64,000 bases of DNA from Rhizobium sp. WSM4643 (GTDB taxonomy: Bacteria > Pseudomonadota > Alphaproteobacteria > Rhizobiales > Rhizobiaceae). A program made the position numbers and the translations under genes. Shown one piece after another: positions 1 through 64,000 of the stretch; position 1 is the first letter of the stretch, and each line of letters opens with the position of its first letter. The notes under the pieces are model-generated. The model worked only from the letters and a program-made list of their open reading frames with translations, ran no database searches and had not been told where the DNA came from. Location of the stretch: NCBI RefSeq assembly GCF_025152745.1, contig NZ_CP104040.1:1984001-2048000 (forward strand). The letters run 5' to 3'.

Positions 1-163
1 CAAGAACGACGCCGCTCAATAGAAAGAAGAGGTCAACGGCAAGGTAACCGATATTCGCCGGCATCGGACCCAGCGTGCCACCGGTATGAAGGAACATGAC
101 CACGACGGCCGCAATTCCTCGCAACGCCTCAAGAGCTGTGAAAAATTGTTTGCCAGCGTTCAA
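1..163 (-). CDS. Acyltransferase-3 family membrane protein, N-terminal part only
   Basis: Only the first 54 codons are in the window; the rest lies left of base 1. The reading starts at a TTG preceded by GGAGG nine bases upstream. The visible protein has the N-terminal signature of the OafA/YrhL-type acyltransferase-3 family: 'LEALRGIAAVVVMFLH' followed by 'AVDLFFLLSG', which is the first catalytic-histidine helix and the start of the second membrane segment. These integral membrane enzymes O-acylate surface or exported polysaccharides. The substrate cannot be told from this fragment. Family assignment is firm, the exact start less so. Confidence 0.75.
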   Translation of the reverse strand, partial: MNAGKQFFTALEALRGIAAVVVMFLHTGGTLGPMPANIGYLAVDLFFLLSGVVL

Positions 164-272
164 TATAACAACCCTCCGTTAGTAATTTGTTACTCCAGGA
201 GGGATTTCTAAATCGTTAGCGCAACGAGGCCGTGTAATCAATTGGGTTCCATCGAAGAGAGGAGACAGCGCG

Positions 273-701
273 TCAGATACCCTTGCTGTCCGAGTCCGGC
301 ATGATCTGCACGCCATTGATCCTGTAGCTGCCGTCCGGCTGGCGCATGATCTGGTAGATCGCCGTCCAGTCCTTGCCGTCGCGGCCAGAAATCAGCACCT
401 CGTGATAGATCAGCGCGCCGTTGTCGATCGAGCGGCTGCGCCCGAAGGCATAATTGCCTGGGTGATAGACCGGCTCGTAGCTCTTCTTCACCATGGCGAA
501 GAACAGGTTCTTATCGGGATACATCGCCCTGATGCCGGGCGCGGCGAAGGAATAGGCGGTCTCGGCATCGTCCTTGAGGAAGGCCTTGATCTGTTCCTCG
601 ATCATCGTCCGCGTCGTGTCGATCGGATCTTCGGCGCGGGCCGATACGAAGGAGAGGGCGGATGCGGCACACAGGATGAGAACTGCGAAGAAGGCGCGCA
701 T
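273..701 (-). CDS. Secreted DUF4864-type protein
   Basis: A 142-residue protein with an N-terminal signal peptide (MRAFFAVLILCAASALSFVS, cleaved near ARA-ED) and a small folded domain containing 'AFLKDDAETAYSFAAPGIR', the pattern of DUF4864 proteins. Function of the family is unknown. The ATG at 701 was chosen because GGAG lies at normal spacing and the signal peptide begins there; the longer open frame upstream is Arg/Cys-rich and not protein-like. It lies 82 bases downstream of the fabF-like gene on the same strand and could be the last gene of that transcript. Confidence 0.8.
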   Translation of the reverse strand: MRAFFAVLILCAASALSFVSARAEDPIDTTRTMIEEQIKAFLKDDAETAYSFAAPGIRAMYPDKNLFFAMVKKSYEPVYHPGNYAFGRSRSIDNGALIYHEVLISGRDGKDWTAIYQIMRQPDGSYRINGVQIMPDSDSKGI

Positions 702-783
702 GGATTGATCTCCGGCTCTGTCAGGGAAACGATCCCCCGACAGGCAGAAGTGTAGGCGATTTCTGGCGCAAGAAAAGCGGACT

Positions 784-2049
784 TTACGACCAGCGCCGGA
801 AGAGGGCACTGGCATTCACCCCGCCGAAGCCGAAACCGTTGGTGATCGCATAGTCCATTGCCAGCGGCCGCGCCGTCTTGCCGACGATATCGATGCCGTC
901 GGCGGCCGGATCGGCCTGATCCAGGTTGCGGGTCGGCGGCGCGATCTGGTCGCGCAGCGCAAGGATGGTGAAGATCGCCTCCAGCCCGCCGGCGGCACCG
1001 AGCAGATGCCCCGTCGCCGATTTGGTCGCGCTGACGGCAATGCCGCCATTGCGGCCGAAGATTGTGCCGATCGCCGCGATCTCGCCTCTGTCACCGACCG
1101 GCGTCGAGGTCGCATGCGCGTTGAGATGCTTGACCTCGGAGGCGGGGATCTTTGCCTGCCGCAGTGCCGCGTCAATCGCCCGGCGGGCGCCGTCGCCATC
1201 TTCAGGTCCTGAGGTCATGTGGTAGGCGTCTGCCGCCGTGCCGTAGCCGACGAGCTCGGCGAGTGGTGTGGCGCCGCGGGCAAGCGCGTGCTCGAGCGTC
1301 TCGATGACCAGGATGCCGGCGCCTTCGCCCATGACGAAACCGTCGCGGGCCGTGTCGAAGGGCCGTGACGCCAGCTCCGGCGTCTCGTTGAAGCCGGTGG
1401 AAAGGGCACGTGCAGCGGCAAAGCCGCCGAGGCTCACCTTGTCGATGCAGGCCTCGGCACCGCCGCAGATCGCCACATCCGCTTCGCCGGAGCGGATCAG
1501 CCGCGCCGCGTCGCCGATTGCCTGGACGCTGGCCGCACACGCCGTCACCGGGGCCCCGAGCGGCCCCTTGAAGCCGTAGCGGATGCTGACCTGGCCGGCG
1601 GCGAGGTTGACGAGGAAGGCGGGCACGGTGAAGGGCGACAGCCGCCGCACGCCGCGCGTTTCGCCGATCCGCACCGCTTCGGCGATCGCCGGAAAGCCGC
1701 CAACCCCCGACGCGATTATCGTTGCCGTGCGCTGGCGCTCTCCTTCGCCGGTCGGCATCCAGCCGGCCTGTTTTACTGCTTCCTCCGTCGCCGCCATGGC
1801 GAAGTGGATGAAACGGTCCATCTTCTTTTGGTCTTTCGGCGGGATGTAACGATCGGGATCGAAGCCGGCCTCAGCATCTTCCGCGATACCGGGAACGATG
1901 CCGCCGACCTTGGCCGAGAGCTCGCCGACGATATCCTCCGCCAGCACCCTCAGCCCCGAACCGCCGTCGAGAAGGCGCTTCCAGGCGGGATCGACGCCGG
2001 TGCCGAGTGGCGAGACAAGTCCCATTCCGGTGACAACGATACGATCCAT
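784..2049 (-). CDS. Beta-ketoacyl-ACP synthase II paralogue (FabF-like)
   Basis: A 421-residue condensing enzyme of the KAS II type, which elongates acyl-ACP with malonyl-ACP in the cytoplasm. The full catalytic set is visible: nucleophile Cys171 (TACAASVQA), His312 (NAHATSTPVGD), Lys343 and His348 (ATKSATGHLLGA), and the C-terminal glycine-rich GFGFGG loop. The start at 2049 follows AAAGGAAA. It begins 13 bases after the stop of an HxlR regulator, so the two are probably co-transcribed. That makes this more likely an accessory paralogue with its own control than the housekeeping fabF, which usually sits beside acpP. Chain-length or branched substrate preference cannot be inferred. Confidence 0.88.
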   Translation of the reverse strand: MDRIVVTGMGLVSPLGTGVDPAWKRLLDGGSGLRVLAEDIVGELSAKVGGIVPGIAEDAEAGFDPDRYIPPKDQKKMDRFIHFAMAATEEAVKQAGWMPTGEGERQRTATIIASGVGGFPAIAEAVRIGETRGVRRLSPFTVPAFLVNLAAGQVSIRYGFKGPLGAPVTACAASVQAIGDAARLIRSGEADVAICGGAEACIDKVSLGGFAAARALSTGFNETPELASRPFDTARDGFVMGEGAGILVIETLEHALARGATPLAELVGYGTAADAYHMTSGPEDGDGARRAIDAALRQAKIPASEVKHLNAHATSTPVGDRGEIAAIGTIFGRNGGIAVSATKSATGHLLGAAGGLEAIFTILALRDQIAPPTRNLDQADPAADGIDIVGKTARPLAMDYAITNGFGFGGVNASALFRRWS

Positions 2050-2062
2050 TTCCTTTTCCTTT

Positions 2063-2569
2063 CTATGCGTCGATGCCGAGATACCAGGCGCGCATGCGGG
2101 CGATCCGCTCATGCACCTCATCGTCGGCGGCAGGGCCTGCAAGCAGGCTGGTGTTTTCGGGTGTCACCTGTTCGCCGGTCCGCGCATCGACCAGCACCGT
2201 CCGACGCTCTTTACCGGAGGCGGCATCGCCCAAGAGAAAGGCAAGGTCTTCCTCAGGAATGTGCCGGTTTCCCCAGGAAAACAGGGTCATCAGAACAGGA
2301 AAGAAATCACGGCCCTTGTCCGTCAGCATATATTCGTAGCGGGCAGGGCGCTGATGGTAGAGCCGCCGTTCGAACAGCCCCTTTTCCGTCAGGTGTTTCA
2401 GCCGCCGTGTCAGGATATTCGGCGCCACGCCGAGGCTTTTCTGGAATTCGTCGAAGCGCGAAAGCCCCTGGAAGGCGTCGCGCAGGATCAGCATGCTCCA
2501 CCAGTCGCCGACGCTGTCGAGCGCGCGCGCCGCCGGGCATTTGAAGTCACTGAAGCTCGTCCGTTGCAT
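2063..2569 (-). CDS. HxlR-family winged-helix transcriptional regulator
   Basis: A 168-residue regulator with the HxlR signature: 'CPAARALDSVGDWWSMLILRDAF' at the N terminus, then the recognition region 'APNILTRRLKHLTEKGL' and 'YMLTDKGRDFFPVL'. The ATG at 2569 places the conserved Cys region near residue 10 as in relatives; two in-frame ATGs at 2602 and 2599 would read through a palindrome and are less likely, although neither choice has a strong ribosome site. The gene leads into the fabF-like gene, so it probably controls itself and that enzyme in response to an unknown effector. Confidence 0.85.
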   Translation of the reverse strand: MQRTSFSDFKCPAARALDSVGDWWSMLILRDAFQGLSRFDEFQKSLGVAPNILTRRLKHLTEKGLFERRLYHQRPARYEYMLTDKGRDFFPVLMTLFSWGNRHIPEEDLAFLLGDAASGKERRTVLVDARTGEQVTPENTSLLAGPAADDEVHERIARMRAWYLGIDA

Positions 2570-2576
2570 GGCTGAT

Positions 2577-2593
2577 GTCACTATAGTAGTGAC
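2577..2593. promoter_or_regulatory. Palindromic operator candidate in front of hxlR-type gene
   Basis: GTCACTA-TAG-TAGTGAC, a perfect 7-bp inverted repeat with a 3-bp spacer, ends eight bases upstream of the chosen start codon of the HxlR-family gene. Size and symmetry suit a dimeric winged-helix autorepressor. Binding is inferred from position, not shown. Confidence 0.55.
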
Positions 2594-2625
2594 TATCATC
2601 ATGCAAGTTACTTCTGGCAGTGTAG

Positions 2626-2676
2626 CAAAAATGCGCAGCGGCTTTGCGTCCGGAATGCGTATCAAGAAATGCGCTA
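2626..2676. repeat. Degenerate rhizobial palindromic repeat remnant
   Basis: The stretch AAATGCGCAGCGGCTTTGCG followed by GGAATGCGTATCAAG...GCGCTAAA resembles, in order, the central part of the fuller repeat at 3050-3156. It overlaps the last codon region of the neighbouring small membrane protein gene, as such elements often do. Considered a decayed half element. Confidence 0.4.
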
Positions 2677-3033
2677 AACGGCGTCGCTCTCGAAAATCCG
2701 GGCGAGCAGAATGCCGGTGACGAGCATGCCGATTGCCATGAAGATCGTATCGCCCGGCGTGCCGATATAGAGCGGCCCGACATTGGCAAACAGCAGGAAG
2801 GCGATGACGAAATTCGCCCAGCCCCAAACGACATTGGCTGTCGGCGAGCCAAGCTTTGCCCCTTGCGCGAATGGGATGCGGAAGCGCCGGCCGCTCACTC
2901 CGTTGACGAAATGCGGGATGCCGTTGGTCAGAAACGCGGCGGCGATAAAATGGGCGATATAGGCGATCCAGGGCAAAGGCTTCTCCGTTGCGGCACGAGT
3001 GGCGTCAACGGAGAATGTGGCCGGGATTTTCAT
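2674..3033 (-). CDS. Small integral membrane protein, function unknown
   Basis: A 119-residue protein with about four hydrophobic segments (around residues 20-38, 64-84 and 88-110), containing 'GIPHFVNGVSGRRFRIPFA' between the first two. This looks like a conserved hypothetical membrane protein of rhizobia; I do not recognise a named domain. The ATG lacks a clear Shine-Dalgarno sequence. The gene lies between two palindromic repeats, upstream of and collinear with the HxlR gene. Confidence 0.65.
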   Translation of the reverse strand: MKIPATFSVDATRAATEKPLPWIAYIAHFIAAAFLTNGIPHFVNGVSGRRFRIPFAQGAKLGSPTANVVWGWANFVIAFLLFANVGPLYIGTPGDTIFMAIGMLVTGILLARIFESDAV

Positions 3034-3049
3034 GCCGGCAAGAGGAGGC

Positions 3050-3156
3050 TAAAGCATGTCGCGCAAAAGCGTGCAGCGGTTTTGCGGCAACGATATGCGT
3101 AAAAACAAAGAGTTAAAGCGAAAGGAGCGAATCTGAAAGATCGTGACGCGCTTTAG
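3050..3156. repeat. Rhizobial intergenic palindromic repeat (RIME-like)
   Basis: Begins TAAAGCATGTCGCGCAAAAG and ends GCGCGCTTTA-like (GACGCGCTTTA), with the internal landmark GCAGCGGTTTTGCG and ATGCGTAAAAACAAAGAG. The ends are inverted repeats. The same landmark order is seen at 22272-22375. Elements of this kind are scattered between genes in rhizobial genomes; the assignment is from recognition of the landmarks. Confidence 0.7.
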
Positions 3157-3208
3157 AAACGCACGTGGTGCGGCAGCCCGCTGCTGAATAGCGACGGGCC
3201 TGGCCGGG

Positions 3209-5335
3209 TCAGATCAGCACGAAATCCTTGAAGTGAAGCGCCGGAGAATTGTCGAGATCGGCGACATGGATTGCCGCACCCGCGGCACTTCCATCCGCAT
3301 CAAAGGATAGAATGCCGCTGGCCTGGTCGTAGATCAGTCTATCGTCAGCTTCGAGCGCTTTCGTACCGACAACGAAATTCTCATCCGAAAATCCGGATAG
3401 GCTGAGTGCGGCGAAAATCGAATGGTCGAGCAGCATCTTGTCGCCGGCCGCCGAGGAGAAATCCCGGATCTTGTCGATGCTCACATTGTCGGGCTTAACG
3501 TCGAAAACGAAGGAATCGGCCCCTCCGCCGCCGGTCAGGATGTCGGCGCCGGCTTTGCCGATCAGCTTGTCGTTGCCGAGCCCGCCGCTCAACTGGTCGG
3601 CGCCCTTGCCGCCATTGAGACTGTTGCTGCCGTCGTTGCCGGTCAGCACGTTGGACGTGTTGTTGCCCGTCGCGCTGAGATTGGCCGTTCCGGTCAAGGC
3701 AAGGTTCTCGATCGTTCCGGCCGTGCGCTTCAGATCGGCCAGGCTGAAGGAAGTCGAAGCCTTGACGGTGTCCTTGCCGGATCCGGCTGTTTCATCGGCA
3801 AAATCGCCGGCATTGTCGACCACGTAGGTATCGTTGCCGGCGCGCCCCGCCATGTGGTCGGCGCCGGTGCTTCCATCGAGGATATTGTTGCCGGAATTGC
3901 CGACGAGAACATTCACCAGGCCATTTCCGGTGCCGTTAAGATTGGCGGTGCCGGTCAACGTCAGATTCTCGACGTTTCCGATCGTATGTGCCGTATCCTT
4001 GAGGCTGAAGCTGATCGACGACATGACGGTATCCGTTCCGCCGCCCCGGCTTTCGTCGACGATTTGATTCGCATTGGTCACGGTGAAGGTGTCGTTGCCG
4101 GTGCCGCCGTAAAGATGGTTGGTGGCCGGCGGCGGTGTGCTGGCGCCGGTGCCTGCTACCTCGACGATAACGGGATGGTCGACGACATCGAGCGTCAGCG
4201 ATGAGACGTTGCTGAGGCTTTTGATCGCCGTCGTTCCGGTCAGCGGGTCGAAGACCTTCACGGAGCCGAACGAGGCGCCGAGATTGACTTTGACGGCCGT
4301 GTCCGCAGCCTGAATGGCGGTATCAGTGGACTGGTTCCAGATATCGGGCTCATTCCAGATGGTGATCTGGTAGCTTCCGTCCGATTTTTCCGTCAGCAGG
4401 CTGCGGGCCGAGGACGGCAGACCGTCGATCGAATAATTGAGGGTCCCCGTGCTGAAGCTCGCCTTCGCAGCGCCTTCGTCCGCAAGGATTTCGGTCAGAT
4501 TGTGGACCGCCGTCGCAGCCGGCTTGGCGGAATAGTCGAGATGAAAAAGGCCGAAATGCTTTTCCTGATTGGTGCCCTGCGGATCGGAATAGGCGTCCAG
4601 CAGCTCGTAGATGAATGTCTGCTTCGAGCCGAGGGCGGCGCCGTCCATCAGCGTATTGAGCAGGAGTTTTGCCTGCGTCGCTTCACTGACGCCTTCCCAG
4701 CCGCCATTGGTATCGGCGGTGAGCGAGGTGTGGTAACCGGTCTCGGTGATCGCCAGCGGCTTGCCCGGATCGGCAGCGCGCTGAACGCCGGATTCCCGGG
4801 AAAGCCATGAATATGGCTGGTCGCCATCCTTCGCATAGGTGTGGATCGTCGTGTAGTCGGAGGCCGACGCGACCGTATATCCGGTAAAGCCGAGAACGGG
4901 GATATTCTTCAGCAAGGGATCGGCGTTGACCGCGGCAGACAGGTCCTTCTGATAGGCGACCGCTGCGGCCTGGCCGCTCAGGCCCTGATAGCTGACCGGC
5001 CAGTTGTTGACTTCGTTCGGGCCTTCGATGCCGACGACCGATCCGGGATGGGCCTGCACGAAATCGTGCAGCCGCTGGGTGACGGTAGCGGGGTCGACTT
5101 CCCGCTGGGCGCTGAAGACGAATTGCACGCCGGCTTCGGCGGCATCGCCGAGATGCGTTTGGCCGTTAGGATCGGAGGCGGAGTTGGGGGCGTGATCGCG
5201 AACTGTATCAAGGCCAAGATAGTCGAGAGCCTTAACAACTTCTCCGACGTTGGAATATTTTCCGTCGGTGTAGTCGATATGCGTGTCAATTCCAAAGGAA
5301 CGAATAATATCGTTTATTCTAACGGCTTGAGCCAT
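3209..5335 (-). CDS. Secreted RTX calcium-binding protein with a clan-A glycoside hydrolase-like domain
   Basis: A 708-residue protein without a signal peptide. Residues 1-400 read as a TIM-barrel glycosidase: 'GIEGPNEVNNW' puts a candidate acid/base Glu at 108 and 'LAITETGYHTS' a candidate nucleophile Glu at 198. Residues 410-690 carry hemolysin-type Ca-binding nonapeptides (GGTGNDTF, GRAGNDTY, GGLGNDKL, GGGGADSF) interleaved with two near-identical modules beginning 'NLTLTGTANL'/'NLALTGTANL'. RTX repeats imply type I export; no secretion genes are adjacent. The ATG at 5335 follows GGGAGAAA. Probable role is cleavage of the cell's own exopolysaccharide or a plant polysaccharide; the substrate is unknown. 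Confidence 0.8.
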   Translation of the reverse strand: MAQAVRINDIIRSFGIDTHIDYTDGKYSNVGEVVKALDYLGLDTVRDHAPNSASDPNGQTHLGDAAEAGVQFVFSAQREVDPATVTQRLHDFVQAHPGSVVGIEGPNEVNNWPVSYQGLSGQAAAVAYQKDLSAAVNADPLLKNIPVLGFTGYTVASASDYTTIHTYAKDGDQPYSWLSRESGVQRAADPGKPLAITETGYHTSLTADTNGGWEGVSEATQAKLLLNTLMDGAALGSKQTFIYELLDAYSDPQGTNQEKHFGLFHLDYSAKPAATAVHNLTEILADEGAAKASFSTGTLNYSIDGLPSSARSLLTEKSDGSYQITIWNEPDIWNQSTDTAIQAADTAVKVNLGASFGSVKVFDPLTGTTAIKSLSNVSSLTLDVVDHPVIVEVAGTGASTPPPATNHLYGGTGNDTFTVTNANQIVDESRGGGTDTVMSSISFSLKDTAHTIGNVENLTLTGTANLNGTGNGLVNVLVGNSGNNILDGSTGADHMAGRAGNDTYVVDNAGDFADETAGSGKDTVKASTSFSLADLKRTAGTIENLALTGTANLSATGNNTSNVLTGNDGSNSLNGGKGADQLSGGLGNDKLIGKAGADILTGGGGADSFVFDVKPDNVSIDKIRDFSSAAGDKMLLDHSIFAALSLSGFSDENFVVGTKALEADDRLIYDQASGILSFDADGSAAGAAIHVADLDNSPALHFKDFVLI

Positions 5336-5596
5336 AAGTTTTTCTCCCGGTTTACGAGGGAATTGGCAATGGGAATGAATCCCCATTTGTTGCCACCAAT
5401 TCGATTTAATACACGAGGAGGATCGTGCGGAGCTGCCTCGTTAACCATGGTATATTGTTCCGAATGTGGCCCGTTTCGGATTGCATTTATTATGAAATCT
5501 GCGCTTGCATTTTTTCGTCCGGCCGGTTGATCATGCCCAAATGGGACGGCTCATAGGCAGAGTCCGGCGAAATCCGGCATGGTTTTGGAGGGTCCG
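5336..5596. promoter_or_regulatory. Divergent intergenic region between RTX glycosidase and GH13 gene
   Basis: About 260 bases, visibly richer in A/T than its surroundings, separate two divergently transcribed carbohydrate genes and must hold both promoters. I see no convincing sigma-70 pair or regulator site; the GGGA-ATGAA-TCCC inverted repeat at 5371-5383 is the only symmetrical element noticed. Confidence 0.35.
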
Positions 5597-7969
5597 ATGA
5601 CCGTCAATGTTCAATTCCGGTTTCGTAGCGGCTTGCCCTCGATGGCGTTCGACAATGTCCGTCTCCGGGGCAGTTGGGACGAACAAGGCCGCCCCTCGAA
5701 CGAGTGGACATCTGTTCCAATGCAACGCTCTCGTGACGAGGATGGCTATGATGTCTTTGTCATCCGGGTTCCCTTTCCCGATGACGAGATCGGCACGCAT
5801 TTTCGCTGGGGGATCGAGTTGGATCGACCCGGCGCTTCAAGTCTTTGGGCGATCGCCGCCGAAATGGACGACGAGGCCTCGACGGGTCGCGAACGCTGCT
5901 TCGATCTCCAGCAGGCGATGGCGCCGCAGACCTATTATCTGACATGGATCGGCCGTCTGGGGGCGAATCGGGTTAAAAGGCGCGACGGTGCAGACGGCAT
6001 TCGTTTTTCGGTCTGGGCGCCGAACGCCAGGGCCGTTTCGCTCGTGCTTGCCGATCCCGCCGTCGGTTACATCGCCGATGACGGCACCGGAACGGTCGCA
6101 ACCATCAGGATGCGAAGGACCGTCGACGGCTTCTGGAGCGTTGAAACCGGCGAGGACCACGGTCTTTCCGATTTCGACAGCATGGTCGGCACGCCCTATA
6201 TGTACCGCGTCACGCGGGATGATGGATCGCTCGCCTACCGCACCGATATCTGGTCCCTCATGCAGATCGGCGCGGGAGACTTCGATCCCGATGGAGCGAT
6301 CTATCACGGATCGCCGGCGGCATTGGACGGACCGCAAAGCTGTTCGGTGGTCTGCGACCCGAAGCGGGTGGTGCTCCCGTCAGGGGAGGAGCTTGCCGCC
6401 GAGGCGTTCTGGGCCGACGAATTCGCCGGCGGTCGAAAGCTTCCGGATCGGCTCGAGGATCTGGTGATCTATGAACTGCACGTCGGTGCCCTCGGTTTCG
6501 GCAAGGCTGCGCCCGGCACGCTTGATGATGCCATCGCTTTTGTCGAGCATCTCTCAGCGCTCGGCGTCAACGCCGTGGAACTGCTGCCGATTGCGGAATT
6601 CGAGACGCGGGCCAACTGGGGTTACGGCACGTCGCATTTCTTTGCCGCCGATCAGGGGGCTGGCGGTACCGATCGGCTGAAGATGTTCGTCAAGGTCTGC
6701 CACCAGCGCGGCATCGCCGTCATCCTCGATGTCTGCTACAACCACTTCGATCCGGATGGCGAGCGGGCGCAATGGGCCTACGATTCCAACGATCACACCC
6801 GCAATATCTATTATTGGTACGAGGGACGCCCCGGCGATTACGCCGACCCGACAGGCGGCTATATCGACAACATCTCCACGGGATGGGCGCCCCGCTTCGA
6901 CGAGGAAGCCGTGCGCCAGCTTCTCATTTCGAGCGCGGCATTTCTCGTCTCCGTCTGCCATATCGATGGTTTCCGGCTCGATCAGACAAGTTCGATCCAT
7001 CAATATCCGGTGCTGCATGCCGATGGCCGGCGCGCCGATCGCGCCGCTGCCTTCGGGGCCAAGTTTCTGAAGCAGTGGACCCGCACGATTCGGCTGATCA
7101 AGCCGCAGCTTTTCCTGACGGCCGAGGATTATTCGGACTGGTCGGCGATGACGGAGCCAAGCCTGACCGGCAACGGGCTCGGCTTCGATGCGACCTGGTA
7201 CGGTGATTTTCATCACAACCTCGTCGAATATCACGGCGGCGCACAGGCGCAGCTGTTGAAGAATGCCGGTTTCGGGGACAAGCGGGCGCTGACCATGTCG
7301 TCTCTTGCCGGCGCATTGCAGACGAGCGCGCGATCCAAGGTGGTCTACAATCAGTCGCATGACGATTGCGGCAATCGTGAAGGATCGGCACGGACCGCTG
7401 TTATCGCCGTCAATTTCGCGCCTGTTGTCGGCGAGACCAGGGCGTGGGCAGAGGCGAGATCCCGTTTCGCGGCTGCGATGACGCTGCTATCACCGGGGAC
7501 GCCGATGTTTTTCATGGGCGAGGAAATCGGAGCCCAGAAGCCCTATCGCTACAATGATTTCCTCGAGAACCGGGAGAATATTCTCGGCGAAGCTGATGGC
7601 AGTGGGGCAGGGATGCTCAGCTGTTATCGCGATCTGATCGCGCTCAGCATCCGCCAGAATGCCATTCGCTCCCGCAACATCTCCATTCCCCTGGTTCATG
7701 ATGAAAATCGCGTGATCGCGTTTCATCGATGGAATGACGGCGAGGATTTCCTTGTCGTGGGGTCGCTGAACGACGCTCCCTTCGAACACGGCTATCGGTT
7801 GCACAGCGAACGGCTGGGGGACGACCTCTGGGAGGAGATCTTCAACAGCGATTCCCGCAAATATGGCGGCTGGAACATCGGTAACGGCGGCGGAAGAATC
7901 AGAGCCACGGCCGGAGTGCTGAATGCCGTGCTGCCGGCATCGGGTGTTCTGGTCTTTCGCAGGCTCTGA
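5597..7969 (+). CDS. GH13 alpha-amylase-family enzyme (branching / trehalohydrolase-like architecture)
   Basis: A 790-residue protein. The N-terminal 130 residues plus a CBM48-like segment (RFSVWAPNARAVSLV) precede a GH13 barrel with all four conserved regions: I DVCYNH (378-383), II GFRLDQ with nucleophile Asp462, III TAEDYS with acid/base Glu510, IV NQSHDD with His588-Asp589. The architecture recalls GlgB and TreZ, but region II and IV wording matches neither exactly, so the reaction is left open: alpha-glucan branching, debranching or maltooligosyl-trehalose hydrolysis. The start at 5597 is preferred over 5579 because TTGGAGGG lies just before it. Confidence 0.8.
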   Translation: MTVNVQFRFRSGLPSMAFDNVRLRGSWDEQGRPSNEWTSVPMQRSRDEDGYDVFVIRVPFPDDEIGTHFRWGIELDRPGASSLWAIAAEMDDEASTGRERCFDLQQAMAPQTYYLTWIGRLGANRVKRRDGADGIRFSVWAPNARAVSLVLADPAVGYIADDGTGTVATIRMRRTVDGFWSVETGEDHGLSDFDSMVGTPYMYRVTRDDGSLAYRTDIWSLMQIGAGDFDPDGAIYHGSPAALDGPQSCSVVCDPKRVVLPSGEELAAEAFWADEFAGGRKLPDRLEDLVIYELHVGALGFGKAAPGTLDDAIAFVEHLSALGVNAVELLPIAEFETRANWGYGTSHFFAADQGAGGTDRLKMFVKVCHQRGIAVILDVCYNHFDPDGERAQWAYDSNDHTRNIYYWYEGRPGDYADPTGGYIDNISTGWAPRFDEEAVRQLLISSAAFLVSVCHIDGFRLDQTSSIHQYPVLHADGRRADRAAAFGAKFLKQWTRTIRLIKPQLFLTAEDYSDWSAMTEPSLTGNGLGFDATWYGDFHHNLVEYHGGAQAQLLKNAGFGDKRALTMSSLAGALQTSARSKVVYNQSHDDCGNREGSARTAVIAVNFAPVVGETRAWAEARSRFAAAMTLLSPGTPMFFMGEEIGAQKPYRYNDFLENRENILGEADGSGAGMLSCYRDLIALSIRQNAIRSRNISIPLVHDENRVIAFHRWNDGEDFLVVGSLNDAPFEHGYRLHSERLGDDLWEEIFNSDSRKYGGWNIGNGGGRIRATAGVLNAVLPASGVLVFRRL

Positions 7970-7990
7970 CGCTTCCGACGTCCGGTATGG

Positions 7991-8179
7991 TCAGGCAAAG
8001 CCGAGCGGCAGGTTTTCCACTTTCCTGTCATTGCCGTAGTCGCGCTCATGCGGCGAGCGACTGCGGCCGTCGCGGCGAGCGGAAAGATCGATCCGGTTTT
8101 CGGCAAAGATCCCATCTGGATAGGTGCCGGTGTCATGGTAATCGGCCTCGATCTTGGGTGCAAGGATTTTCAGGATCAT
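7991..8179 (-). CDS. Small conserved-type rhizobial protein, 62 aa
   Basis: A short basic protein (MILKILAPKIEADYHDTG...) with a tyrosine/aspartate-rich first half and an Arg/Ser-rich second half. It has an excellent ribosome site, GGAGG seven bases before the ATG at 8179, which supports translation. No domain recognised. It is convergent with the GH13 gene, 21 bases beyond its stop. Confidence 0.6.
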   Translation of the reverse strand: MILKILAPKIEADYHDTGTYPDGIFAENRIDLSARRDGRSRSPHERDYGNDRKVENLPLGFA

Positions 8180-8325
8180 CGGGGTTCCTCCACGGCGCAG
8201 CATCAACAGTTGGAAAGATTGTCTGGTTCCATTCATAATCCCGCAATTATTAATAAATTAACCATAAATGCCGGTCTTCGGCAAAGGAGATCGCCATTCG
8301 CCTATCCGGACAGCCGCGATCGTTC

Positions 8326-8565
8326 TCAGGACCATTCAATGGACGTTTGACGACGAGGACATCGACGCCAGCATTCCTCGGTCGCGCGGAACAGCCGCGC
8401 TGTGTGCGCCAGCACTTCGGCGCCGGCCTCTGTCTCGGCAATCGTGGTTGCCATGCTCTCCAATCCGTCCGCCACCTCAATCAGCGCTGGCAGCATGTCG
8501 GCCCGTCCGATCGCTTCGGCCGATCTGGCGAGTTTGCGCAACGCCTCCGAATAGCTCGATATCAA
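8326..8565 (-). CDS. Small hypothetical protein, 79 aa, TTG start
   Basis: An acidic-amphipathic, probably helical protein (SYSEALRKLARSAEAIGR...). The only start is a TTG at 8565 with a weak GGAAA upstream. Amino acid composition is protein-like, with regularly spaced Ala/Leu/Glu, unlike the other frames here. No domain recognised; it could be an unexpressed frame. Confidence 0.4.
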   Translation of the reverse strand: MISSYSEALRKLARSAEAIGRADMLPALIEVADGLESMATTIAETEAGAEVLAHTARLFRATEECWRRCPRRQTSIEWS

Positions 8566-8731
8566 TGCGGGTTTCCGATCTGCCGGAATATCGCAGAACG
8601 AGCGTTATTCAGCAGGCGACAGAACGAGCTCGCATCCGCATTATTTCTTCCCGAGCCGGTCAATCGTCGCGAGGGCCGGCCGCTTGCATTGAAATGGAAC
8701 TCCGGACCTGGGTGGCCGTTGAGGTGCATGA

Positions 8732-9142
<411 letters not shown>

Positions 9143-9230
9143 TTGCAACGCAATGTTGCAAGCGCCCGCATGTTCTTAATTCCAAACACGGCCAAGGCTG
9201 CTCCGGTTTTCACGAGCTGTCTTGGTCTGC

Positions 9231-9248
9231 ATGACAGATTGATGTCAA
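9231..9248 (-). promoter_or_regulatory. Possible Pho-box-like direct repeat
   Basis: On the minus strand the sequence reads TTGACAT-CAAT-CTGTCAT, a 7-4-7 arrangement like the PhoB consensus (YTGTCAT twice with a 4-bp spacer) with two mismatches in one half. It lies about 115 bases upstream of the phosphoesterase operon but points away from it, which weakens the case. Confidence 0.25.
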
Positions 9249-9257
9249 AACTGAGAA

Positions 9258-9278
9258 ACAGCTGAAAACCTCAGCTGT
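9258..9278. promoter_or_regulatory. Inverted repeat upstream of the phosphoesterase/ABC operon
   Basis: ACAGCTGA-AAACC-TCAGCTGT, a perfect 8-bp inverted repeat with a 5-base loop. No T-run follows, so an operator or an mRNA leader hairpin is more likely than a terminator. TTGACA at 9283-9288 immediately downstream could be a -35 hexamer, in which case the repeat would sit just upstream of the promoter. Confidence 0.35.
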
Positions 9279-9362
9279 GTGATTGACATGGGAGCCTTCT
9301 AGAGAGGGCACGAGAAGGGAGCGCCCGTGACGCGCTGCCGAGGTCTCGGAGACGCGCGCCCC

Positions 9363-10193
9363 ATGAAAATCATTCAGATCACCGACACCCATTTCAGTCC
9401 CGGCAAGCCGCATTTCAACGGCAACTGGGCACCGCTTCTGACCTGGATCGAAGAGACCGGCGCAGACCTGATCGTTCATACCGGCGATCTCACCGTCGAC
9501 GGCGCCGACAAAGATGCAGACATCACCTTTTCGATGGATCTGATGCGCCAGGTGTCGATCCCGATGCTGATCGTCCCCGGCAATCACGATGTCGGCCACC
9601 TCAAGGGATCGGATCAGCCCGTCAATGCCGAGAGGCTGTCCCGCTGGCGCAGCCTTGCCGGCGACGACCGCTGGCTGGAGGATGCGGCCGGCTGGCGCTT
9701 CATCGGGTTGAATTCGCTGCTTCTCGGTCATGAGGATGACGAGGAGGACGCCCAGTTCGAATGGCTCTGCCAGGCGCTTTCCGACAGGGAAGGGCGACGC
9801 GTTGCGCTTTTTGCGCACAAGCCGCTATTCGTAGACGCGCCAGATGAAGGCGATACCGGATATTGGAGTGTTCGCCCGTCTGAGCGCCGGCGGCTCTACG
9901 ATCTGATCGCTGCCCATGACGTGGCGCTGTTTGCAAGCGGCCATCTCCACTGGGCCTGGCAGGGTCGCTTCGACAATACCCAGCTGACATGGGGTCCGTC
10001 GGCCGCCTTCATCATCGACAAGATGGAGCGCGAAATGCCGGGCGAGCGCCTGATCGGTGCCGTTGTCCACGAGTTCGATACTGCTGTCGAAAGCACGATC
10101 ATCGCCGTTCCCGGCATGACTGCGCATGTACTCGACGATGTCGTGCACGAGGTCTATCCCCAGGCGCTCAAGCAGCGGGAACCCGCCGAATGA
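9363..10193 (+). CDS. Metallophosphoesterase (calcineurin-like / cAMP-phosphodiesterase type)
   Basis: A 276-residue cytoplasmic enzyme with the full binuclear-metal motif set: D-x-H (ITDTHFSP, residues 7-9), GDLT, GNHDVGH, a late His (FAHKPLF) and GHLHW. Such enzymes hydrolyse phosphomono- or phosphodiesters. Homologous proteins begin MKIIQITDTH, hence the ATG at 9363, but a GTG at 9327 in frame has the better ribosome site (AAGGGAG). Its stop overlaps the start of an ABC ATPase (ATGA), so it is the first gene of the importer operon and probably processes the imported compound, for example a glycerophosphodiester or sugar phosphate. Confidence 0.85.
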   Translation: MKIIQITDTHFSPGKPHFNGNWAPLLTWIEETGADLIVHTGDLTVDGADKDADITFSMDLMRQVSIPMLIVPGNHDVGHLKGSDQPVNAERLSRWRSLAGDDRWLEDAAGWRFIGLNSLLLGHEDDEEDAQFEWLCQALSDREGRRVALFAHKPLFVDAPDEGDTGYWSVRPSERRRLYDLIAAHDVALFASGHLHWAWQGRFDNTQLTWGPSAAFIIDKMEREMPGERLIGAVVHEFDTAVESTIIAVPGMTAHVLDDVVHEVYPQALKQREPAE

Positions 10194-11374
10194 GCGCGCT
10201 CTCGCTTCGCGGCATCAGCAAGGCTTTCGGCAGCAACCAGATCCTTGATGGCGTCAGCCTGGATGTCGGCGCCGGCGAATTCATCGCGCTGGTCGGCCCC
10301 TCCGGCTGCGGCAAGAGCACGCTGCTGCGCGTCCTTGCCGGCCTCGACCATGCCGACCAGGGCGAAATCCTGATCGGCGGGCTGGGTATGTCCGGCGTTG
10401 CGGCTGCCGACCGCAACATCGCCATGGTCTTTCAGTCCTACGCGCTTTATCCGCACCTGACGGCCTCTGAAAATATCGCCGTGCCGCTGGCGATGCGCCG
10501 GCTGTCGAGGATGCAGCGGCTGCCCTTCATCGGGTCGCTGATGCCGGGTCAACGCGCCACCCGCGCGGCGATTGCCCGCGACGTCAAGGATATGGCGGCA
10601 TCGCTGAAGATCGACCACCTGCTTGACCGCAAGCCCGGTCAGATGTCGGGCGGCCAGCGTCAGCGCGTGGCGCTGGCCCGCGCCATGGTGCGCCAGCCGA
10701 GCATCTTCCTGATGGACGAACCGCTCTCCAATCTCGATGCCAATCTGCGCGTTCACGCCCGCGGCGAGATCGTCGACCTGCATCGCCGCGCCGGCGTGCC
10801 GACGCTCTATGTCACCCACGACCAGGCGGAAGCGCTTTCCATGGCCGATCGTGTCGCCGTGATGATGGGCGGAAAGCTGCTGCAGATCGCCAGCCCCGAG
10901 GTCATCTACGATGACCCCGCCCATATCGAGGTCGCTCGCTTCATCGGCCAGCCGCGCATCAATCTGCTGCCGGCCTTTGCCGAAGGCGGCGTCATTTTCT
11001 GCGGCGGCCTGCGCCTGATGCTTGAAAACGCAGCCGACGGGAAGACGCCGGTCACGCTCGCTATTCGCCCGGAATTCGTTTTTCTCTCCAAGAGCCGGCA
11101 TGACGGCCTTGCCGCCCGGATTGAACGCGTCGAATTCCTGGGCTCCGAGGTCATTCTCCATTGCCGGCTCGACGCGATCGGCGAGACTATCGTCGCCAAG
11201 GTTCAGCCCTCCGAAGCCTCGGGCCTCGCGGCCGGCGATCCGGTCGGGCTGCGGCTTTCGCCCGGTCGCACGCTGATCTTTGCCGAGGACGGCAGCCGGC
11301 TGGCCGGCAGCGTTGCAACAGGCGATGCCGGGCTGATTGCGGGCGACTCTCAACGGGAGAGGGCGCATGGCTAG
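10190..11374 (+). CDS. ABC transporter ATPase, MalK/UgpC (CUT1) type
   Basis: A 394-residue nucleotide-binding subunit with Walker A GPSGCGKST, signature MSGGQRQR, Walker B IFLMDEP and the C-terminal TOBE/regulatory domain found in CUT1 ATPases. Between the Q-loop and the signature it carries an extra basic segment (RMQRLPFIGSLMPGQRA) not usual in MalK/UgpC. The ATG overlaps the phosphoesterase stop by four bases, indicating translational coupling. It energises the two permeases encoded next. Confidence 0.9.
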   Translation: MSALSLRGISKAFGSNQILDGVSLDVGAGEFIALVGPSGCGKSTLLRVLAGLDHADQGEILIGGLGMSGVAAADRNIAMVFQSYALYPHLTASENIAVPLAMRRLSRMQRLPFIGSLMPGQRATRAAIARDVKDMAASLKIDHLLDRKPGQMSGGQRQRVALARAMVRQPSIFLMDEPLSNLDANLRVHARGEIVDLHRRAGVPTLYVTHDQAEALSMADRVAVMMGGKLLQIASPEVIYDDPAHIEVARFIGQPRINLLPAFAEGGVIFCGGLRLMLENAADGKTPVTLAIRPEFVFLSKSRHDGLAARIERVEFLGSEVILHCRLDAIGETIVAKVQPSEASGLAAGDPVGLRLSPGRTLIFAEDGSRLAGSVATGDAGLIAGDSQRERAHG

Positions 11375-12290
11375 TATCGTCTCCATGGCCGTGGGGTACG
11401 ATGCCGCCGTTGCGCATCGGCGCAGCGAGGCCCGTATCGCCTGGATGCTGGTGATGCCGGCGATGATCCTGCTGTCTCTCTTCGTGCTTTTGCCGGTTGT
11501 ATCAGTCATCGTGCTCGGCTTTACCGATTTCGAACTCGGCTACAGCAAGTTTCGTTTCGTCGGCTTCGAGAATTACGCGCACTTGATCACCGACCGCACG
11601 TTTCGCAAGTCGCTGTGGAATACGACGGTCTATACGGCGATCGTCGCACCAATTTCGATCCTTCTCGGCCTTGCCATCGCCATGCTGATCGAGAGCGAGA
11701 CGAAGGCGCGCAGCTTCTTCCGCACTGCCTATTTCCTCCCGGTCGCCTCGCTGATCGTCGCCATGGCGACCGTCTGGCAATACATGTTCCACCCCACAAT
11801 CGGGCCGCTCAACGCACTGCTCGCCCTCGTCGGGATTCCCGGCCCGAACTGGCTCGGCAGCTCCGGCACGGTGCTTTACAGCCTGTCGATCATCGGCGTC
11901 TGGCAATCGGCCGGCTTCAACATGGTGCTGTTCCTGGCCGGGCTGACGGCGATCCCGCGCGAGCTCTATGCGGCCGCCGAGGTGGACGGCGCCAGATCCG
12001 CCCTCGACCGTTTTCTGCTGGTGACCTGGCCGATGCTCGGACCGACGACGCTCTTCGTCATCACCATCAGCATCACCAATTCAGTCAAGGTCTTCGAGAC
12101 TGTGAAGACGCTGACTGAGGGCGGCCCGAACAAGGCGTCGGAGGTGCTGCTCTTCACGATCTACCAGGAAGGCTTCGTCTATCTGCGCGTCGGTTATGCC
12201 TCGGCGATGACGGTGGTCTTTTTGCTGATCCTGGTGGTGCTGATGTTCCTGCAGTACCGCATTCTCGATCGCCGGGTGCATTACACATGA
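11367..12290 (+). CDS. ABC transporter permease, CUT1 family (MalF/UgpA-like)
   Basis: A 307-residue inner-membrane protein with six predicted segments and the permease EAA loop (ELYAAAEVDGARSALDRFLLVTWP). The ATG at 11367 follows GGGAGAGG and lies inside the end of the ATPase gene (8-base overlap). It forms the translocation pore with the next gene product. Confidence 0.9.
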   Translation: MASIVSMAVGYDAAVAHRRSEARIAWMLVMPAMILLSLFVLLPVVSVIVLGFTDFELGYSKFRFVGFENYAHLITDRTFRKSLWNTTVYTAIVAPISILLGLAIAMLIESETKARSFFRTAYFLPVASLIVAMATVWQYMFHPTIGPLNALLALVGIPGPNWLGSSGTVLYSLSIIGVWQSAGFNMVLFLAGLTAIPRELYAAAEVDGARSALDRFLLVTWPMLGPTTLFVITISITNSVKVFETVKTLTEGGPNKASEVLLFTIYQEGFVYLRVGYASAMTVVFLLILVVLMFLQYRILDRRVHYT

Positions 12291-13123
12291 TGACGAGCGC
12301 TTTTTCCCTCGGCAGGATCATCCGCCTGACCCTGCTTTCGCTCGGCGCGATCATCTTCCTGTCGCCCTACGTTTTCATGATCTCGACGGCTGGCAAGGCC
12401 CAAAGCGACATTTTCACCTCGTCGCTGTCGCTGATCCCGGCGCATCTCACCTATGCCGAGAATTTCGCCAAGGCCTTGAGCCGGGTGCCGATGGCGCGGC
12501 TCTTGTGGAACGGCGTCGTCGTCTGCGGGCTGATCTTCTTCTTCCAGGTGCTGGTGGCGATCCCTTGCGCCTACGCCATGGCAAAGCTGCGCTTCGGCGC
12601 CGCCCGCGCCATGATGGTGCTGGTCATGCTCGGCCTTCTGGTGCCGATCCATGCGACCGCGCTGCCGCTCTATGTTGCCTTCGACCGCGCCGCGCTGCTC
12701 AACAGCTATGCCGCCCTTGTCGCGCCCTTCACCATTTCGGTCTTTGCGATCTTCATGTTCCTGCAGTTCTTCCGCGCCATGCCTGATGATCTGATCCATG
12801 CCGCGCGTCTCGACGGCATGTCGGAACTCGGCATCGTCGCCCGCGTCATCGTGCCGAATGCCTGGCCGGCGGTTACCGCCTTCGCCATCTTCTCGGTCGT
12901 CGCGCACTGGAACGATCTCTACTGGCCGCTGATCGTCATCAGCAAGCAGGACTATGCCACACCACCGCTGGGCCTGATGTATTTCCGCGCCGCCGAGGCC
13001 GGCGACGACTACGGCGCGCTGATGGCGGCGACCCTCATCATTACCCTTCCCCTCGTCATCGCCTTCCTGCTTGCGCAGAAGCGCTTCGTCGAGGGCATCA
13101 CCATGACCGGTCTCAAAGGCTGA
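12287..13123 (+). CDS. ABC transporter permease, CUT1 family (MalG/UgpE-like)
   Basis: A 278-residue membrane protein with the EAA-loop equivalent (DDLIHAARLDGMSELGIVARVIVP) and a C-terminal 'FVEGITMTGLKG', typical of the MalG/UgpE partner. Its ATG overlaps the preceding stop by four bases. Pairs with the 11367-12290 permease. Confidence 0.9.
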   Translation: MMTSAFSLGRIIRLTLLSLGAIIFLSPYVFMISTAGKAQSDIFTSSLSLIPAHLTYAENFAKALSRVPMARLLWNGVVVCGLIFFFQVLVAIPCAYAMAKLRFGAARAMMVLVMLGLLVPIHATALPLYVAFDRAALLNSYAALVAPFTISVFAIFMFLQFFRAMPDDLIHAARLDGMSELGIVARVIVPNAWPAVTAFAIFSVVAHWNDLYWPLIVISKQDYATPPLGLMYFRAAEAGDDYGALMAATLIITLPLVIAFLLAQKRFVEGITMTGLKG

Positions 13124-13149
13124 CCGGTTTCAACCCAGGAGAACGAGCG

Positions 13150-14415
13150 ATGAAACATATCACCCAGCTTCTCGCCGCAGCGGCCGTCTCGATGGCAATC
13201 GCGCTTCCCGCGCACGCCGAGACGACGTTGACGGTTCACTACCCGATGCCGGGCTTCTTCAAGGACGTGATGGACACGATCTCGAAGAAGTTCATGGAAG
13301 AAAATCCTGACATCAAGATCCAGTTTGCCAGCCCGTCGGCCACCTATGAAGAAGGCATCCAGACGATCCTTCGCCAGGTCGGCACCAGCGAAATGCCCGA
13401 TATCACCTTCATCGGCCTCAACCGCCTGCGCATGCTCGATGAGCGCGACGTCGCCGTCGATCTCGGCCCGCTCGTCCAGAAGGATGGCAACATGGCCGAG
13501 CAGGGCTTTTCCGACACGATCCTCAAGCTCGCCCAGGTCAAGGGCAAGCAGGTGGGCCTCGCTTTCGCGACCTCCAACCCGATCATGTATTACAACGCCG
13601 ATCTCGTGAAGGCGGCCGGCGGCGACCCTGAAAATCCGCCGAAGACCTGGGACGAGGTCATCGCGCTCGGCGGCAAGATCAAGGCGCTCGGCAACGGTGT
13701 CGACGGCATCGATTTCCGCTGGCAGGGCGACGACTGGATGTTTTCGGCACTGCTCTTCGGCGCCGGCGGCAAGATGCTGAGCGACGACGAAAGCAAGGTC
13801 GCCTTCAACGGTCCGGAAGGCCAGAAGGCCGTCGAGGTCCTGCATCGCCTGGTCACCGAAGGCGGCATGCCTGTGTTCACCAAGGCCGCCGGCGAGCAGG
13901 CTTTCGCAGCCGGCAAGGTCGGCTTCGAGTTCCAGACGACAGGCGCGCTGCGCAATACGATCAAGAATGTCGGCAACAAGTTCGATCTGCGCACCGCCAA
14001 GATCCCGCTGATCGATCCGGCGAACGGACATCTGCCGACCGGCGGCAATGCCGTCGTCATCCTGACGCATGACGCCGCCAAGCAGGATGCCGCCTGGAAG
14101 TTCGCCAAATTCGCCGCCGGTCCCTATGGCGCTTCCGTCGTCGTGCCCGGCACCGGCTATGTCCCGAACAACGAGCTTGCCGCAAAGTCGGCCGATTATC
14201 TCGGCGACTTCTACAAGCAGAACCCGCTATTCCAGGCAGGCCTCAGCCAGATGCCGGTGATGATCCCGTGGTATGCCTTCCCCGGCTCGAACGGCGTCAA
14301 GGTCACGCAGACGATCGTCGACAATCTCTCGCGCATCGTCGACCAGTCGGCCGAACCGAAGGAAGCGCTCGATGACGCAGCCGCTGACGTCGAGGACATG
14401 CTGCCGCGCAGCTAA
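13150..14415 (+). CDS. Extracellular solute-binding protein, family 1
   Basis: A 421-residue periplasmic binding protein with a signal peptide (cleavage near AHA-ET), then family-1 landmarks: 'EENPDIKIQFASPS', 'MPDITFIGLNRLRML', 'PIMYYNADLVKAAGGDPENPP' and 'TGGNAVVIL'. AGGAG precedes the ATG. The protein selects the ligand of the importer. The family covers sugars, polyols and glycerol-3-phosphate; the co-transcribed phosphoesterase makes a phosphorylated ligand plausible, but this is inference. Confidence 0.88.
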   Translation: MKHITQLLAAAAVSMAIALPAHAETTLTVHYPMPGFFKDVMDTISKKFMEENPDIKIQFASPSATYEEGIQTILRQVGTSEMPDITFIGLNRLRMLDERDVAVDLGPLVQKDGNMAEQGFSDTILKLAQVKGKQVGLAFATSNPIMYYNADLVKAAGGDPENPPKTWDEVIALGGKIKALGNGVDGIDFRWQGDDWMFSALLFGAGGKMLSDDESKVAFNGPEGQKAVEVLHRLVTEGGMPVFTKAAGEQAFAAGKVGFEFQTTGALRNTIKNVGNKFDLRTAKIPLIDPANGHLPTGGNAVVILTHDAAKQDAAWKFAKFAAGPYGASVVVPGTGYVPNNELAAKSADYLGDFYKQNPLFQAGLSQMPVMIPWYAFPGSNGVKVTQTIVDNLSRIVDQSAEPKEALDDAAADVEDMLPRS

Positions 14416-14440
14416 GCGCCTCATCGGGCAATAGGTTAGG

Positions 14441-14467
14441 GGCCGCCACGCCGCGCGTGTGGCGGCC
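14441..14467 (+). terminator. Hairpin terminator of the phosphoesterase/ABC operon
   Basis: GGCCGCCAC-(9 nt)-GTGGCGGCC, a perfect 9-bp G/C stem 25 bases after the binding-protein stop. The following TTCCTGCTT is only moderately T-rich. It lies between convergent genes and could stop transcription from both sides. Confidence 0.6.
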
Positions 14468-14484
14468 TTCCTGCTTCGCAAGCT

Positions 14485-15465
14485 TTAGATGGCACACACC
14501 GTGCCGCCGCGGCGCAACGTATGGGCGACATCGAGATGGCGGGCGGGGGCGGCGTTCTCGGCCATGTCGAGAAGCAGCGAGGCAGCGGTCGCGCCCATGC
14601 TGGCATCCGGCATTTCGATGGTCGTCAGCGGCGGATCGATCAGCCTGCCGATGGCGATGCCGTCGAAGCCGGCGACCGAGACATCCCCAGGCACCGACAG
14701 CCCCTCGCGCTTCAGCGCGCCGATGACGCCGAGTGCTAGCAGATCGTTGGAGGCGATGATCGCCGTCGGTGCAAGCGCGCTCATCGTGACGCCAAGATCG
14801 AGCTGGTCATAGCCGCTGACGAAGGGGATCTGCACGGCATCGAGCGGCGCGAGCCCGCTTTCCGCCATGGCGTCGAGATAACCCCGGTGGCGAAGCCGCG
14901 CGCGGTCGGAGGCGGCGAAATTGCCGGAGAGAAACAGAATGCGGCGATGGCCCTTGCTGATCAGGAATGTCGTGATCACGCGGCCGGCGCCGCGGTTATC
15001 CGCGGTGACGGCCGCCGGAAACTGCGCTGTCGGCAGGTTGTTGAGCAGCACGGTCGGCGGCAGCTTCGCAAGCAGCGCCTCGCTGGTCGATGGATCGCAG
15101 ACCGTGAGGATCAGCCCGGTCGGCCGGTCGTTCAACAATGCGGCGACGGCATCGGCCTCGCGCGCCGGATCGTAATTCGACTGGGCGATCAAGACGCCAT
15201 GGCCGGCCACCAGCATGCGGTTCTGGATACTCGACAGCGAGGAGGCGAAGACCGGATTGGTGATGCTGGGGATCAGAACGCCGACCACGGGCCTGCGTCC
15301 GAGCCGACCGGTGGACAGGCCGGCCGGGCGATAGCCGAGTTCCGCAGCCGCACGGCGCACCTTGCGAACCATCAGATCGCTGGCCGGGCCGTTGCGGTTG
15401 AGAACACGGCTTGCGGTCGCCAGCGAGCATCCTGCCCGGAATGCGACCTGCTCCAACGTCGCCAT
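14485..15465 (-). CDS. LacI-family transcriptional regulator
   Basis: A 326-residue repressor: N-terminal helix-turn-helix (TLEQVAFRAGCSLATASRVLN) and hinge (VRRAAAELGYRPAG), then a periplasmic-binding-protein-like effector domain (PVVGVLIPSITNPVFASSL; ASNDLLALGVIGALK; VSVAGFDGIAIG). AGGAGG sits seven bases before the ATG. It is convergent with the CUT1 operon, 69 bases apart, and is the natural candidate regulator of it. Confidence 0.88.
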   Translation of the reverse strand: MATLEQVAFRAGCSLATASRVLNRNGPASDLMVRKVRRAAAELGYRPAGLSTGRLGRRPVVGVLIPSITNPVFASSLSSIQNRMLVAGHGVLIAQSNYDPAREADAVAALLNDRPTGLILTVCDPSTSEALLAKLPPTVLLNNLPTAQFPAAVTADNRGAGRVITTFLISKGHRRILFLSGNFAASDRARLRHRGYLDAMAESGLAPLDAVQIPFVSGYDQLDLGVTMSALAPTAIIASNDLLALGVIGALKREGLSVPGDVSVAGFDGIAIGRLIDPPLTTIEMPDASMGATAASLLLDMAENAAPARHLDVAHTLRRGGTVCAI

Positions 15466-15537
15466 CGAAAGCGCCTCCTGGTGACAGCATCGAGGCGCAA
15501 TCCTTTAGGCGGGTTCGATGACATTGGTCTGACACTC

Positions 15538-15651
15538 AGAGCATGATGCCGAAAAGTGTGAGCGGTTTTCGGACGACATCATGCTCTAACTCTTTAATTG
15601 AGAACAGGATTCAGATTTTAGGCCGACCGGGCCTAAAATCATCCTGTTCTA
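15538..15651. repeat. Double-palindrome rhizobial intergenic element
   Basis: Two hairpins in tandem. The first has arms AGAGCATGATG/CATCATGCTCT (15538-15548, 15577-15587) with inner arms CCGAAAA/TTTTCGG. The second has arms AGAACAGGAT/ATCCTGTTCT with inner GATTTTAGGCC/GGCCTAAAATC, ending at 15651. This is the layout of RIME-type mosaic elements. It fills much of the gap between the LacI gene and the M16 peptidase. Confidence 0.75.
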
Positions 15652-15671
15652 AGCAGAGTTATCTACTTCTT

Positions 15672-15693
15672 ATTCATTTCATTCATTCATTCA
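15672..15693. repeat. Short ATTC simple repeat
   Basis: A run of ATTC units (ATTCATTTCATTCATTCATT) lies 85 bases upstream of the peptidase start. It is in the presumed leader of that gene; length change here could alter expression, but nothing shows that it does. Confidence 0.5.
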
Positions 15694-15776
15694 CATGGAA
15701 GTTGCTGGGGAATGCAACCTGTGGAATAGTCAAGTTGACGCTATCTACCCTCTTCATTCTCATCACCTGGACAAGA

Positions 15777-18623
15777 ATGTCTCACAAAAAAATGGAATGC
15801 TCCACGGCGTGGTGGTTTTTTGCGACGGCCTCGCTCGTTGCAAACTTCGCGTTGCCAGCCTATGCGGACACCCCGTCCGTGCCCTGGCCACAAACGCAAA
15901 GCGACATCCAAGCCGAGTCCGATGTGCATTTCGGCACGCTCGCCAACGGTATGCGGTTTGCGATCACGCGCAATGCCACGCCGCCCGGACAGGCAGCTAT
16001 CCGCTTTCGCATTGGCTCCGGTTCGCTCGACGAAAACGAAGACCAGCAGGGCCTGGCGCATGTTCTCGAGCACATGGCCTTCAAGGGTTCGACACATGTC
16101 GCCGAAGGGGAGATGATCCGTATCTTGCAGCGCAAGGGCTTGGCCTTTGGACCGGACACCAACGCCCATACCTCTTATGACGAGACCGTCTATGCGCTCG
16201 ATCTGCCCGAGGTCGATGCAGACACGATTTCGACGGGCCTGATGCTGATGCGAGAAACGGCGAGCGAGCTGACCCTCGATGCCAGCGCTTTTGATCGCGA
16301 ACGCGGCGTCATTCTGTCGGAGGAGCGGCTGCGCGACACGCCGCAGTATCGCGCGTCACTCGGAATCATGAATTCGCTGCTCGCCGGCCAGCGCGCGACC
16401 ATACGCGCGCCGATCGGTAAAGCCGACATCATCAGCAATGCGCCCGTGGACCTCGTCCGTGATTATTACCGGGCCAATTACCGACCCGACCGGGCAACGC
16501 TGATAGTGGTGGGCGATATCGACCCCGCTGCCATGGAAGTCGAAATCCGGCAGCGCTTCGGCGACTGGAAGGCCGTGGGTCCGGCGCCGACAAAAGCGGA
16601 TCTTGGCGCGCTGGTGACGAAGGGCGAAAGCGCCGAGGTCATCGTCGTTCCCGGCGGCATGACCAGCATACAGATCGCCTGGACGCGTCCCTATGACGCC
16701 GCGCCTGACACCTTCGCCAAGCGCCGCGCTGGGCTTATTGAGGATCTCGGTTTTCTGGTGCTCAAACGTCGGGTGAGCGCCGTGGCCAGCAAGGCGGATG
16801 CCCCTTTCATCAGTGCGGACGTCGGCTCCCAGGATCTCCTCGATTCCGCCCATATCGTCCTGATCGCGGCGAATTCGGAGCCGGACAAATGGCAGGCGGC
16901 GCTCACGGCCATTGACCAGGAACAGCGCCGAATCCAGGAGTTCGGCGTTGCGCAGGCGGAGATCGATCGCGAAATCCGCGAATATCGCTCGGCCCTGCAG
17001 GCTGCTGCGGCCGGAGCCGCGACGCGGATGACCACCGACATTGCTTCCATGTTGGCTCGCAGCGTCGATGACGATCAAGTCTTCACCTCGCCCGCCGAAG
17101 ACCTCTCAATGTTCGAGACCATGACGAGCGGCGTCACGGCGGACGAGGTCAATCGGGCCTTGCAGCCTGCTTTCTCCGGCAACGGTCCGCAGGTCGTGCT
17201 ACAGACCGACCAATCACCTAAGGGCGGGGCCGAAACGGTTCGGCAAGTCTATGACGCTTCAAATGCCATTGCCGTCTCGGCACCATCCGGTGCAACTGAC
17301 GTCGCCTGGCCCTACACCCATTTCGGCGAACCGGGCGCTGTGGTCGAACGCCGTGCGGTTGAAGATCTCGGCTTGACCATGGTGCGCTTTTCCAACGGCG
17401 CACGGCTTACCGTCAAGCCAACCAGGCTGCGTGCCAACGAAGTGCTGGTGCGCGAAGATATCGGCCGCGGCCGACTGGACCTGCCGCGCGACCGTTCCGC
17501 CGCGATCTGGGCATCTCCGGCCGTCGTGCTGTCTGGCGTAAAGGCCATGGATTACCAGGATATACAGAAAGCGCTGACGGCCAACATTGTCGGCGTCGAC
17601 TTCTCGGTTGGCGACAGTTCCTTCCGGTTCGACGGTCGTACACGGACTGAAGATCTTGCGACGCAGCTGCAGCTGATGAGCGCATATACCTCCGATCCCG
17701 CCTATCGCCCCGAGGCGTTCAAGCGTGTGCAGCAGGCCTATTTGAGCGGCCTCGATCAGTATGACGCGTCGCCTGGCGGCGTTTTCAGCCGCGATTTCGC
17801 AGGTCTCGTGCATTCCGGCGACCCGCGCTGGACCTTCCCCGACCGCGCGCAGTTGTCCGCCGCCAAGCCAGACGAATTCGAGGCGCTCTTCCGGCCTATG
17901 GTTTCCAATGGTCCCATCGACATCACCATCGTTGGCGACGTGACGGTGGACGACGCAATCCGGCTGACGGCTGAAACCTTTGGCGCTTTGCCGCCGCGCC
18001 CGGAGACGGGGTCGAGCAACGCTCGGGACGACGTGCATTTTCCGGCAACGACCGAGAAACCCGTTTTACAGACCCATAGCGGCAGGGCAGATAATGCCGC
18101 CGCCGCCGTAGGGGCTTCCATCGGCGATTTGCTCTCCGATCTGCCGCGATCCTTCACCGCCAATATTGCCACCCAGATTTTCCAAAACAGATTGATCGAC
18201 CAGTTTCGCATTGCGGAAGGGGCAAGCTATGCCCTGCAGGGCGATGTTGAACTTTCAAGAGAAGTTCCCGGCTACGGCTACGCATATTTCTACGTCGAGA
18301 CCGACCCGGCAAAGGTTGCGCGCTTCTATGCACTTGTCGACGAGACCGCCAATGATCTGCGGTCGCATGATGTGTCCGAAGACGAGCTCGCGCGCGCCCG
18401 GGAACCCATCATCGAGACATTGAAGCATCAGCAGCAGAGCAACGAATATTGGATCGCATATCTGCACCACGCCCAGACGGACTCGCGTCGTTTGGACCGG
18501 ATACGCGATAGTCTCAGCGGCTACGGCAAGGTCACCGCCGGGGATATCCGCGCGTTTGCCGCGGCCTTTTTCAGCCCGGAAAAATTCTGGAAATTCGAAG
18601 TGCTGCCGGTGGCTGTACGATAG
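15777..18623 (+). CDS. M16-family zinc peptidase, two-lobed, periplasmic (PqqL-like)
   Basis: A 948-residue protein with a signal peptide (hydrophobic 'WWFFATASLVANFALPAYA', cleavage before DTPS). The inverted zinc motif HVLEH is at residues 95-99, and the distal ligand region 'FDRERGVILSEERLRD' follows about 75 residues on. The second half repeats the M16 fold without a zinc motif, so both lobes are in one chain as in PqqL/pitrilysin rather than split as in mpp-like pairs. The frame stays open upstream through the palindromic element, but only the ATGs at 15777 or 15792 give a proper signal peptide. Probably degrades periplasmic peptides. Confidence 0.85.
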   Translation: MSHKKMECSTAWWFFATASLVANFALPAYADTPSVPWPQTQSDIQAESDVHFGTLANGMRFAITRNATPPGQAAIRFRIGSGSLDENEDQQGLAHVLEHMAFKGSTHVAEGEMIRILQRKGLAFGPDTNAHTSYDETVYALDLPEVDADTISTGLMLMRETASELTLDASAFDRERGVILSEERLRDTPQYRASLGIMNSLLAGQRATIRAPIGKADIISNAPVDLVRDYYRANYRPDRATLIVVGDIDPAAMEVEIRQRFGDWKAVGPAPTKADLGALVTKGESAEVIVVPGGMTSIQIAWTRPYDAAPDTFAKRRAGLIEDLGFLVLKRRVSAVASKADAPFISADVGSQDLLDSAHIVLIAANSEPDKWQAALTAIDQEQRRIQEFGVAQAEIDREIREYRSALQAAAAGAATRMTTDIASMLARSVDDDQVFTSPAEDLSMFETMTSGVTADEVNRALQPAFSGNGPQVVLQTDQSPKGGAETVRQVYDASNAIAVSAPSGATDVAWPYTHFGEPGAVVERRAVEDLGLTMVRFSNGARLTVKPTRLRANEVLVREDIGRGRLDLPRDRSAAIWASPAVVLSGVKAMDYQDIQKALTANIVGVDFSVGDSSFRFDGRTRTEDLATQLQLMSAYTSDPAYRPEAFKRVQQAYLSGLDQYDASPGGVFSRDFAGLVHSGDPRWTFPDRAQLSAAKPDEFEALFRPMVSNGPIDITIVGDVTVDDAIRLTAETFGALPPRPETGSSNARDDVHFPATTEKPVLQTHSGRADNAAAAVGASIGDLLSDLPRSFTANIATQIFQNRLIDQFRIAEGASYALQGDVELSREVPGYGYAYFYVETDPAKVARFYALVDETANDLRSHDVSEDELARAREPIIETLKHQQQSNEYWIAYLHHAQTDSRRLDRIRDSLSGYGKVTAGDIRAFAAAFFSPEKFWKFEVLPVAVR

Positions 18624-18637
18624 GTGGTGAACACCGC

Positions 18638-19321
18638 TCAGGACCGGCGTTTGACCACACGCATGTTCATCTCCGAGCGAAGCGCGAAGCCGTGTGTCTT
18701 GTAAAGCGAAATGGCGGATGTGTTCGCCGCATAGGCATGCAGATAGGCCGTGTCGCCGCTGGATGCGATTTCGCTGGCGACGAAACGGAAGAGCAGGGTG
18801 CCGAGGCCGCACCCCTGGAAATCGGGATGGGTGCAAAGCCCGCTGAGCTCGATGAAGCCAGTCTGCCGCATCCGCTGCCCGGCCATCGCCACCAGGCGGC
18901 CCTCGCTTCTGATCCCCCAGAAGCTGCCGAGGCTCTGGGCTCGCAGGGTGAACGGCCCGGGTTTGGTCAGTGTCGCCAAATCAAGCATGTCGGCGGCATC
19001 GGTCTCCGTCAGGGGCTCGATGCGGGGATCTGAAATCCTCTCATGGGGCCGCTCGGCTACCATCTGGACCACCGATGCTTCCGTGACGACGGCAAGACCC
19101 GGTGGAATAGCGATCGGACCTGATTCGACGAGGATCATGCTCTCCGCCCGCGAAGGCAGGTTCTCCAGGGCGTCGAGGCTCTCCGGCGTGTCGTCGGCGG
19201 ACGCCGCGAAGGGGACGATGGACGGGGGGTAGCGCCGCGCGGACTTGCCGCCTTCGGCAAGATCGGTATGGGCGGTCTCCAGCGCGCTCCAGATCGGCCG
19301 GTCGAGAATATGTTTCATCAT
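18638..19321 (-). CDS. GNAT-family N-acetyltransferase
   Basis: A 227-residue protein with a C-terminal GCN5/FR47-type fold: 'SLGSFWGIRSEGRLVAMAGQR', the beta-4/acetyl-CoA loop 'LSGLCTHPDFQGCGLGTLL' (Q-x-x-G-x-G/A) and 'LHAYAANTSAISLYKTHGF'. The acceptor substrate is unknown. Its start overlaps the MarR stop (ATGATGA); AGGAGG serves either the ATG at 19321 or that at 19318. Convergent with the M16 gene. Confidence 0.85.
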   Translation of the reverse strand: MMKHILDRPIWSALETAHTDLAEGGKSARRYPPSIVPFAASADDTPESLDALENLPSRAESMILVESGPIAIPPGLAVVTEASVVQMVAERPHERISDPRIEPLTETDAADMLDLATLTKPGPFTLRAQSLGSFWGIRSEGRLVAMAGQRMRQTGFIELSGLCTHPDFQGCGLGTLLFRFVASEIASSGDTAYLHAYAANTSAISLYKTHGFALRSEMNMRVVKRRS

Positions 19322-19818
19322 GTTTCCTCCTTGACAGGGCTGCGGCGCGCAAGCGGTGCCACCGCAAGCCCGTCCTCGATAGCGGCCAGCTGTTCGAGGA
19401 TCGGTCCATCGAGATCGCCGCAGAGATCGGCAACGGCGGCGGCGATGCGCGGCCAGATCACCTTCTTTGAATGATCGATGAGGTCCTGTCCCTTGTCGGT
19501 CAGCGAGACCAGTCTGCGACGCTGATCATCCGGTGCCGGCTGCATGTCGACGTAACCGAGTTCCAGAAGCTGGCCGATGGTTCGGGTTGCGCCGGGCTGG
19601 GTGATGCCCACCGCCTGCGCAAGCTCGCCGATCGTCAGCGGCCCGGCCCGGTCGATCGCCGCAAGGAACGGATACTGGCCCGCTTGGATGCTCAGACCGG
19701 CCTCGTCGATGACCTGCTGCGTATCGGCCTGCAACCTCTCACCGATGCGCCGCAGCCGGCTGCCCATGCACAGAAACCCAAGCGTTCGGACCACATCCTC
19801 GACCATGCCGATCTCCAT
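19318..19818 (-). CDS. MarR-family transcriptional regulator
   Basis: A 166-residue winged-helix regulator: 'LTIGELAQAVGITQPGATRTIGQLLELGYVDMQPAPDDQRRRLVSLTDKGQ' condensed across residues 61-111 is the MarR DNA-binding wing region. It is co-transcribed and translationally coupled with the acetyltransferase gene. A nested palindrome just upstream is its likely operator. Confidence 0.88.
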   Translation of the reverse strand: MEIGMVEDVVRTLGFLCMGSRLRRIGERLQADTQQVIDEAGLSIQAGQYPFLAAIDRAGPLTIGELAQAVGITQPGATRTIGQLLELGYVDMQPAPDDQRRRLVSLTDKGQDLIDHSKKVIWPRIAAAVADLCGDLDGPILEQLAAIEDGLAVAPLARRSPVKEET

Positions 19819-19827
19819 TTGTATGGG

Positions 19828-19846
19828 ATGTTATATAACATGTTAT
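19828..19846. promoter_or_regulatory. Nested palindromic operator candidate for the MarR-type gene
   Basis: ATGTTATATAACAT (19828-19841) is a perfect 14-bp palindrome and shares bases with a second perfect one, ATAACATGTTAT (19835-19846). The site begins ten bases upstream of the MarR start codon, in an A/T-rich stretch that could also contain the -10 element. Length and symmetry fit a MarR dimer site. Confidence 0.6.
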
Positions 19847-19923
19847 GGATTAAATCGCAATTCTTCTGCGGAAGGGGCCGGCATATGAAGCCGGGGGCAG
19901 GGCGGCACGAACAAGTGCCTCGA

Positions 19924-21090
19924 TCAGCCTCGCCATCTCCTAGCCATCAGCAGCACCACCAGCACACAGCTGAGCAGGCCAAGGGATAATGGCAGGCCCT
20001 GATGTCCGATCAGTTGCATCGCCAGGCCTGTTGCCGGCGAGCCGACGATGCCGCCGATACCCCATACCAAGGCGAAGGCCGCGTTACCGGCGATCAGAGC
20101 TTGGCCGGTGAACCGCTCGCCGAGTTGGATCAGCGACAGGGTGTAGATCCCGAACGAGACTCCGCCCCAGGCGAAAACCAGCGGCCAGATCAGCCAGGTG
20201 GTGAAGACCGGCGGCAGCAGCAGGCAGCCGGTGAGACAAGCCAGGACGCAGAATAGCATCGTCCGCGTCGAGCCGAACCGTTCGGCGATGCGCCCGAGCA
20301 AAATCTGCAGCACGGCATTACCGGCGATGAAGCAGGTGATGAGCGACGCGATGCGCTCTTCGGCGCTGCCGAGCGCTGCGCCATAGACCGCGAACAGGGA
20401 AAGCAGGATCTGCTCGAAGGCGGCAGCCGTGAAAACCGCAAACAACATCAGCGGCGCCAGTGGGAAGAAACCGCCGACCGATGTTGCCTCGCCTTCATCA
20501 GGCATGCCGGGCAGACGAGGGGCGACCGCAAGCACGATCAGGCCGCAGAGGAGGAAGGCCGTTATACCAATCATGAAGGGTGGCCAACCCTCGGCGCCGG
20601 TAAGGCCGAGCGACAGTGGGCCGATGGCGAATCCAGCCGAAACGATCGATGAATAGAGGCCCATGATACGGCCCCGGCGTGGCGCCGGCGTGAGCGAGAT
20701 CAGCCAAGTCTCGCTGATCACGTAAAGCGGATTGGCGAAGAAGCCGAGCAGGAAGCGCAGCAGCATCCAGGCCCATACGTGCTGCATCCAAGCAATTGCA
20801 AACAGGGTGAGGGCGGCCAGGATCGAACACAGGATCGCAAGCCGTCCTCCGCCGGCACGCCGCGAAAGCGCCGGAATGAACGACGCTGATATAATGAAAC
20901 CCAGCGGCGTCATCGCCGCCGACAAGCCGATCAGGCCGGATGTCGTTCCTTGCCGCTCTAGGATGAAACTCAGCAGCGGATAGGTCAGCCCCTGTGCCAC
21001 GGCGAACACCGTGACGGTCGCGATGATACCCGCCATAGCGGCCCAGGGGATCCGATCCCTGCGTGGTGATGTGATGCTTTCGGCAGTCAA
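19924..21090 (-). CDS. MFS transporter (YcaD-like)
   Basis: A 388-residue, about 12-helix membrane transporter. It shows the MFS loop signatures 'FIPALSRRAGGGRLAIL' after helix 2 and 'RFLLGFFANPLYVISETWLISLTPAPRRGRIMG' condensed around helices 4-5. Start is TTG at 21090 with GAGG eight bases upstream. It lies upstream of the MarR/GNAT pair on the same strand with 106 bases between, and may belong to that regulon. Substrate unknown; drug or metabolite export is the usual role. Confidence 0.82.
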   Translation of the reverse strand: MTAESITSPRRDRIPWAAMAGIIATVTVFAVAQGLTYPLLSFILERQGTTSGLIGLSAAMTPLGFIISASFIPALSRRAGGGRLAILCSILAALTLFAIAWMQHVWAWMLLRFLLGFFANPLYVISETWLISLTPAPRRGRIMGLYSSIVSAGFAIGPLSLGLTGAEGWPPFMIGITAFLLCGLIVLAVAPRLPGMPDEGEATSVGGFFPLAPLMLFAVFTAAAFEQILLSLFAVYGAALGSAEERIASLITCFIAGNAVLQILLGRIAERFGSTRTMLFCVLACLTGCLLLPPVFTTWLIWPLVFAWGGVSFGIYTLSLIQLGERFTGQALIAGNAAFALVWGIGGIVGSPATGLAMQLIGHQGLPLSLGLLSCVLVVLLMARRWRG

Positions 21091-21306
21091 GCAGATGTCC
21101 TCGTCAGACCGTATGGTTGAAGGTCCGGGTAAGCCTCAAGGTCAATGAGGATGAATTCTGCAAGGAGGCGGGGAGCGTCGTACTTAAGTTTTTCCAAAAA
21201 GTTCTCAAAAACGTCCAAAGGGACTAAACAGGTCAGCATCAAATTTTGCCCCGACCGCAAGCCATCACCACCAAAATTCCGCCGGACATCATCAGGACCA
21301 TCTGGA

Positions 21307-22218
21307 ATGATCGCTTCACCTTCCTTTCTCGGCTTTCCCGATCTCCTTGCCGATGGGCGTTTGCCCCGTGTGGTGATCTTCGCAGCCGCTCACGGCAGCA
21401 CCTATCCCGGCAAGGACAGCAGCGGCTACGCCCTGGCCGCTCATGCGATCCGCGCTGCGAGCCAGGACGATGCCCCGCTCGTCGAGCACTGGGATTTCGA
21501 TCTCGGAGGGCCGCTGTTCGACGGTGGGCCGGTCTCATGCATCGACGCCGGCGACATCCGGACCACCGTGCACGATAATGCTGGCAACCGGGCCCGGATC
21601 GAGGCGAAGACGCGCGAGGTGCTGGAATTGCCGGCTATCCCGATCCTGCTCGGCGGCGACTGTTCCGTGACCTTTCCCTTCCTCACTGGCTTTGCGGATC
21701 AAGGCCCGGTCTGGGTCCTGCAGATCGACGCCCATATCGACTGGCTCGATGAGGTGCATGGCGAGCGCTACGGCTATTCAAGTCCGATGCGTAGGGCGAG
21801 CGAGATGCCGCATGTCGCCGGCATGGTGCAAGTCGGTCTTCGTAGTGTCGGCAGCGCGCGCGCCACCGACGTCGAGGCGGCTCGGCACTATGGCAGCCGC
21901 TTCGTGACCGCTCGTGAGGTTCACGCTGAGGGCGTCGAAGCTGCCCTCCAGCATATTCCGGAAGGAGCCCAGGTCGTCGTCACCCTCGATTGCGACAGCA
22001 TCGATCCCAGCATCATGCCGGGCGTGGCGGCGCGTACTCCTGGCGGTCTCACCTACACTGAGGTGATCGACCTGATCGCGGGCCTCGGCAGGCGGGCCAG
22101 GATTGCAGGATTCGACCTTGTCGAGCTCTATCCTCCCGCCGACATAGACGGCCTGTCGGCGCTGACCGCCGCGCGCATTCTCGTCAATGCGGTCGGCGCC
22201 ATCGTCCGGCAAGATTGA
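21307..22218 (+). CDS. Arginase/agmatinase-superfamily protein with altered metal motif
   Basis: A 303-residue ureohydrolase-fold protein. The metal motifs are LGGDCSVTF (residues 115-123), DAHIDW (141-146) and LDCDSIDPS (227-235). In the first, the usual metal-binding His of GGDHS is Cys119; the other Asp/His ligands are present. The family hydrolyses arginine, agmatine, guanidinobutyrate, formimidoylglutamate or related compounds to urea or formamide using two Mn ions. The ATG at 21307 is chosen because homology-like sequence begins there. It stands alone, divergent from the MFS gene. Function not assigned. Confidence 0.75.
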   Translation: MIASPSFLGFPDLLADGRLPRVVIFAAAHGSTYPGKDSSGYALAAHAIRAASQDDAPLVEHWDFDLGGPLFDGGPVSCIDAGDIRTTVHDNAGNRARIEAKTREVLELPAIPILLGGDCSVTFPFLTGFADQGPVWVLQIDAHIDWLDEVHGERYGYSSPMRRASEMPHVAGMVQVGLRSVGSARATDVEAARHYGSRFVTAREVHAEGVEAALQHIPEGAQVVVTLDCDSIDPSIMPGVAARTPGGLTYTEVIDLIAGLGRRARIAGFDLVELYPPADIDGLSALTAARILVNAVGAIVRQD

Positions 22219-22271
22219 AACCCTGCTTCCTCTGGCAGCAAGCAGTGCATGGTGCTGTGCATTTTCGCTTC

Positions 22272-22375
22272 CAGAGCAATTCCAGGAAAAGTGCGAAGCG
22301 GTTTTCCATCCGGAATTGCGTAAAAACAAAAAGCCAGAGCGGCCCTGCGCTTCCATCAAAAGCTGAACCGCTCTA
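22272..22375. repeat. Rhizobial intergenic palindromic repeat (RIME-like)
   Basis: Arms AGAGC (22273-22277) and GCTCT (22370-22374) enclose GAAGCGGTTTTCC and GGAATTGCGTAAAAACAAAA, the same landmark order as the copy at 3050-3156. The right end contains the TAG stop codon of plsY, so the element's insertion seems to have fixed the gene's 3' end. Confidence 0.7.
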
Positions 22376-23032
22376 GGCGACCTTGCCCAGACGCGGCTCC
22401 GTCCCAGACAGGAGTCGGCGAATGTTAGCGCGATGTCGTGCAATCACGTAAATGCCGCCTGCGATCACCAGCAGCCGATACGGCAGCGGCTGCTCCAGGC
22501 CGCAGACGAGAGCGATTGCCGTCAACGCCGCCAGCATCGAGCTCAGGGAAACAATCCTGGAGATAGCCAGCGCAACGCCGAAAACCATCACAGCACCTAA
22601 ACCTACGGGCCATGACATCGCCAGCAGCACGCCGAGCCCCGTCGCAACCGACTTGCCGCCCGTAAAGTTGACCCAGACCGAACGGCCATGCCCCAACAAC
22701 ACGGGAAGTCCCGCCAGGCAAACAGCCCAAGGCGCCGAGCTTTGCAGATCAAGCGCCGTCGGTGGCGTGGTTGATGAGACTGTCGAGAACCAGGGATAAA
22801 ACCAGCGGGCAAAGATGACTGCTCCCACACCTTTCAGCACATCGACCAGCAGAACCGCCAATGCGGGCCATTTGCCCAGCGTTCGCAATACATTCGTTGC
22901 TCCGGTGGATTTGGAGCCATGCTCCCGGATATCGATGCCCTTGAGCAGCTTGCCTGCCAGATAGCCCGTGGGTGTGGAACCGAGGAGATAGGCGATCGCC
23001 AATCCAACTGCACCCGCTAACCAGAAAACCAT
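22373..23032 (-). CDS. plsY: Glycerol-3-phosphate acyltransferase PlsY
   Basis: A 219-residue inner-membrane enzyme that acylates glycerol-3-phosphate with acyl-phosphate, the first step of phospholipid synthesis. The three cytosolic PlsY motifs are present: 'GSTPTGYLAGK', 'HGSKSTGATNVLRTLG' and 'GHGRSVWVNFTGGKSVATG'. ATG at 23032 has GAGG at normal spacing; an in-frame GTG lies nine bases upstream. No plsX is nearby, and its stop codon sits in a repeat element. It may be a second copy; that cannot be judged here. Confidence 0.9.
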   Translation of the reverse strand: MVFWLAGAVGLAIAYLLGSTPTGYLAGKLLKGIDIREHGSKSTGATNVLRTLGKWPALAVLLVDVLKGVGAVIFARWFYPWFSTVSSTTPPTALDLQSSAPWAVCLAGLPVLLGHGRSVWVNFTGGKSVATGLGVLLAMSWPVGLGAVMVFGVALAISRIVSLSSMLAALTAIALVCGLEQPLPYRLLVIAGGIYVIARHRANIRRLLSGTEPRLGKVA

Positions 23033-23181
23033 GGGAGTCACCTCGACGCTCTATTTTCAGGCAGTCATTGTTTAGTCGTTACCGCCATCAGCCACTGGAA
23101 CACGATTTATACTGCGCGCACCCTCGATACCACGCGGCCTAAGCGGACGAACAGTTCCATCCAAGCTTTAAAGACTCTAGG

Positions 23182-24699
23182 ATGCGCCCTATGCAGGGGT
23201 CACGCTTTGCCTTTGGTCCGTTTGTGCTTGATCCGGGGGCTGGAACGCTCCTTCGGAACGATGAACCCGTTGCCGTTGGCCATCGCGGGGTAAAGCTGCT
23301 TACAGCACTCGTCGCGCGGCCCGGCGAAATCCTCGGCAAGGCCGAGTTGATGGATGCGGCCTGGCCGGGCAGGATCGTCGAGGAAGGCAACCTCACGGTC
23401 CAGATCGCGCAGCTGCGCAAGCTGCTTGGTCCGGCTACCGATGGCGGTGAATGGATCTCCACGGTGCCGCGCGTCGGCTACCGCTTCATAGGCGCCATCA
23501 ATCAGCTCGGCGGCTTGAAGCGAAAAGCTTTGCCGCTGCCCGACAAACCATCGATATCAGTGCTGCCCTTCCTCAATATCAGCAACGATCCCGAACAGGA
23601 ATCCTTCGCCGATGGGCTGACCGAAGACCTGATCACAGACCTCTCCAGGATACCGGGCCTGTTCGTCATCGCCCGTAACTCGGCCTTCGCCTACAAGGGA
23701 AAGGCGATGGATGTGCGCGAGATCGCCGAGGAGCTTGGCGTGCGCTACCTGCTGCAGGGCAGCGCAAGACGCGTCGAGGCGCGCGTGCGCATCAATGCTC
23801 AGCTGGTCGATGCGGCAAGTGGCGATCATCTATGGGCGGAACGCTTCGATCGCAGCCTGGACGATGTCTTTGCCGTTCAGGACGAGGTGACGGCCAAGAT
23901 CGTCGAGGCGCTGCTCGGCCGGCTGCGCGCACCGCCGCCGCGCAACCGGCCTAAAAATATCGAGGCTTACGATCTCTGCGTGCGGGCGCGCAGGCTGATG
24001 GATGACACGCCGCTTGCGGCGCGGGAAGCGCATCTGATGCTGACGCGCGCGATTTCGCTCGATCCCGACTATGCCGAGGCCTATCGCTGGCTTGCCATGA
24101 ACCACTGGATGGGAGAGGTGCATTCCGCCGGACCAACGCAACCCACCCGAAGCCTTGCTTTGGAGCTGGCGCGCAAGGCCGTCGCGATCGACCCCAATGA
24201 CGCCGGCTGTCGCTGGGTCCTGGCTTATCTGCTCGCCTATGAGCGCAGCTTTGCCGAGGCTGATGCGGGATTCGCCAAGGCGATCGAACTCGACCCGAAC
24301 GAGGCCGACACCTTTGCGGCATTATCCGACATCACGGTCCTGGCTGGGCGGGTCGGGGAGGGCCTTGAGCATATCGCCAAGGCTTTCCGGCTAAACCCGT
24401 TTCCGGCAAGTTGGTACTATCTGGCGCTCGGCCAGGCGCAATATGCCGCCGGCCAATACCAAGCCGCTGTCGAGACGCTGCGCAGCGACGAGACCTATCG
24501 CACGAGCTCACGCCGTTTCCTGGCAGCAAGCCTTGCCCAGCTCGGCCGGCTCGACGAGGCGCGCGCCGAGGTCGAACTGTTCCTCGTCGCCAACCCGCGT
24601 TTTTCAATCCGCCACTGGGCTGCGACCGAGCCATTTCGCGACGCTCGGACGCTTGCGCATTTCATCAATGGCTACCGCAAGGCAGGTCTTCCCGAGTAA
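23182..24699 (+). CDS. Winged-helix / TolB-like / TPR transcriptional regulator (CadC-like DNA-binding domain)
   Basis: A 505-residue cytoplasmic regulator. Residues 5-110 form an OmpR/CadC-type winged helix ending in the typical 'WISTVPRVGYRFIG'. Residues 120-250 match the FlgO/TolB-like segment seen in such proteins ('ISVLPFLNIS...ESFADGLTEDLITDLSRI', 'VRYLLQGSARR'). The rest is a TPR array ('AISLDPDYAEAYRWLAMNHW', 'AIELDPNEADTFAALSDI'). No phosphoreceiver domain or membrane helix is seen, so activity is probably set by protein or ligand binding to the TPRs. Target genes unknown; single-gene unit. Confidence 0.82.
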   Translation: MRPMQGSRFAFGPFVLDPGAGTLLRNDEPVAVGHRGVKLLTALVARPGEILGKAELMDAAWPGRIVEEGNLTVQIAQLRKLLGPATDGGEWISTVPRVGYRFIGAINQLGGLKRKALPLPDKPSISVLPFLNISNDPEQESFADGLTEDLITDLSRIPGLFVIARNSAFAYKGKAMDVREIAEELGVRYLLQGSARRVEARVRINAQLVDAASGDHLWAERFDRSLDDVFAVQDEVTAKIVEALLGRLRAPPPRNRPKNIEAYDLCVRARRLMDDTPLAAREAHLMLTRAISLDPDYAEAYRWLAMNHWMGEVHSAGPTQPTRSLALELARKAVAIDPNDAGCRWVLAYLLAYERSFAEADAGFAKAIELDPNEADTFAALSDITVLAGRVGEGLEHIAKAFRLNPFPASWYYLALGQAQYAAGQYQAAVETLRSDETYRTSSRRFLAASLAQLGRLDEARAEVELFLVANPRFSIRHWAATEPFRDARTLAHFINGYRKAGLPE

Positions 24700-24834
24700 C
24701 ACCGGCGCGTCTCAAAGACGGCCGGCCGGCCGTCTCCCGCGTCATCGATAAAGACCTGTCCGCGAGGCTCTGCATCGTCGCAGAGCCTCCGCGGATATGA
24801 TAGGATCGGGATGCGTTGACCACGGGAGGGGAAA

Positions 24835-25203
24835 ATGCGCCGAGTCCTTCTGTCTCTGATCCTTTGCGCGCAGTCCGCATCGATGTCGGCGGCGTCTGGG
24901 CCTGTCGTCTTCCACACCGCTTCGTTCGGTAGCAGCCGCTCGGTCAGTCTCGGTCTGGCCGGGGGCGGGCCTGCCCGCGATCCCGCCTTTGATTTCGACG
25001 TCGTCATCACACTCTCGGAATTCGACGGTGGCGGGACAGTGATCTATCGGGACGGAGGAAGACACGAGGCGAGCGTGCGCTGCGTTTCGCCCGCCATGGT
25101 GCGGATCAATTCCGCCGACTATACGGTTGACGTGTCGGCGCGGTCGGGAACCGACTGGAAGCATGATCTCTGGGCAGCGCTCTGCGCCGCTCCAGTTTCC
25201 TGA
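24835..25203 (+). CDS. Small exported protein, unknown
   Basis: A 122-residue protein with a signal peptide (LLSLILCAQSASMSAASG) and a mature domain with two late cysteines (VRCVSP; ALCAAPVS) that could form a disulfide. GGGAGGGG lies just before the ATG at 24835. No domain recognised. It is convergent with the DUF411 gene at the edge of the copper island, 31 bases away, but nothing in its sequence suggests metal binding. Confidence 0.65.
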   Translation: MRRVLLSLILCAQSASMSAASGPVVFHTASFGSSRSVSLGLAGGGPARDPAFDFDVVITLSEFDGGGTVIYRDGGRHEASVRCVSPAMVRINSADYTVDVSARSGTDWKHDLWAALCAAPVS

Positions 25204-25234
25204 GCGGCATCTCGGCCTTGATTGACCGAGGGCA

Positions 25235-25696
25235 TCAGGCCTTCCGGGGACGAACCTCCATGAACACGTATGGCGCGCCGGTTCCCGAGGGGACCGCATA
25301 CACCGCATAAGACGCCTGCGGATCGTCGCCCATTCCCAAGGAGCCAGGTGGCATGCCCGGCACGGCCAGCCCTCGGACTGGCGGCCGCTCGTGCAACAGC
25401 CGTTGGACGGCCTCGATCGGCACGTGTCCCTCGAGGTAGTATTTCTCGATGACGGCGGTGTGGCACCCCTGCACCTCGACCGGTACGCCCAACTGCGCCT
25501 TCAGCGCTGCAAGGTCGTCGGTGTCGCGGGCGACAACCGAAAATCCCGCTGCCGCCATTGCCTTCGACCATTCATGGCAGCAGCCGCAGCTGGGATCCTT
25601 GTAGACCGTCATCGTCGCCGGCGCGGCGGCATATGCCCATCTGCCAAAGAACGCCAGGGCGGATGCCGCCATTGCAATGAAGCTTCTCCTGTACAT
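25235..25696 (-). CDS. DUF411 metal-binding protein, exported
   Basis: A 153-residue protein with a signal peptide (SFIAMAASALAFFGRWAYA) followed by the DUF411 hallmark 'VYKDPSCGCCHEWSKAM' and, later, 'GCHTAVIEKYYLEGHVP', giving four Cys and three His residues suited to Cu(I). The ATG at 25696 has GGAG upstream. DUF411 proteins are regularly found beside copper resistance genes, as here, where it is the last gene of a tolC-oxidase-cupredoxin-cusF run. Confidence 0.85.
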   Translation of the reverse strand: MYRRSFIAMAASALAFFGRWAYAAAPATMTVYKDPSCGCCHEWSKAMAAAGFSVVARDTDDLAALKAQLGVPVEVQGCHTAVIEKYYLEGHVPIEAVQRLLHERPPVRGLAVPGMPPGSLGMGDDPQASYAVYAVPSGTGAPYVFMEVRPRKA

Positions 25697-25752
25697 CGTC
25701 TCCACTCCGTGATGTCCTGCCGCCCGGATCGAGGCCGGGCGGCAGGCGCCCA

Positions 25753-26040
25753 CTATTTTACTTCGGTGACGGTCAGCTTGCCATTCACGCGTTCGGCGAC
25801 GAACTCGATGTTCGAGCCTTCCTTCAGTCTTTCCAGCAGGGCCGGGTCTTCGACCCGGAAGACCATCGTCATCGCAGGCATGTCGAGGTTCTTCAGATCC
25901 TCATGCTTGATGGTGACCTTCTTCGCCTTGGTGTCTACCTTGTTGACGACACCCTTGGTGAATTCCTGGGCGAACGCGCCGAAGGCCGCGCTGGCAGAGA
26001 GCAGGGCGGCCAGGCTGATTTTGATCATGGCAGTTTTCAT
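25753..26040 (-). CDS. CusF-like periplasmic copper-binding protein
   Basis: A 95-residue protein with a signal peptide (cleavage near AFAQ) and a small OB-fold domain carrying the CusF Cu(I)/Ag(I) site: 'KVTIKHEDLKNLDMPAMTMVFRV', with the His and two Met ligands in the expected H-x(n)-M-x-x-M-x-M order and a nearby aromatic replaced by Phe. In Cus systems it delivers copper to an RND pump; no cusA/cusB is in this cluster, so here it may feed the oxidase or cupredoxin. Confidence 0.85.
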   Translation of the reverse strand: MKTAMIKISLAALLSASAAFGAFAQEFTKGVVNKVDTKAKKVTIKHEDLKNLDMPAMTMVFRVEDPALLERLKEGSNIEFVAERVNGKLTVTEVK

Positions 26041-26063
26041 GTTCTTGGCTCCTTTTTTGCGGA

Positions 26064-26543
26064 TTATTTCCCAGCGACGGTGACGTCGCCGTGCATGCCG
26101 GCTTCGTAGTGGCCAGGGATCAGGCAGGCGAACTTGAACTCGCCGTCGGTGGTGAACTTCCAGACGATCTCGCCGGATTGACCGGCCGGAAGGCGGATGG
26201 AATTGGCGTCTGCATGTTCCATCTCCGGAAACTTCTCCATGACCTTCTTGTGCTCCAGAATCTTATCTTCCTGATCGAGTACGAATTCGTGGTCGACGGT
26301 TCCGGCATTCTTGATTGCGATCTTGACCGTCTGCCCTTTGCGGACGTTGAACACAGCGGGGGTGAACAGCATTTTCCCGTCGTCGGTTTCCTTCATCGTG
26401 ACGCGGATCGTCTGCGTTGCTTTGGCTTTATCGCCAGGTTCGCCAATGGCCATTTTTTCACCGTGACCGCCAGCGTGATTGCCGGAGGCGAGGGCAGGCG
26501 ATGCGAGGGCGACCAGCGCCAGTGCCAATACACAATTCTTCAT
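26064..26543 (-). CDS. Plastocyanin-like cupredoxin, exported
   Basis: A 159-residue periplasmic protein: signal peptide to about residue 20, a His/Gly linker (GNHAGGHGEKM), then a cupredoxin domain with type 1 copper ligands His (GTVDHEFVL) and Cys-His-Met (FACLIPGHYEAGMHG). Probably an electron carrier or copper chaperone for the multicopper oxidase encoded immediately upstream. Start at 26543 marks the signal peptide. Confidence 0.87.
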   Translation of the reverse strand: MKNCVLALALVALASPALASGNHAGGHGEKMAIGEPGDKAKATQTIRVTMKETDDGKMLFTPAVFNVRKGQTVKIAIKNAGTVDHEFVLDQEDKILEHKKVMEKFPEMEHADANSIRLPAGQSGEIVWKFTTDGEFKFACLIPGHYEAGMHGDVTVAGK

Positions 26544-26578
26544 GCGTAAATCCTTTTTTTGGATGTGGGAGGTTGGCC

Positions 26579-27925
26579 TCAGCCGTTTTTCGGTTTCGGC
26601 GTGATTTGCGTTTTCGCGTCTTTGGCCTTGGTCGCGTCCGGCAATTCGCCAGTCCATTCCCAAGCCTGGGTCCCGGGTGGATTTTCGTACCAACCCGGAT
26701 CTGAGTAATCGTCCGCCGAGATGCCCTCGCGGACCTTCACGACCGAGAACATGCCGCCCATTTCGATGGGGCCGTGCGGCCCCCAGCCGGTCATCATGGG
26801 AACGGTGTTCTCGGGGATGGGCATTTCCATTTCGCCCATGTCGGCCATGCCCTTGGTGCCCATGGGCATGTATTCCGGCTGCAGCTTCCTGATCTTCTCG
26901 GCGACCTTCGATTTATCCGCACCGATGAAGGTCGGGATGTCGTGACCCATGGCGTTCATCGTGTGGTGCGACTTGTGGCAATGGATCGCCCAGTCGCCGA
27001 GATACTTGGCGTCGAACTCGTAAGCACGCATCGCGCCGACCGGGATGTCGATGCTGACCTCCGGCCACCGCGCTTCCGGCCGTACCCAGCCGCCGTCGGT
27101 ACAGGTTACCTCGAAATCGTAGCCGTGCATGTGGATCGGATGGTTCGTCATGGTGAGGTTGCCGACCCGCACCCGCACCCTGTCGTTCTTCGACACGACG
27201 AGAGGGCTGATGTCCGGAAACAAGCGGCTGTTCCAGCACCACATGTTGAAGTCGGTCATCTCCATGATCCGCGGCACATAGGAGCCGGGATCGATGTCGT
27301 AGGCGTTGAGCAGGAAGACGAAGTCGCGATCGACGCGCATGAACGTCGGATCCTTGGGATGGACGACGAAGAAGCCCATCATGCCCATGGCCATCTGCAC
27401 CATCTCGTCGGAATGCGGGTGGTACATGAAGGTGCCGGATTTCACGAGGTCGAACTCGTAGACGTAGGTCTTGCCGACCGGAATGTGCGGCTGCGTCAGC
27501 CCGCCGACGCCGTCCATGCCCGATGGCACGAGCATCCCGTGCCAGTGGATCGTCGTGTGCTCCGGCAGCTTGTTCGTCACGAAGATGCGGACGCGGTCGC
27601 CTTCGACCGCCTCGATGGTCGGCCCCGGAGACTGTCCGTTGTAGCCCCAGAGATAGGCGGTCATGCCGTCGGCCATCTCGCGCTCGACTGGTTCGGCGAC
27701 GAGGTGAAACTCCTTGACGCCGTTGTTCATCCTGTGGGGCAGGGTCCAGCCATTGAGGGTGACCACCGGCTGATAGTCCGGACCTGAGGCCGGGTGGAGT
27801 GGCGGCTGCATGTCCGCCGATTCCATTGTCGGTGCGTCGGGCAGCCCCATCGCCGACGTCTTCGTCCAGGCGGCTGCGGTGAGCAGAGTGGCGCTGGCTC
27901 CAAAAAGTTGTCGTCTGTTGAACAT
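26579..27925 (-). CDS. Multicopper oxidase, Tat-type signal, copper resistance
   Basis: A 448-residue exported oxidase. The N terminus 'MFNRRQLFGASATLL' is a twin-arginine-like signal. All four copper motifs are present: HWHG, HPHSDE, HPIHMHG and HCHKSHHTMNAM (the C-terminal motif has Met in the axial position and His in place of the usual CysHis order: HCH). A Met-rich tail (MGTKGMADMGEMEM) may bind extra copper. It probably oxidises Cu(I) in the periplasm. AAGGGA precedes the ATG at 27925. It follows the tolC-like gene by 13 bases. Confidence 0.87.
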   Translation of the reverse strand: MFNRRQLFGASATLLTAAAWTKTSAMGLPDAPTMESADMQPPLHPASGPDYQPVVTLNGWTLPHRMNNGVKEFHLVAEPVEREMADGMTAYLWGYNGQSPGPTIEAVEGDRVRIFVTNKLPEHTTIHWHGMLVPSGMDGVGGLTQPHIPVGKTYVYEFDLVKSGTFMYHPHSDEMVQMAMGMMGFFVVHPKDPTFMRVDRDFVFLLNAYDIDPGSYVPRIMEMTDFNMWCWNSRLFPDISPLVVSKNDRVRVRVGNLTMTNHPIHMHGYDFEVTCTDGGWVRPEARWPEVSIDIPVGAMRAYEFDAKYLGDWAIHCHKSHHTMNAMGHDIPTFIGADKSKVAEKIRKLQPEYMPMGTKGMADMGEMEMPIPENTVPMMTGWGPHGPIEMGGMFSVVKVREGISADDYSDPGWYENPPGTQAWEWTGELPDATKAKDAKTQITPKPKNG

Positions 27926-27938
27926 GATGTGTCCCTTC

Positions 27939-29405
27939 TTAATGACCGCCGCCAGCGCTGCCTTCGGAAGCAGCGGCGACCTCGGTCTCTGCCGACACCT
28001 TCGTCGCGCCGCCGCCGTAGATCGCAGGCGCGAGGTTGGCTTCGGCCAGCCAGAAGTCGCGCTTCGCGTTGACGGAGAGCAGGATGGAGTTGATCTTGTC
28101 ACGGGTGTCGGTGAGCAGCTCGAACGTGTTCGAGATCATGCCGTTGTAGGTCAGCAGGGATTCTTCCTCGACCTTGGTGCGAAGCGGTACGACGTCGTTT
28201 TGGTAGTGCCGCGCGATATCGTAGTTCGAGCGGTAGGCTTCGTATGCCGATCTCGCCTCCGACCGGACATTGACGGCCTTCTCCGCCAGCAGATTCGCCG
28301 CCCGCATATATGCCACTTCAGCCTTGCGCATCCGGGCCTTGCCCGTATCGAAGATCGGGATTGCGAACTCCAGTTCGACCTGAGCGGTCGTCCTGGTCTT
28401 CTTCTCGTCGTCCTCGATTTCCCGTTCCGTTTCGAAGCCCGTCAGGATTTCGAGGTCGGTGACATAGCGCGTTGCTTCGGTCAGGCCATACGACCTGGCA
28501 GTGGCTTCGAGTTCGAGCTTTGCGACCTGGAGGTCTATCCGATTTCGGAGTGCTTCCGCCTCGATGGTGTCTCGCCTGGCGACGGACTTGGGTAGCGGGG
28601 GCAGGCCGTTGGGAACCTGGTAGTCGAGGTCAGTGCCCCAGAGGCCCATCAGCCGCGTCAACTCCTCCTTGGCGAGACGGGCCGCCAGCCGGGCCTTCGC
28701 TGTCTCTCCGGCGAGTTCAGCAACAAACACATGTTCGCGGGCCTGGGCGCCCTTGGTCATCGCACCGGTCTCGCCCAGCTTCTCCGCGAGCTCGGAAGCG
28801 GCGTCCGCCGCCGCCTGCGCACGCTGGAGCTGCGCGACGTTCTCCCAGGCCGCGACCGCGCCGATCCAGGCCCGCCGGGTGTCGGCAGCGACCTGAAGCG
28901 TCTTCACGGCCGCGGTCAGTTGCGACTGCCGAAAGCGAGTGTCGGCGATCGCGATATCCCTGTTCCTCGTGGCGAGCGCCAGGATGTTCGTCGTGATCAT
29001 TCCCTCGATCGTCTTGAACGCCCCCAGCTCCGGCGTCCCCATGCCGGTCGTGCCGATGGAGACGGTTGGGTTGAGGAACATCGTCGACTGCCAGGCGTCG
29101 GCGGCGCTGTCGCCAAGATCGGCGTAGGCGGCCTGCAGACCCTTGTTGTTGAGCAGCGCGATCTGGACGGACGTTTCGACGTCGAGGGTCTTCCTTCGCG
29201 CGACCAGACTTCTGACCTGCGCGGCCGCCGACCGGGCTTGGTTCTGGTTCTGGATCCAGACGGTCTCTTTCGCCGTGACAGTGGCGGTCTTGTTGAAAAC
29301 GGCGGTGAAGCCCGCTTCCTTGCTGGAATACTCGGCGTCTGTGGCGCAGCCGCTCAACACCAGCGGGAATATCAGCGCCACCATTGTTCTTCTTGGCTCG
29401 ATCAT
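27939..29405 (-). CDS. TolC-family outer membrane lipoprotein
   Basis: A 488-residue outer-membrane efflux factor with a lipobox (LVLSGCAT) and the long heptad-rich helices typical of the OEP/TolC family ('SVQIALLNNKGLQAAYADLG', 'AEVAYMRAANLLAEKAVNVRSEARSAYEAY'). In CusCFBA systems the homologue is CusC. The inner-membrane pump and adaptor are absent here, so it must pair with components encoded elsewhere or serve a different export route. Its start overlaps the stop of the small lipoprotein gene by four bases. Confidence 0.85.
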   Translation of the reverse strand: MIEPRRTMVALIFPLVLSGCATDAEYSSKEAGFTAVFNKTATVTAKETVWIQNQNQARSAAAQVRSLVARRKTLDVETSVQIALLNNKGLQAAYADLGDSAADAWQSTMFLNPTVSIGTTGMGTPELGAFKTIEGMITTNILALATRNRDIAIADTRFRQSQLTAAVKTLQVAADTRRAWIGAVAAWENVAQLQRAQAAADAASELAEKLGETGAMTKGAQAREHVFVAELAGETAKARLAARLAKEELTRLMGLWGTDLDYQVPNGLPPLPKSVARRDTIEAEALRNRIDLQVAKLELEATARSYGLTEATRYVTDLEILTGFETEREIEDDEKKTRTTAQVELEFAIPIFDTGKARMRKAEVAYMRAANLLAEKAVNVRSEARSAYEAYRSNYDIARHYQNDVVPLRTKVEEESLLTYNGMISNTFELLTDTRDKINSILLSVNAKRDFWLAEANLAPAIYGGGATKVSAETEVAAASEGSAGGGH

Positions 29406-29629
29406 GAGGCGTCTCCATTCGCTGGAGAATGCAGATCGTTCTGTCTACGCCAGGGCTTGGGATCGACGGTCTGCCTGGTGACGTAGCCCGAGATCGGCGA
29501 CCGGTATGCGGCCGGGCGCGCGGACGGCTGTTCGACCGCTGCGGGGGACGCCACCACGTCGGGAGGAAGCGTGGATGCGCAGCCGCCGACAAGAAGCGGC
29601 AGCCCCACCACGAAGAGCGAGGGTTTCAT
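29402..29629 (-). CDS. Small lipoprotein upstream of the TolC-like gene
   Basis: A 75-residue protein with a lipobox (LPLLVGGCAST) and a short Pro/Arg-rich mature part ending 'NDLHSPANGDAS'. It overlaps the TolC-like gene by ATGA and so is the translational leader of that operon. No named family; its role in the copper system is inferred only from position. Confidence 0.7.
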   Translation of the reverse strand: MKPSLFVVGLPLLVGGCASTLPPDVVASPAAVEQPSARPAAYRSPISGYVTRQTVDPKPWRRQNDLHSPANGDAS

Positions 29630-29723
29630 TATGAAATTTCCGAATAAGAGATAACCTACGGTGCGCCCGCCCGAATGCGGGGCAGGCGACCGACTGGACC
29701 CGATTGAGCGGGCGCGTCTCTAT

Positions 29724-30128
29724 TCAGATATTGGGGGGACGGTGGAGAGTCGGAAGTTCCCCAAGTGTCGTCCGGTCGTCAATAAATTCCCGGATGGAAT
29801 TCACGATGGGTCCGCCGACGTCGGGACCTTCACAAATGATGCCAAGCCCGCCGCAGAAATCCTTGCAGCATTCCTGCTTGACCAGCTTCGATACGCCATC
29901 TGCATCATCACCGACGTCGCCCTGCGAATGGTCATGAGCAGCCATCTTCGTCATGTCATGGCCATCGTGATGCTGCATTGCATCGGACTCGGACAGTACC
30001 GCTGCCACCTCGGGGAAGGAGGAGCCATGCATCGCGGCGCTGGTGTTCGACAGCGAGTACCCTGCCAGTGATACGACGATCACCAGCCGCATCATCACGA
30101 GCAGCCTGCTCATTGCGATTCGGTACAT
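29724..30128 (-). CDS. Exported Cys/His-rich protein, copper-island associated
   Basis: A 134-residue protein with an N-terminal membrane/signal segment (LLVMMRLVIVVSLAGYSL), a His/Met/Asp-rich stretch (MQHHDGHDMTKMAAHDH) and a Cys cluster (QECCKDFCGGLGIICEG). These look like metal ligands, and the context is copper resistance. The start at 30128 is one of several ATGs. No named family recognised; it may be a periplasmic metal-binding or sensing protein. Confidence 0.6.
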   Translation of the reverse strand: MYRIAMSRLLVMMRLVIVVSLAGYSLSNTSAAMHGSSFPEVAAVLSESDAMQHHDGHDMTKMAAHDHSQGDVGDDADGVSKLVKQECCKDFCGGLGIICEGPDVGGPIVNSIREFIDDRTTLGELPTLHRPPNI

Positions 30129-30291
30129 CCTGCCCATGCTCCTCGAACTACATGCAAAGCAGATCGATTTCAATTGCGACTCATCTGTCGTCGATGTTCG
30201 CGTCCTTTATGTGGCACGGAACCGCCCGTCCCGTTCAGTCCTGGTGTTCTCAGCCATGAGCGGCCGCTGCGTCGTGCTGATATTCGCCACG

Positions 30292-30795
30292 TTACAGATC
30301 CTCGGCGGACCGCTTCCGGCGCGGGAACACCATCCGGTCGACTGTCTCGTCACGGACGACGAGCGTGTGCCAGATCGCCGCGGCGAGATGCAGCGCCACC
30401 ATCGCCAGGATGATCTTCGACCCGACGACGTGGTACGGCGCGATCTCGAACCAGAAGTAGCTCGCGACAAATCCCGTGCAGGCCTGTCCGATGATTGCGG
30501 CGTAGAAGGCGTGATGAAGCGTCGCGGCGGCTCGCCCGGTCCATGTGCCGGGCGCGCCGGTCTCGGGCGGGTGAAGGACACGAAGAGCCAGCCGCAGGCC
30601 CATCAGCAGGCCAATCGCCATTCCCGCGTAGTTGTGGAGCTGGTGCTGGACGACGTCCCAAGGCGATGGCGTCATCCCCATGTGGACGGCGTGGTGGGTT
30701 CTCTCGATGCTGCCGCCCGTCAGATACTGGACCGGCACCAGGAGGGCGATCAGCCAGTGAAGTCCTATCTGGGCTAGCGAATAACCAGGTTTCAT
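30292..30795 (-). CDS. Cytochrome b561-type membrane cytochrome
   Basis: A 167-residue, four-helix inner-membrane cytochrome. Candidate haem ligands are 'GLHWLIALLVP' near the N terminus, 'HQLHNYAGM' in helix 2 and 'VALHLAAAIWHT' in helix 4. Prokaryotic b561 proteins move electrons from quinol to periplasmic acceptors. Next to the copper genes it may pass electrons to, or remove them from, the cupredoxin/cytochrome c' pair. Confidence 0.82.
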   Translation of the reverse strand: MKPGYSLAQIGLHWLIALLVPVQYLTGGSIERTHHAVHMGMTPSPWDVVQHQLHNYAGMAIGLLMGLRLALRVLHPPETGAPGTWTGRAAATLHHAFYAAIIGQACTGFVASYFWFEIAPYHVVGSKIILAMVALHLAAAIWHTLVVRDETVDRMVFPRRKRSAEDL

Positions 30796-30945
30796 CGATT
30801 TTTCCGAGCGCGAGGCGCAGACTAGCCGGCGATCGTTAATGCTTCCTCATCGGCCGTTGCCAAAACGCAAGGCCGCCACAGATCACTGGTACTGTGGAAC
30901 AATGCCGCTGCTGCACAGTTCGGCGCCGGAAGGGAACCCAGCCGA

Positions 30946-31272
30946 ATGAGACTTGGAAGCATCTTCCTGTACGCTCAGCTTTTGGTCGTCGCTCTCCTGG
31001 TGACGGCGAATCCTTTCGGCATGGCCACGGCGCGAAGCGTTCCAAGCCAGCACTGTGCCGTCGTGGGGGAGCGTGATCACCATGTGCGGCACGCCCACGG
31101 CATGCAGGCCGGGTGCTGTTCGGCGATGCACTGCTGTCCGATCCTTCCGGAACTTGCCAAGGTCGCGGCTCCGCGCTTTGAACCGGGGAAGCATGAAGCG
31201 ACGCAGTCCGTCGACAGGCCGCTCCTGCTGATCCGTGCGATCGATCCGCCGCCCCGGTTTCAGGCGGGCTGA
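30946..31272 (+). CDS. Exported Cys/His protein at the head of the second copper operon
   Basis: A 108-residue protein with a signal segment (LYAQLLVVALLVTANPFGMATA) followed by 'SQHCAVVGERDHHVRHAHGMQAG' condensed with 'CCSAMHCCPI', a dense run of His, Met and Cys. GAAGGGAA precedes the ATG. It resembles small membrane-anchored proteins (DUF2946-like in style) that occur with copper genes, but I do not claim the family. It leads DUF305, Csp and cytochrome genes. Confidence 0.65.
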   Translation: MRLGSIFLYAQLLVVALLVTANPFGMATARSVPSQHCAVVGERDHHVRHAHGMQAGCCSAMHCCPILPELAKVAAPRFEPGKHEATQSVDRPLLLIRAIDPPPRFQAG

Positions 31273-31311
31273 CACGGACCAAACAATCAACCAGATTTCG
31301 GAGATCGAAAC

Positions 31312-31746
31312 ATGAAGACGTTCACCAAGCTTGCCTTGTGCTCGGCAGTCGCCGCCTCCTTCGCAATCCTGCCGTCGGGCGCTTCCGCCAAGTCGACGAT
31401 GGCCTATCCGGAGAAATGCAAGTCCGAAAGCATGAAGACCGACATGTCGAAGATGGACATGTCGGGCGGCATGCCGATGGGCGACATGACCGAGTACCAG
31501 AAGGCGTCGATGGACGGCATGAAGGACATGCACATGAACATGATGCAGGGGATGATGAAGAAGGACGCCGACGTTTCCTTCGTCTGCGGCATGATCGCCC
31601 ACCATATGGGCGCCATCAGCATGTCGGAGGTCGAACTCAAGTACGGCGACAATGAAGAGGCCAAGCAGATGGCCCAAAAGGTCATCGAAGCCCAGAAAAA
31701 GGAGATCGAAGAGATGTCCAAGTGGGTGGACAAGGAAGCCAAATAG
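31312..31746 (+). CDS. DUF305 family periplasmic protein (CopM-like)
   Basis: A 144-residue protein with a signal peptide (cleavage near ASA-KS), a Met-rich linker (MSKMDMSGGMPMGDM, MHMNMMQGMMKK) and the DUF305 core 'FVCGMIAHHMGAISMSEVEL'. The HHMGAI motif and abundant methionines fit periplasmic Cu(I) binding as reported for cyanobacterial CopM. It is followed by the Csp gene after 11 bases. Confidence 0.88.
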   Translation: MKTFTKLALCSAVAASFAILPSGASAKSTMAYPEKCKSESMKTDMSKMDMSGGMPMGDMTEYQKASMDGMKDMHMNMMQGMMKKDADVSFVCGMIAHHMGAISMSEVELKYGDNEEAKQMAQKVIEAQKKEIEEMSKWVDKEAK

Positions 31747-31757
31747 GAGATTGAGCC

Positions 31758-32090
31758 ATGCATCGCATGTCGACCGAGATGAAAGCCTGCATCGACAACT
31801 GCCTCGCCTGCTACAGCGAATGCCTGTCGATGGCCATGGGCCACTGCCTGGAACTGGGCGGCGAACATACCAAGCCTTCGCACTTCAAGCTGATGATGGC
31901 CTGCGCGGAGATCTGCCGGACCTCTGCGCACTTCATGCTGATCGGCTCGGAGCACCACAAGCATGTCTGCCGGGAATGCGCAGAAATCTGCGGCCAGTGC
32001 GCCGAAGACTGCGAGCGGGTGGGCGACATGCAAAGCTGCGTCGACGCCTGCCGCCGCTGCGCCGATAGCTGCAGCAAGATGGCAGCGTGA
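31758..32090 (+). CDS. Four-helix-bundle copper storage protein (Csp family)
   Basis: A 110-residue protein with 16 cysteines, mostly in C-x-x-x-C and C-x-x-C-x-x-x-C spacing along helices (residues 11, 15, 18, 22, 30, 49, 53, 71, 74, 78, 81, 85, 94, 98, 101, 105), the pattern of Csp proteins that fill a helix bundle with Cu(I). There is no signal peptide, so it is the cytosolic Csp3-like type. It probably buffers cytoplasmic copper, complementing the periplasmic proteins encoded around it. Confidence 0.9.
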   Translation: MHRMSTEMKACIDNCLACYSECLSMAMGHCLELGGEHTKPSHFKLMMACAEICRTSAHFMLIGSEHHKHVCRECAEICGQCAEDCERVGDMQSCVDACRRCADSCSKMAA

Positions 32091-32203
32091 TCGGGGAGGG
32101 CGGTCTCCGTCCGCCCTCTTCCTGCCCAGATGAGAACGGATATCCGGTGAAGCCACGGATATCCGAAAGCAATTGGCATGGCTCGGTTTGGAACGCAGCG
32201 TTT

Positions 32204-32776
32204 ATGAAACAGACCGCTTACATGAAGAAGGTTGGACTGCTCTCCATCGTGGGAGCAGTCCTGATGGCGGGGGTTCCGTCGCCAGCCGCGGAGGACCTCG
32301 TCTCCCGTCGACAGGCGGACATGAAGGCCATGGCCGCCGCGGCGAAGACAATCTCCGGCATGTTCAAGGATCCGGCGGCCTATAAGGCCAGCGAGTTCAA
32401 ATGGGCGGCCGACACCATCCGTGACAAGTCCGGGAGCGTTCTCTCCGCACATTTCGCCTCCGAGGCCGCCAATCTGCAGTCGAAGACCGGGCCGCAGTCG
32501 AAGGCCAGGCCGAACATCCTCGCAGAGCGCGACCGGTTCGACCGCATCGCCAACGATCTGCGCGACTACGCCATCGCACTGGATGCCGCCGCGCAGAACA
32601 ACCCCGGGCCGATGACTGCCAGCATGCGCATGAAGCCCGGAGAGGCCATGGGCGGCGGTCCTTTCGGCACTCATGTTCACAACGAGCAGGAACTGCTGGC
32701 AATGCCGGCGGAACACGCGTTCCACCTCATGCTTCAGACCTGCACGACCTGCCACGCCAGGTTCAGGATGGAATAA
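32204..32776 (+). CDS. Cytochrome c'-like protein
   Basis: A 190-residue exported protein: signal peptide (GLLSIVGAVLMAGVPSPAA), an all-helical domain, and the class II cytochrome c haem site at the extreme C terminus (TCTTCHARFR, CxxCH). 'MKAMAAAAKTISGMF' near the start matches the first helix of cytochrome c'. Start at 32204 is preferred over the ATG at 32222 on spacing from GGAACG. Last gene of the plus-strand copper run. Confidence 0.85.
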   Translation: MKQTAYMKKVGLLSIVGAVLMAGVPSPAAEDLVSRRQADMKAMAAAAKTISGMFKDPAAYKASEFKWAADTIRDKSGSVLSAHFASEAANLQSKTGPQSKARPNILAERDRFDRIANDLRDYAIALDAAAQNNPGPMTASMRMKPGEAMGGGPFGTHVHNEQELLAMPAEHAFHLMLQTCTTCHARFRME

Positions 32777-32848
32777 GGGCGATCATGCGGACCGGGAATG
32801 GCTCGCCTTGTTCAAGCGCCCGACCTTTCAAGCACGGCCTCATTCGCT

Positions 32849-33529
32849 TCAAACAGCCATGTTCGACGCTGCCGACATCACTTCCCGAGGGGCGGGACCG
32901 CCGAACATATGGCGGCCATCCTCCTCGACTTCCGTGAAACACCAGCGCACGACGCCATCTCGATCGAGCAGGAATTCGCCGACGAGTTGGCCGTGGCCGG
33001 TGGCGATCATCTGCTTGTCATCCTCGGTAAACTCATAGCCGTCCGCCTTGTCGAGGAATTCCGACGCCGCCATCGGGTCCATAGGCGCTGGAAGCTCGCC
33101 CGGCATGTCGATGCGCATCGACATCACCGTGTTCATGCTGACTTTGCGCGGCCACTCATTCTCATCTTCGGTGAACTGCAGATTCGGCAGGCCGAAGGCC
33201 CTGTGCGATACCCGTTCCGGGTCCGAGGCCGCCAGCAGATTGGGAAGCGGATGGTAGCGGAAATAAAGGCGGGCGCGCTCGATCGGCGTGTTGACGACGG
33301 TCAGGCTATCGATGCCCTTCTCCTGCAATGCGCCGGTGAGTTCGGCCATGGCGGCGATTTGCCGGCGGCAGAAGGGGCAATGCAATCCGCGGAACAACCC
33401 GACGAGCACCGGCTTCTGGCCGCGAAAATCGTCGATGGCGACCTTGCCCTGGCGGGTGATCGCATCCAGCACCACGTTCGGCGCGCGATCTCCCGGCTGC
33501 AATGGTCTTGCGGCGTGGTTCTCCTGCAT
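32849..33529 (-). CDS. Thioredoxin-fold peroxiredoxin-like protein (AhpC/TSA superfamily)
   Basis: A 226-residue soluble protein. 'LQPGDRAPNVVLDAITRQGKV' opens an AhpC/TSA fold and 'FRGLHCPFCRRQIAAM' carries a CxxC active site in place of the peroxiredoxin TxxC. A central insertion of about 60 residues is unusual for the family. No signal peptide, so it is cytoplasmic; probably handles peroxides or disulfides. It is convergent with the cytochrome c' gene and marks the right edge of the copper island. Confidence 0.78.
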   Translation of the reverse strand: MQENHAARPLQPGDRAPNVVLDAITRQGKVAIDDFRGQKPVLVGLFRGLHCPFCRRQIAAMAELTGALQEKGIDSLTVVNTPIERARLYFRYHPLPNLLAASDPERVSHRAFGLPNLQFTEDENEWPRKVSMNTVMSMRIDMPGELPAPMDPMAASEFLDKADGYEFTEDDKQMIATGHGQLVGEFLLDRDGVVRWCFTEVEEDGRHMFGGPAPREVMSAASNMAV

Positions 33530-33602
33530 GTTTCGTTCCTCCCTTTATGTTTTTGAATCGATTTGCCAAATCGATCTCCGCGATCACTGCAACGAGGACA
33601 GG

Positions 33603-36600
33603 TCAGTCGAGAAACGGCAAGACGACGAGCGTGCCTGGATCGAGGTTGTGGCGGATGCACACATCCTGCGCCAGCGTGAAATACCGTTCCGCCTCGTCCA
33701 TATCGTCATGCTCAAGGCTGAGTGTCGCCAAGCCATCATAGCACGGAAAGAGCAGTTGCGGTTCATCAATTTCCTTCGCAACCTCAAGGGCTTCCTCGTA
33801 ATACTTATGAGCTAGCTTCGGCTGCCCATGGCACTGATGAATCTGGCCCAGCACGATCAGCGGCACGGAGAGATGGTCGCGTTGATCAAGCGCCCGGTCG
33901 ATTTCGACGGCCTTCTCCGCCGCCGGTACACCCTCGGCGGCGCAGCGATCGGTGAAGGTACAGCATGCAACCGCGAGGTTGGCGAGAAGGCGCGCCTGGA
34001 AGCTGAGATCGCCGATACGGGTCGCAACCTCCAGACCGCGCCGGCAGATTCTGATGGCGTTGGCGGGATCGACAATCGTGTAGAGAACACCGAGATTGGA
34101 ATAGGCGCGACAGGCGGCACTTTGCAGATCGGCCTTTTCGGCAACCGAGAGGCTGCGCTCCACTTCCTGTACGGCCTCGCGGCGACGTCCGAGTCGCGCA
34201 AAGGCCGCACCCTTGGTATTCAGCGCCTCCGCCATCGCTCGCGCTGTCTCCCGTCCGGCCTCGGTCGTCCCGTCGATCGGCAGCGTCTGCAGGCATTGCA
34301 GCGCCTGCGTCGCCCACTCGGCGGCAGCGGCCTGATCCCCCATGCGGAAAGCCAGATGGCCGCGCTCCTGCAGGACATGGGCACGTTCGACCGGCGCATC
34401 GATCGTTGCGATCATCACTTCGGCTTCGGCCAAATGTGTCTCCGCTAGATCGCGGCGTCCTGCATCGAGATGCAAACGGCCGATCTTGCGCAATATCCTC
34501 GCCGCGGCGATAGGATCGTCTTTGGTGCGGTGGATCGCCAGCGCTCGCTGATAATGGTTCAAGGCGGCGTCGCGCAGGCCCGCTGGGCCGCAGAGATCGG
34601 CAAGACGCTCCAACAGCGCCAATTGCTCCGATGTCACCTCCGCCTCGTTTGCGAAGGCCGCAAGGGCCTGACGGTAGAGGCGCATTGCGTCGTCATTGGC
34701 GTAGGCCTTGCGCGCCAGATCGCCCGCCGCCATCAGATAGGTAGCGCCCTTGGCCTTTTCGGTGGTCATGCTGAAGTGATGGCCGAGCTGCGCCAGATGC
34801 TCGGGCCGGTCGGGCGCTGCACCATATTGACGTTCCAGAACCCGGCCGATCCGTTGATGAAGCTCCATGCGCCGTTGCAGCAGGAGATTGTGATAGATGA
34901 CGTCATGCATCAGCGTCTGGCTGAAGCGATAGCCCGGCGGCCCGTCGGCATCCGGCCCACGCAATTCCTCTATGATATTGGCATCGCAGAGATGATCCAA
35001 TGCGGCATCGATGGCGGCTGGGTCGGTGGCGATGGTGCGGAGCAGGGCGGTATCGAATTTCGGGCCGACCACCGCCGCCTCTTGCGCCAGCCGTCTGATC
35101 TCCTGTGGCAGACGATCGACGCGGGCAAGCAACAGGGCTTGCAGGTTCACCGGTATATCGACATCCGTGTCTTCCGCTGCGACATGCCAGCGCTGGCCGT
35201 CATTGTGCAACGTGCCCATGTCGATCAGCACCCGAAGGATTTCTTCGATGAAAAGCGGATTGCCGCCGGCGCGGTCGAGGATGCGCTTGCGCATCGTCGC
35301 CGGCAACTTGGCATAGCTCTCGCCAAAAAACGCAGCAAGCAGCTTCTGCCCGTCGGCCGCAAAGAGTGGGGCAAGACGCTGCACGGTGACGCTGACACGA
35401 TTGGAGTCCAGTGGGTCGGTCTGCGATGTCGGCCGGTAGATCGCAAGCAGCATCAACCGGCTGCGCTCAAGCCGGTCCATCATGAAGCGAAGCACTTCCA
35501 GCGAGGCAGCGTCCGCCCAGTGCAGATCCTCGATGACAAGCAGCAGGGGACCTTGCGCCAGCCGCCGCTCGAAGACGGTGCGGACGGCATAGAAGATCTG
35601 CCGCCGCAGCTGCTCCGGCTCGATGTGCCGCAACGCGCCATCGGGATCGCCGAGGCCGAGGACATGCAGAAAGAGCGGCAAAAGTCCCTCGACCTCCTCC
35701 TGCGTCAGATCGAGCGCGCGGAACCCCATTGCCAGCAATTGCCGCGCCCTGTCGAGATCGTCTCGCTCGCCGATGCCATAGGCGCTGCGCACGACCGCGC
35801 CGAGCGTTCCATAGGATTGTTCGCCGAGGGGAGAGCAAGTCGCTTTGCGGATGGCGAGGCCCTGGAAACGAGCGGCATTGCTGGCTATCGCGACGAATTC
35901 GTTGACCAGCCGCGACTTGCCGATGCCCGCTTCGCCGATCAGGCGGACAAGCTGCGCAGCACCACCGCAGGCAAGATCGAGGCATGTCAGCAACCGCGAC
36001 ATTTCCGTATCCCGTCCGATCATCGGCGCCTGAAGGCCGAAACTCTCGAGCCCGCGCGCCGTATGCGGCGCTTCCGACAGCCCTGTCAGCCGATGGACAA
36101 GGACGTTTCCGCTTTTGCCGCGCAACGCCTGCGCACCGAGACTCTCGAAGGCAAAGGCATGGCGGGTGAGGCGATAGGTCAACGGCCCGACAAGGATATC
36201 GTTTTCGCCGGCCATGGATTGCAGGCGTTGGGCGGTATTTACCGTGTCGCCGGTCACCGAATAGGATTTTGTGCTGACCGCACCGAAGCCGCCGGTAACG
36301 ACAGGGCCGCTATTGATGCCGATATGCAGACGCAGCGGCACGCCGGCGCGGGCGTGCCAGCGCTCGCCGACCTGCGTCGCCCGACCGATCATATCGAGTG
36401 CGGCACCCAGCGCCCGGACCGGATCGTCCTCATGAGCGACCGGCGCGCCGAACAGCGCCAGCAGCGCATCGCCGACGAACTTGTCGACGAAGCCGCCATA
36501 GGCCTCGACCGCCTGGGTCATCTCTTCGAACAATTCGTTCTGCAGCACCCGCATGACTTCGGGGTCGATCTGCTCGCTCAGCGTCGTGAAGCCGCAGAGA

Positions 36601-36848
36601 TCGGCGAAGAGAACGGTTACCGGCCGCCGGTCGGCGTCGCCATCCGATTTAGACGGTGCCGTCTCGATCTTAGGCTTCGTTGCGGGTTGGACTTTACCGG
36701 AAATCGGTGCGCCACATTGGGGGCAGAAGGCAAAATCGGGCTGACACGGATTGCCGCAGGCGGCGCAGGAAAGCGGCTGCCTTGCGCCGCATCGCGGACA
36801 GAAAGCAAAACCGCTCTGAATATCGAAACCGCAGCCGGCGCACTCCAT
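33603..36848 (-). CDS. Zinc-ribbon / class III cyclase / AAA ATPase / TPR multidomain protein
   Basis: A 1081-residue cytoplasmic protein. Residues 1-50 hold two zinc ribbons (CAGCGF...CPRCG; CAACGN...CPQCG). Residues 75-260 form a class III nucleotidyl cyclase with metal Asp residues (VLFADLCGFT; KFVGDALLALFG) and the transition-state region 'SVTGDTVNTAQRL', so it looks catalytically competent. Residues 280-600 are an AAA-type ATPase (GEAGIGKSRLV; LLLVIEDLHWADA). The C-terminal third is TPR. Proteins of this plan are annotated as adenylate cyclases; effector and partner are unknown. The ATG at 36848 is chosen because the zinc ribbon starts there; a TTG at 36872 is possible. Confidence 0.85.
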   Translation of the reverse strand: MECAGCGFDIQSGFAFCPRCGARQPLSCAACGNPCQPDFAFCPQCGAPISGKVQPATKPKIETAPSKSDGDADRRPVTVLFADLCGFTTLSEQIDPEVMRVLQNELFEEMTQAVEAYGGFVDKFVGDALLALFGAPVAHEDDPVRALGAALDMIGRATQVGERWHARAGVPLRLHIGINSGPVVTGGFGAVSTKSYSVTGDTVNTAQRLQSMAGENDILVGPLTYRLTRHAFAFESLGAQALRGKSGNVLVHRLTGLSEAPHTARGLESFGLQAPMIGRDTEMSRLLTCLDLACGGAAQLVRLIGEAGIGKSRLVNEFVAIASNAARFQGLAIRKATCSPLGEQSYGTLGAVVRSAYGIGERDDLDRARQLLAMGFRALDLTQEEVEGLLPLFLHVLGLGDPDGALRHIEPEQLRRQIFYAVRTVFERRLAQGPLLLVIEDLHWADAASLEVLRFMMDRLERSRLMLLAIYRPTSQTDPLDSNRVSVTVQRLAPLFAADGQKLLAAFFGESYAKLPATMRKRILDRAGGNPLFIEEILRVLIDMGTLHNDGQRWHVAAEDTDVDIPVNLQALLLARVDRLPQEIRRLAQEAAVVGPKFDTALLRTIATDPAAIDAALDHLCDANIIEELRGPDADGPPGYRFSQTLMHDVIYHNLLLQRRMELHQRIGRVLERQYGAAPDRPEHLAQLGHHFSMTTEKAKGATYLMAAGDLARKAYANDDAMRLYRQALAAFANEAEVTSEQLALLERLADLCGPAGLRDAALNHYQRALAIHRTKDDPIAAARILRKIGRLHLDAGRRDLAETHLAEAEVMIATIDAPVERAHVLQERGHLAFRMGDQAAAAEWATQALQCLQTLPIDGTTEAGRETARAMAEALNTKGAAFARLGRRREAVQEVERSLSVAEKADLQSAACRAYSNLGVLYTIVDPANAIRICRRGLEVATRIGDLSFQARLLANLAVACCTFTDRCAAEGVPAAEKAVEIDRALDQRDHLSVPLIVLGQIHQCHGQPKLAHKYYEEALEVAKEIDEPQLLFPCYDGLATLSLEHDDMDEAERYFTLAQDVCIRHNLDPGTLVVLPFLD

Positions 36849-36999
36849 CGCATGCGTCTCACGAAAGCCCAAACTGTTACGGCTATTTCAGCCGCAACCA
36901 GCGGGCCTCAAAACAGGAACAAGCATGAACCTGCTGCCCCAGGCCCGCAAGCGCTAAACAAGCGCTGCCGGCGAGATCCGCTCCGGACGTCAGGCGACG

Positions 37000-37803
37000 T
37001 CACCTCGTTCCCGCAAGAAACTGTCGAAATCGTTCAGACTTCGGCTGCGTAAAAAGCTCAGCAGGCGCGCCGGTTTCTTCGATGACACCCTTGTGGAGAA
37101 ACACCACCTTATTGGATACATCGCGCGCGAAGGCCATCTCATGCGTCACGACCAGCATGGTCCGGCCTTCCTCAGCGAGGGAACGCATCACCTTGAGCAC
37201 TTCGCCGACGAGTTCGGGATCGAGCGCAGAGGTCGGTTCATCAAACAGCATGACCTTCGGCCGCTGCGCGAGTGCGCGCGCGATCGCAGCCCGTTGTTGC
37301 TGCCCTCCGGACAAGTGCGCGGGATAAAAATTTCGCTTGTCGGCAATACCGACCCGTTCGAGCAGGGCTTCGGCCTCCGCGATGCATTCCGCACGGTTAC
37401 GCTTCTGCACGTGCACCGGCGCTTCGATCACGTTCTCCAGGATCGTCATGTGCGACCAGAGGTTGAAGCTTTGAAACACCATGCCGACGTGCTCGCGCAT
37501 CCGATCGACTTGCCGGCGGTCAGCCGGCTCGGTTCTACGCCCGGCTTTCTTCAAAGCATACATCTCCCCGCCGATACGGATTTCCCCGCTGTCGGGGACT
37601 TCGAGCATATTGAGACATCTGAGCATCGTTGATTTACCGGAGCCCGATGAACCTAGAATGGAAATCACATCGCCTTCATGTGCTTCCAGCGAGACTCCCT
37701 TCAGGACCTCCAATGGCCCAAAGCATTTCCGAAGATCCTTAACCGAAACGGCAGCGCTTTTGTCGCTATTGTCGCTAGCCAAAACTGTTCCCCTGCCAGG
37801 CAT
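37000..37803 (-). CDS. Polar/basic amino acid ABC transporter ATPase (HisP/OccP-like)
   Basis: A 267-residue ATPase of the polar amino acid uptake family: Walker [10 protein letters not shown], '[22 protein letters not shown]', signature LSGGQQQR, Walker [15 protein letters not shown], and the H-loop VVTHEM. The wording is closest to HisP and the opine OccP/NocP ATPases. Last gene of a four-gene minus-strand unit led by a GntR regulator; GGGAG precedes the start. Confidence 0.9.
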
Positions 37804-37815
37804 GCATACTCCCGT

Positions 37816-38517
37816 TTAAGATTGCAGCCGCATGCGCATGTGAGGCGAAAGCCAAAATTCGACCAACATGAGAATGCGCGTAACGACGAAATTGATCGCA
37901 AGGTAGATCGCTCCTGCGACGACGAAAATCTCGAAAGCGCGAAAGCTGTCGGCGATCAACTTTCCGGCCAGGCCGGTGACTTCCATGATCGTGATGACAG
38001 ACGCAAGTGCTGTTGCTTTGAGCATCAGGATGATTTCGTTGCCGTAGGCCGGCAGCGCATGTCTGATGGCAATCGGCAGGATGATCCGTCTGAACAGGAG
38101 AACGCCCGACATGCCGCAAGCGCGTGCCGCCTCGATTTCCTGGCTGGAGACGGCCCGAAGGCCGCCGCGGAAAATTTCGCTGCAGTAGGCGGCAGTGTTG
38201 AGAGTGAGTGCTAGCACCGCGCACCAATAGGGCTCGCGAAAAAACCACCAGAGCCCGAGGTCCTGCAGCCCGTGCCGAAACTGGCCGAGGCCATAATAGA
38301 TCAGGAACATTTGGACGAGGAGAGGTGAACCTCTGAAGACGAAGACATAGGCGCCGGCTATGGACCGTCCCATTGCACCGCCGGTCACGGCCAGCAGCGA
38401 GAGTGCAAGCGCCAAGGCGCTTCCTGCCAGGATGGACGTGATCGCAAGCTCGAGGGTGAGCGGCACACCGCTCAGAAGCGTGAGAAACGTATCCCACATG
38501 AAACCGATATTCGTCAT
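37816..38517 (-). CDS. Polar/basic amino acid ABC permease (HisM/OccM-like)
   Basis: A 233-residue membrane protein with the polar amino acid permease signature (SSQEIEAARACGMSGVLLFRRIILP) and 'VFRGSPLLVQMFLIYYGLGQF'. It overlaps the preceding permease gene by ATGA and works with it as the transmembrane heterodimer. Confidence 0.9.
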   Translation of the reverse strand: MTNIGFMWDTFLTLLSGVPLTLELAITSILAGSALALALSLLAVTGGAMGRSIAGAYVFVFRGSPLLVQMFLIYYGLGQFRHGLQDLGLWWFFREPYWCAVLALTLNTAAYCSEIFRGGLRAVSSQEIEAARACGMSGVLLFRRIILPIAIRHALPAYGNEIILMLKATALASVITIMEVTGLAGKLIADSFRAFEIFVVAGAIYLAINFVVTRILMLVEFWLSPHMRMRLQS

Positions 38518-39239
38518 AACGCCCTCCTGACACCCTGGGTCGTTCGAGCTTCCATTCGCCTGAATACAATCGAGGAGAACCAGGTGACGATGAGATAGAG
38601 AACGACCGCCGACAGGTAGAACTCGAACGGGCGGCGTGTCGATCCGGCGGCGATCTGCGATTGGCGCAGCAGTTCAACGAGCCCCGTGACGGAGATCAAT
38701 GCCGATTCCTTCAACACAAGTTGCCACGTGTTTCCGAGACCGGGAATGGCGTAACGCAGGACGAGCGGCGCGACGATGCGCCTGAATTTAGGCCATGGCC
38801 GCATGCCGACGGCGCTGGCGGCTTCGAGTTCGCCGCGTGCCACCGATCTGTAGGCACCGCGAAATACTTCGGCCTGATAGGCTGCCGAAACCACGCCGAG
38901 CGCCAGCGTTCCCGTCAAGAAGGCCGGCATTCCAATGAACTCTTGATAGCCGAACAAGCCACCCACGGATCCAAGGAACGCGCTGCCGCCAAAATAGAAG
39001 AGATAGATGACGAGAAGGTCCGGCACGCCGCGCAGGACCGTCGTGTAACAATCCGCAAGCCACCGGACGGCCATGTGGCGGGACAACTGCATGAAGGTGA
39101 CAATCGAGCCGATCACCGTTCCAGCCAGAAAACCGCAGACGGATACACCGATTGTCATGGCGGCCGCGGTCAGAAGTAACCAACCCCAACCCGTCGGTCC
39201 GAAGCCAACGAGTGTCAGGTAACTGTCGATAGGTGCCAT
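38514..39239 (-). CDS. Polar/basic amino acid ABC permease (HisQ/OccQ-like)
   Basis: A 241-residue permease with the signature loop 'ARGELEAASAVGMRPWPKFRRIVAP' and 'TTVLRGVPDLLVIYLFYFGG'. GAGGT lies six bases before the ATG. The N terminus 'GFGPTGWGWLLLTAAAMT' resembles opine permeases OccQ/NocQ. It starts 32 bases after the GntR stop. Confidence 0.9.
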   Translation of the reverse strand: MAPIDSYLTLVGFGPTGWGWLLLTAAAMTIGVSVCGFLAGTVIGSIVTFMQLSRHMAVRWLADCYTTVLRGVPDLLVIYLFYFGGSAFLGSVGGLFGYQEFIGMPAFLTGTLALGVVSAAYQAEVFRGAYRSVARGELEAASAVGMRPWPKFRRIVAPLVLRYAIPGLGNTWQLVLKESALISVTGLVELLRQSQIAAGSTRRPFEFYLSAVVLYLIVTWFSSIVFRRMEARTTQGVRRAL

Positions 39240-39271
39240 GCGTGACCTCTTGGTGAAAGATCAGGTTTGCG

Positions 39272-39997
39272 TCAGTCGGCTGCCCGGCGATGCGCCCAAA
39301 TGCGCTGGAGCTTCGACATGTTTTTGAGCGAGCTTTGAACATGCGCCCGCGCTGCACCGGCGGCCGCTTCCCGGTCGCGTGCACAGATGGCATCGGCGAT
39401 TGCCCGGTGCTCGTCGAGATCCGTGTGCTCCAGATCAACCCAAAGGACTTCGAGCCATAGTGCCAGGCGAAGCTGCTGGTAAATTTGATCCGTCGCCCTC
39501 ACGAGGGCCTCGTTTCGGGTCGATTCAACGATGACGCGATGGATGTGCAGTCCAAGGTCGAGATTCCGCGCCGCGTCCGACGGCGTCTCGTTGGTCGTTT
39601 CCTTGAGTTCCACCATCTGGGCGATGACGCCGCGAAGCCGATCGAGGTCTTCCTCGGTCGCGATCTCGCAGGCGAGTTGTGCCGCGCAAACATCGAGCGC
39701 TTCGCGAACAACCAGCAGATTGCAGAATTTGGTGACGTCGAGATCGGTCACAGTGTAGCCAAAATTGCGCTGCCCAACGATAAGCCCTTCCTCTTCAAGC
39801 TTCATCAGCGCTTCACGCAACGGCGTGCGGCTGACGCCGAAGCGCTTGGCAAGCGCAACTTCCGAAAGGCGCTCCGAGGGGCGAAGTTGGCCGCTGAGGA
39901 TCAGGTCCTTCAATTGGGCGTATGTGCTCTCACGCAATGACCCTCGCTGTTCCGTCTTGGTCGCTACCAATCGATTCCCCTTCCATCTCTGGTTCAT
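39272..39997 (-). CDS. GntR-family regulator (FCD/FadR subfamily)
   Basis: A 241-residue regulator: winged helix 'LRPSERLSEVALAKRFGVSRTPLREAL' condensed around residues 36-64, then an all-helical FCD effector domain with candidate metal-binding residues (DLGLHIHRVIVES; DLDEHRAIADAI). It heads the transporter operon and faces the catabolic operon across 150 bases, so it is the obvious local regulator, probably a repressor released by the substrate. Confidence 0.88.
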   Translation of the reverse strand: MNQRWKGNRLVATKTEQRGSLRESTYAQLKDLILSGQLRPSERLSEVALAKRFGVSRTPLREALMKLEEEGLIVGQRNFGYTVTDLDVTKFCNLLVVREALDVCAAQLACEIATEEDLDRLRGVIAQMVELKETTNETPSDAARNLDLGLHIHRVIVESTRNEALVRATDQIYQQLRLALWLEVLWVDLEHTDLDEHRAIADAICARDREAAAGAARAHVQSSLKNMSKLQRIWAHRRAAD

Positions 39998-40062
39998 TCA
40001 CCGCGCCCGGCGAGCGTCACCATAACTTTTTCCCTCTTGCTTGATCAAGAAGAATACGATTA

Positions 40063-40070
40063 TGTATACA
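40063..40070. promoter_or_regulatory. TGTATACA operator candidate in the divergent promoter region
   Basis: TGTATACA is a perfect 8-bp palindrome within ATTATGTATACAATG, 66 bases upstream of the GntR start and 80 upstream of the ureohydrolase start. FadR-subfamily sites often centre on GTATAC or TNGT-N3-ACNA cores, so this is a sound operator candidate for both directions. It overlaps TTGATCAAGA-type A/T-rich sequence that may hold promoters. Confidence 0.45.
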
Positions 40071-40149
40071 ATGTTGCCGACAACATGCAATGGCTCCTCA
40101 TTCGCTTTTTGAGTGCGGCTTGGATTGCTTCAGAACACATGGAGGCCAG

Positions 40150-41196
40150 ATGCCGGAGATTCTCAGCCTGGACGATTTGCGCAAGCGTTTTTCGAACGCT
40201 TCGGGCGGCGAAGTATTCGATCCGGTGTTTCGAACGGTTGCCGAGCTGGTCTTCGGTGAGGGAGACAGTCGTGAGGCGCCCTATTGCGGTGTTCCGACAT
40301 TGCTGAAGGCACCGTATCGTCCCGACGCATCACCCAATTTTACGGATATAGACATAGCGCTTTTCGGAATTCCGATGGATCTCGGGGTGACGAACCGATC
40401 AGGCGCGCGATTCGGGCCGAGGGCCGTCCGCAATGTCGATCGGGTCGGTCCCTACGATCATGTCTTGCGAGCCGTCCCGACTGCCCATGCACGCATTGCC
40501 GACGTGGGCGATGTTCCGTTCAAAAGCCGCTTTGATCTTGCTGCATCCCATGAAGATATCGAACGATTTGTCCGCAGGTTGATAGAAGCCGGCGTTGTGC
40601 CGCTGGCAGTCGGCGGTGACCATTCGATCAGCCTTCCAATTCTCAAGGCGCTTGGCGAGCATCAGCCCGTCGGGATGATCCACATCGATGCACATTGCGA
40701 CACGGGTGGTTCATTCGAGGGGTGCAAATTCCATCATGGCGGACCGTTCCGCCAAGCGGTTCTGGACGGTGTGCTTGATCCCAGGCGGACGATCCAGATC
40801 GGAATTCGAGGGAATTCCGAGTATCTGTGGGAATTTTCCTACGCGTCCGGCATGACCGTCATCCATGCGGAAGACGTTGGCGACCTCGGCATAAAGGCCG
40901 TCATCGCCAAAGCGAGAGAAATCGCCGGATCAGGCCCAACCTACATCAGCTTCGACGTCGATTCTCTTGATCCGGCATTTGCGCCTGGCACGGGGACGCC
41001 TGAGGTCGGTGGGCTGACGTCTGCCCAGGCACTCGGAATTCTGCGCGGTCTTGCCGGTTTGAACATCGTCGGCGGCGACGTCGTCGAGATCGCTCCGCAA
41101 TACGACCCAACGTCGAACACGGCGCAAATTGCCGCTCAGGTCTTATTCGAACTCCTCTGCCTGACGGCCGAGGCAATCAAGGTTCGCGCATCCTAG
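40150..41196 (+). CDS. Agmatinase/guanidinobutyrase-like ureohydrolase
   Basis: A 348-residue enzyme of the arginase superfamily with canonical binuclear Mn motifs: VGGDHSISLP, IHIDAHCDTG and SFDVDSLDPAFAPGTGTPE. The last is the agmatinase-subgroup wording, and the N-terminal 'GVPTLLKAPYRP' resembles guanidinobutyrase and guanidinopropionase relatives. It releases urea from a guanidino compound, giving putrescine or GABA; the downstream aminotransferase and aldehyde dehydrogenase favour GABA. TGGAGG precedes the ATG at 40150. First gene of the plus-strand operon. Confidence 0.85.
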   Translation: MPEILSLDDLRKRFSNASGGEVFDPVFRTVAELVFGEGDSREAPYCGVPTLLKAPYRPDASPNFTDIDIALFGIPMDLGVTNRSGARFGPRAVRNVDRVGPYDHVLRAVPTAHARIADVGDVPFKSRFDLAASHEDIERFVRRLIEAGVVPLAVGGDHSISLPILKALGEHQPVGMIHIDAHCDTGGSFEGCKFHHGGPFRQAVLDGVLDPRRTIQIGIRGNSEYLWEFSYASGMTVIHAEDVGDLGIKAVIAKAREIAGSGPTYISFDVDSLDPAFAPGTGTPEVGGLTSAQALGILRGLAGLNIVGGDVVEIAPQYDPTSNTAQIAAQVLFELLCLTAEAIKVRAS

Positions 41197-41275
41197 CAAA
41201 CGGGCTGGATGTCGCGGAGTCTGCAACAGCCTTGCCTTGGGAAAAGGGCAGGGTCCAAAAAAAGGGGAATGCAAA

Positions 41276-42118
41276 ATGCAAATATCGAAACTCTTGTTGA
41301 CGTCCGCTCTGCTCGGCGTCGTCTCTGTCGGCGCTGCTGCCGCTGAGACAAAACCAACCGAGATCACCATTGCGACCGAGGGCGCATACGAACCTTGGAA
41401 TTTTACCGGTCCTGACGGCAAGCTTGCAGGGTTCGAGATCGATCTTGCCAACGACCTTTGCGCTCGCATGAAGGTCAAATGCACCATCGTCGCCCAGGAC
41501 TGGGATGGACTGATTCCGTCGCTCACTGCGAAGAAGTTCGACGCCATCATGGCTTCGATGATCGTTACCGAAAAGCGCCTTGCCGTCATCTCGTTCAGCA
41601 AGCCCTATGCCCCGACAGCGGCCGCTTTCATGGTCGAAAAAACCGGTCCTCTCGCAGATCTGCCGGGAACCGGCACGACGGTGGACCTCGCTGGCGACAA
41701 GGCGAAGGTCGAGCAGGAATTGCAGCCGCTTCGAGACGCCCTGAAGGGCAAGGCCGTCGGCGCCCAGGTTTCGACGGCCAACACTGCGTTTCTCGATACC
41801 TATTTCAAGGGCGTCGTCGATCCCAGGGAATACAAGACCGTCGAACAGCATGATCTGGACCTCCAGGCCGGTCGGATCGATGCCGTCGTTGCCCAGAAAA
41901 CCTCATTGACTGCAACGCTCGGCAAGGACGACTTCAAAGACTACAAGATCGCGGGTCCGACCTTCAAAGGCGGGGTCTTCGGACAAGGCATCGCGGCGGG
42001 CCTTCGCAAGGACGATACGGTCTTGAAGTCGATGTTCGATGCGGCGATCGACGCGGCCGAAGCCGACGGCACGATCAACAAGCTCGCAGAAAAGTGGATA
42101 AAAACAACTCTTGATTGA
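41276..42118 (+). CDS. Periplasmic binding protein, lysine/arginine/opine type (OccT/NocT-like)
   Basis: A 280-residue family-3 binding protein: signal peptide (cleavage near AAA-ET), then 'ITIATEGAYEPWNFTGPDGKL', 'GFEIDLANDLC', 'DWDGLIPSLTAKKFDAIMASM' and 'DLDLQAGRIDAVVAQ'. The wording is closest to HisJ/ArgT and Agrobacterium OccT/NocT. It supplies ligand to the HisQMP-like transporter encoded on the opposite strand, although it is placed within the catabolic operon. GGGGAA precedes the ATG at 41276. Confidence 0.88.
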   Translation: MQISKLLLTSALLGVVSVGAAAAETKPTEITIATEGAYEPWNFTGPDGKLAGFEIDLANDLCARMKVKCTIVAQDWDGLIPSLTAKKFDAIMASMIVTEKRLAVISFSKPYAPTAAAFMVEKTGPLADLPGTGTTVDLAGDKAKVEQELQPLRDALKGKAVGAQVSTANTAFLDTYFKGVVDPREYKTVEQHDLDLQAGRIDAVVAQKTSLTATLGKDDFKDYKIAGPTFKGGVFGQGIAAGLRKDDTVLKSMFDAAIDAAEADGTINKLAEKWIKTTLD

Positions 42119-42243
42119 TTAAGCGATAAGGCTCCTATTCCAGCAGCAATCGGCAGCCGTTGCACCGAGAGGTCGCACCGGCTGACTGACGGAGCTTTGC
42201 CAAGCGCCGCAATCGAAACAAAGTTATTATTTGGAGAACCTCT

Positions 42244-43626
42244 GTGACCATCCTTCTCAACTCCCTTGAATCCCGCGACGCCGCGTTCGTTCTTCATCCC
42301 TATACCAACGCCTCGCAGCATTTGAAGGACGGCCCGCTGGTCATCGCCAGGGGTGAGGGGATCTACATCATCGACAGCGACGGCAATAAATACATCGAGG
42401 GTCTTGGCGGGCTGTTTTGTGCCTCGCTGGGTTTCAGCGAACAACGGCTGGTAGACGCAGCAACCCGCCAGATGAAGGAATTGCCCTTCTATCACAGCTT
42501 CGGCGGCAAGACGCATGAGACCGCGATCGAGCTTGCCGACCGGCTCATTCAGCTTTCGCCGGTCCCGATGTCGAAAGTGTTCTTTGCCAATTCGGGTTCC
42601 GAGGCCAACGACACGGCCATGAAGCTTGTCTGGTATTATCACAATGCCATCGGCAAGCCGGAAAAGAAGAAAATCATATCGCGGATGCGGGCCTACCACG
42701 GCGTGACCATCGCTTCGGCGAGCCTGACGGGGCTTCCGAACAACCACCGCGATTTCGATCTGCCTATTGATCGGGTGCTGCATACGGATTGCCCCGAATT
42801 TTATCGCTACGGCCGCCCGGGCGAAACTGAGGAAGAATTTGCGACGCGCTGTGCCGATTCGCTTGAACAGATGATCCTCGCCGAGGGACCGGAAACCATC
42901 GGTGCGTTTTTCGCTGAGCCATTGATGGCATCCGGAGGCTGCATCGTTCCGCCGCCGACCTATTACGAGAAGATCCAGGCAATCCTCAAGAAATACGACG
43001 TGCTGCTGATCGCCGATGAAGTCATCTGCGGCTTCGGCAGGCTCGGCACGATGTTCGGCTCCGAAAGCTTCGGGCTTCAGCCGGATATGATCGTCATGGC
43101 AAAGCAGCTTTCGGCGGCCTATCAACCGATATCCGCCCTGATGATCAACGAAAAAGTCCATTCCGCGGTCGTTGCCGAAAGCGAGAAAATCGGAACATTC
43201 GCTCATGGTTTCACCTATAGCGGCCATCCTGTTGCGACCGCCGTCGCTTTGGAAACCCTGAAAATTTATGAGGAGCGCAACATTGTCGGCCATGTCAGGG
43301 ACGTCGCGACGGTGTTCCAGCGACGGTTGAACGAACTTGGCGACCATCCGCTTGTGGGCAACGCCCGCGGTCGTGGCCTCATCGGCACACTCGAACTGGT
43401 TCGCAACAAGGAAACCAAAGAGCAGTTCAAGCCAGCGGACGGCATTGCCATTCACGCCGGCAAGCAGGCCCAGGTCCATGGCGTCATCACGCGCGCTCTT
43501 GGCGACAACTACTCGCTTTGCCCGCCGCTTATCATCACCGAAGCACAGATCAATGAATTGTTCGACCGCTCCACCCGGGCATTGGACGACACCTACACCT
43601 GGGCCAGGGCGACCGGCCTCTACTGA
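42244..43626 (+). CDS. Class III PLP aminotransferase (GABA/putrescine:pyruvate type)
   Basis: A 460-residue aminotransferase with 'FFANSGSEANDTAMKL', the PLP-phosphate/aspartate region 'LLIADEVICGFGRLG' and the Schiff-base lysine in 'MIVMAKQLSAAY'. The N-terminal 'HPYTNASQHLKDGPLVI' is typical of the omega-amino acid:pyruvate branch (SpuC/GabT-like). It would convert GABA or a related omega-amine to its semialdehyde. Start is GTG at 42244 with GGAGAA at normal spacing. Second enzyme of the proposed catabolic route. Confidence 0.88.
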   Translation: MTILLNSLESRDAAFVLHPYTNASQHLKDGPLVIARGEGIYIIDSDGNKYIEGLGGLFCASLGFSEQRLVDAATRQMKELPFYHSFGGKTHETAIELADRLIQLSPVPMSKVFFANSGSEANDTAMKLVWYYHNAIGKPEKKKIISRMRAYHGVTIASASLTGLPNNHRDFDLPIDRVLHTDCPEFYRYGRPGETEEEFATRCADSLEQMILAEGPETIGAFFAEPLMASGGCIVPPPTYYEKIQAILKKYDVLLIADEVICGFGRLGTMFGSESFGLQPDMIVMAKQLSAAYQPISALMINEKVHSAVVAESEKIGTFAHGFTYSGHPVATAVALETLKIYEERNIVGHVRDVATVFQRRLNELGDHPLVGNARGRGLIGTLELVRNKETKEQFKPADGIAIHAGKQAQVHGVITRALGDNYSLCPPLIITEAQINELFDRSTRALDDTYTWARATGLY

Positions 43627-43643
43627 GCGAAAGAACCGACGAT

Positions 43644-45236
43644 ATGCGAAACTTCGAAATGCCGGGAAGATCGATAGCTGTCGGCCGCAACGGGATGGCA
43701 GCAACATCGCACCCCATGGCGACTTTGACCGCGATCGAGATCCTCAAAGCTGGCGGCAGGGCGATCGATGCTGCGGTGAGTGCCTGTGCCGTACAATGCG
43801 TGGTCGAGGCTGGATCCACCGGCATAGGCGGCGATTGCTTTGCGCTGCTGACATCAAACGGAAATGACGATGTCGTTGCGTATAATGGCTCGGGACGCAC
43901 GCCGGCGGCGGCGCATTTTGATTGGTTCAGGGAAAACGGCATCACTTCGATCGAGCGATCGTCGCCGCATGCGGTGACCGTTCCCGGCGCGGTGGACGCA
44001 TGGACGCGTCTCGTTGCCGATCATGGAAGGATGTCGCTGACTGAAATCCTTGCTCCCGCAATAGCGCTGGCGCGCGACGGCTATGGGATCACGCCACGCG
44101 TTGCCGCCGATATCTCGAACCAACGTGATTTGTTGCTGCGTGATCCTTCGACACGCCGTATTTTCTTGATCGACGATCAGGCCCCTCCTGTCGGATCGGT
44201 TCAACGTCAGCCGGAACTGGCACAGACACTGGAAGCGATCGCGGTTTCCGGACGTGACGCCTTTTATCGCGGTCCCGTGGCGGACGACATGGTGACACGG
44301 CTGAATTCGCTTAGCGGTCTCCATACGCTTGCAGATTTTGCATCTGCCGCCGGCGAATATGTGAAGCCCGCCAGCGCGACATATCGAGGATGGACGGTGC
44401 ATGAATGCCCGCCAAACGGGCAGGGGATCATTGCTCTGATGATCCTGAAGATCTTGGAGCGTTTCGAACGCAAAGGCGATCCGCTGGGCGTCGACAATCT
44501 GCACGTCGAAATCGAAGCCACTCGGCTGGCTTACGCCGCCCGTGATCGATGGGTCGCCGACGCGGCAGTATCAGATGTTCCGGTCGACTTCCTGTTGTCC
44601 GACGAACTCGCCGACAGTCTTGCCGCCAAGATCGATAAGACCACAGCCGCCAACGCCACGGCGGTTCTCGACGGCGTCGAGCATTCGGACACGGTTTATA
44701 TTTCGGTTGTCGACAAGGACCGAAATGTTGCGAGCTTCATCAACTCGGTCTTCCATCCCTACGGAAGCGGCTTGATGGCGCCAAACTCCGGCGTCCTGTT
44801 CCACAATCGGGGGCAAAGCTTCGCTATGAAGCCGGGCCATCCGAACGCGATAGGGCCGCGCAAGAGGCCCATGCACACGATCATCCCAGGGCTGGTGACA
44901 CGCCATGGCAAAACTGTTTTGTCGTTCGGCGTCATGGGGGGACACTATCAGGCGATGGGCCACGCCCACCTCCTCTCCAAGCTGTTCGACTTCAATTTGG
45001 ACATTCAGAGCGCAATCGATTTACCTCGGCTCTTTCCGCTTCCCGGCACGGCGACGATCGAAGCCGAAGCACGTCTTCGCACCTCGATCGGCGATGATCT
45101 CGAAGCACGCGGCTTCAAGGTTGTCGCTCCGAACTGGGCGATTGGCGGTGCCCAGGCGATCTGGATTGACGATCAACACCACACGCTGTTGGGCGCTTCT
45201 GATCATCGAAAAGATGGTTGCGCACTCGGCTACTGA
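43644..45236 (+). CDS. Gamma-glutamyltransferase-family protein
   Basis: A 530-residue N-terminal-nucleophile hydrolase precursor. The autoprocessing/catalytic region 'VEHSDTVYISVVDKDRN' aligns the Thr with the nucleophile of GGT (the TTHYSVVD motif of the E. coli enzyme), and 'PRKRPMHTIIPGLV' and 'VMGGHYQAMGHAH' match the small-subunit oxyanion region. No signal peptide is visible, unlike classical periplasmic GGT, so it is probably cytoplasmic and processes gamma-glutamyl or related amide conjugates of the pathway intermediate. It starts 17 bases after the aminotransferase stop. Confidence 0.85.
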   Translation: MRNFEMPGRSIAVGRNGMAATSHPMATLTAIEILKAGGRAIDAAVSACAVQCVVEAGSTGIGGDCFALLTSNGNDDVVAYNGSGRTPAAAHFDWFRENGITSIERSSPHAVTVPGAVDAWTRLVADHGRMSLTEILAPAIALARDGYGITPRVAADISNQRDLLLRDPSTRRIFLIDDQAPPVGSVQRQPELAQTLEAIAVSGRDAFYRGPVADDMVTRLNSLSGLHTLADFASAAGEYVKPASATYRGWTVHECPPNGQGIIALMILKILERFERKGDPLGVDNLHVEIEATRLAYAARDRWVADAAVSDVPVDFLLSDELADSLAAKIDKTTAANATAVLDGVEHSDTVYISVVDKDRNVASFINSVFHPYGSGLMAPNSGVLFHNRGQSFAMKPGHPNAIGPRKRPMHTIIPGLVTRHGKTVLSFGVMGGHYQAMGHAHLLSKLFDFNLDIQSAIDLPRLFPLPGTATIEAEARLRTSIGDDLEARGFKVVAPNWAIGGAQAIWIDDQHHTLLGASDHRKDGCALGY

Positions 45237-45241
45237 CGGCA

Positions 45242-46690
45242 ATGGAGAGCGATGTGTCGGGATATCCGGATACCCAACTTTACATCAATGGCCTTTGGAG
45301 GGACGGCTCGAACGCCCGTCTCTCCATCGTCAATCCTACTTCGGGCGAGGTCATCGGTAGCGTTTCGAATGCCAGCAAGAGTGATCTCGATGAAGCGCTT
45401 GCAGCCGCTGCCGCCGGCTTTGAACAATGGCGGCGCGTAAGTGCGTTCGACCGGTCAAAGCTTATGCGCCAAGCCGCCAAGATCTTGCGCGACCGTTCCG
45501 CGGCGATCTCGAGAATAATGACGTTGGAGCAGGGCAAGCCGCTGGCCGAATCCAAAGCGGAAACGGCGGGGGCTGCCGACACCATCGATTGGTTTGCCGA
45601 GGAGGCTCGCCGTGCCTACGGCCGTTTGGTTCCACCCAGGGCGACCAACATCAGGCAAATGGTTATCAAGGAGCCTGTCGGTCCGGTGGCCGCCTTCAGT
45701 CCCTGGAATTTCCCGTTGAATCAAGCCGTACGGAAAGTTTCGGCGGCCCTTGCCGCCGGTTGTTCGATTATTTTGAAGGGGCCGGAGGAGACGCCGGCAA
45801 GCTGCGCCGAGCTTGTTCGCGCCTTTGCTGACGCAGGCCTGCCGGCGGGAGTGCTCAATCTCGTTTTCGGAGTTCCAGCCGATATTTCAAATCACCTCAT
45901 CCCCCACCCTGTTATCCGCAAAATCTCCTTCACCGGATCGACTGTCGTTGGAAAGCAGCTGGCCTCACTGGCCGGCGCCCACATGAAGCGGGTGACGATG
46001 GAACTCGGCGGCCATGCGCCAGCTCTCGTTTTCGAAGATGCCGATATCGATCTTGCGGTCAGACTGTTGGCTGGTGCGAAGTTTCGAAATGCCGGCCAGG
46101 TCTGCGTGGCTCCGACGCGGTTCCTCATCCAGGAACGCGTCTTCGAAAAGTTCCTCGATGGCTTCGTGAGAGCGGCCGAGGCAATCGATGTCGGCGATGG
46201 ATTGCGCGACGGCGTAACCATGGGGCCGCTTGCCAATCCGCGAAGGGTCGAAGCCATGGAGTCGCTGACGGCCGACGCGGTGATGCGTGGCGCAAAGATC
46301 GCAACCGGCGGCAAAAGAATCGGCAATCTCGGCAACTTCTTTCAGCCGACAATTCTGACCGATGTTCCACAAGATGCGCGCGTGCTGAACGAAGAACCCT
46401 TCGGTCCGATGGCGATCGTCAGTGCATTTTCGGATTACGGTTCTGCCATTGCGGAAGCCAACCGCCTGCCATACGGGCTGGCGGCATATGCCTACACGAC
46501 ATCTGCGAAGACGAGCGCCGACCTTGCCCGTGACATCGAAAGTGGCATGCTGTCGATCAATCATCATGGGCTGGCGCTGCCAGAGCTACCCTTCGGCGGC
46601 ATAAAAGATTCTGGCTACGGGTCGGAAGGCGGCAGCGAAGCGATGGAAGCTTATTTCAATGCGAAGCTTGTAACCGAGACGGTTAATTAG
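45242..46690 (+). CDS. NAD(P)-dependent aldehyde dehydrogenase (succinate-semialdehyde dehydrogenase-like)
   Basis: A 482-residue ALDH with 'FSPWNFPLNQAVRK' (substrate/NAD region), 'FTGSTVVGKQ', the general base in 'MELGGHAPALVF' and the catalytic Cys in 'FRNAGQVCVAPTRF'. The GQVCVAPTR wording is that of the GabD/SSADH branch. It would oxidise the semialdehyde from the aminotransferase to succinate. The ATG at 45242 follows the GGT stop by five bases; its ribosome site is weak, so coupled translation is likely. Confidence 0.87.
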   Translation: MESDVSGYPDTQLYINGLWRDGSNARLSIVNPTSGEVIGSVSNASKSDLDEALAAAAAGFEQWRRVSAFDRSKLMRQAAKILRDRSAAISRIMTLEQGKPLAESKAETAGAADTIDWFAEEARRAYGRLVPPRATNIRQMVIKEPVGPVAAFSPWNFPLNQAVRKVSAALAAGCSIILKGPEETPASCAELVRAFADAGLPAGVLNLVFGVPADISNHLIPHPVIRKISFTGSTVVGKQLASLAGAHMKRVTMELGGHAPALVFEDADIDLAVRLLAGAKFRNAGQVCVAPTRFLIQERVFEKFLDGFVRAAEAIDVGDGLRDGVTMGPLANPRRVEAMESLTADAVMRGAKIATGGKRIGNLGNFFQPTILTDVPQDARVLNEEPFGPMAIVSAFSDYGSAIAEANRLPYGLAAYAYTTSAKTSADLARDIESGMLSINHHGLALPELPFGGIKDSGYGSEGGSEAMEAYFNAKLVTETVN

Positions 46691-46817
46691 CAGACCGAAT
46701 CCCCGCTCACCTGCGCGCTTTCACTCGTGGGCGACATGCCTGTGGTATCGCTCAGCCATGCCAGAACCGCCCGTTCTAAGGAGACGGACCAGGCGCCGCC
46801 TGTGTACCGTCAAATCC

Positions 46818-46839
46818 TCAGGCCCCCAGAGGGGCCTGA
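46818..46839. terminator. Hairpin between convergent ALDH and acetolactate-synthase-like genes
   Basis: TCAGGCCCC-CAGA-GGGGCCTGA, a perfect 9-bp stem with a 4-base loop, in the 180-base gap between convergent genes. No T-run flanks it on either side, so efficient intrinsic termination is uncertain, but position and stability favour a shared terminator. Confidence 0.5.
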
Positions 46840-46872
46840 TCAAGCACATTCAACGGATGGGAGCTGCTACCA

Positions 46873-48579
46873 TCACTGCGGGCGGGTGCCGACGAACCTC
46901 GCGACCCGGCAGTGAAGGAGCACCGGCCGGTCCGCGTCGATCATCACCTCGATCCTGGCGTCGAGTTCGCTCGGGCTCTCGCAACGAAGGCCGACGGCGC
47001 CATAGGCTTCCGCGAGCTTGGTGAAATCGGGCAGTGAGGCCGAATAAGAGCGCGCTCGACTGTTGCCATCCGGCATGGGATCCCATTCTTGCGCCATGCC
47101 CGGATGCTCATCGCTCAAGACGAAAATCTTGATCGGCGCTTGATGCTGTATGGCCGTCGACAGCTCTTTCATCGTCGTTTGCACCGACGCGTCGCCGGCA
47201 ATGTCGATGACAAGGCGCCCGGGATGTGCGAGCTGCGCGCCCAGCGCGGCAGGAAGGCCGAAGCCCATCGTCCCCAATCCCCCCGAGGTAATCCAGCGAT
47301 TGGGTTTGTCGAAACCGAAGAACTGCGCCACCCACATCTGCTGACCGATCTCCGTGGCGATGATTGGGTCGTGCGGCTTTGTCAGTGCATGCAGGCGCTC
47401 CAGGGCATGTTGCGGCATGATTGCATGGTCCAGCCGCTTGTAGGGAAACGAATGGTGGGTTCGCCAATGATCGATCTGCAACCACCACGCCCGCAACCGC
47501 TTCTGGTCGGGCATAGTGGAGAGCAACCGCCAAGCATGGATCATATCCGCCAGCACATGCGCGGCGTCGCCCTGAATGCCGATGTCAACGAGAACGCGTT
47601 TGTTGATCGACGAGGCATCGATATCGATCTGGATTTTCTTCGAGCGAGGTGAAAACTCCTGGGCACGCGAGATCGCAAGATCGTCAAACCGCGCGCCGAT
47701 GGCGACCATCAGATCGCAATCGCCAATTGCCATATTCGCTTCGTGCGATCCGTCCTGTCCGGCGACCCGTAGCCAGTTCGGCCCGGTAGCCGGATAGGCC
47801 CCAAGCCCCATGATGGTGGACGTTACCGGAAAGCCGGTGAGGTTGACGAACTCACGCAACAATCTGGACGCCTCCGGTCCGGCGTTGATGATGCCGCCGC
47901 CGGTATAGATGATGGGGCGTCGGGCTTCAGCCATCAATGCGACAGCTGCCCGGATCGCGTTCTGATCGCCATGCATTGCCGGCTGATAGCTCGGCAGCGG
48001 AGCTACCTTGTCAGGTGCGACGTAGGTTCCGCTGGCAAACAGCACGTCCTTCGGCATGTCGACGAGAACAGGGCCGGGCCGACCGGCCGCCGCGATCCGG
48101 AAAGCCAGATGGATCGTTTTGGCGAGATCGTCGACGTGTTTGACCAGGAAATTGTGCTTTGTGCAGGGGCGGGTGATGCCGACGGTGTCGCATTCCTGAA
48201 AAGCATCCGTGCCGATCAGACTTGTCGGTACCTGGCCGGCGAGGCAGACGAGGGGAACGGAGTCCATAAGGGCATTCTGCAGTGCGGTAACCGCATTTGT
48301 AACGCCCGGTCCCGATGTCACCAGCATGACGCCAACTCTACCGGTCGAGCGGGCATAGCCTTCGGCCGCGTGTCCGGCGCCTTGTTCATGGCGTACCAGG
48401 AAATGTTTGATGTCCTCCTGTTGGAAGATTTCGTCATAGATCGGCAGCACCGCTGCGCCGGGATAACCGAAAATGTGTTCGACACCGTTGTCGCGCAGTG
48501 CCTGCAGAACGATCTCGCCGCCGTTCATGCGACGATCAGAGGGGCTGTTGAGGGAAGAGTTGGCTGTCTCGCCGGGCAT
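46873..48579 (-). CDS. Acetolactate synthase large-subunit paralogue (IlvI/IlvB-like ThDP enzyme)
   Basis: A 568-residue ThDP enzyme of the AHAS type: 'HIFGYPGAAVLPIYDEIFQQ' with the catalytic 'RHEQGAGHAAEGYARSTG' Glu, the FAD-domain region and the ThDP motif 'IAGDASVQTTMKEL'. The Mg-binding part of that motif, NN in ordinary AHAS, reads SD here (FVLSDEHPGMAQEW), and the usual MVRQWQ is replaced, so substrate use may differ. No ilvH regulatory subunit gene follows. The ATG at 48579 lies just past an attenuator terminator and is chosen for that reason. Whether it makes acetolactate is open. Confidence 0.8.
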   Translation of the reverse strand: MPGETANSSLNSPSDRRMNGGEIVLQALRDNGVEHIFGYPGAAVLPIYDEIFQQEDIKHFLVRHEQGAGHAAEGYARSTGRVGVMLVTSGPGVTNAVTALQNALMDSVPLVCLAGQVPTSLIGTDAFQECDTVGITRPCTKHNFLVKHVDDLAKTIHLAFRIAAAGRPGPVLVDMPKDVLFASGTYVAPDKVAPLPSYQPAMHGDQNAIRAAVALMAEARRPIIYTGGGIINAGPEASRLLREFVNLTGFPVTSTIMGLGAYPATGPNWLRVAGQDGSHEANMAIGDCDLMVAIGARFDDLAISRAQEFSPRSKKIQIDIDASSINKRVLVDIGIQGDAAHVLADMIHAWRLLSTMPDQKRLRAWWLQIDHWRTHHSFPYKRLDHAIMPQHALERLHALTKPHDPIIATEIGQQMWVAQFFGFDKPNRWITSGGLGTMGFGLPAALGAQLAHPGRLVIDIAGDASVQTTMKELSTAIQHQAPIKIFVLSDEHPGMAQEWDPMPDGNSRARSYSASLPDFTKLAEAYGAVGLRCESPSELDARIEVMIDADRPVLLHCRVARFVGTRPQ

Positions 48580-48623
48580 ATCTGGGTTCCGTCGTGAGTG
48601 AGGTGATAGGTGCGACGGGGCAT

Positions 48624-48646
48624 AAAAAAAGGCCCCGTCAGGGACC
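48624..48646 (-). terminator. Intrinsic terminator of the ilv-type attenuator
   Basis: On the minus strand GGTCCC-TGAC-GGGGCC (one G-U pair) is followed by seven Ts, a textbook rho-independent terminator, located between the leader peptide stop and the start of the acetolactate-synthase-like gene. It would end transcription early when branched-chain amino acids are plentiful. Confidence 0.75.
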
Positions 48647-48654
48647 TGTTTTCG

Positions 48655-48702
48655 GCGCATGGGTGGCTATTGCCGGACGATCAGACCGTCCTGCCCATGC
48701 GC
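48655..48702 (-). promoter_or_regulatory. Attenuator pause/protector stem
   Basis: GCGCATGGG inside the leader codons (48694-48702) pairs perfectly over nine bases with CCCATGCGC (48655-48663). Nested within is a second hairpin, GGACG/CGTCC (48687-48691 with 48675-48679). A ribosome stalled on the upstream Val/Leu/Ile codons would disrupt this structure. I could not identify a convincing antiterminator pairing by eye. Confidence 0.6.
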
Positions 48703-48737
48703 GATATCACCACTACGAGAACCATTGCGATTTTCAT
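48681..48737 (-). CDS. ilv-type leader peptide, 18 aa
   Basis: ATG to TGA encodes MKIAMVLVVVISRMGRTV. Six consecutive residues (VLVVVI) are branched-chain amino acids, the hallmark of ilv attenuation control peptides. It precedes a two-stem structure and a terminator with a T-run, then the acetolactate-synthase-like gene 102 bases downstream. A -10-like TACAAT on the minus strand at 48796-48791 could serve as its promoter. The leader's own ribosome site is weak. Confidence 0.75.
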   Translation of the reverse strand: MKIAMVLVVVISRMGRTV

Positions 48738-49004
48738 GGGCGATAGAGCTAGCTCCAAATCCACACGTCGTCAACGTCGCCTCTGCGTAGATTGTATCTG
48801 TGGTTGAGATTATTTGAGATCGGTGGTTCGGTCAGTGACGACGCAAGGGCAGGGCGATCCGTTCGCAAGCCTCTTGACCAAAGGGCAAGCTCTGCCCGTT
48901 CTATCGCTCGGGAAGTGATTTCGACCACTTCCTCCAATGTGCGCCGGTCAGGGGTTCCGAGCGAGTTGGGCTCCACTCAGCGGATGAGTGGCCCGGCGCG
49001 AACG
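48738..49004. promoter_or_regulatory. Intergenic region between LacI gene and ilv leader
   Basis: About 265 bases without a convincing gene. It must carry the promoter of the leader/acetolactate-synthase unit. TACAAT (minus strand, 48791-48796) is the best -10 candidate; TTGACG (minus, 48769-48774) is a plausible -35 for a promoter closer to the leader. I see no terminator hairpin for the LacI gene. Confidence 0.3.
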
Positions 49005-50093
49005 CTATGGCGACGTATATGCGCCATCGAGGATCTGCCGCGCCTCGGCCCGCGGTGCGGCGACGGAATTACGCTTAACGAGCGAGCATTCGAGCTTCGC
49101 AATGGGATAGCGCTTGCCGGGCGCACTTTCCGGGTTGAGATGTTCGATCGCCCATTGCCCCATGGCAAGATGTGGAAGGACCGAGGTCGTCAGAGGGGGT
49201 ACGAGATGTCGTGCAATTTCTTCGTCGTCATAACCCACCACCGACATGTCCTGGGGAATGCGAAGCCCTGCATCCTTGAGCGCTTCGTAACACCCGATGG
49301 CAGTGCGGTCGTTCTGGCAGAAGATCGCGGTGGGCGGCTCTTTCAGAGCAAGCAGTTTCATCGTGGAGGCATAGCCGGCACCGGCCGACCAGTCGCCTTC
49401 AATGACCAATTCCGGATCGAAAGGTATATCGGCGGTCGCCAGCGCGCGGCGATATCCCGTCAGCCGGTCCTGCGCCGCCTGCATCCAGATTTCGCCGGTG
49501 ATCGTCGCGATACGATGGTGTCCGTGCATGATCAGATGGCGGGTGGAGCTCTGCCCCCCCGCGATCTCGCTCGGCACCACGGCGGGAAAGGCATGGTCCG
49601 CCGTATAACAGTTCAGCAGGACCGTCGGGATATTAAGCTTGCGGACATAGGAAGGAAGCTCCACCTGACGGGTATAGATTGTCATATATATGAGCGCCGA
49701 TATGCCTCCGTTCGTCAACGCCTCGATTGCCTTCGGCTCCATGACGGGGTCACTGAGCGTTTGGGTTACCAGAAGGACATTGCCGGCGTTCCAGGAGGCT
49801 TGCCGCGCGCCTTCGATCGCAACGATCGCTTCCGGGCTGGTGGCGAGTTGATCCACGGCGAATCCGATGACGTTGTCCAGTCCCGAATAAGAGGCCTTCG
49901 TCGTATAGGTCTTCTCCATATAGCCGAGCGCGCGCGCCGCCTCCAATACGCGATCACGCGTCTGCTGTGAGATGCGGGTGCCGGGCGTGTCGTTGAGGAC
50001 GAAGGAGACGGCCGCCTGCGAGCAGCCAGCCGCCGCGGCGATGTCCATCATCGTCACGCGCACAGGCCTATTTTCGGTCTTGGGTTTTTGCAT
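49005..50093 (-). CDS. LacI-family regulator of the ribose-type ABC operon
   Basis: A 362-residue repressor with HTH 'TMMDIAAAAGCSQAAVSFVLND', hinge 'VLEAARALGYMEKTY', and a sugar-binding-protein-like effector domain (PTAIFCQNDRTAIGCYEAL; MSVVGYDDEEIARHLVPPLT). It is divergent from the ABC operon across a 350-base region that holds a cre-like operator, so it very probably regulates that operon. Confidence 0.88.
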   Translation of the reverse strand: MQKPKTENRPVRVTMMDIAAAAGCSQAAVSFVLNDTPGTRISQQTRDRVLEAARALGYMEKTYTTKASYSGLDNVIGFAVDQLATSPEAIVAIEGARQASWNAGNVLLVTQTLSDPVMEPKAIEALTNGGISALIYMTIYTRQVELPSYVRKLNIPTVLLNCYTADHAFPAVVPSEIAGGQSSTRHLIMHGHHRIATITGEIWMQAAQDRLTGYRRALATADIPFDPELVIEGDWSAGAGYASTMKLLALKEPPTAIFCQNDRTAIGCYEALKDAGLRIPQDMSVVGYDDEEIARHLVPPLTTSVLPHLAMGQWAIEHLNPESAPGKRYPIAKLECSLVKRNSVAAPRAEARQILDGAYTSP

Positions 50094-50149
50094 TCGTGGA
50101 AACTGTCTCTGCTTGGGATAACCGTTCAGGGTTGTTGATCGTCGTTTTT

Positions 50150-50165
50150 GCTAATTAATATTAGC
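50150..50165. promoter_or_regulatory. GCTAAT-TAAT-ATTAGC inverted repeat
   Basis: A perfect 6-bp inverted repeat with a 4-base centre, 57 bases upstream of the LacI start, in A/T-rich DNA. It may be a promoter-overlapping site for the regulator gene. Function inferred from position only. Confidence 0.35.
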
Positions 50166-50172
50166 ATCTATC

Positions 50173-50186
50173 TGAAAGCGCTGGCA
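50173..50186. promoter_or_regulatory. LacI-family (cre-like) operator
   Basis: TGAAAGCGCTGGCA fits the general LacI/GalR-family site TGNAANCGNTNNCA with a central CG, in the divergent region between the LacI gene and the ribose-type transporter. It is the best candidate binding site for that regulator and could repress both directions. Confidence 0.6.
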
Positions 50187-50441
50187 ATTGCATGAATTGT
50201 TGCAACACTATCGATTGTTGGCAATGCCAGTACAAAATTACCATCCCAGCCATTGCCCGATGAAATGTTTTGATCTGCATTGATAATACTATTTACTAAT
50301 TAAATTTCTTGTATACCGTCAGGGAGCGATCGGAACCTATGCCACTCGTCGCTTTGCGACGGCCCTGGGAGGGGGCGCGCATCCGGCCGGCCGTAAATCG
50401 GAAACGGGCCCGTGCAACTGCGGCCCCTCGGGAGGTGTATT

Positions 50442-51404
50442 ATGAAACAGCTGAAACGCAATGCAGCCTTGTTTTTCGCCGGGTTGATGCTGAGCGCGGC
50501 GCCGATTGCCGTATCGCATGCTGCCGACAAGCCGACACTCGCATTTGTCGTCAACGGTGCATCCGACTTCTGGAAAGCCGCAGAGGCGGGCGTGAAGAAG
50601 GCGCAGGGCGAGATGCCCGACTACCAGATGGAGCTGAAGTACCCTGAGCAGGCATCTGTCGCCGTTCAGCAACGGCTTATGGAAGACTTGGTCAGTGCCG
50701 GCGTCAAGGGGATCATGGTTTCCGCAGTCGATCCCAAGACCCAGACGGACGGCTTGAACAAGATCGGATCGCAGACTGCTCTCTTCACCACAGATAGCGA
50801 CGCGCCGCAGACCAACCGCGTCGCCTATATCGGCTCATCGAATATCGACGCCGGCATGCAGGCCGCCGAAATCGCCAAGAAAGCGATGCCGGACGGCGGC
50901 AAATGCATCGGCTTCGTTGGCCTGCTCGGCGCCGACAATGCCAAGGAACGCATCCAGGGCATGAAGGACGGCCTGAAGGGCACGAAGATCGAGCTGACAG
51001 ATGTACGCGGCGACGATATCGACCAGACCCGCGCAAAGAAGAACGTCGAGGACGCGCTGGTGGCCAGCCCCGACGTCACCTGCATGGTCGGTTTCTACTC
51101 CTACAATACGCCGCGCATCTATGAGGCGTTGCGCGACGCCGGCAAACTTGGCCAGATCACCGTCGTCGGCTTTGATGACGATCCGATCACGCTCGGCGGC
51201 GTCAAGGAAGGCACGGTCGCAGCGACCGTCGTGCAACAGCCGTTCGAATGGGCCTATCAGGGCATGAAGCTGATGGCGGCCTACCTCAAGGGCGACAAGT
51301 CAGGCGTTCCTAGCAACGGCTTGATCATCATACCGACGGTAATCATCGGCAAGGATGACGTTGACAAATATGCCGCCAGCCTGAAGGCCATGGCTGGAAA
51401 ATAA
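50442..51404 (+). CDS. Periplasmic sugar-binding protein (RbsB/family 2 type)
   Basis: A 320-residue binding protein: signal peptide (cleavage near SHA-AD), 'LAFVVNGASDFWKAAEAGVKKAQ', 'GIMVSAVDPKTQTDGLNKIG', 'GFVGLLGADNAKERIQGMKDGLKG' and 'ITVVGFDDDPITLGGVKEGT'. This is the ribose/autoinducer-2/allose binding family. GGGAGG lies seven bases before the ATG at 50442. Ligand unknown; no sugar kinase or isomerase gene follows to help. Confidence 0.88.
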   Translation: MKQLKRNAALFFAGLMLSAAPIAVSHAADKPTLAFVVNGASDFWKAAEAGVKKAQGEMPDYQMELKYPEQASVAVQQRLMEDLVSAGVKGIMVSAVDPKTQTDGLNKIGSQTALFTTDSDAPQTNRVAYIGSSNIDAGMQAAEIAKKAMPDGGKCIGFVGLLGADNAKERIQGMKDGLKGTKIELTDVRGDDIDQTRAKKNVEDALVASPDVTCMVGFYSYNTPRIYEALRDAGKLGQITVVGFDDDPITLGGVKEGTVAATVVQQPFEWAYQGMKLMAAYLKGDKSGVPSNGLIIIPTVIIGKDDVDKYAASLKAMAGK

Positions 51405-51483
51405 CTCTCCGTCGCGGCGGCGGCACTCGCCGCTGCCGCGAGGGACGTCCCATGCCGACAGCATTAGCAGCTATGGACAGGCG

Positions 51484-53025
51484 ATGAACCACAGCTCCGA
51501 CTTCCCATCACCGGACGCGCTTGCAACGCCGTTCCTCTCGCTTTCCGGCGTTGGCAAGACCTATCCGGGCGTCGTTGCGCTTGAGGGCCTGTCGATCGAC
51601 ATCATACCGGGCGAGGTCATCGGCCTCGTCGGCGAGAACGGAGCTGGAAAATCGACGTTGATGAAGATTCTCGGCGGCGTGATAGCACCCGACCGAGGCG
51701 CGATTCTGCTCGACGGAGCAGAGCTTCGTTTCCTCACTGTGGAATCGAGCATCGCATCCGGCATCGCCTTCGTTCACCAAGAACTCAATCTCTTTGAGAA
51801 TCTCGACGTTGCTGCCAATATCTTCCTGGGCCGCGAGCCGCTGAAGGCCGGACCTTTCAAGCTCGTCGATCGCAATCGGCTGCGAGACATGGTGAAGCCG
51901 CTCTTGAAGCGGGTAGGGGCTCATTTTTCCGCCGACACACCCGTGGCATCGCTTTCCCTTGCCGAGCAGCAGATGGTGGAAATCGCCAAGGCGCTGTCCA
52001 TCAACGCCAGGCTCGTCATCTTCGATGAACCCACGTCCAGCCTGCCGCTGGCCGAAACCGAGCGTCTCCTGAGCATTATCAAATCACTGAAAGCCGATGG
52101 CATCAGTGTGGTTTTCATTTCGCATCGCCTCCACGAGGTTGAGCGCGTCGCAGACCGGGTCGTAGTCCTGCGCGACGGCACGCTTGTGGGCACGCTTGCC
52201 AAGAAAGACATCGGTCACGACCAGATGGTCAAGCTGATGATCGGCCGGGTGCTTGCGGCCCGGACCGCAAAACCGCAGCGCTCGCCCGGCTCGGTTGCGC
52301 TGAAGGCTAGCGGCGTGCGCACCGAGGCCTATCCCGGCCGTCCCGTTGATCTGGAAATCCGGTATGGAGAAATCATGGGACTTGCAGGGCTCGTGGGGTC
52401 GGGCCGCACCGAGCTTGCAAGGGTACTCTTCGGCATTGACCGTAGCTACGGCGGAGCCATTCTGCAGGACGGGCGGCAAATTGCGATCAGGTCTGCCCGG
52501 GACGCCGTTGCTCGTGGCATTTTCCTGGTACCGGAGGATCGCAAGCGCAACGGCATTCTTCTTGATTTCCCGATCGCCCAGAACATAACCCTTGCCGATC
52601 TCCCCAAGCTCTCCAGCCGCTTCATGCTTTCTGCCGAGCGGGAGAGGGCGGCGGCCGAAAAACAACGCGTTCGCCTCGGTATCAAGGCGCCTTCCGTTTC
52701 GTCGCGAACCGGCACTCTGTCCGGCGGCAACCAGCAGAAGGTGGTGCTTGCCAAATGGTTGTCGATGAGCCCGAAGGTGATGATCTTCGACGAGCCGACA
52801 CGCGGCATCGATATCGGCGCGAAGAATGAGATCTACGGCCTGATGCGAGCGCTTGCCGATGCCGGCGTCGCAGTCCTGATGATCTCCAGCGACATGGAAG
52901 AGGTGATCGGCGTTTCCGACCGCATCGCCGTCATGCACGAGGGCCAGATCGCCGGCATTTTGGAAGAGGACGAAATCAGCCAGGAAAGCGTCCTTTTGCT
53001 TGCCGTCGGCAAAAGGGTAAAATAG
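51484..53025 (+). CDS. Sugar ABC transporter ATPase, double cassette (RbsA type)
   Basis: A 513-residue fused ATPase with two nucleotide-binding domains, as in RbsA/XylG. The first has Walker A GENGAGKST and signature LSLAEQQM; the second has a degenerate Walker A (GLVGSGRTEL) and signature LSGGNQQK. Uneven cassettes are normal for CUT2 transporters. It follows the binding-protein gene by 79 bases. Confidence 0.9.
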   Translation: MNHSSDFPSPDALATPFLSLSGVGKTYPGVVALEGLSIDIIPGEVIGLVGENGAGKSTLMKILGGVIAPDRGAILLDGAELRFLTVESSIASGIAFVHQELNLFENLDVAANIFLGREPLKAGPFKLVDRNRLRDMVKPLLKRVGAHFSADTPVASLSLAEQQMVEIAKALSINARLVIFDEPTSSLPLAETERLLSIIKSLKADGISVVFISHRLHEVERVADRVVVLRDGTLVGTLAKKDIGHDQMVKLMIGRVLAARTAKPQRSPGSVALKASGVRTEAYPGRPVDLEIRYGEIMGLAGLVGSGRTELARVLFGIDRSYGGAILQDGRQIAIRSARDAVARGIFLVPEDRKRNGILLDFPIAQNITLADLPKLSSRFMLSAERERAAAEKQRVRLGIKAPSVSSRTGTLSGGNQQKVVLAKWLSMSPKVMIFDEPTRGIDIGAKNEIYGLMRALADAGVAVLMISSDMEEVIGVSDRIAVMHEGQIAGILEEDEISQESVLLLAVGKRVK

Positions 53026-53067
53026 CGGCTGCGGCCAATAGAAATAAGTATCGGGGATGGATTTCGA

Positions 53068-54093
53068 ATGATCAAAAAAGATCTAGGACTGCTGCTTTTG
53101 ATCGTCGTCGTCGGCATCGTCGTCGCCATCATCAACCCGCGTTTCCTGCTGCCGATCAACCTGGCCAACACTGCCAACCTGATCGGCCTGTTCGGCATCC
53201 TGTCGATCGGCCAAGCCTTTGTCATCATCACCGGCGGTATCGAGCTTTCCGTGGGTTCGCTCGTCGCACTTCTCGGCGTGCTGTTCGTCGATTTCATCGC
53301 GGTCCAGGATATGTCATGGATGCTGGCGCTGCCGCTCATTCTCGCGCTCGGCGCCGTCATCGGTGCCGTCCACGGCTGGCTGATCACCCGGCTCAACCTG
53401 CAACCCTTCGTCGTCACCCTCTGCGGCCTCCTGATCTATCGTGGGGCAGCGCGCTTCTATACGGCCGACGGAACGGCGGGCTTTGCTTTCGGCCAAAATT
53501 TCCCTGACCTCGAATTCCTGACCGCGGGACGGTTTTACGGCGTTCCCAACACCTTCACCGCACTCGTCATCATTGCCGTGGTCATGTGGGTCATGCTGCA
53601 TCGCTCTGTCTTCGGGCGTTATCTTTACGCGATCGGGAAGAACGAGGAGGCGGCCCGCTATTCCGGTATCCGTACCGGCCGCATGGTGATGTCGGCCTAT
53701 GTCATCTGCGGGCTGCTGACGGCGCTATCGGCAATTTATTTCGCCATGTACACGCGCTCGATCTCGCCGGCGAGCCATGGCCAGTTCTACGAACTCTACG
53801 CGATTGCCGCTGCCGTGCTCGGCGGCTTTTCGCTCCGCGGCGGCGAGGGATCGATCGTCGGCGTCGTGCTGGGAACGGTCCTGCTCCAGGAGTTGCAGAA
53901 TCTCGTGAATCTCCTTGGTATACCCTCGTCGCTGAATTTCGCTGTCATGGGTGGCGTGATCCTCATCGGCGTCCTGATCGACCAACAATGGCACGCGATC
54001 CGCGCAAAGCGCCGCCTCGTCTTCGCCGCCCGACAGACCGAATCCCGTCTTTCGAAGGAAGGCAGTTTGCCAGCGGTTGCCAATCAGGACTAG
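53068..54093 (+). CDS. Sugar ABC transporter permease (RbsC type)
   Basis: A 341-residue membrane protein of the CUT2 permease family: 'SIGQAFVIITGGIELSVGSLVALLGV' and 'LYAIGKNEEAARYSGIRTGR' are diagnostic. About eight to ten membrane segments. It ends the operon; downstream lies A/T-rich and mobile DNA, so catabolic genes that might have named the sugar could have been lost or displaced. Confidence 0.9.
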   Translation: MIKKDLGLLLLIVVVGIVVAIINPRFLLPINLANTANLIGLFGILSIGQAFVIITGGIELSVGSLVALLGVLFVDFIAVQDMSWMLALPLILALGAVIGAVHGWLITRLNLQPFVVTLCGLLIYRGAARFYTADGTAGFAFGQNFPDLEFLTAGRFYGVPNTFTALVIIAVVMWVMLHRSVFGRYLYAIGKNEEAARYSGIRTGRMVMSAYVICGLLTALSAIYFAMYTRSISPASHGQFYELYAIAAAVLGGFSLRGGEGSIVGVVLGTVLLQELQNLVNLLGIPSSLNFAVMGGVILIGVLIDQQWHAIRAKRRLVFAARQTESRLSKEGSLPAVANQD

Positions 54094-54204
54094 GTCAGTG
54101 GATGGCGGCCATGCGTGTCGTGACCTTGCCCCGTTGAAATAATCCGATTTGCAAGATCAGATCGAGCGGGTGAGGGGCACTGCCGCTTTCACGGACATGA
54201 ATCC

Positions 54205-54236
54205 GTGATCGGCCGCAAAGGAAAAGGCCTTTTTTT
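54205..54236 (+). terminator. Weak terminator-like sequence after the ribose-type operon
   Basis: CACGGA-CATGAA-TCCGTG (6-bp stem, 54189-54208) followed by GGCC...GGCC and a run of seven Ts at 54230-54236. The T-run is clear but the stem next to it is only four bases, so termination strength is doubtful; the T-run also abuts the start codon of the next ORF. Confidence 0.3.
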
Positions 54237-54599
54237 ATGAGCGATAACGGACAAAAAATGCGAAGATATCTACTTAGCTTGATAAAAATCCTTATGATAA
54301 ATGAGAAGAAATATGGATTTTATGCCATTCTATCCGGGCTTTTAATTTCCTTATTTGCGTGGATTCCTCTTGTAATTGTGGCGACAACTTTGACCTCTGA
54401 GTTCGCAATTGGGCCAGTGCTTGCGAATTTGTGTGTCATTCTTGTATTTTCGCCTGTTGTTATATTATTTTATGTTTCATTTGCTTTGTTAGTTGATGAG
54501 GTTTCCGGATATTTAACGAGGCGAACCGTGATTGGAAAAGAACATGGTTCTCTTAAACGCAAAATTCGGCAGATTGTGGGGTCGGAAAGAGATGCGTAA
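54237..54599 (+). CDS. A/T-rich small membrane protein, possibly acquired
   Basis: A 120-residue protein with two long hydrophobic segments (ILSGLLISLFAWIPLVIVATTL and LANLCVILVFSPVVILFYVSFALLV in part) and basic ends. Base composition and codon use (many ATA, TTA, TTT codons) differ strongly from every neighbouring gene, pointing to foreign origin. AAAGGAAAAGG lies upstream of the ATG. No family recognised. It is followed immediately by a DnaE2 fragment and transposon remains. Confidence 0.55.
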   Translation: MSDNGQKMRRYLLSLIKILMINEKKYGFYAILSGLLISLFAWIPLVIVATTLTSEFAIGPVLANLCVILVFSPVVILFYVSFALLVDEVSGYLTRRTVIGKEHGSLKRKIRQIVGSERDA

Positions 54600-54926
54600 A
54601 GCAGACGGCAAAAGCAGAAACGGAACATCGTCACCTGCCAGGAAGCGATGAACGCCCGCGACGGCCGCTGGCTCATGACGGCCGGCCTCGTCCTTGTCCG
54701 CCAGAAGCCCGGCTCCGCCAAGGGCGTCATGTTCCTGACGATCGAGGACGAAACCGGCCCGGCGAATGTCGTCGTCTGGCCATCGCTTTTGGAAAAGAGA
54801 CGCTGCGCTGTGCTCGGCTCGTCGATGATCGCGATCAACGGAAAGATTCAACGAGAAGGCGACGTCGTTCATCTGGTCGCTCAGCAGTTCTTCGATCTGA
54901 GCGGTGACCTATCGGGTTTGGCGGAT
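54600..54926 (+). pseudogene. DnaE2 (ImuC) error-prone DNA polymerase fragment, OB-fold region
   Basis: The frame reads 'RNIVTCQEAMNARDGRWLM', 'TAGLVLVRQKPGSAKGVMF', 'TIEDETGPANVVVWPSL' and 'INGKIQREGDVVHLVAQQF', which is the OB domain near the C terminus of DnaE2. The polymerase core upstream is missing; the fragment begins right after the stop of the A/T-rich ORF. After 'SGLADRG' the similarity ends and the frame runs into transposase remains. An in-frame ATG at 54648 exists but the product would be non-functional. Confidence 0.75.
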
Positions 54927-54986
54927 CGCGGCATCGCGCCGGCCGAGTGGCTGGAAAACCCGCTTCTTGCGCTCGCGTCGCGAGAC

Positions 54987-55186
54987 TCAGATGCCGGCCT
55001 CGGTCATCCATTGCCGCAGCGTCTCCTTGGCGACCGAGATCTAATGCGGCTCGATCAGCTTCTCGCGCGCCAGCGCCGGACCGAAATCCAGATAGCGTTC
55101 GCGGATGAGATCCAGCGCCGCATTGCGAAACTCCTCGCTTGGATGACTTCGAGGCGATGCAGTTCTTTCTGCGACATGGTGATCAT
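54987..55186 (-). pseudogene. Decayed ISNCY-type transposase fragment
   Basis: On the minus strand, 'MITMSQKELHRLEVIQA' is followed after a deletion and frame change by 'FRNAALDLIRERYLDFGPAL', an in-frame TAG, 'ISVAKETLRQWMTEAGI' and TGA. These match in order the N-terminal parts of the intact transposase at 55596-56969 (VRNYAVTLVGERYADFGPTL; VSRETLRSWMVDAGL) but differ enough to come from another element of the family. Confidence 0.7.
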
Positions 55187-55352
55187 AAAGGACATGACGA
55201 CTCCGACCGCTCATGGTCTCGACCAGGCTGAAGGTCGTCATCCTTGCTCCCGACGTTGGCATTGACCAGAGCGTCGAGAAGAGGCGAGACTGTCGCATCT
55301 CTAACTGGCCCAACTGCCGCATTACTAAATAGCCGCTACAAGTCTTACATAC

Positions 55353-55414
55353 TTGTGGCGGCAGGGTTGGAATGTCCGTTTGCATTGTGGCGGCAGGGTT
55401 GGAATGTCCGTTTG
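55353..55414. repeat. Tandem duplication at the left IS end
   Basis: A 30-base sequence containing GGCGGCAGGGTTGGAATGTC occurs at 55353-55382 and again, identical, at 55385-55414, separated by CA. A third, diverged unit (GTGCAAAGTAGAAGTGTCAC) follows at the same 32-base period. The units look like transposase-binding repeats of the adjacent element. Confidence 0.8.
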
Positions 55415-57051
55415 TGTGCAAAGTAGAAGTGTCACTTCGGACGCGTCTTCAGCTATTTAGAAATGCGACACTCGGCATGTCCACTTGCGCTGAGGCAAGC
55501 CCCCGACCGGACCGGCTGGACCGGGTTGCAAGGGAAGGGCGGGGGCGGGTGAGATGCTCCCCTTCGGCTTTAGCTTTGACAATTGGAGCAGCCAGTCATT
55601 CCGCCGCATCGAGGTCAGAGAGCGCTTGTCGCCGTCGGGCAATGACGGCGGGATCGTTCATGAAATCCTTCCGCCGTCCCGGACCGCGAGCACGTCGCAC
55701 ATAGCCGTTCTTCTCGCTGTTGGTCTTTACATCAGGCTGCGACTGCCGCTCCTGGCGCTCCTTGATATAGGCCAGCACGTCTCCGAGTCGCTTGTTCTCG
55801 ATGATCGCCGCATGCGTCACCCGCTGGTCCTTGTCGAACACCTTGTAGGGCAGGGAGTATCCCTTCCACCGCACATCGAGCCGGCCGTCCGCATAGGCAT
55901 AGGTCTCGACATAGCGGCCAGCCAATCCACGCGTCACCTCGTTCTCCTCGAGCATGATCCGCTTGCGTTCAAACGAAAACGTCAGCTGCGCCCCGACATA
56001 GCGCTGCTCGCGCTTGCACAGGATCTCCTTCAACCGATCTGGGGCGAGATTCATCGGCCGGTGCAGGTCACCGGATCGGGCAGGGGCGAGCGCAAACCGC
56101 GCATTGTAATGCTCTATGAAGTCAGGCAGGTACGCATTGCCTGCCTCCATGTCGCAGATATCGGCCAGCCGCAATTCCTTGACCAGCCGATCCTGCAGCG
56201 TCCGGTTCATCCGCTCGACGCGGCCCTTGGCCTGACTGGAATTTGCACAAAGAATCTCGATGTTTAGCTCTGAGAGCGCACGGCCGAACTGGGTCATGCC
56301 CTGGCCACCCTTGGCGTCTTTCTTCGCCACCCGGAACACAGAATGCTTGTCCGAGTAGAAGGCCACAGGCGCGCCGTGATCGCGCAGGTAAAGCGCCAGC
56401 GCCTCGAAATAGCTGAAGGCGCTTTCCGAGCGCACGAACCGCAACTGCATCAGCTTGCCCGTCGCATCATCGACGAACACCAGCAGCGAGCATGGATCAC
56501 CGCGGTCCTCAAACCAGCGATGTTCGGACCCGTCGATCTGTATCAGCTCGCCATAGGCTTCACGCCGCAAGCGCGGCTGATGAAACGTCCGCCGCTGCTT
56601 GCGCGAGAGCCACAGGCCCGCATCCACCATCCAGCTGCGCAACGTCTCGCGCGACACCCGCAACCCATCGCGCTCGGCAAGCTTCTCGGCCGCCAAGGTT
56701 GGTCCGAAGTCTGCATAGCGTTCGCCAACCAGCGTCACGGCGTAATTCCGAACACCGTCGCTGATCCGGTTGTTCGACGGTCGACCGATCGCCTTGTGCC
56801 GGATCGACGCCGCACCACCCGTGTTGATCCGCTCCAGCAGACGACGCACCTGGCGCGTACTCAGATCAAGCACATGTGCCGCCGACACCATCGTCATCCG
56901 GCCGGCGATGACCTTCGATAGAATCTCGATCCGTTGCAGGTCGCGCTCGCTCATCGCAATCAGTCCCATCCGCAATCTCCACCGTCATCAAACAAGGGGA
57001 GAGTGACATTCCAACTTTGCAGAAACAGGACACTTCAACTTTGCGGCTACA
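55354..57051. mobile_element. ISNCY-like insertion sequence, apparently complete
   Basis: A 1.7-kb element with one transposase gene. The left end begins TGTGGCGGCAGGGTTGGAAT and the right end, read inward, TGTAGCCGCAAAGTTGAAGT; these are imperfect terminal inverted repeats. Each end carries extra subterminal copies of a GCARRGTTGRARTGTC motif: three at the left (two being a 30-base exact duplication) and two at the right. Flanks do not show an obvious target duplication. The left boundary could instead be the second repeat copy at 55386. Confidence 0.65.
55596..56969 (-). CDS. ISNCY-family-like DDE transposase
   Basis: A 457-residue integrase-fold transposase. The N terminus has an HTH (MVSAAHVLDLSTRQVRRLLE). 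The catalytic core shows IQIDGSEHRWF (first Asp), 'FYSDKHSVFR' (second Asp) and 'AKGRVERMNRT' (Glu), a DD(x)E arrangement. A basic C-terminal tail follows. The frame is intact. ATG at 56969 has GGAG at good spacing; the frame extends two codons further to a TTG. Its relative at 54987-55186 is decayed. Confidence 0.85.
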   Translation of the reverse strand: MGLIAMSERDLQRIEILSKVIAGRMTMVSAAHVLDLSTRQVRRLLERINTGGAASIRHKAIGRPSNNRISDGVRNYAVTLVGERYADFGPTLAAEKLAERDGLRVSRETLRSWMVDAGLWLSRKQRRTFHQPRLRREAYGELIQIDGSEHRWFEDRGDPCSLLVFVDDATGKLMQLRFVRSESAFSYFEALALYLRDHGAPVAFYSDKHSVFRVAKKDAKGGQGMTQFGRALSELNIEILCANSSQAKGRVERMNRTLQDRLVKELRLADICDMEAGNAYLPDFIEHYNARFALAPARSGDLHRPMNLAPDRLKEILCKREQRYVGAQLTFSFERKRIMLEENEVTRGLAGRYVETYAYADGRLDVRWKGYSLPYKVFDKDQRVTHAAIIENKRLGDVLAYIKERQERQSQPDVKTNSEKNGYVRRARGPGRRKDFMNDPAVIARRRQALSDLDAAE

Positions 57052-57335
57052 TGCATATATCGCATAAGATAGATTATGGAACCATTCTTATGATTACAAT
57101 GTCATACCTTCGTCATCCATCTTATGGACCCACTCTTTTGAAATCGGCCTGCTCTAATTTGCGTCTGGACAATCCAGCACATCGACGAGTTCACCTGCGG
57201 ACGTGCCCTCATAGAACAGCTGATTTCAGCCAACGGACTCTTTCGCAACCCGTGTCTCGGACGACGCCCACTTGGCGACAACGTCCGGGTCAGACTGTTG
57301 AGCATTGACGGGATTCGACGGAAAGCTCGCCGTTG
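57052..57335. other. Intergenic DNA between IS and MscS gene
   Basis: About 285 bases. The first 80 are A/T-rich and contain CATAAGAT (57063-57070) and its inverse ATCTTATG (57119-57126). The rest is G/C-balanced and open in several short frames, none recognisable. I assign no gene. It may be sequence displaced when the element inserted. Confidence 0.4.
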
Positions 57336-59486
57336 CTACTCCTCAAGTGTCGGGATGGCTTTCGATGGTCTTTGCAGCTCCGAGGCGGCAGCGGTTGCCA
57401 CTGCATCGGCGGGACCGCCGGAAACATGGACGGTCGGCGTTGCAAACTGGATGCCTTTTTCTGCGAATGTCTTCTTGAGCATGGCGAGCGCCTTTCGGCG
57501 AACGCCGAACTGTTCGCCGGGTTTCGTCATGAACTTCAGCCGTATCTGCACACCATAATCCACCATCTGCTCGATTCCCTGCATTTTCAAGGGCTCGATG
57601 ATGTTGGGGCCGAGTTCGGCATCCTCCAGAAGCTCAACGCCGATGCGTTTGATGGTCTTGCGGACCTCCTCAAGGTCGCTGTCATAATTCAGGGTGAGCG
57701 TGATGATGTCGATGACCCAGTCACGGCTGAGGTTTTGCACCGCTCCGAGTTCGCCGAAGGGAACGATGGTGACCGGACCGCGGTGATGGCGCAAGCGGAT
57801 CGATCGCAGCGAGAAACCTTCGACCGTGCCTTTATATTTCGCCGCCTGGATGTATTCGCCGATGCGGAAGGCATCGTCGAACAGATAAAAGACGCCGGAG
57901 ATGATGTCCTTGACGAGTGTCTGCGCACCGAAGCCGACGGCTATACCGACGACGCCAGCGCCCGCCAGCAGTGGTCCGATCTGGATGCCAATTGCATCCA
58001 GGATCATCAGGAAGCCGACAGCGCCGATCGCCAGGAACAGCACATTGCGAAGAATGGGAAGGAGGGTATTCAACCGCTGACGCCGGCGCGCGTCGGGTCC
58101 GTCCTGATGTCCCCCCTGCTCGCTTCGCGACGCCACCGCCATCTGGCTGTCGATCAGCGTGCTTGCGAGCTTCCAGATAACGTCGGTCACCAGCAGCACG
58201 ATAACAATGCGGATTCCGGCTCGGATCAAACGCGTGGTCACCGTTTCGGCTGCGGCGAGATCACTGAGATTGACATTCCACGCCCGGGCAATGAGCAGCG
58301 CGGCGACCACAATGAGGCCGTTCCGCAGCGTTTGCATGATGACAGCAGACCATCCGACGATGGCCGGATCTTCCACCGCCTGCTCGTCGCCGGATTGTAT
58401 GATGCGACGAATGATATCATGAGCCACCGAAACGGTGAGCGGCAGAAGCGTGACGACGACCACTGTCCAGAATGCCCCGCGGAGCCCGGATACCCATAAC
58501 AGCCACGATAGCAGGATGCTCGCGCTGAAGCCGACACAGACCAGCCGGCTGACGGGCGGCCCGTCAGAACGAAAGTGCCGCAGCCAGATCATAACCATCA
58601 AAGCGATTGAAACGACACCAAGCCAAGCTGCGGTAAAGAGATCGGCCAAGATCGGTGAAGCCCCGATCGTCCCGATCACTTCAATGGTGGCCCAGCCAGC
58701 CGCCAGCACTGCGACGATTCCGAGGAGCCAATAGTACCAGAACCAGGCAAGCGAGGTGACAAGCGTCAGAAGCCGCATATGCGGCAGGCGGGCGCCTGGC
58801 GCGATGACAATGCGGCCCACAAGCACGCCAAGGCGCACCATGAGCGCGGCTGATAGCAGAATCAGTGCGATATCGCGAAATACGGCAGGCCATGGAAAGA
58901 GGATAAACGCGCCGAGGCTTCCGATCAGGTAACCGACCAAGGCGAGAAGACCCATTGAAAGCCGGGCGGCGTGGAGCTTGATCCGCTGCCGAACGGTGCC
59001 GGCGGGTGCGTTCAGCACAAAATGGAGCAGCCCTCGCCCTGACCACCAGGCAAGGCGCTGGGCTACGAACCCGCCCGCGACGAAGAGTATGACCGCCAAG
59101 ATCAGGCCGACAGGTTCGATACGATCATCCGTTTGGAAGACCCGGATCGCCGACTGTATCTGCCCGGGAAGGGTCGGAACGGCATCGACGAGTGTGATCA
59201 ACCTCTGGCGCAAATCCTGTAACGATGTTGCAATCGACGTCGGTGCCGCCTCTTGCGAGACTGCTACCGACTGCGCCGGTTCCTGATTGCCCGGAACGAT
59301 CCGATTGACCAGCGCTCGTCCGGAATCATCATTCGGCAATTCGATAATAACCCGGATTGGCGCCGAGGAATTGGTCGGCTCAGCCGCCGAGGCGGGGTTT
59401 GCGCTCGCGAGCAGAAGCGTTGAAAGTACCAGCGTCAGAAACGCGCACACTCTGCGGAGGGGATGACGGTCGTCGATGATGCGCAT
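57336..59486 (-). CDS. MscS-family mechanosensitive channel, large form
   Basis: A 716-residue protein with a signal peptide (cleavage near ASA-AE), a periplasmic N-terminal domain of about 90 residues, roughly ten membrane segments, and a C-terminal MscS core: 'GAGVVGIAVGFGAQTLVKDIISGVFYLFDDAFRIGEYI' across the pore helix and beta domain, then 'VPFGELGAVQNLSRD' and the cytoplasmic vestibule. Length and topology resemble the YbdG/YnaI-to-MscK intermediate class. It would release solutes on osmotic downshock. The final 'LQRPSKAIPTLEE' is poorly conserved. Confidence 0.85.
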   Translation of the reverse strand: MRIIDDRHPLRRVCAFLTLVLSTLLLASANPASAAEPTNSSAPIRVIIELPNDDSGRALVNRIVPGNQEPAQSVAVSQEAAPTSIATSLQDLRQRLITLVDAVPTLPGQIQSAIRVFQTDDRIEPVGLILAVILFVAGGFVAQRLAWWSGRGLLHFVLNAPAGTVRQRIKLHAARLSMGLLALVGYLIGSLGAFILFPWPAVFRDIALILLSAALMVRLGVLVGRIVIAPGARLPHMRLLTLVTSLAWFWYYWLLGIVAVLAAGWATIEVIGTIGASPILADLFTAAWLGVVSIALMVMIWLRHFRSDGPPVSRLVCVGFSASILLSWLLWVSGLRGAFWTVVVVTLLPLTVSVAHDIIRRIIQSGDEQAVEDPAIVGWSAVIMQTLRNGLIVVAALLIARAWNVNLSDLAAAETVTTRLIRAGIRIVIVLLVTDVIWKLASTLIDSQMAVASRSEQGGHQDGPDARRRQRLNTLLPILRNVLFLAIGAVGFLMILDAIGIQIGPLLAGAGVVGIAVGFGAQTLVKDIISGVFYLFDDAFRIGEYIQAAKYKGTVEGFSLRSIRLRHHRGPVTIVPFGELGAVQNLSRDWVIDIITLTLNYDSDLEEVRKTIKRIGVELLEDAELGPNIIEPLKMQGIEQMVDYGVQIRLKFMTKPGEQFGVRRKALAMLKKTFAEKGIQFATPTVHVSGGPADAVATAAASELQRPSKAIPTLEE

Positions 59487-59589
59487 GTGGCCGTGGTCCC
59501 CGCGACGGTATCGTCGCTTTTGCCGGGTTGGTCGAAACTTCGGACTTTGTGAAGCGTTGCACGACCAACGTCAATCGACGAACCGGTCT

Positions 59590-59766
59590 CTAATCAAGCA
59601 GCTTCCGTATGGCCATGATCCCTTTTGCAGCATCCGACCAAGATTGACGCCAGATCAACACGCCGACGCTGAGGATGGTGGCAACAGCGAAGGGGATTGG
59701 CCCGAGAAACCAGAAGGCGGCTGCGATGGTGAAATAATAAGACCGGACACCGGCAGCTCCAAGTGT
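59590..59766 (-). pseudogene. C-terminal remnant of a DUF599-like membrane protein
   Basis: Fifty-eight codons ending in TAG read 'VRSYYFTIAAAFWFLGPIPF' and 'VATILSVGVLIWRQSWSD', which resembles the last third of DUF599 proteins (R-x-Y-Y-F ... W-F ... L-Y-R-R). In-frame TAG at 59767-59769 and the absence of a start show that the N-terminal part is gone. It lies between the MscS gene and pxpC. Confidence 0.5.
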
Positions 59767-59813
59767 CTATCGCCGCCCTGCCCGTCAGATCGACAGGCCT
59801 ATGTTCGGTCGTC

Positions 59814-60761
59814 CTATGGTCCGTCGTGGATTGCCGCGAGGTAACGGGACATAGTCGAAGCCCGAAGCCGAATGTGCTCGATCGCCTGCTGCGGCGTCAC
59901 GGCCAGGAAACCGACATGGTCGCGTGGGCGCAGCTGAACGAAGGCGTCCAGATCGCAATCCACCACCGTGGCGATCTTGGGATATCCTCCGGTCGTCTGG
60001 TGGTCGGCCAGCAGAACGGTGGGAACACCGTCTCCGGCGACCTGTACCGAGCCCCGCACGATCGCTTCCGATGGCATGTCCAGCGCCGCACTTGGCGCAA
60101 GCGACGGACCTTGGAGGCGTACGCCCATGCGGTCATAGGCGTCGCTCAGGCGGAAAGGCGACGAAAGGAAATTCGACAAGGTTTCTTTCGAGAAGAACCG
60201 ATCCTGCGGACCGACCACCACATGCAGCTCGGATCGCGGTCTTGCGATGACCGGACATGTGATCGGACCATGTCGATCATCCCGCACGTCCGGATCGGCT
60301 ATAGTGAGCGTCTGTCCGGCTGCAAGGCGCCCGCCGCCGAGCCCGGACAGGCTGTGCGTCGACATGCTGCCCAGCCAGGTCTTCGCCTCGATATGACCGG
60401 CGAAGGCCAGATACGTCCAGCTTCCCCAGTATCCCGGACGGATCGCCAGCCGCTCCCCTGCCCTCAAGGTGGCGACCATCCATGCGCCGCGCTTGTCGCC
60501 GGCATGCTCGACGATGAAGCCTCCTCCGGCGACGGCGAATGTAACCTCCCCCGACAGGCAGTCGAGAACCAGGCCGCCCATGGAGACTTCGATTGCCGGC
60601 TGACCGGCAGGATTGCCGACGGCGGCGTTGGCGGCGGCAAACGAGGTCCTGTCCATCGGACCGGAGGCCGGGACGCCATAGCGCATCAATCCGTGACGTC
60701 CTTCGTCCTGGACAGCGACGTGAGGACCCGCGAAGTTGATTGCAAGGACAGCTTCGCTCAT
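59814..60761 (-). CDS. pxpC: 5-oxoprolinase subunit PxpC (KipA-like)
   Basis: A 315-residue protein of the biotin-dependent carboxyltransferase/KipA family, subunit C of the ATP-dependent 5-oxoprolinase that opens pyroglutamate to glutamate. Landmarks are 'VQDEGRHGLMRYGVPASGPMD', 'AIEVSMGG', 'VVVGPQDRFF' and 'LLADHQTTGGYPKIATVV'. The ATG at 60761 overlaps the pxpB stop by four bases, giving translational coupling. Last gene of the operon. Confidence 0.88.
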   Translation of the reverse strand: MSEAVLAINFAGPHVAVQDEGRHGLMRYGVPASGPMDRTSFAAANAAVGNPAGQPAIEVSMGGLVLDCLSGEVTFAVAGGGFIVEHAGDKRGAWMVATLRAGERLAIRPGYWGSWTYLAFAGHIEAKTWLGSMSTHSLSGLGGGRLAAGQTLTIADPDVRDDRHGPITCPVIARPRSELHVVVGPQDRFFSKETLSNFLSSPFRLSDAYDRMGVRLQGPSLAPSAALDMPSEAIVRGSVQVAGDGVPTVLLADHQTTGGYPKIATVVDCDLDAFVQLRPRDHVGFLAVTPQQAIEHIRLRASTMSRYLAAIHDGP

Positions 60762-61465
60762 GCGGGGCACCTCGCGTCGAATTCGGCCCTCGATATGCGG
60801 CGGAAACGCACCGCGTCGCCGACGTCGAAAAGGAACGGACGGTCGTCGGAAGCGGCGTCGAGAATCTTCGTCGGAGAGCGGCCGATGATCCACCAGCCGG
60901 TCGGCATGGTGAGCGTGCTCACCAGGCATTGCGGACCGGCGATCAGCACGCTTCCGGCGGCGATGCCGCGAATAGGCGCAGGCTTCCTCGGCTGCTGAAT
61001 GGCTTTGGGCACGCCTGCGAGGTAGGCGTATCCTGGAGCGAAGCCGTACATGAAGACGCTGTAGTCGCCAGAGAGATGGGCGGATATGACGTCTTCCAGC
61101 GATAATCCGCTCGCCTCGGCGACGGCGGCAAGATCGGGCGCAAGATCAGGATCGTAGCAGACTTCGATTTCGCGCATCGCTCCGATCGTCTCTGGAACCT
61201 CAGCCGGCAGAAGCTCGGCAATGGCCGCTTCCGTCGTCCGGTGATCGGCCACGAGCGGATCGAAGCATACGAGAATGCTGGCATAGGCCGGAACGGCTTC
61301 GACGAATCCTTCAAAGGGTGCCGCCTTCAAGGCGGCATCCAGCTTGACGACCTGATCGTGGATCCGCTTATCGATGGTCGCGCCGAATTCGACGAGCACC
61401 GCGTGGCCGCCCACAGGACGATAGTTCGGAACGCTGGAGGGGGATGCGGACGGCTCCTGTGACAA
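60758..61465 (-). CDS. pxpB: 5-oxoprolinase subunit PxpB (KipI-like)
   Basis: A 235-residue allophanate-hydrolase-subunit-1/KipI family protein: 'HAVLVEFGATIDKRIHDQV', 'EVCYDPDLAPDLAAVAEASG', 'VFMYGFAPGYAYLAGVPKAI' and 'TMPTGWWIIGRSP'. Start is TTG at 61465, one base after the stop of the 36-codon ORF, so translation is probably coupled. Partner of PxpC in the oxoprolinase complex. Confidence 0.87.
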   Translation of the reverse strand: MSQEPSASPSSVPNYRPVGGHAVLVEFGATIDKRIHDQVVKLDAALKAAPFEGFVEAVPAYASILVCFDPLVADHRTTEAAIAELLPAEVPETIGAMREIEVCYDPDLAPDLAAVAEASGLSLEDVISAHLSGDYSVFMYGFAPGYAYLAGVPKAIQQPRKPAPIRGIAAGSVLIAGPQCLVSTLTMPTGWWIIGRSPTKILDAASDDRPFLFDVGDAVRFRRISRAEFDARCPA

Positions 61466-61466
61466 A

Positions 61467-61577
61467 TCAGCCGGCGCCTTCGATCAGAATGAAATCCGCA
61501 TCCGCTGCCTGCGTGCAGGTCCCATAGGCGTCCGGATCGGTGACGGTAACCTCGGCAATAAGATAGCCTTTTGCCAT
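61467..61577 (-). CDS. 36-residue DUF1330-derived mini-protein in the pxp operon
   Basis: ATG to TGA encodes MAKGYLIAEVTVTDPDAYGT plus 'CTQAADADFILIEGAG'. The first part is the start of a DUF1330 protein, the second resembles its last strand (V-A-x-A-D-x-x-I-V-E-G), so about 60 middle residues are missing in frame. AAGGA lies at usable distance. Its ATG shares one base with the pxpA stop and its stop is one base from the pxpB start, so it is embedded in coupled translation. It may be a vestige kept only as a coupling linker, or a functional micropeptide. Confidence 0.65.
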   Translation of the reverse strand: MAKGYLIAEVTVTDPDAYGTCTQAADADFILIEGAG

Positions 61578-62356
61578 CACCTGTTTTCCTTTGTCGGTTG
61601 GAGGAATGGTGCCACCTCGATGCCAGCCTTTTGCAATTCCCTGCGCACGTGGACGGCCATGGCGAGCGCTCCTGGGCTGTCCCCGTGAACGCAGATCGAG
61701 TGCGCATCGAGAGTGATCGGAACGCCGTCGACCGTCGGCATGAGGCCGCTGGACAGGTACTCGATCAATCTCGAAGCTGCCTCCGCGGGATCATGGATCA
61801 TCGCTCCCGGCAAGTTGCGCGGGACGAGCCGACCGGTGGAGAGGTAGCCGCGGTCGGCAAAAATCTCGCTGAACACGGTCATTCCTGCATCGCGGGCCGC
61901 ATGCTCAAGCTCTGTCCCGGAGATCGCCAGTATAGCAAGTTCCGGCGAAATCGCTCGGGTTGCGCGGATGATGGCGTCGGCGACCGGCCGTTCGTCGGCC
62001 GCCCAATTGGCGAGTGCCCCGTGCGCCTTGATGTAACGGACTCGGGCGCCTGCCAGAGCCGCAGCTCCCATCAGCGCCCCTATCTGCGTCGCCACAAGCT
62101 GCTCCACTTCCCGGATGCTCAAGGGGATGAGGCGTCGTCCGAAACCTTCGCGATCTGCAAAGCCCGGATGAGCACCGGCGACGACACCCCGCTCGCTTGC
62201 AAGGGTAAGCGTCTCCACCATGGTTGCCGGATCTCCTGCGTGCCCGCCACAGGCGATGTTCGCACTGGTGACGACGTCAAGGATCGCCTTGTCGTCGCCC
62301 ATGCGCCAGGGTCCAAATCCCTCCCCCAGATCAGAATTGAGATCGATCTTCGTCAT
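61577..62356 (-). CDS. pxpA: 5-oxoprolinase subunit PxpA (LamB/YcsF family)
   Basis: A 259-residue protein with the LamB/YcsF signature 'KIDLNSDLGEGFGPWRMGDD', 'SANIACGGHAGDP', 'GAHPGFADREGFGRR', 'YIKAHGAL', 'EIFADRGYLSTGRLVPR' and 'ICVHGDSPGA'. It is subunit A of 5-oxoprolinase. The ATG at 62356 follows GGAAATC; a TTG at 62368 is also in frame. First gene of the pxpA-miniORF-pxpB-pxpC operon. Confidence 0.9.
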   Translation of the reverse strand: MTKIDLNSDLGEGFGPWRMGDDKAILDVVTSANIACGGHAGDPATMVETLTLASERGVVAGAHPGFADREGFGRRLIPLSIREVEQLVATQIGALMGAAALAGARVRYIKAHGALANWAADERPVADAIIRATRAISPELAILAISGTELEHAARDAGMTVFSEIFADRGYLSTGRLVPRNLPGAMIHDPAEAASRLIEYLSSGLMPTVDGVPITLDAHSICVHGDSPGALAMAVHVRRELQKAGIEVAPFLQPTKENR

Positions 62357-62381
62357 GATTTCCGTCAACCCTTCGCGCCGG

Positions 62382-62723
62382 TCTTGTCAGCTTCGTCGCA
62401 TTCTGGAGCGTCGAAGCCGAGGTGGAGCACACCTTCGCCCTGCGCGTCAAGAAAACGACGGCTGCTGACTGCGCGCGGCGAGCTTATGTGGCGGTCTCGG
62501 GCCGTCTTTCGCGCGGGGCTTCGGTGGCAAGCTTACCATTGATCCGGCACAGATCGAATCCATCAGGCGTGGGTTACTGCCAGGCGAGGAATCCTTAAAT
62601 CGATTCCGATTTGAGGAATTATGCAGTAAGATCGGAGGCGTAATCGTCGAGCACGTCGTATTCTCTCAAGAGTCAGGTGACTTGATCGACCAGCAGCAGT
62701 GGCGCGCAGAATGTGGATGTGGA
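62382..62723. other. Intergenic region upstream of the pxp operon and the PAS gene
   Basis: About 340 bases between divergent genes. Short frames here read 'FGGKLTIDPAQIESIRR' and similar, which faintly recall the tail of serine recombinases, but no catalytic domain is present and I do not call a gene. The region should hold the promoters of pxpA and of the PAS-domain gene; A/T-rich sequence at 62590-62620 is the likeliest place for the latter. Confidence 0.35.
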
Positions 62724-63245
62724 ATGAACCTTGTCGACAGCATCGGCACGTCCGAATTTTCCGTTGCCGAAGAGCCTGGCATTTTCACCTGGGAATTGGC
62801 GACCGACAAGGTTTATGCGGATTCGGCGCTGGCAAACCTCTTTGGGCTTGATCCGGAACAGACCCTGACGGGGCTGCCGGTCATACGATACCTCGACCGG
62901 ATTCACCCGGACGACAAGCCATCTGTGGCCAAGGCGATTTCAGAATCGGTGATCACAGGAAATCCGTATCGCTGTGATTATCGTGTATTTGATCGAAGCG
63001 GGCAAATAGTAGCCGTGGCTGCCTTCGGCCGCTGCTTCAGGGATGAAGCCGGAAACCCGTCGCAATATGCGGGCATCGTATTTCCGACGAATGATCACGT
63101 CCAGCAGGACGAATTATCTGCTCACTGCAGGGCGGCACTGAAAATTGCGCGGTCATCCGGCCTGCAGGCGACAGCCGATGCGCTTGAAGCGATTCTCAAA
63201 GAGCTTGCCAAGCCGATGCCTTCGGAAACCGTGCAGGTTCATTGA
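62724..63245 (+). CDS. Single PAS-domain protein
   Basis: A 173-residue soluble protein. Residues 15-120 form a PAS fold of the PAS_3 kind: 'GIFTWELATDKVYADSALANLFG', 'RIHPDDKPSV', 'YRCDYRVFDRSGQIVAVAAFG' and 'GIVFPTND'. A short helical tail follows (LSAHCRAALKIARSSGL) and no kinase, cyclase or effector domain. It may be a sensory adaptor that works through a partner. An in-frame TTG at 62682 with AGGTGA is an alternative start. Confidence 0.78.
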   Translation: MNLVDSIGTSEFSVAEEPGIFTWELATDKVYADSALANLFGLDPEQTLTGLPVIRYLDRIHPDDKPSVAKAISESVITGNPYRCDYRVFDRSGQIVAVAAFGRCFRDEAGNPSQYAGIVFPTNDHVQQDELSAHCRAALKIARSSGLQATADALEAILKELAKPMPSETVQVH

Positions 63246-63321
63246 TACCGTCGGCGCACTGGTAGCTCTCAAGGCATGTCACGTTAAAGGGGCGGCGTTG
63301 GCAATCAGGCACTCACCTCCG

Positions 63322-63699
63322 TCACTGCCGTCTTACCTCCTGGATATGACCGGCAAATCCTGCAAGCAGCGCGCCGAGCGGAAGACGCCGAACCAGCCTG
63401 GCGGCAATGAAGGTTGCGCCGATCGCTGCGACAAGTTTCAGCCAGGGATAATCGCCGAGCTGGACATGGGCGCTTGCATCGACCGATGCCGCCTTGGCTT
63501 TCAGCGCCGCTTCTGCATCCTCGCGCAGCACGCCGATGCGAGCATTCAGCAGCCTGACCTCATGCTGCAGGGCGTTCAGGCTCTCGTCGGCCTTTTCGCG
63601 CGCCGTCTGCTCCGCGGCATCGGCAAAGGGCGGATCGCCTTCCTCGATCAGTTCATCGGGGTCAGGCGGAAGGCCGTGGCGGTTGATGGATGATTGCAT
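63322..63699 (-). CDS. Small membrane-anchored coiled-coil protein (YqjD/ElaB-like plan)
   Basis: A 125-residue protein: an acidic N terminus (DELIEEGDPPFADAAEQTARE), a coiled-coil region (ALQHEVRLLNARIGVLREDAEAAL) and a C-terminal hydrophobic segment (WLKLVAAIGATFIAARLV). The layout recalls ribosome-associated inner-membrane proteins YqjD/ElaB, but similarity is only in plan. ATG at 63699 or 63705 with GAGGA upstream. Confidence 0.65.
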   Translation of the reverse strand: MQSSINRHGLPPDPDELIEEGDPPFADAAEQTAREKADESLNALQHEVRLLNARIGVLREDAEAALKAKAASVDASAHVQLGDYPWLKLVAAIGATFIAARLVRRLPLGALLAGFAGHIQEVRRQ

Positions 63700-63763
63700 C
63701 GACATGTCCTCGAATAGGTGAGCGAGGGAAATGAGGCCCGGCGTTGCAGCCGGGCCCCTGATA

Positions 63764-64000
63764 TCAATGGTCGCGCCGGAAACCCTGGCTCTGGTGAGAT
63801 CCGCCTTGCGATTGAGTTTGGGATTGGCGATTGGTTTCGTCCGTTGACGTGGTGCCAGGGTCGGGGAAGGTATAGGCACGCACCTTGGCACTTCCATGCG
63901 CGGTGTCCCGCATTGCCACCGGGCGCGCATCGTCGAATGCGCTCTCGGACACGGCGAGGTCTTCCGAGGCTTTGCCGCCATGCGCCGATCCGGCAAAGCC
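63764..64000 (-). CDS. Hypothetical protein, C-terminal part; continues beyond the window
   Basis: The frame is open from base 64000 to a stop at 63764 and reads 'GFAGSAHGGKASEDLAVSES', then 'RDTAHGSAKVRAYTFPDPG' and a Gln/Ser-rich tail ending 'GFRRDH'. The composition is low-complexity and hydrophilic. A GTG at 63952 could be the start of a 62-residue protein, but the frame continues past it. No family recognised. Confidence 0.45.
   Translation of the reverse strand, partial: GFAGSAHGGKASEDLAVSESAFDDARPVAMRDTAHGSAKVRAYTFPDPGTTSTDETNRQSQTQSQGGSHQSQGFRRDH

Follow-up and report, generated by a model that had tools for sequence, protein, structure and literature searches.

A second ilvIH-type leader in Rhizobium sp. 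WSM4643 precedes a diverged ilvI paralogue and probably acts as a transcription attenuator

Short leaders in front of ilv genes are called attenuators in earlier work, which cites Vitreschak 2004 and Tarleton 1994. The closest described systems include the ilvB leader peptide, presented in part of PMC1273637 together with the view of such leaders as attenuators, the attenuator-type leader listed for S. meliloti as 'ilvIH cis regulatory' in an excerpt of PMC2573895, and the Caulobacter ilvBN and ilvIH leaders, treated as attenuators in passages of PMC4117421. Rfam, in contrast, files the family Atu_C8 (RF02502) as an sRNA, which counts against an attenuator reading. In the window, by which we mean the whole 64,000-nt stretch of Rhizobium sp. 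WSM4643 DNA that was analysed, the minus strand carries a full-length match to this family (48614..48735, model positions 1–122 of 122; 111.1 bits against a gathering score of 50; E 1.3e-23 with the whole 64-kb window searched), in agreement with a first-pass annotation that had described an ilv-type leader there. The kind of leader is thus familiar; what is new is its redeployment onto an ilvI paralogue that has lost enzyme-defining residues and onto an MFS transporter.

The distribution of Atu_C8 suggests that Rfam's sRNA entry corresponds to the ilvI leader in Rhizobiaceae. Scores over the cut-off were obtained in 60/60 genomes of the genus, 112/121 of the family sample and 19/121 of the order sample (the sample scans used stricter filters). 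Among the 119 matches in the family sample, all 29 further loci that were fetched precede ilvI (27 recognized by motif and 2 by reading). At the canonical loci of the genus, the exact ilvI motif lies behind the leader in 28 of the 30 fetched, and in the other two an ilvI match follows about 70 nt further on.

To describe the leader we used an alignment of 89 distinct leaders (52 canonical, 28 preceding the MFS transporter and 9 preceding an ilvI paralogue), in which the window's leader is identical to L100. The leader ORF (48681..48737, minus strand, like all features of the locus given below) comprises 18 codons, MKIAMVLVVVISRMGRTV, with stop UGA, and has a counterpart in 89/89 aligned leaders; its control codons V6 L7 V8 V9 V10 I11 (48705..48722) are the V-L-V-V-V-I run that had been reported. 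Likewise, the perfect 9-bp stem is present as described, its 5' arm A, GCGCAUGGG (48694..48702), falling within leader codons 12–15 and its 3' arm C, CCCAUGCGC, at 48655..48663, with 99.9% of cells paired across the 89 leaders for either arm. The hairpin B nested within this stem (48675..48691) also exists and contains the leader stop codon, but it measures 7 bp with one G-U (GGACGGU 48691–48685 : AUCGUCC 48681–48675) instead of the 5 bp first given, and four of its pairs show compensatory changes. Just ahead of the structural gene, as had been noted, stands an intrinsic terminator (48624..48647) made of a 7-bp stem (AGGUCCC 48647–48641 : GGGGCCU 48636–48630; 97.6% of cells paired in the 89 leaders) and a run of seven T (48630–48624), at a distance of about 45 nt from the ilvI-like gene. 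The leader region folds with z = -2.66. The segments GACGGGGC and GCCCCGUC flank the T run (48614–48639) and could form an 8-bp hairpin in the read-through RNA; this possible hairpin is present at this locus across the window's clade of paralogues and in the sister clade.

A promoter accompanies the leader. The -35 hexamer TTGACG (48769..48774) is conserved in 88/89 leaders with at least 5 of 6 matches, mostly 36–37 nt 5' of the leader ATG when the best match between -45 and -28 is taken. A 17-nt spacer separates it from the -10 hexamer TAGCTC (48746..48751), picked among three spacings with TA preferred. As 8 nt separate the -10 hexamer from the leader ATG, transcription would start at or next to this ATG, implying a leaderless leader ORF.

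The genome carries two Atu_C8 copies, that of the window and one that stops 50 nt short of the canonical ilvI frame, with ilvH behind that frame. Comparison of the two leaders, a check proposed in the first-pass annotation, yielded an alignment over the whole length that includes the -35 box. The genome's only ilvH match lies at the canonical locus; behind the window's gene ilvH is indeed missing, the next listed gene (45218–46690, plus strand) being convergent. Given the alignment through the -35 box and the single ilvH at the canonical locus, a joint duplication of promoter, leader and gene is most likely. Furthermore, a -10 of the TAGCT type occurs in 22/28 MFS leaders and 8/9 ilvI-paralogue leaders, as against TATCA or TAACA in at least 40 of the 52 canonical leaders, a pattern that suggests a single ancestral event in which the promoter was duplicated along with the leader.

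Conservation within the alignment falls on the control codons and on the paired positions. The position of V9-V10 encodes Val-Val in 89/89 leaders, with GTG/GTA swaps only; the codon before it specifies I, V or L in 82/89, through different codons, and the second codon before it L or I in 85/89. Outside the alignment, one of six further leaders from the third clade of paralogues (L224) has Leu-Val in place of Val-Val. This pattern fits selection on the encoded Val/Leu/Ile residues. Structure cells are paired at 98.9%, compared with 34–51% in slid controls, a figure favoured by the fact that the scored structure was drawn from the 89 leaders themselves. Moreover, the leader accompanies all six orthologues of the window's gene in the 60-genome sample, own included, so the absence from close relatives that had been named as evidence against the locus was not what we found.

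A search for an antiterminator gave a different picture. No helix of at least 5 bp that competes with the terminator 5' arm was present in at least 80% of rows in a conserved-helix scan of the 89 leaders. Folding with a placed ribosome was run on L100 (from genome G026), the E. coli leaders thrL, trpL, ilvL and ivbL serving as controls. Ribosome placement gave no contrast for this window-type leader, nor for the canonical one in the same genome, so that the folding check suggested earlier, terminator versus antiterminator, did not reveal the ribosome-dependent behaviour that thrL and trpL show. The probability that the terminator 5' arm pairs upstream before its 3' arm is made was 0.02–0.22 with the ribosome stalled at codons 6–11, 0.40 at codon 3 and 0.17 at the stop; in the controls it fell from about 0.6 to 0.0 for thrL and trpL, partially for ilvL and not at all for ivbL. 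The full-RNA terminator probability was flat (0.81–0.86) and, because this equilibrium value is nearly flat even in the E. coli controls, it was not used as evidence. A GGGA:UCCC extension, which would touch the terminator arm where present, is fully paired in at least 41 of 52 canonical, 11/28 MFS and 0/9 ilvI-paralogue leaders (fixed alignment columns). With no classical antiterminator found and this extension lacking, the word 'complete', applied earlier to the attenuator, is too strong.

Taken together, the constraint on Val/Leu/Ile codons, the compensatory changes in hairpin B, the form shared with the canonical leader and the terminator lying between ORF and gene argue that the duplicated ilvIH-type promoter, leader ORF and terminator probably control the ilvI paralogue by ribosome-mediated transcription attenuation. 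With Val-, Leu- and Ile-tRNA well charged, the ribosome would reach the stop codon, the terminator would form and an RNA of about 115 nt would be released; when charging falls, the ribosome would stall in V-L-V-V-V-I and transcription would read into the ilvI paralogue. How stalling would defeat the terminator we can only infer, as no classical antiterminator was found.

Second copies of the leader are confined to two kinds of cargo. The 60 genus genomes contain 106 Atu_C8 matches and, counting one per genome as canonical, 46 second copies, 18 of which precede an ilvI paralogue and 28 one MFS transporter, with none elsewhere. The ilvI paralogue occurs in 19/60 genomes, the leader-linked MFS in 28/60 and both in one (G046), so that the two cargoes are almost mutually exclusive (Fisher p 1.2e-5, genome kinship ignored; the test omits a weaker paralogue type of 55–57% identity, found in 5/60 genomes with no Atu_C8 match beside it). 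The idea that both cargoes occupy the same locus was rejected, since the flanks of 12 of the 18 paralogue loci with a leader (the window's among them) and those of 10 of the 28 MFS loci have no gene in common (>45% identity, 90 aa). In the family sample, genome G121, from a different genus, carries Atu_C8 a second time, ahead of a 390-aa ilvI-like frame. The catalogued RNA family, the canonical leader copy, the joint duplication of promoter and leader and the MFS-linked copies had all been overlooked in the first-pass annotation.

All 28 genes of the leader-linked MFS family in the 60 genus genomes (E 1e-60; L071–L098) have the leader directly in front, and none of them is found in the window's own genome. 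One of the proteins scored 181.9 bits against TIGR00710 (Bcr/CflA efflux), under the cut-off of 200.9; the leader thus gives a regulatory clue for a transporter otherwise known just by its likeness to drug-efflux pumps. The ten MFS loci compared form seven groups when sorted by the flanking genes they share, and since the groups of L253 and L256 share weaker matches at other distances, we count at least six neighbourhoods rather than seven. More distant MFS relatives, of at most 48% identity, occur in 57 genomes of the 121-genome family sample, each of which has at most one Atu_C8 copy under strict filters; no leader was present at the three loci scanned among the ten returned (40–48% identity).

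In a plasmid collection, 24 different records matched the MFS and 13 of them were fetched. Atu_C8 scored over the cut-off before three of these relatives, in Rhizobium gallicum, R. etli and Phyllobacterium. Five others are preceded by a 16-codon leader and a terminator, namely those of Burkholderia cenocepacia, B. arboris, Phaeobacter, Roseobacter and Leisingera (L264, L266, L269, L270, L271), and four have no leader (Pseudomonas hygromyciniae, Burkholderia multivorans, Robbsia and Pseudorhodobacter). In the remaining relative, on plasmid pAt2 of Agrobacterium, a TPP riboswitch takes the upstream position (L263:602–718, 74.6 bits). The 16-codon leaders take the form MKT(T/A)CFIVVVHRRRVR or M...FVVVVS(R/K)R.MVR, with four Val/Ile in a row (IVVV or VVVV); the Burkholderia pair score under the Atu_C8 cut-off (27.2 and 28.3 bits) and the three Roseobacteraceae leaders have no Rfam match. 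In all five, the A:C stem overlaps the terminator 5' arm, so that stem and terminator exclude each other. The predicted terminator probability was 0.03 and 0.09 in two of them and 0.80–0.89 in the other three without a ribosome, 0.92–0.99 with the ribosome at the stop and 0.95–0.99 with it on the last Val codons, and the terminator 5' arm was predicted to pair upstream with a probability of 0.37–0.59 at the stop. A terminator expected to form even with the ribosome on the last Val codons, and a 5' arm that would pair upstream at the stop, do not fit a simple stalling model. We also considered whether the MFS of Roseobacteraceae had recently acquired its leader as a copy of the local ilvI leader; going by a single case, this is unsupported, the one Rhodobacteraceae ilvI leader compared (from a MAG) having other stem letters. 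In E. coli K-12 (L143), emrD, a gene of the Bcr/CflA type, is situated some 1 kb away from ivbL-ilvBN, beyond tisB, possibly by coincidence.

The gene behind the window's leader (46873..48579, stop included, 568 aa, with the start at 48579 placed by alignment) encodes a protein with three TPP-enzyme Pfam domains that is 67% identical to the canonical IlvI of the same genome, so it is a paralogue and not the canonical ilvI, as had been recognized. Its frame remains open upstream to an ATG at 48660, inside the leader (595 aa). The region upstream of the leader, 49005–54093, contains a gene for a LacI-type regulator and, in divergent orientation, a set of sugar-type ABC transporter genes, named by look; similar proteins occur next to the orthologues of G026 and G053. 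Three clades were recovered among the ilvI paralogues (in a tree with 3/9 members of the third), the window's clade being present in 6/60 genomes, own included. In the third clade, L226 (from G023) has an in-frame TAA near its end and an intact leader. The divergence noted at the metal site is real, NNQYMGM having become SDEHPGM, and the set of conserved catalytic and cofactor residues of acetohydroxyacid synthase (AHAS; among them Glu80, Arg317, His435, Asp487 and Asn514, listed in part of PMC5727371) is incompletely retained. In the window's clade, Leu replaces Arg317 in 6/6 members, His435 is deleted in 6/6 and Asp replaces Asn514 in 5/6, while Glu80 and Asp487 remain in 6/6, and Met519 and the tryptophan are retained too; equivalence to the published numbering was set by motifs and spacing, exactly near the sites and with a drift of up to 8 residues further on. 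According to the same part of PMC5727371, mutating the arginine abolishes acceptance of the second substrate, or activity, in other enzymes.

These residues bear directly on whether the paralogue could be a working second AHAS isozyme that shares ilvIH control. Its score of 651.1 against TIGR00118 (cut-off 538.35) and the positions kept would favour an isozyme, as would the sister clade, all four members of which keep every residue checked. Nevertheless, the losses just described, together with a C-terminus about 33 residues shorter than that of canonical IlvI (shortened in 6/6 orthologues) and a score of 900.9 under the cut-off of 974 for the best-scoring model, NF006581, make such an isozyme improbable. 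Having lost residues conserved in AHAS, the protein is probably no longer an ordinary one; its sequence makes acetolactate production at a normal rate improbable, and selection has presumably kept it for another ThDP reaction or for a regulatory role. It might also be asked whether leader and gene simply persist by descent from the duplication, with no present regulatory use. The third clade does look relaxed (arginine lost in 9/9, variable C-termini, dN/dS of 0.24–0.32 in 3/9, one in-frame stop), and no leader was found beside the sister-clade copy in G033. The window's clade behaves otherwise: its leader is unchanged over 124/124 nt in three of five orthologues (122/124 and, ungapped, 99/124 in the remaining two), the codon third positions of those three being only 84–86% identical to the window's gene (pS 0.18–0.21). 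Moreover, dN/dS is 0.15–0.20 between the window's gene and its five orthologues and 0.15–0.26 within the clade, well below 1, compared with 0.09–0.19 in the sister clade and 0.03–0.11 for canonical ilvI (7 sequences). The window's paralogue is under purifying selection, and persistence as a mere relic appears very unlikely.

A further alternative places the function in the leader itself, the released RNA or peptide acting in trans, like Sinorhizobium rnTrpL/peTrpL, with the gene behind it secondary. Consistent with this are the Rfam listing as an sRNA, the constancy of the leader in front of varying cargo (ilvI paralogue or MFS), and the stem arms GCGCAUGGG/CCCAUGCGC, which are almost letter-invariant in the 89 Rhizobiaceae leaders, beyond what pairing needs. 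The promoter, too, puts the start near the ATG, as in the leaderless rnTrpL described in parts of PMC7298713 and PMC10117765. However, stand-alone second copies were not seen, since 46/46 lie ahead of one cargo or the other; in several other alphaproteobacteria both arms of the stem have different letters (eight loci, compared by eye); and the ilvI paralogue, the cargo examined in this respect, is under purifying selection. We consider action in trans unlikely. The best reading remains a duplicated attenuator, presumed responsive to branched-chain amino acids, that has been redeployed to cargo outside normal biosynthesis; we infer both the amino-acid response of the leader and the function of its cargo.

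What the two cargoes might have in common can be framed more speculatively. The fungal compound harzianic acid is reported to inhibit AHAS, with a resistant copy of the enzyme encoded in its gene cluster. The second leader could, by analogy, serve as a stress sensor in which a loss of charged branched-chain tRNA, caused by a natural inhibitor of AHAS, of its ThDP cofactor or of a branched-chain tRNA synthetase, would switch on a protective cargo, a changed AHAS copy or an exporter. The near-exclusion of the two cargoes, the six or more MFS neighbourhoods, the Val/Ile-run leaders on relatives in Roseobacteraceae and Burkholderia and the TPP riboswitch in Agrobacterium point in this direction; they are associations, and we regard both the sensor and the protective role of its cargo as quite doubtful. 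Our literature search, which left most subscription journals outside, returned no publication on an ilvI paralogue or MFS under an Atu_C8 leader. The locus matters if an ilv attenuator has been duplicated together with its promoter onto genes outside normal branched-chain synthesis.

Compared with RF02502 and the alphaproteobacterial ilvIH (ilvBN) leaders, the window's leader agrees with the canonical copy of its genome in leader ORF, stems, terminator and promoter spacing. It differs from that canonical leader in preceding an ilvI paralogue without ilvH, in its -10 of the TAGCT type, in an Ile codon where the canonical leader has Gly, and in lacking the GGGA:UCCC extension. Set against the large subunit of acetohydroxyacid synthase (IlvI/IlvB/IlvG), the paralogue retains 67% identity and the three TPP-enzyme domains, whereas it lacks the arginine, His435 and, in 5/6 members, Asn514, ends in a shorter C-terminus and has no adjoining small-subunit gene. 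With S. meliloti rnTrpL/peTrpL the locus shares a short leader ORF with control codons and a start near the ATG, and would likewise release a terminated RNA, here of about 115 nt; the window's control codons are, however, those of branched-chain amino acids, and whereas action in trans is known for the trp leader, the reading proposed here is one in cis.
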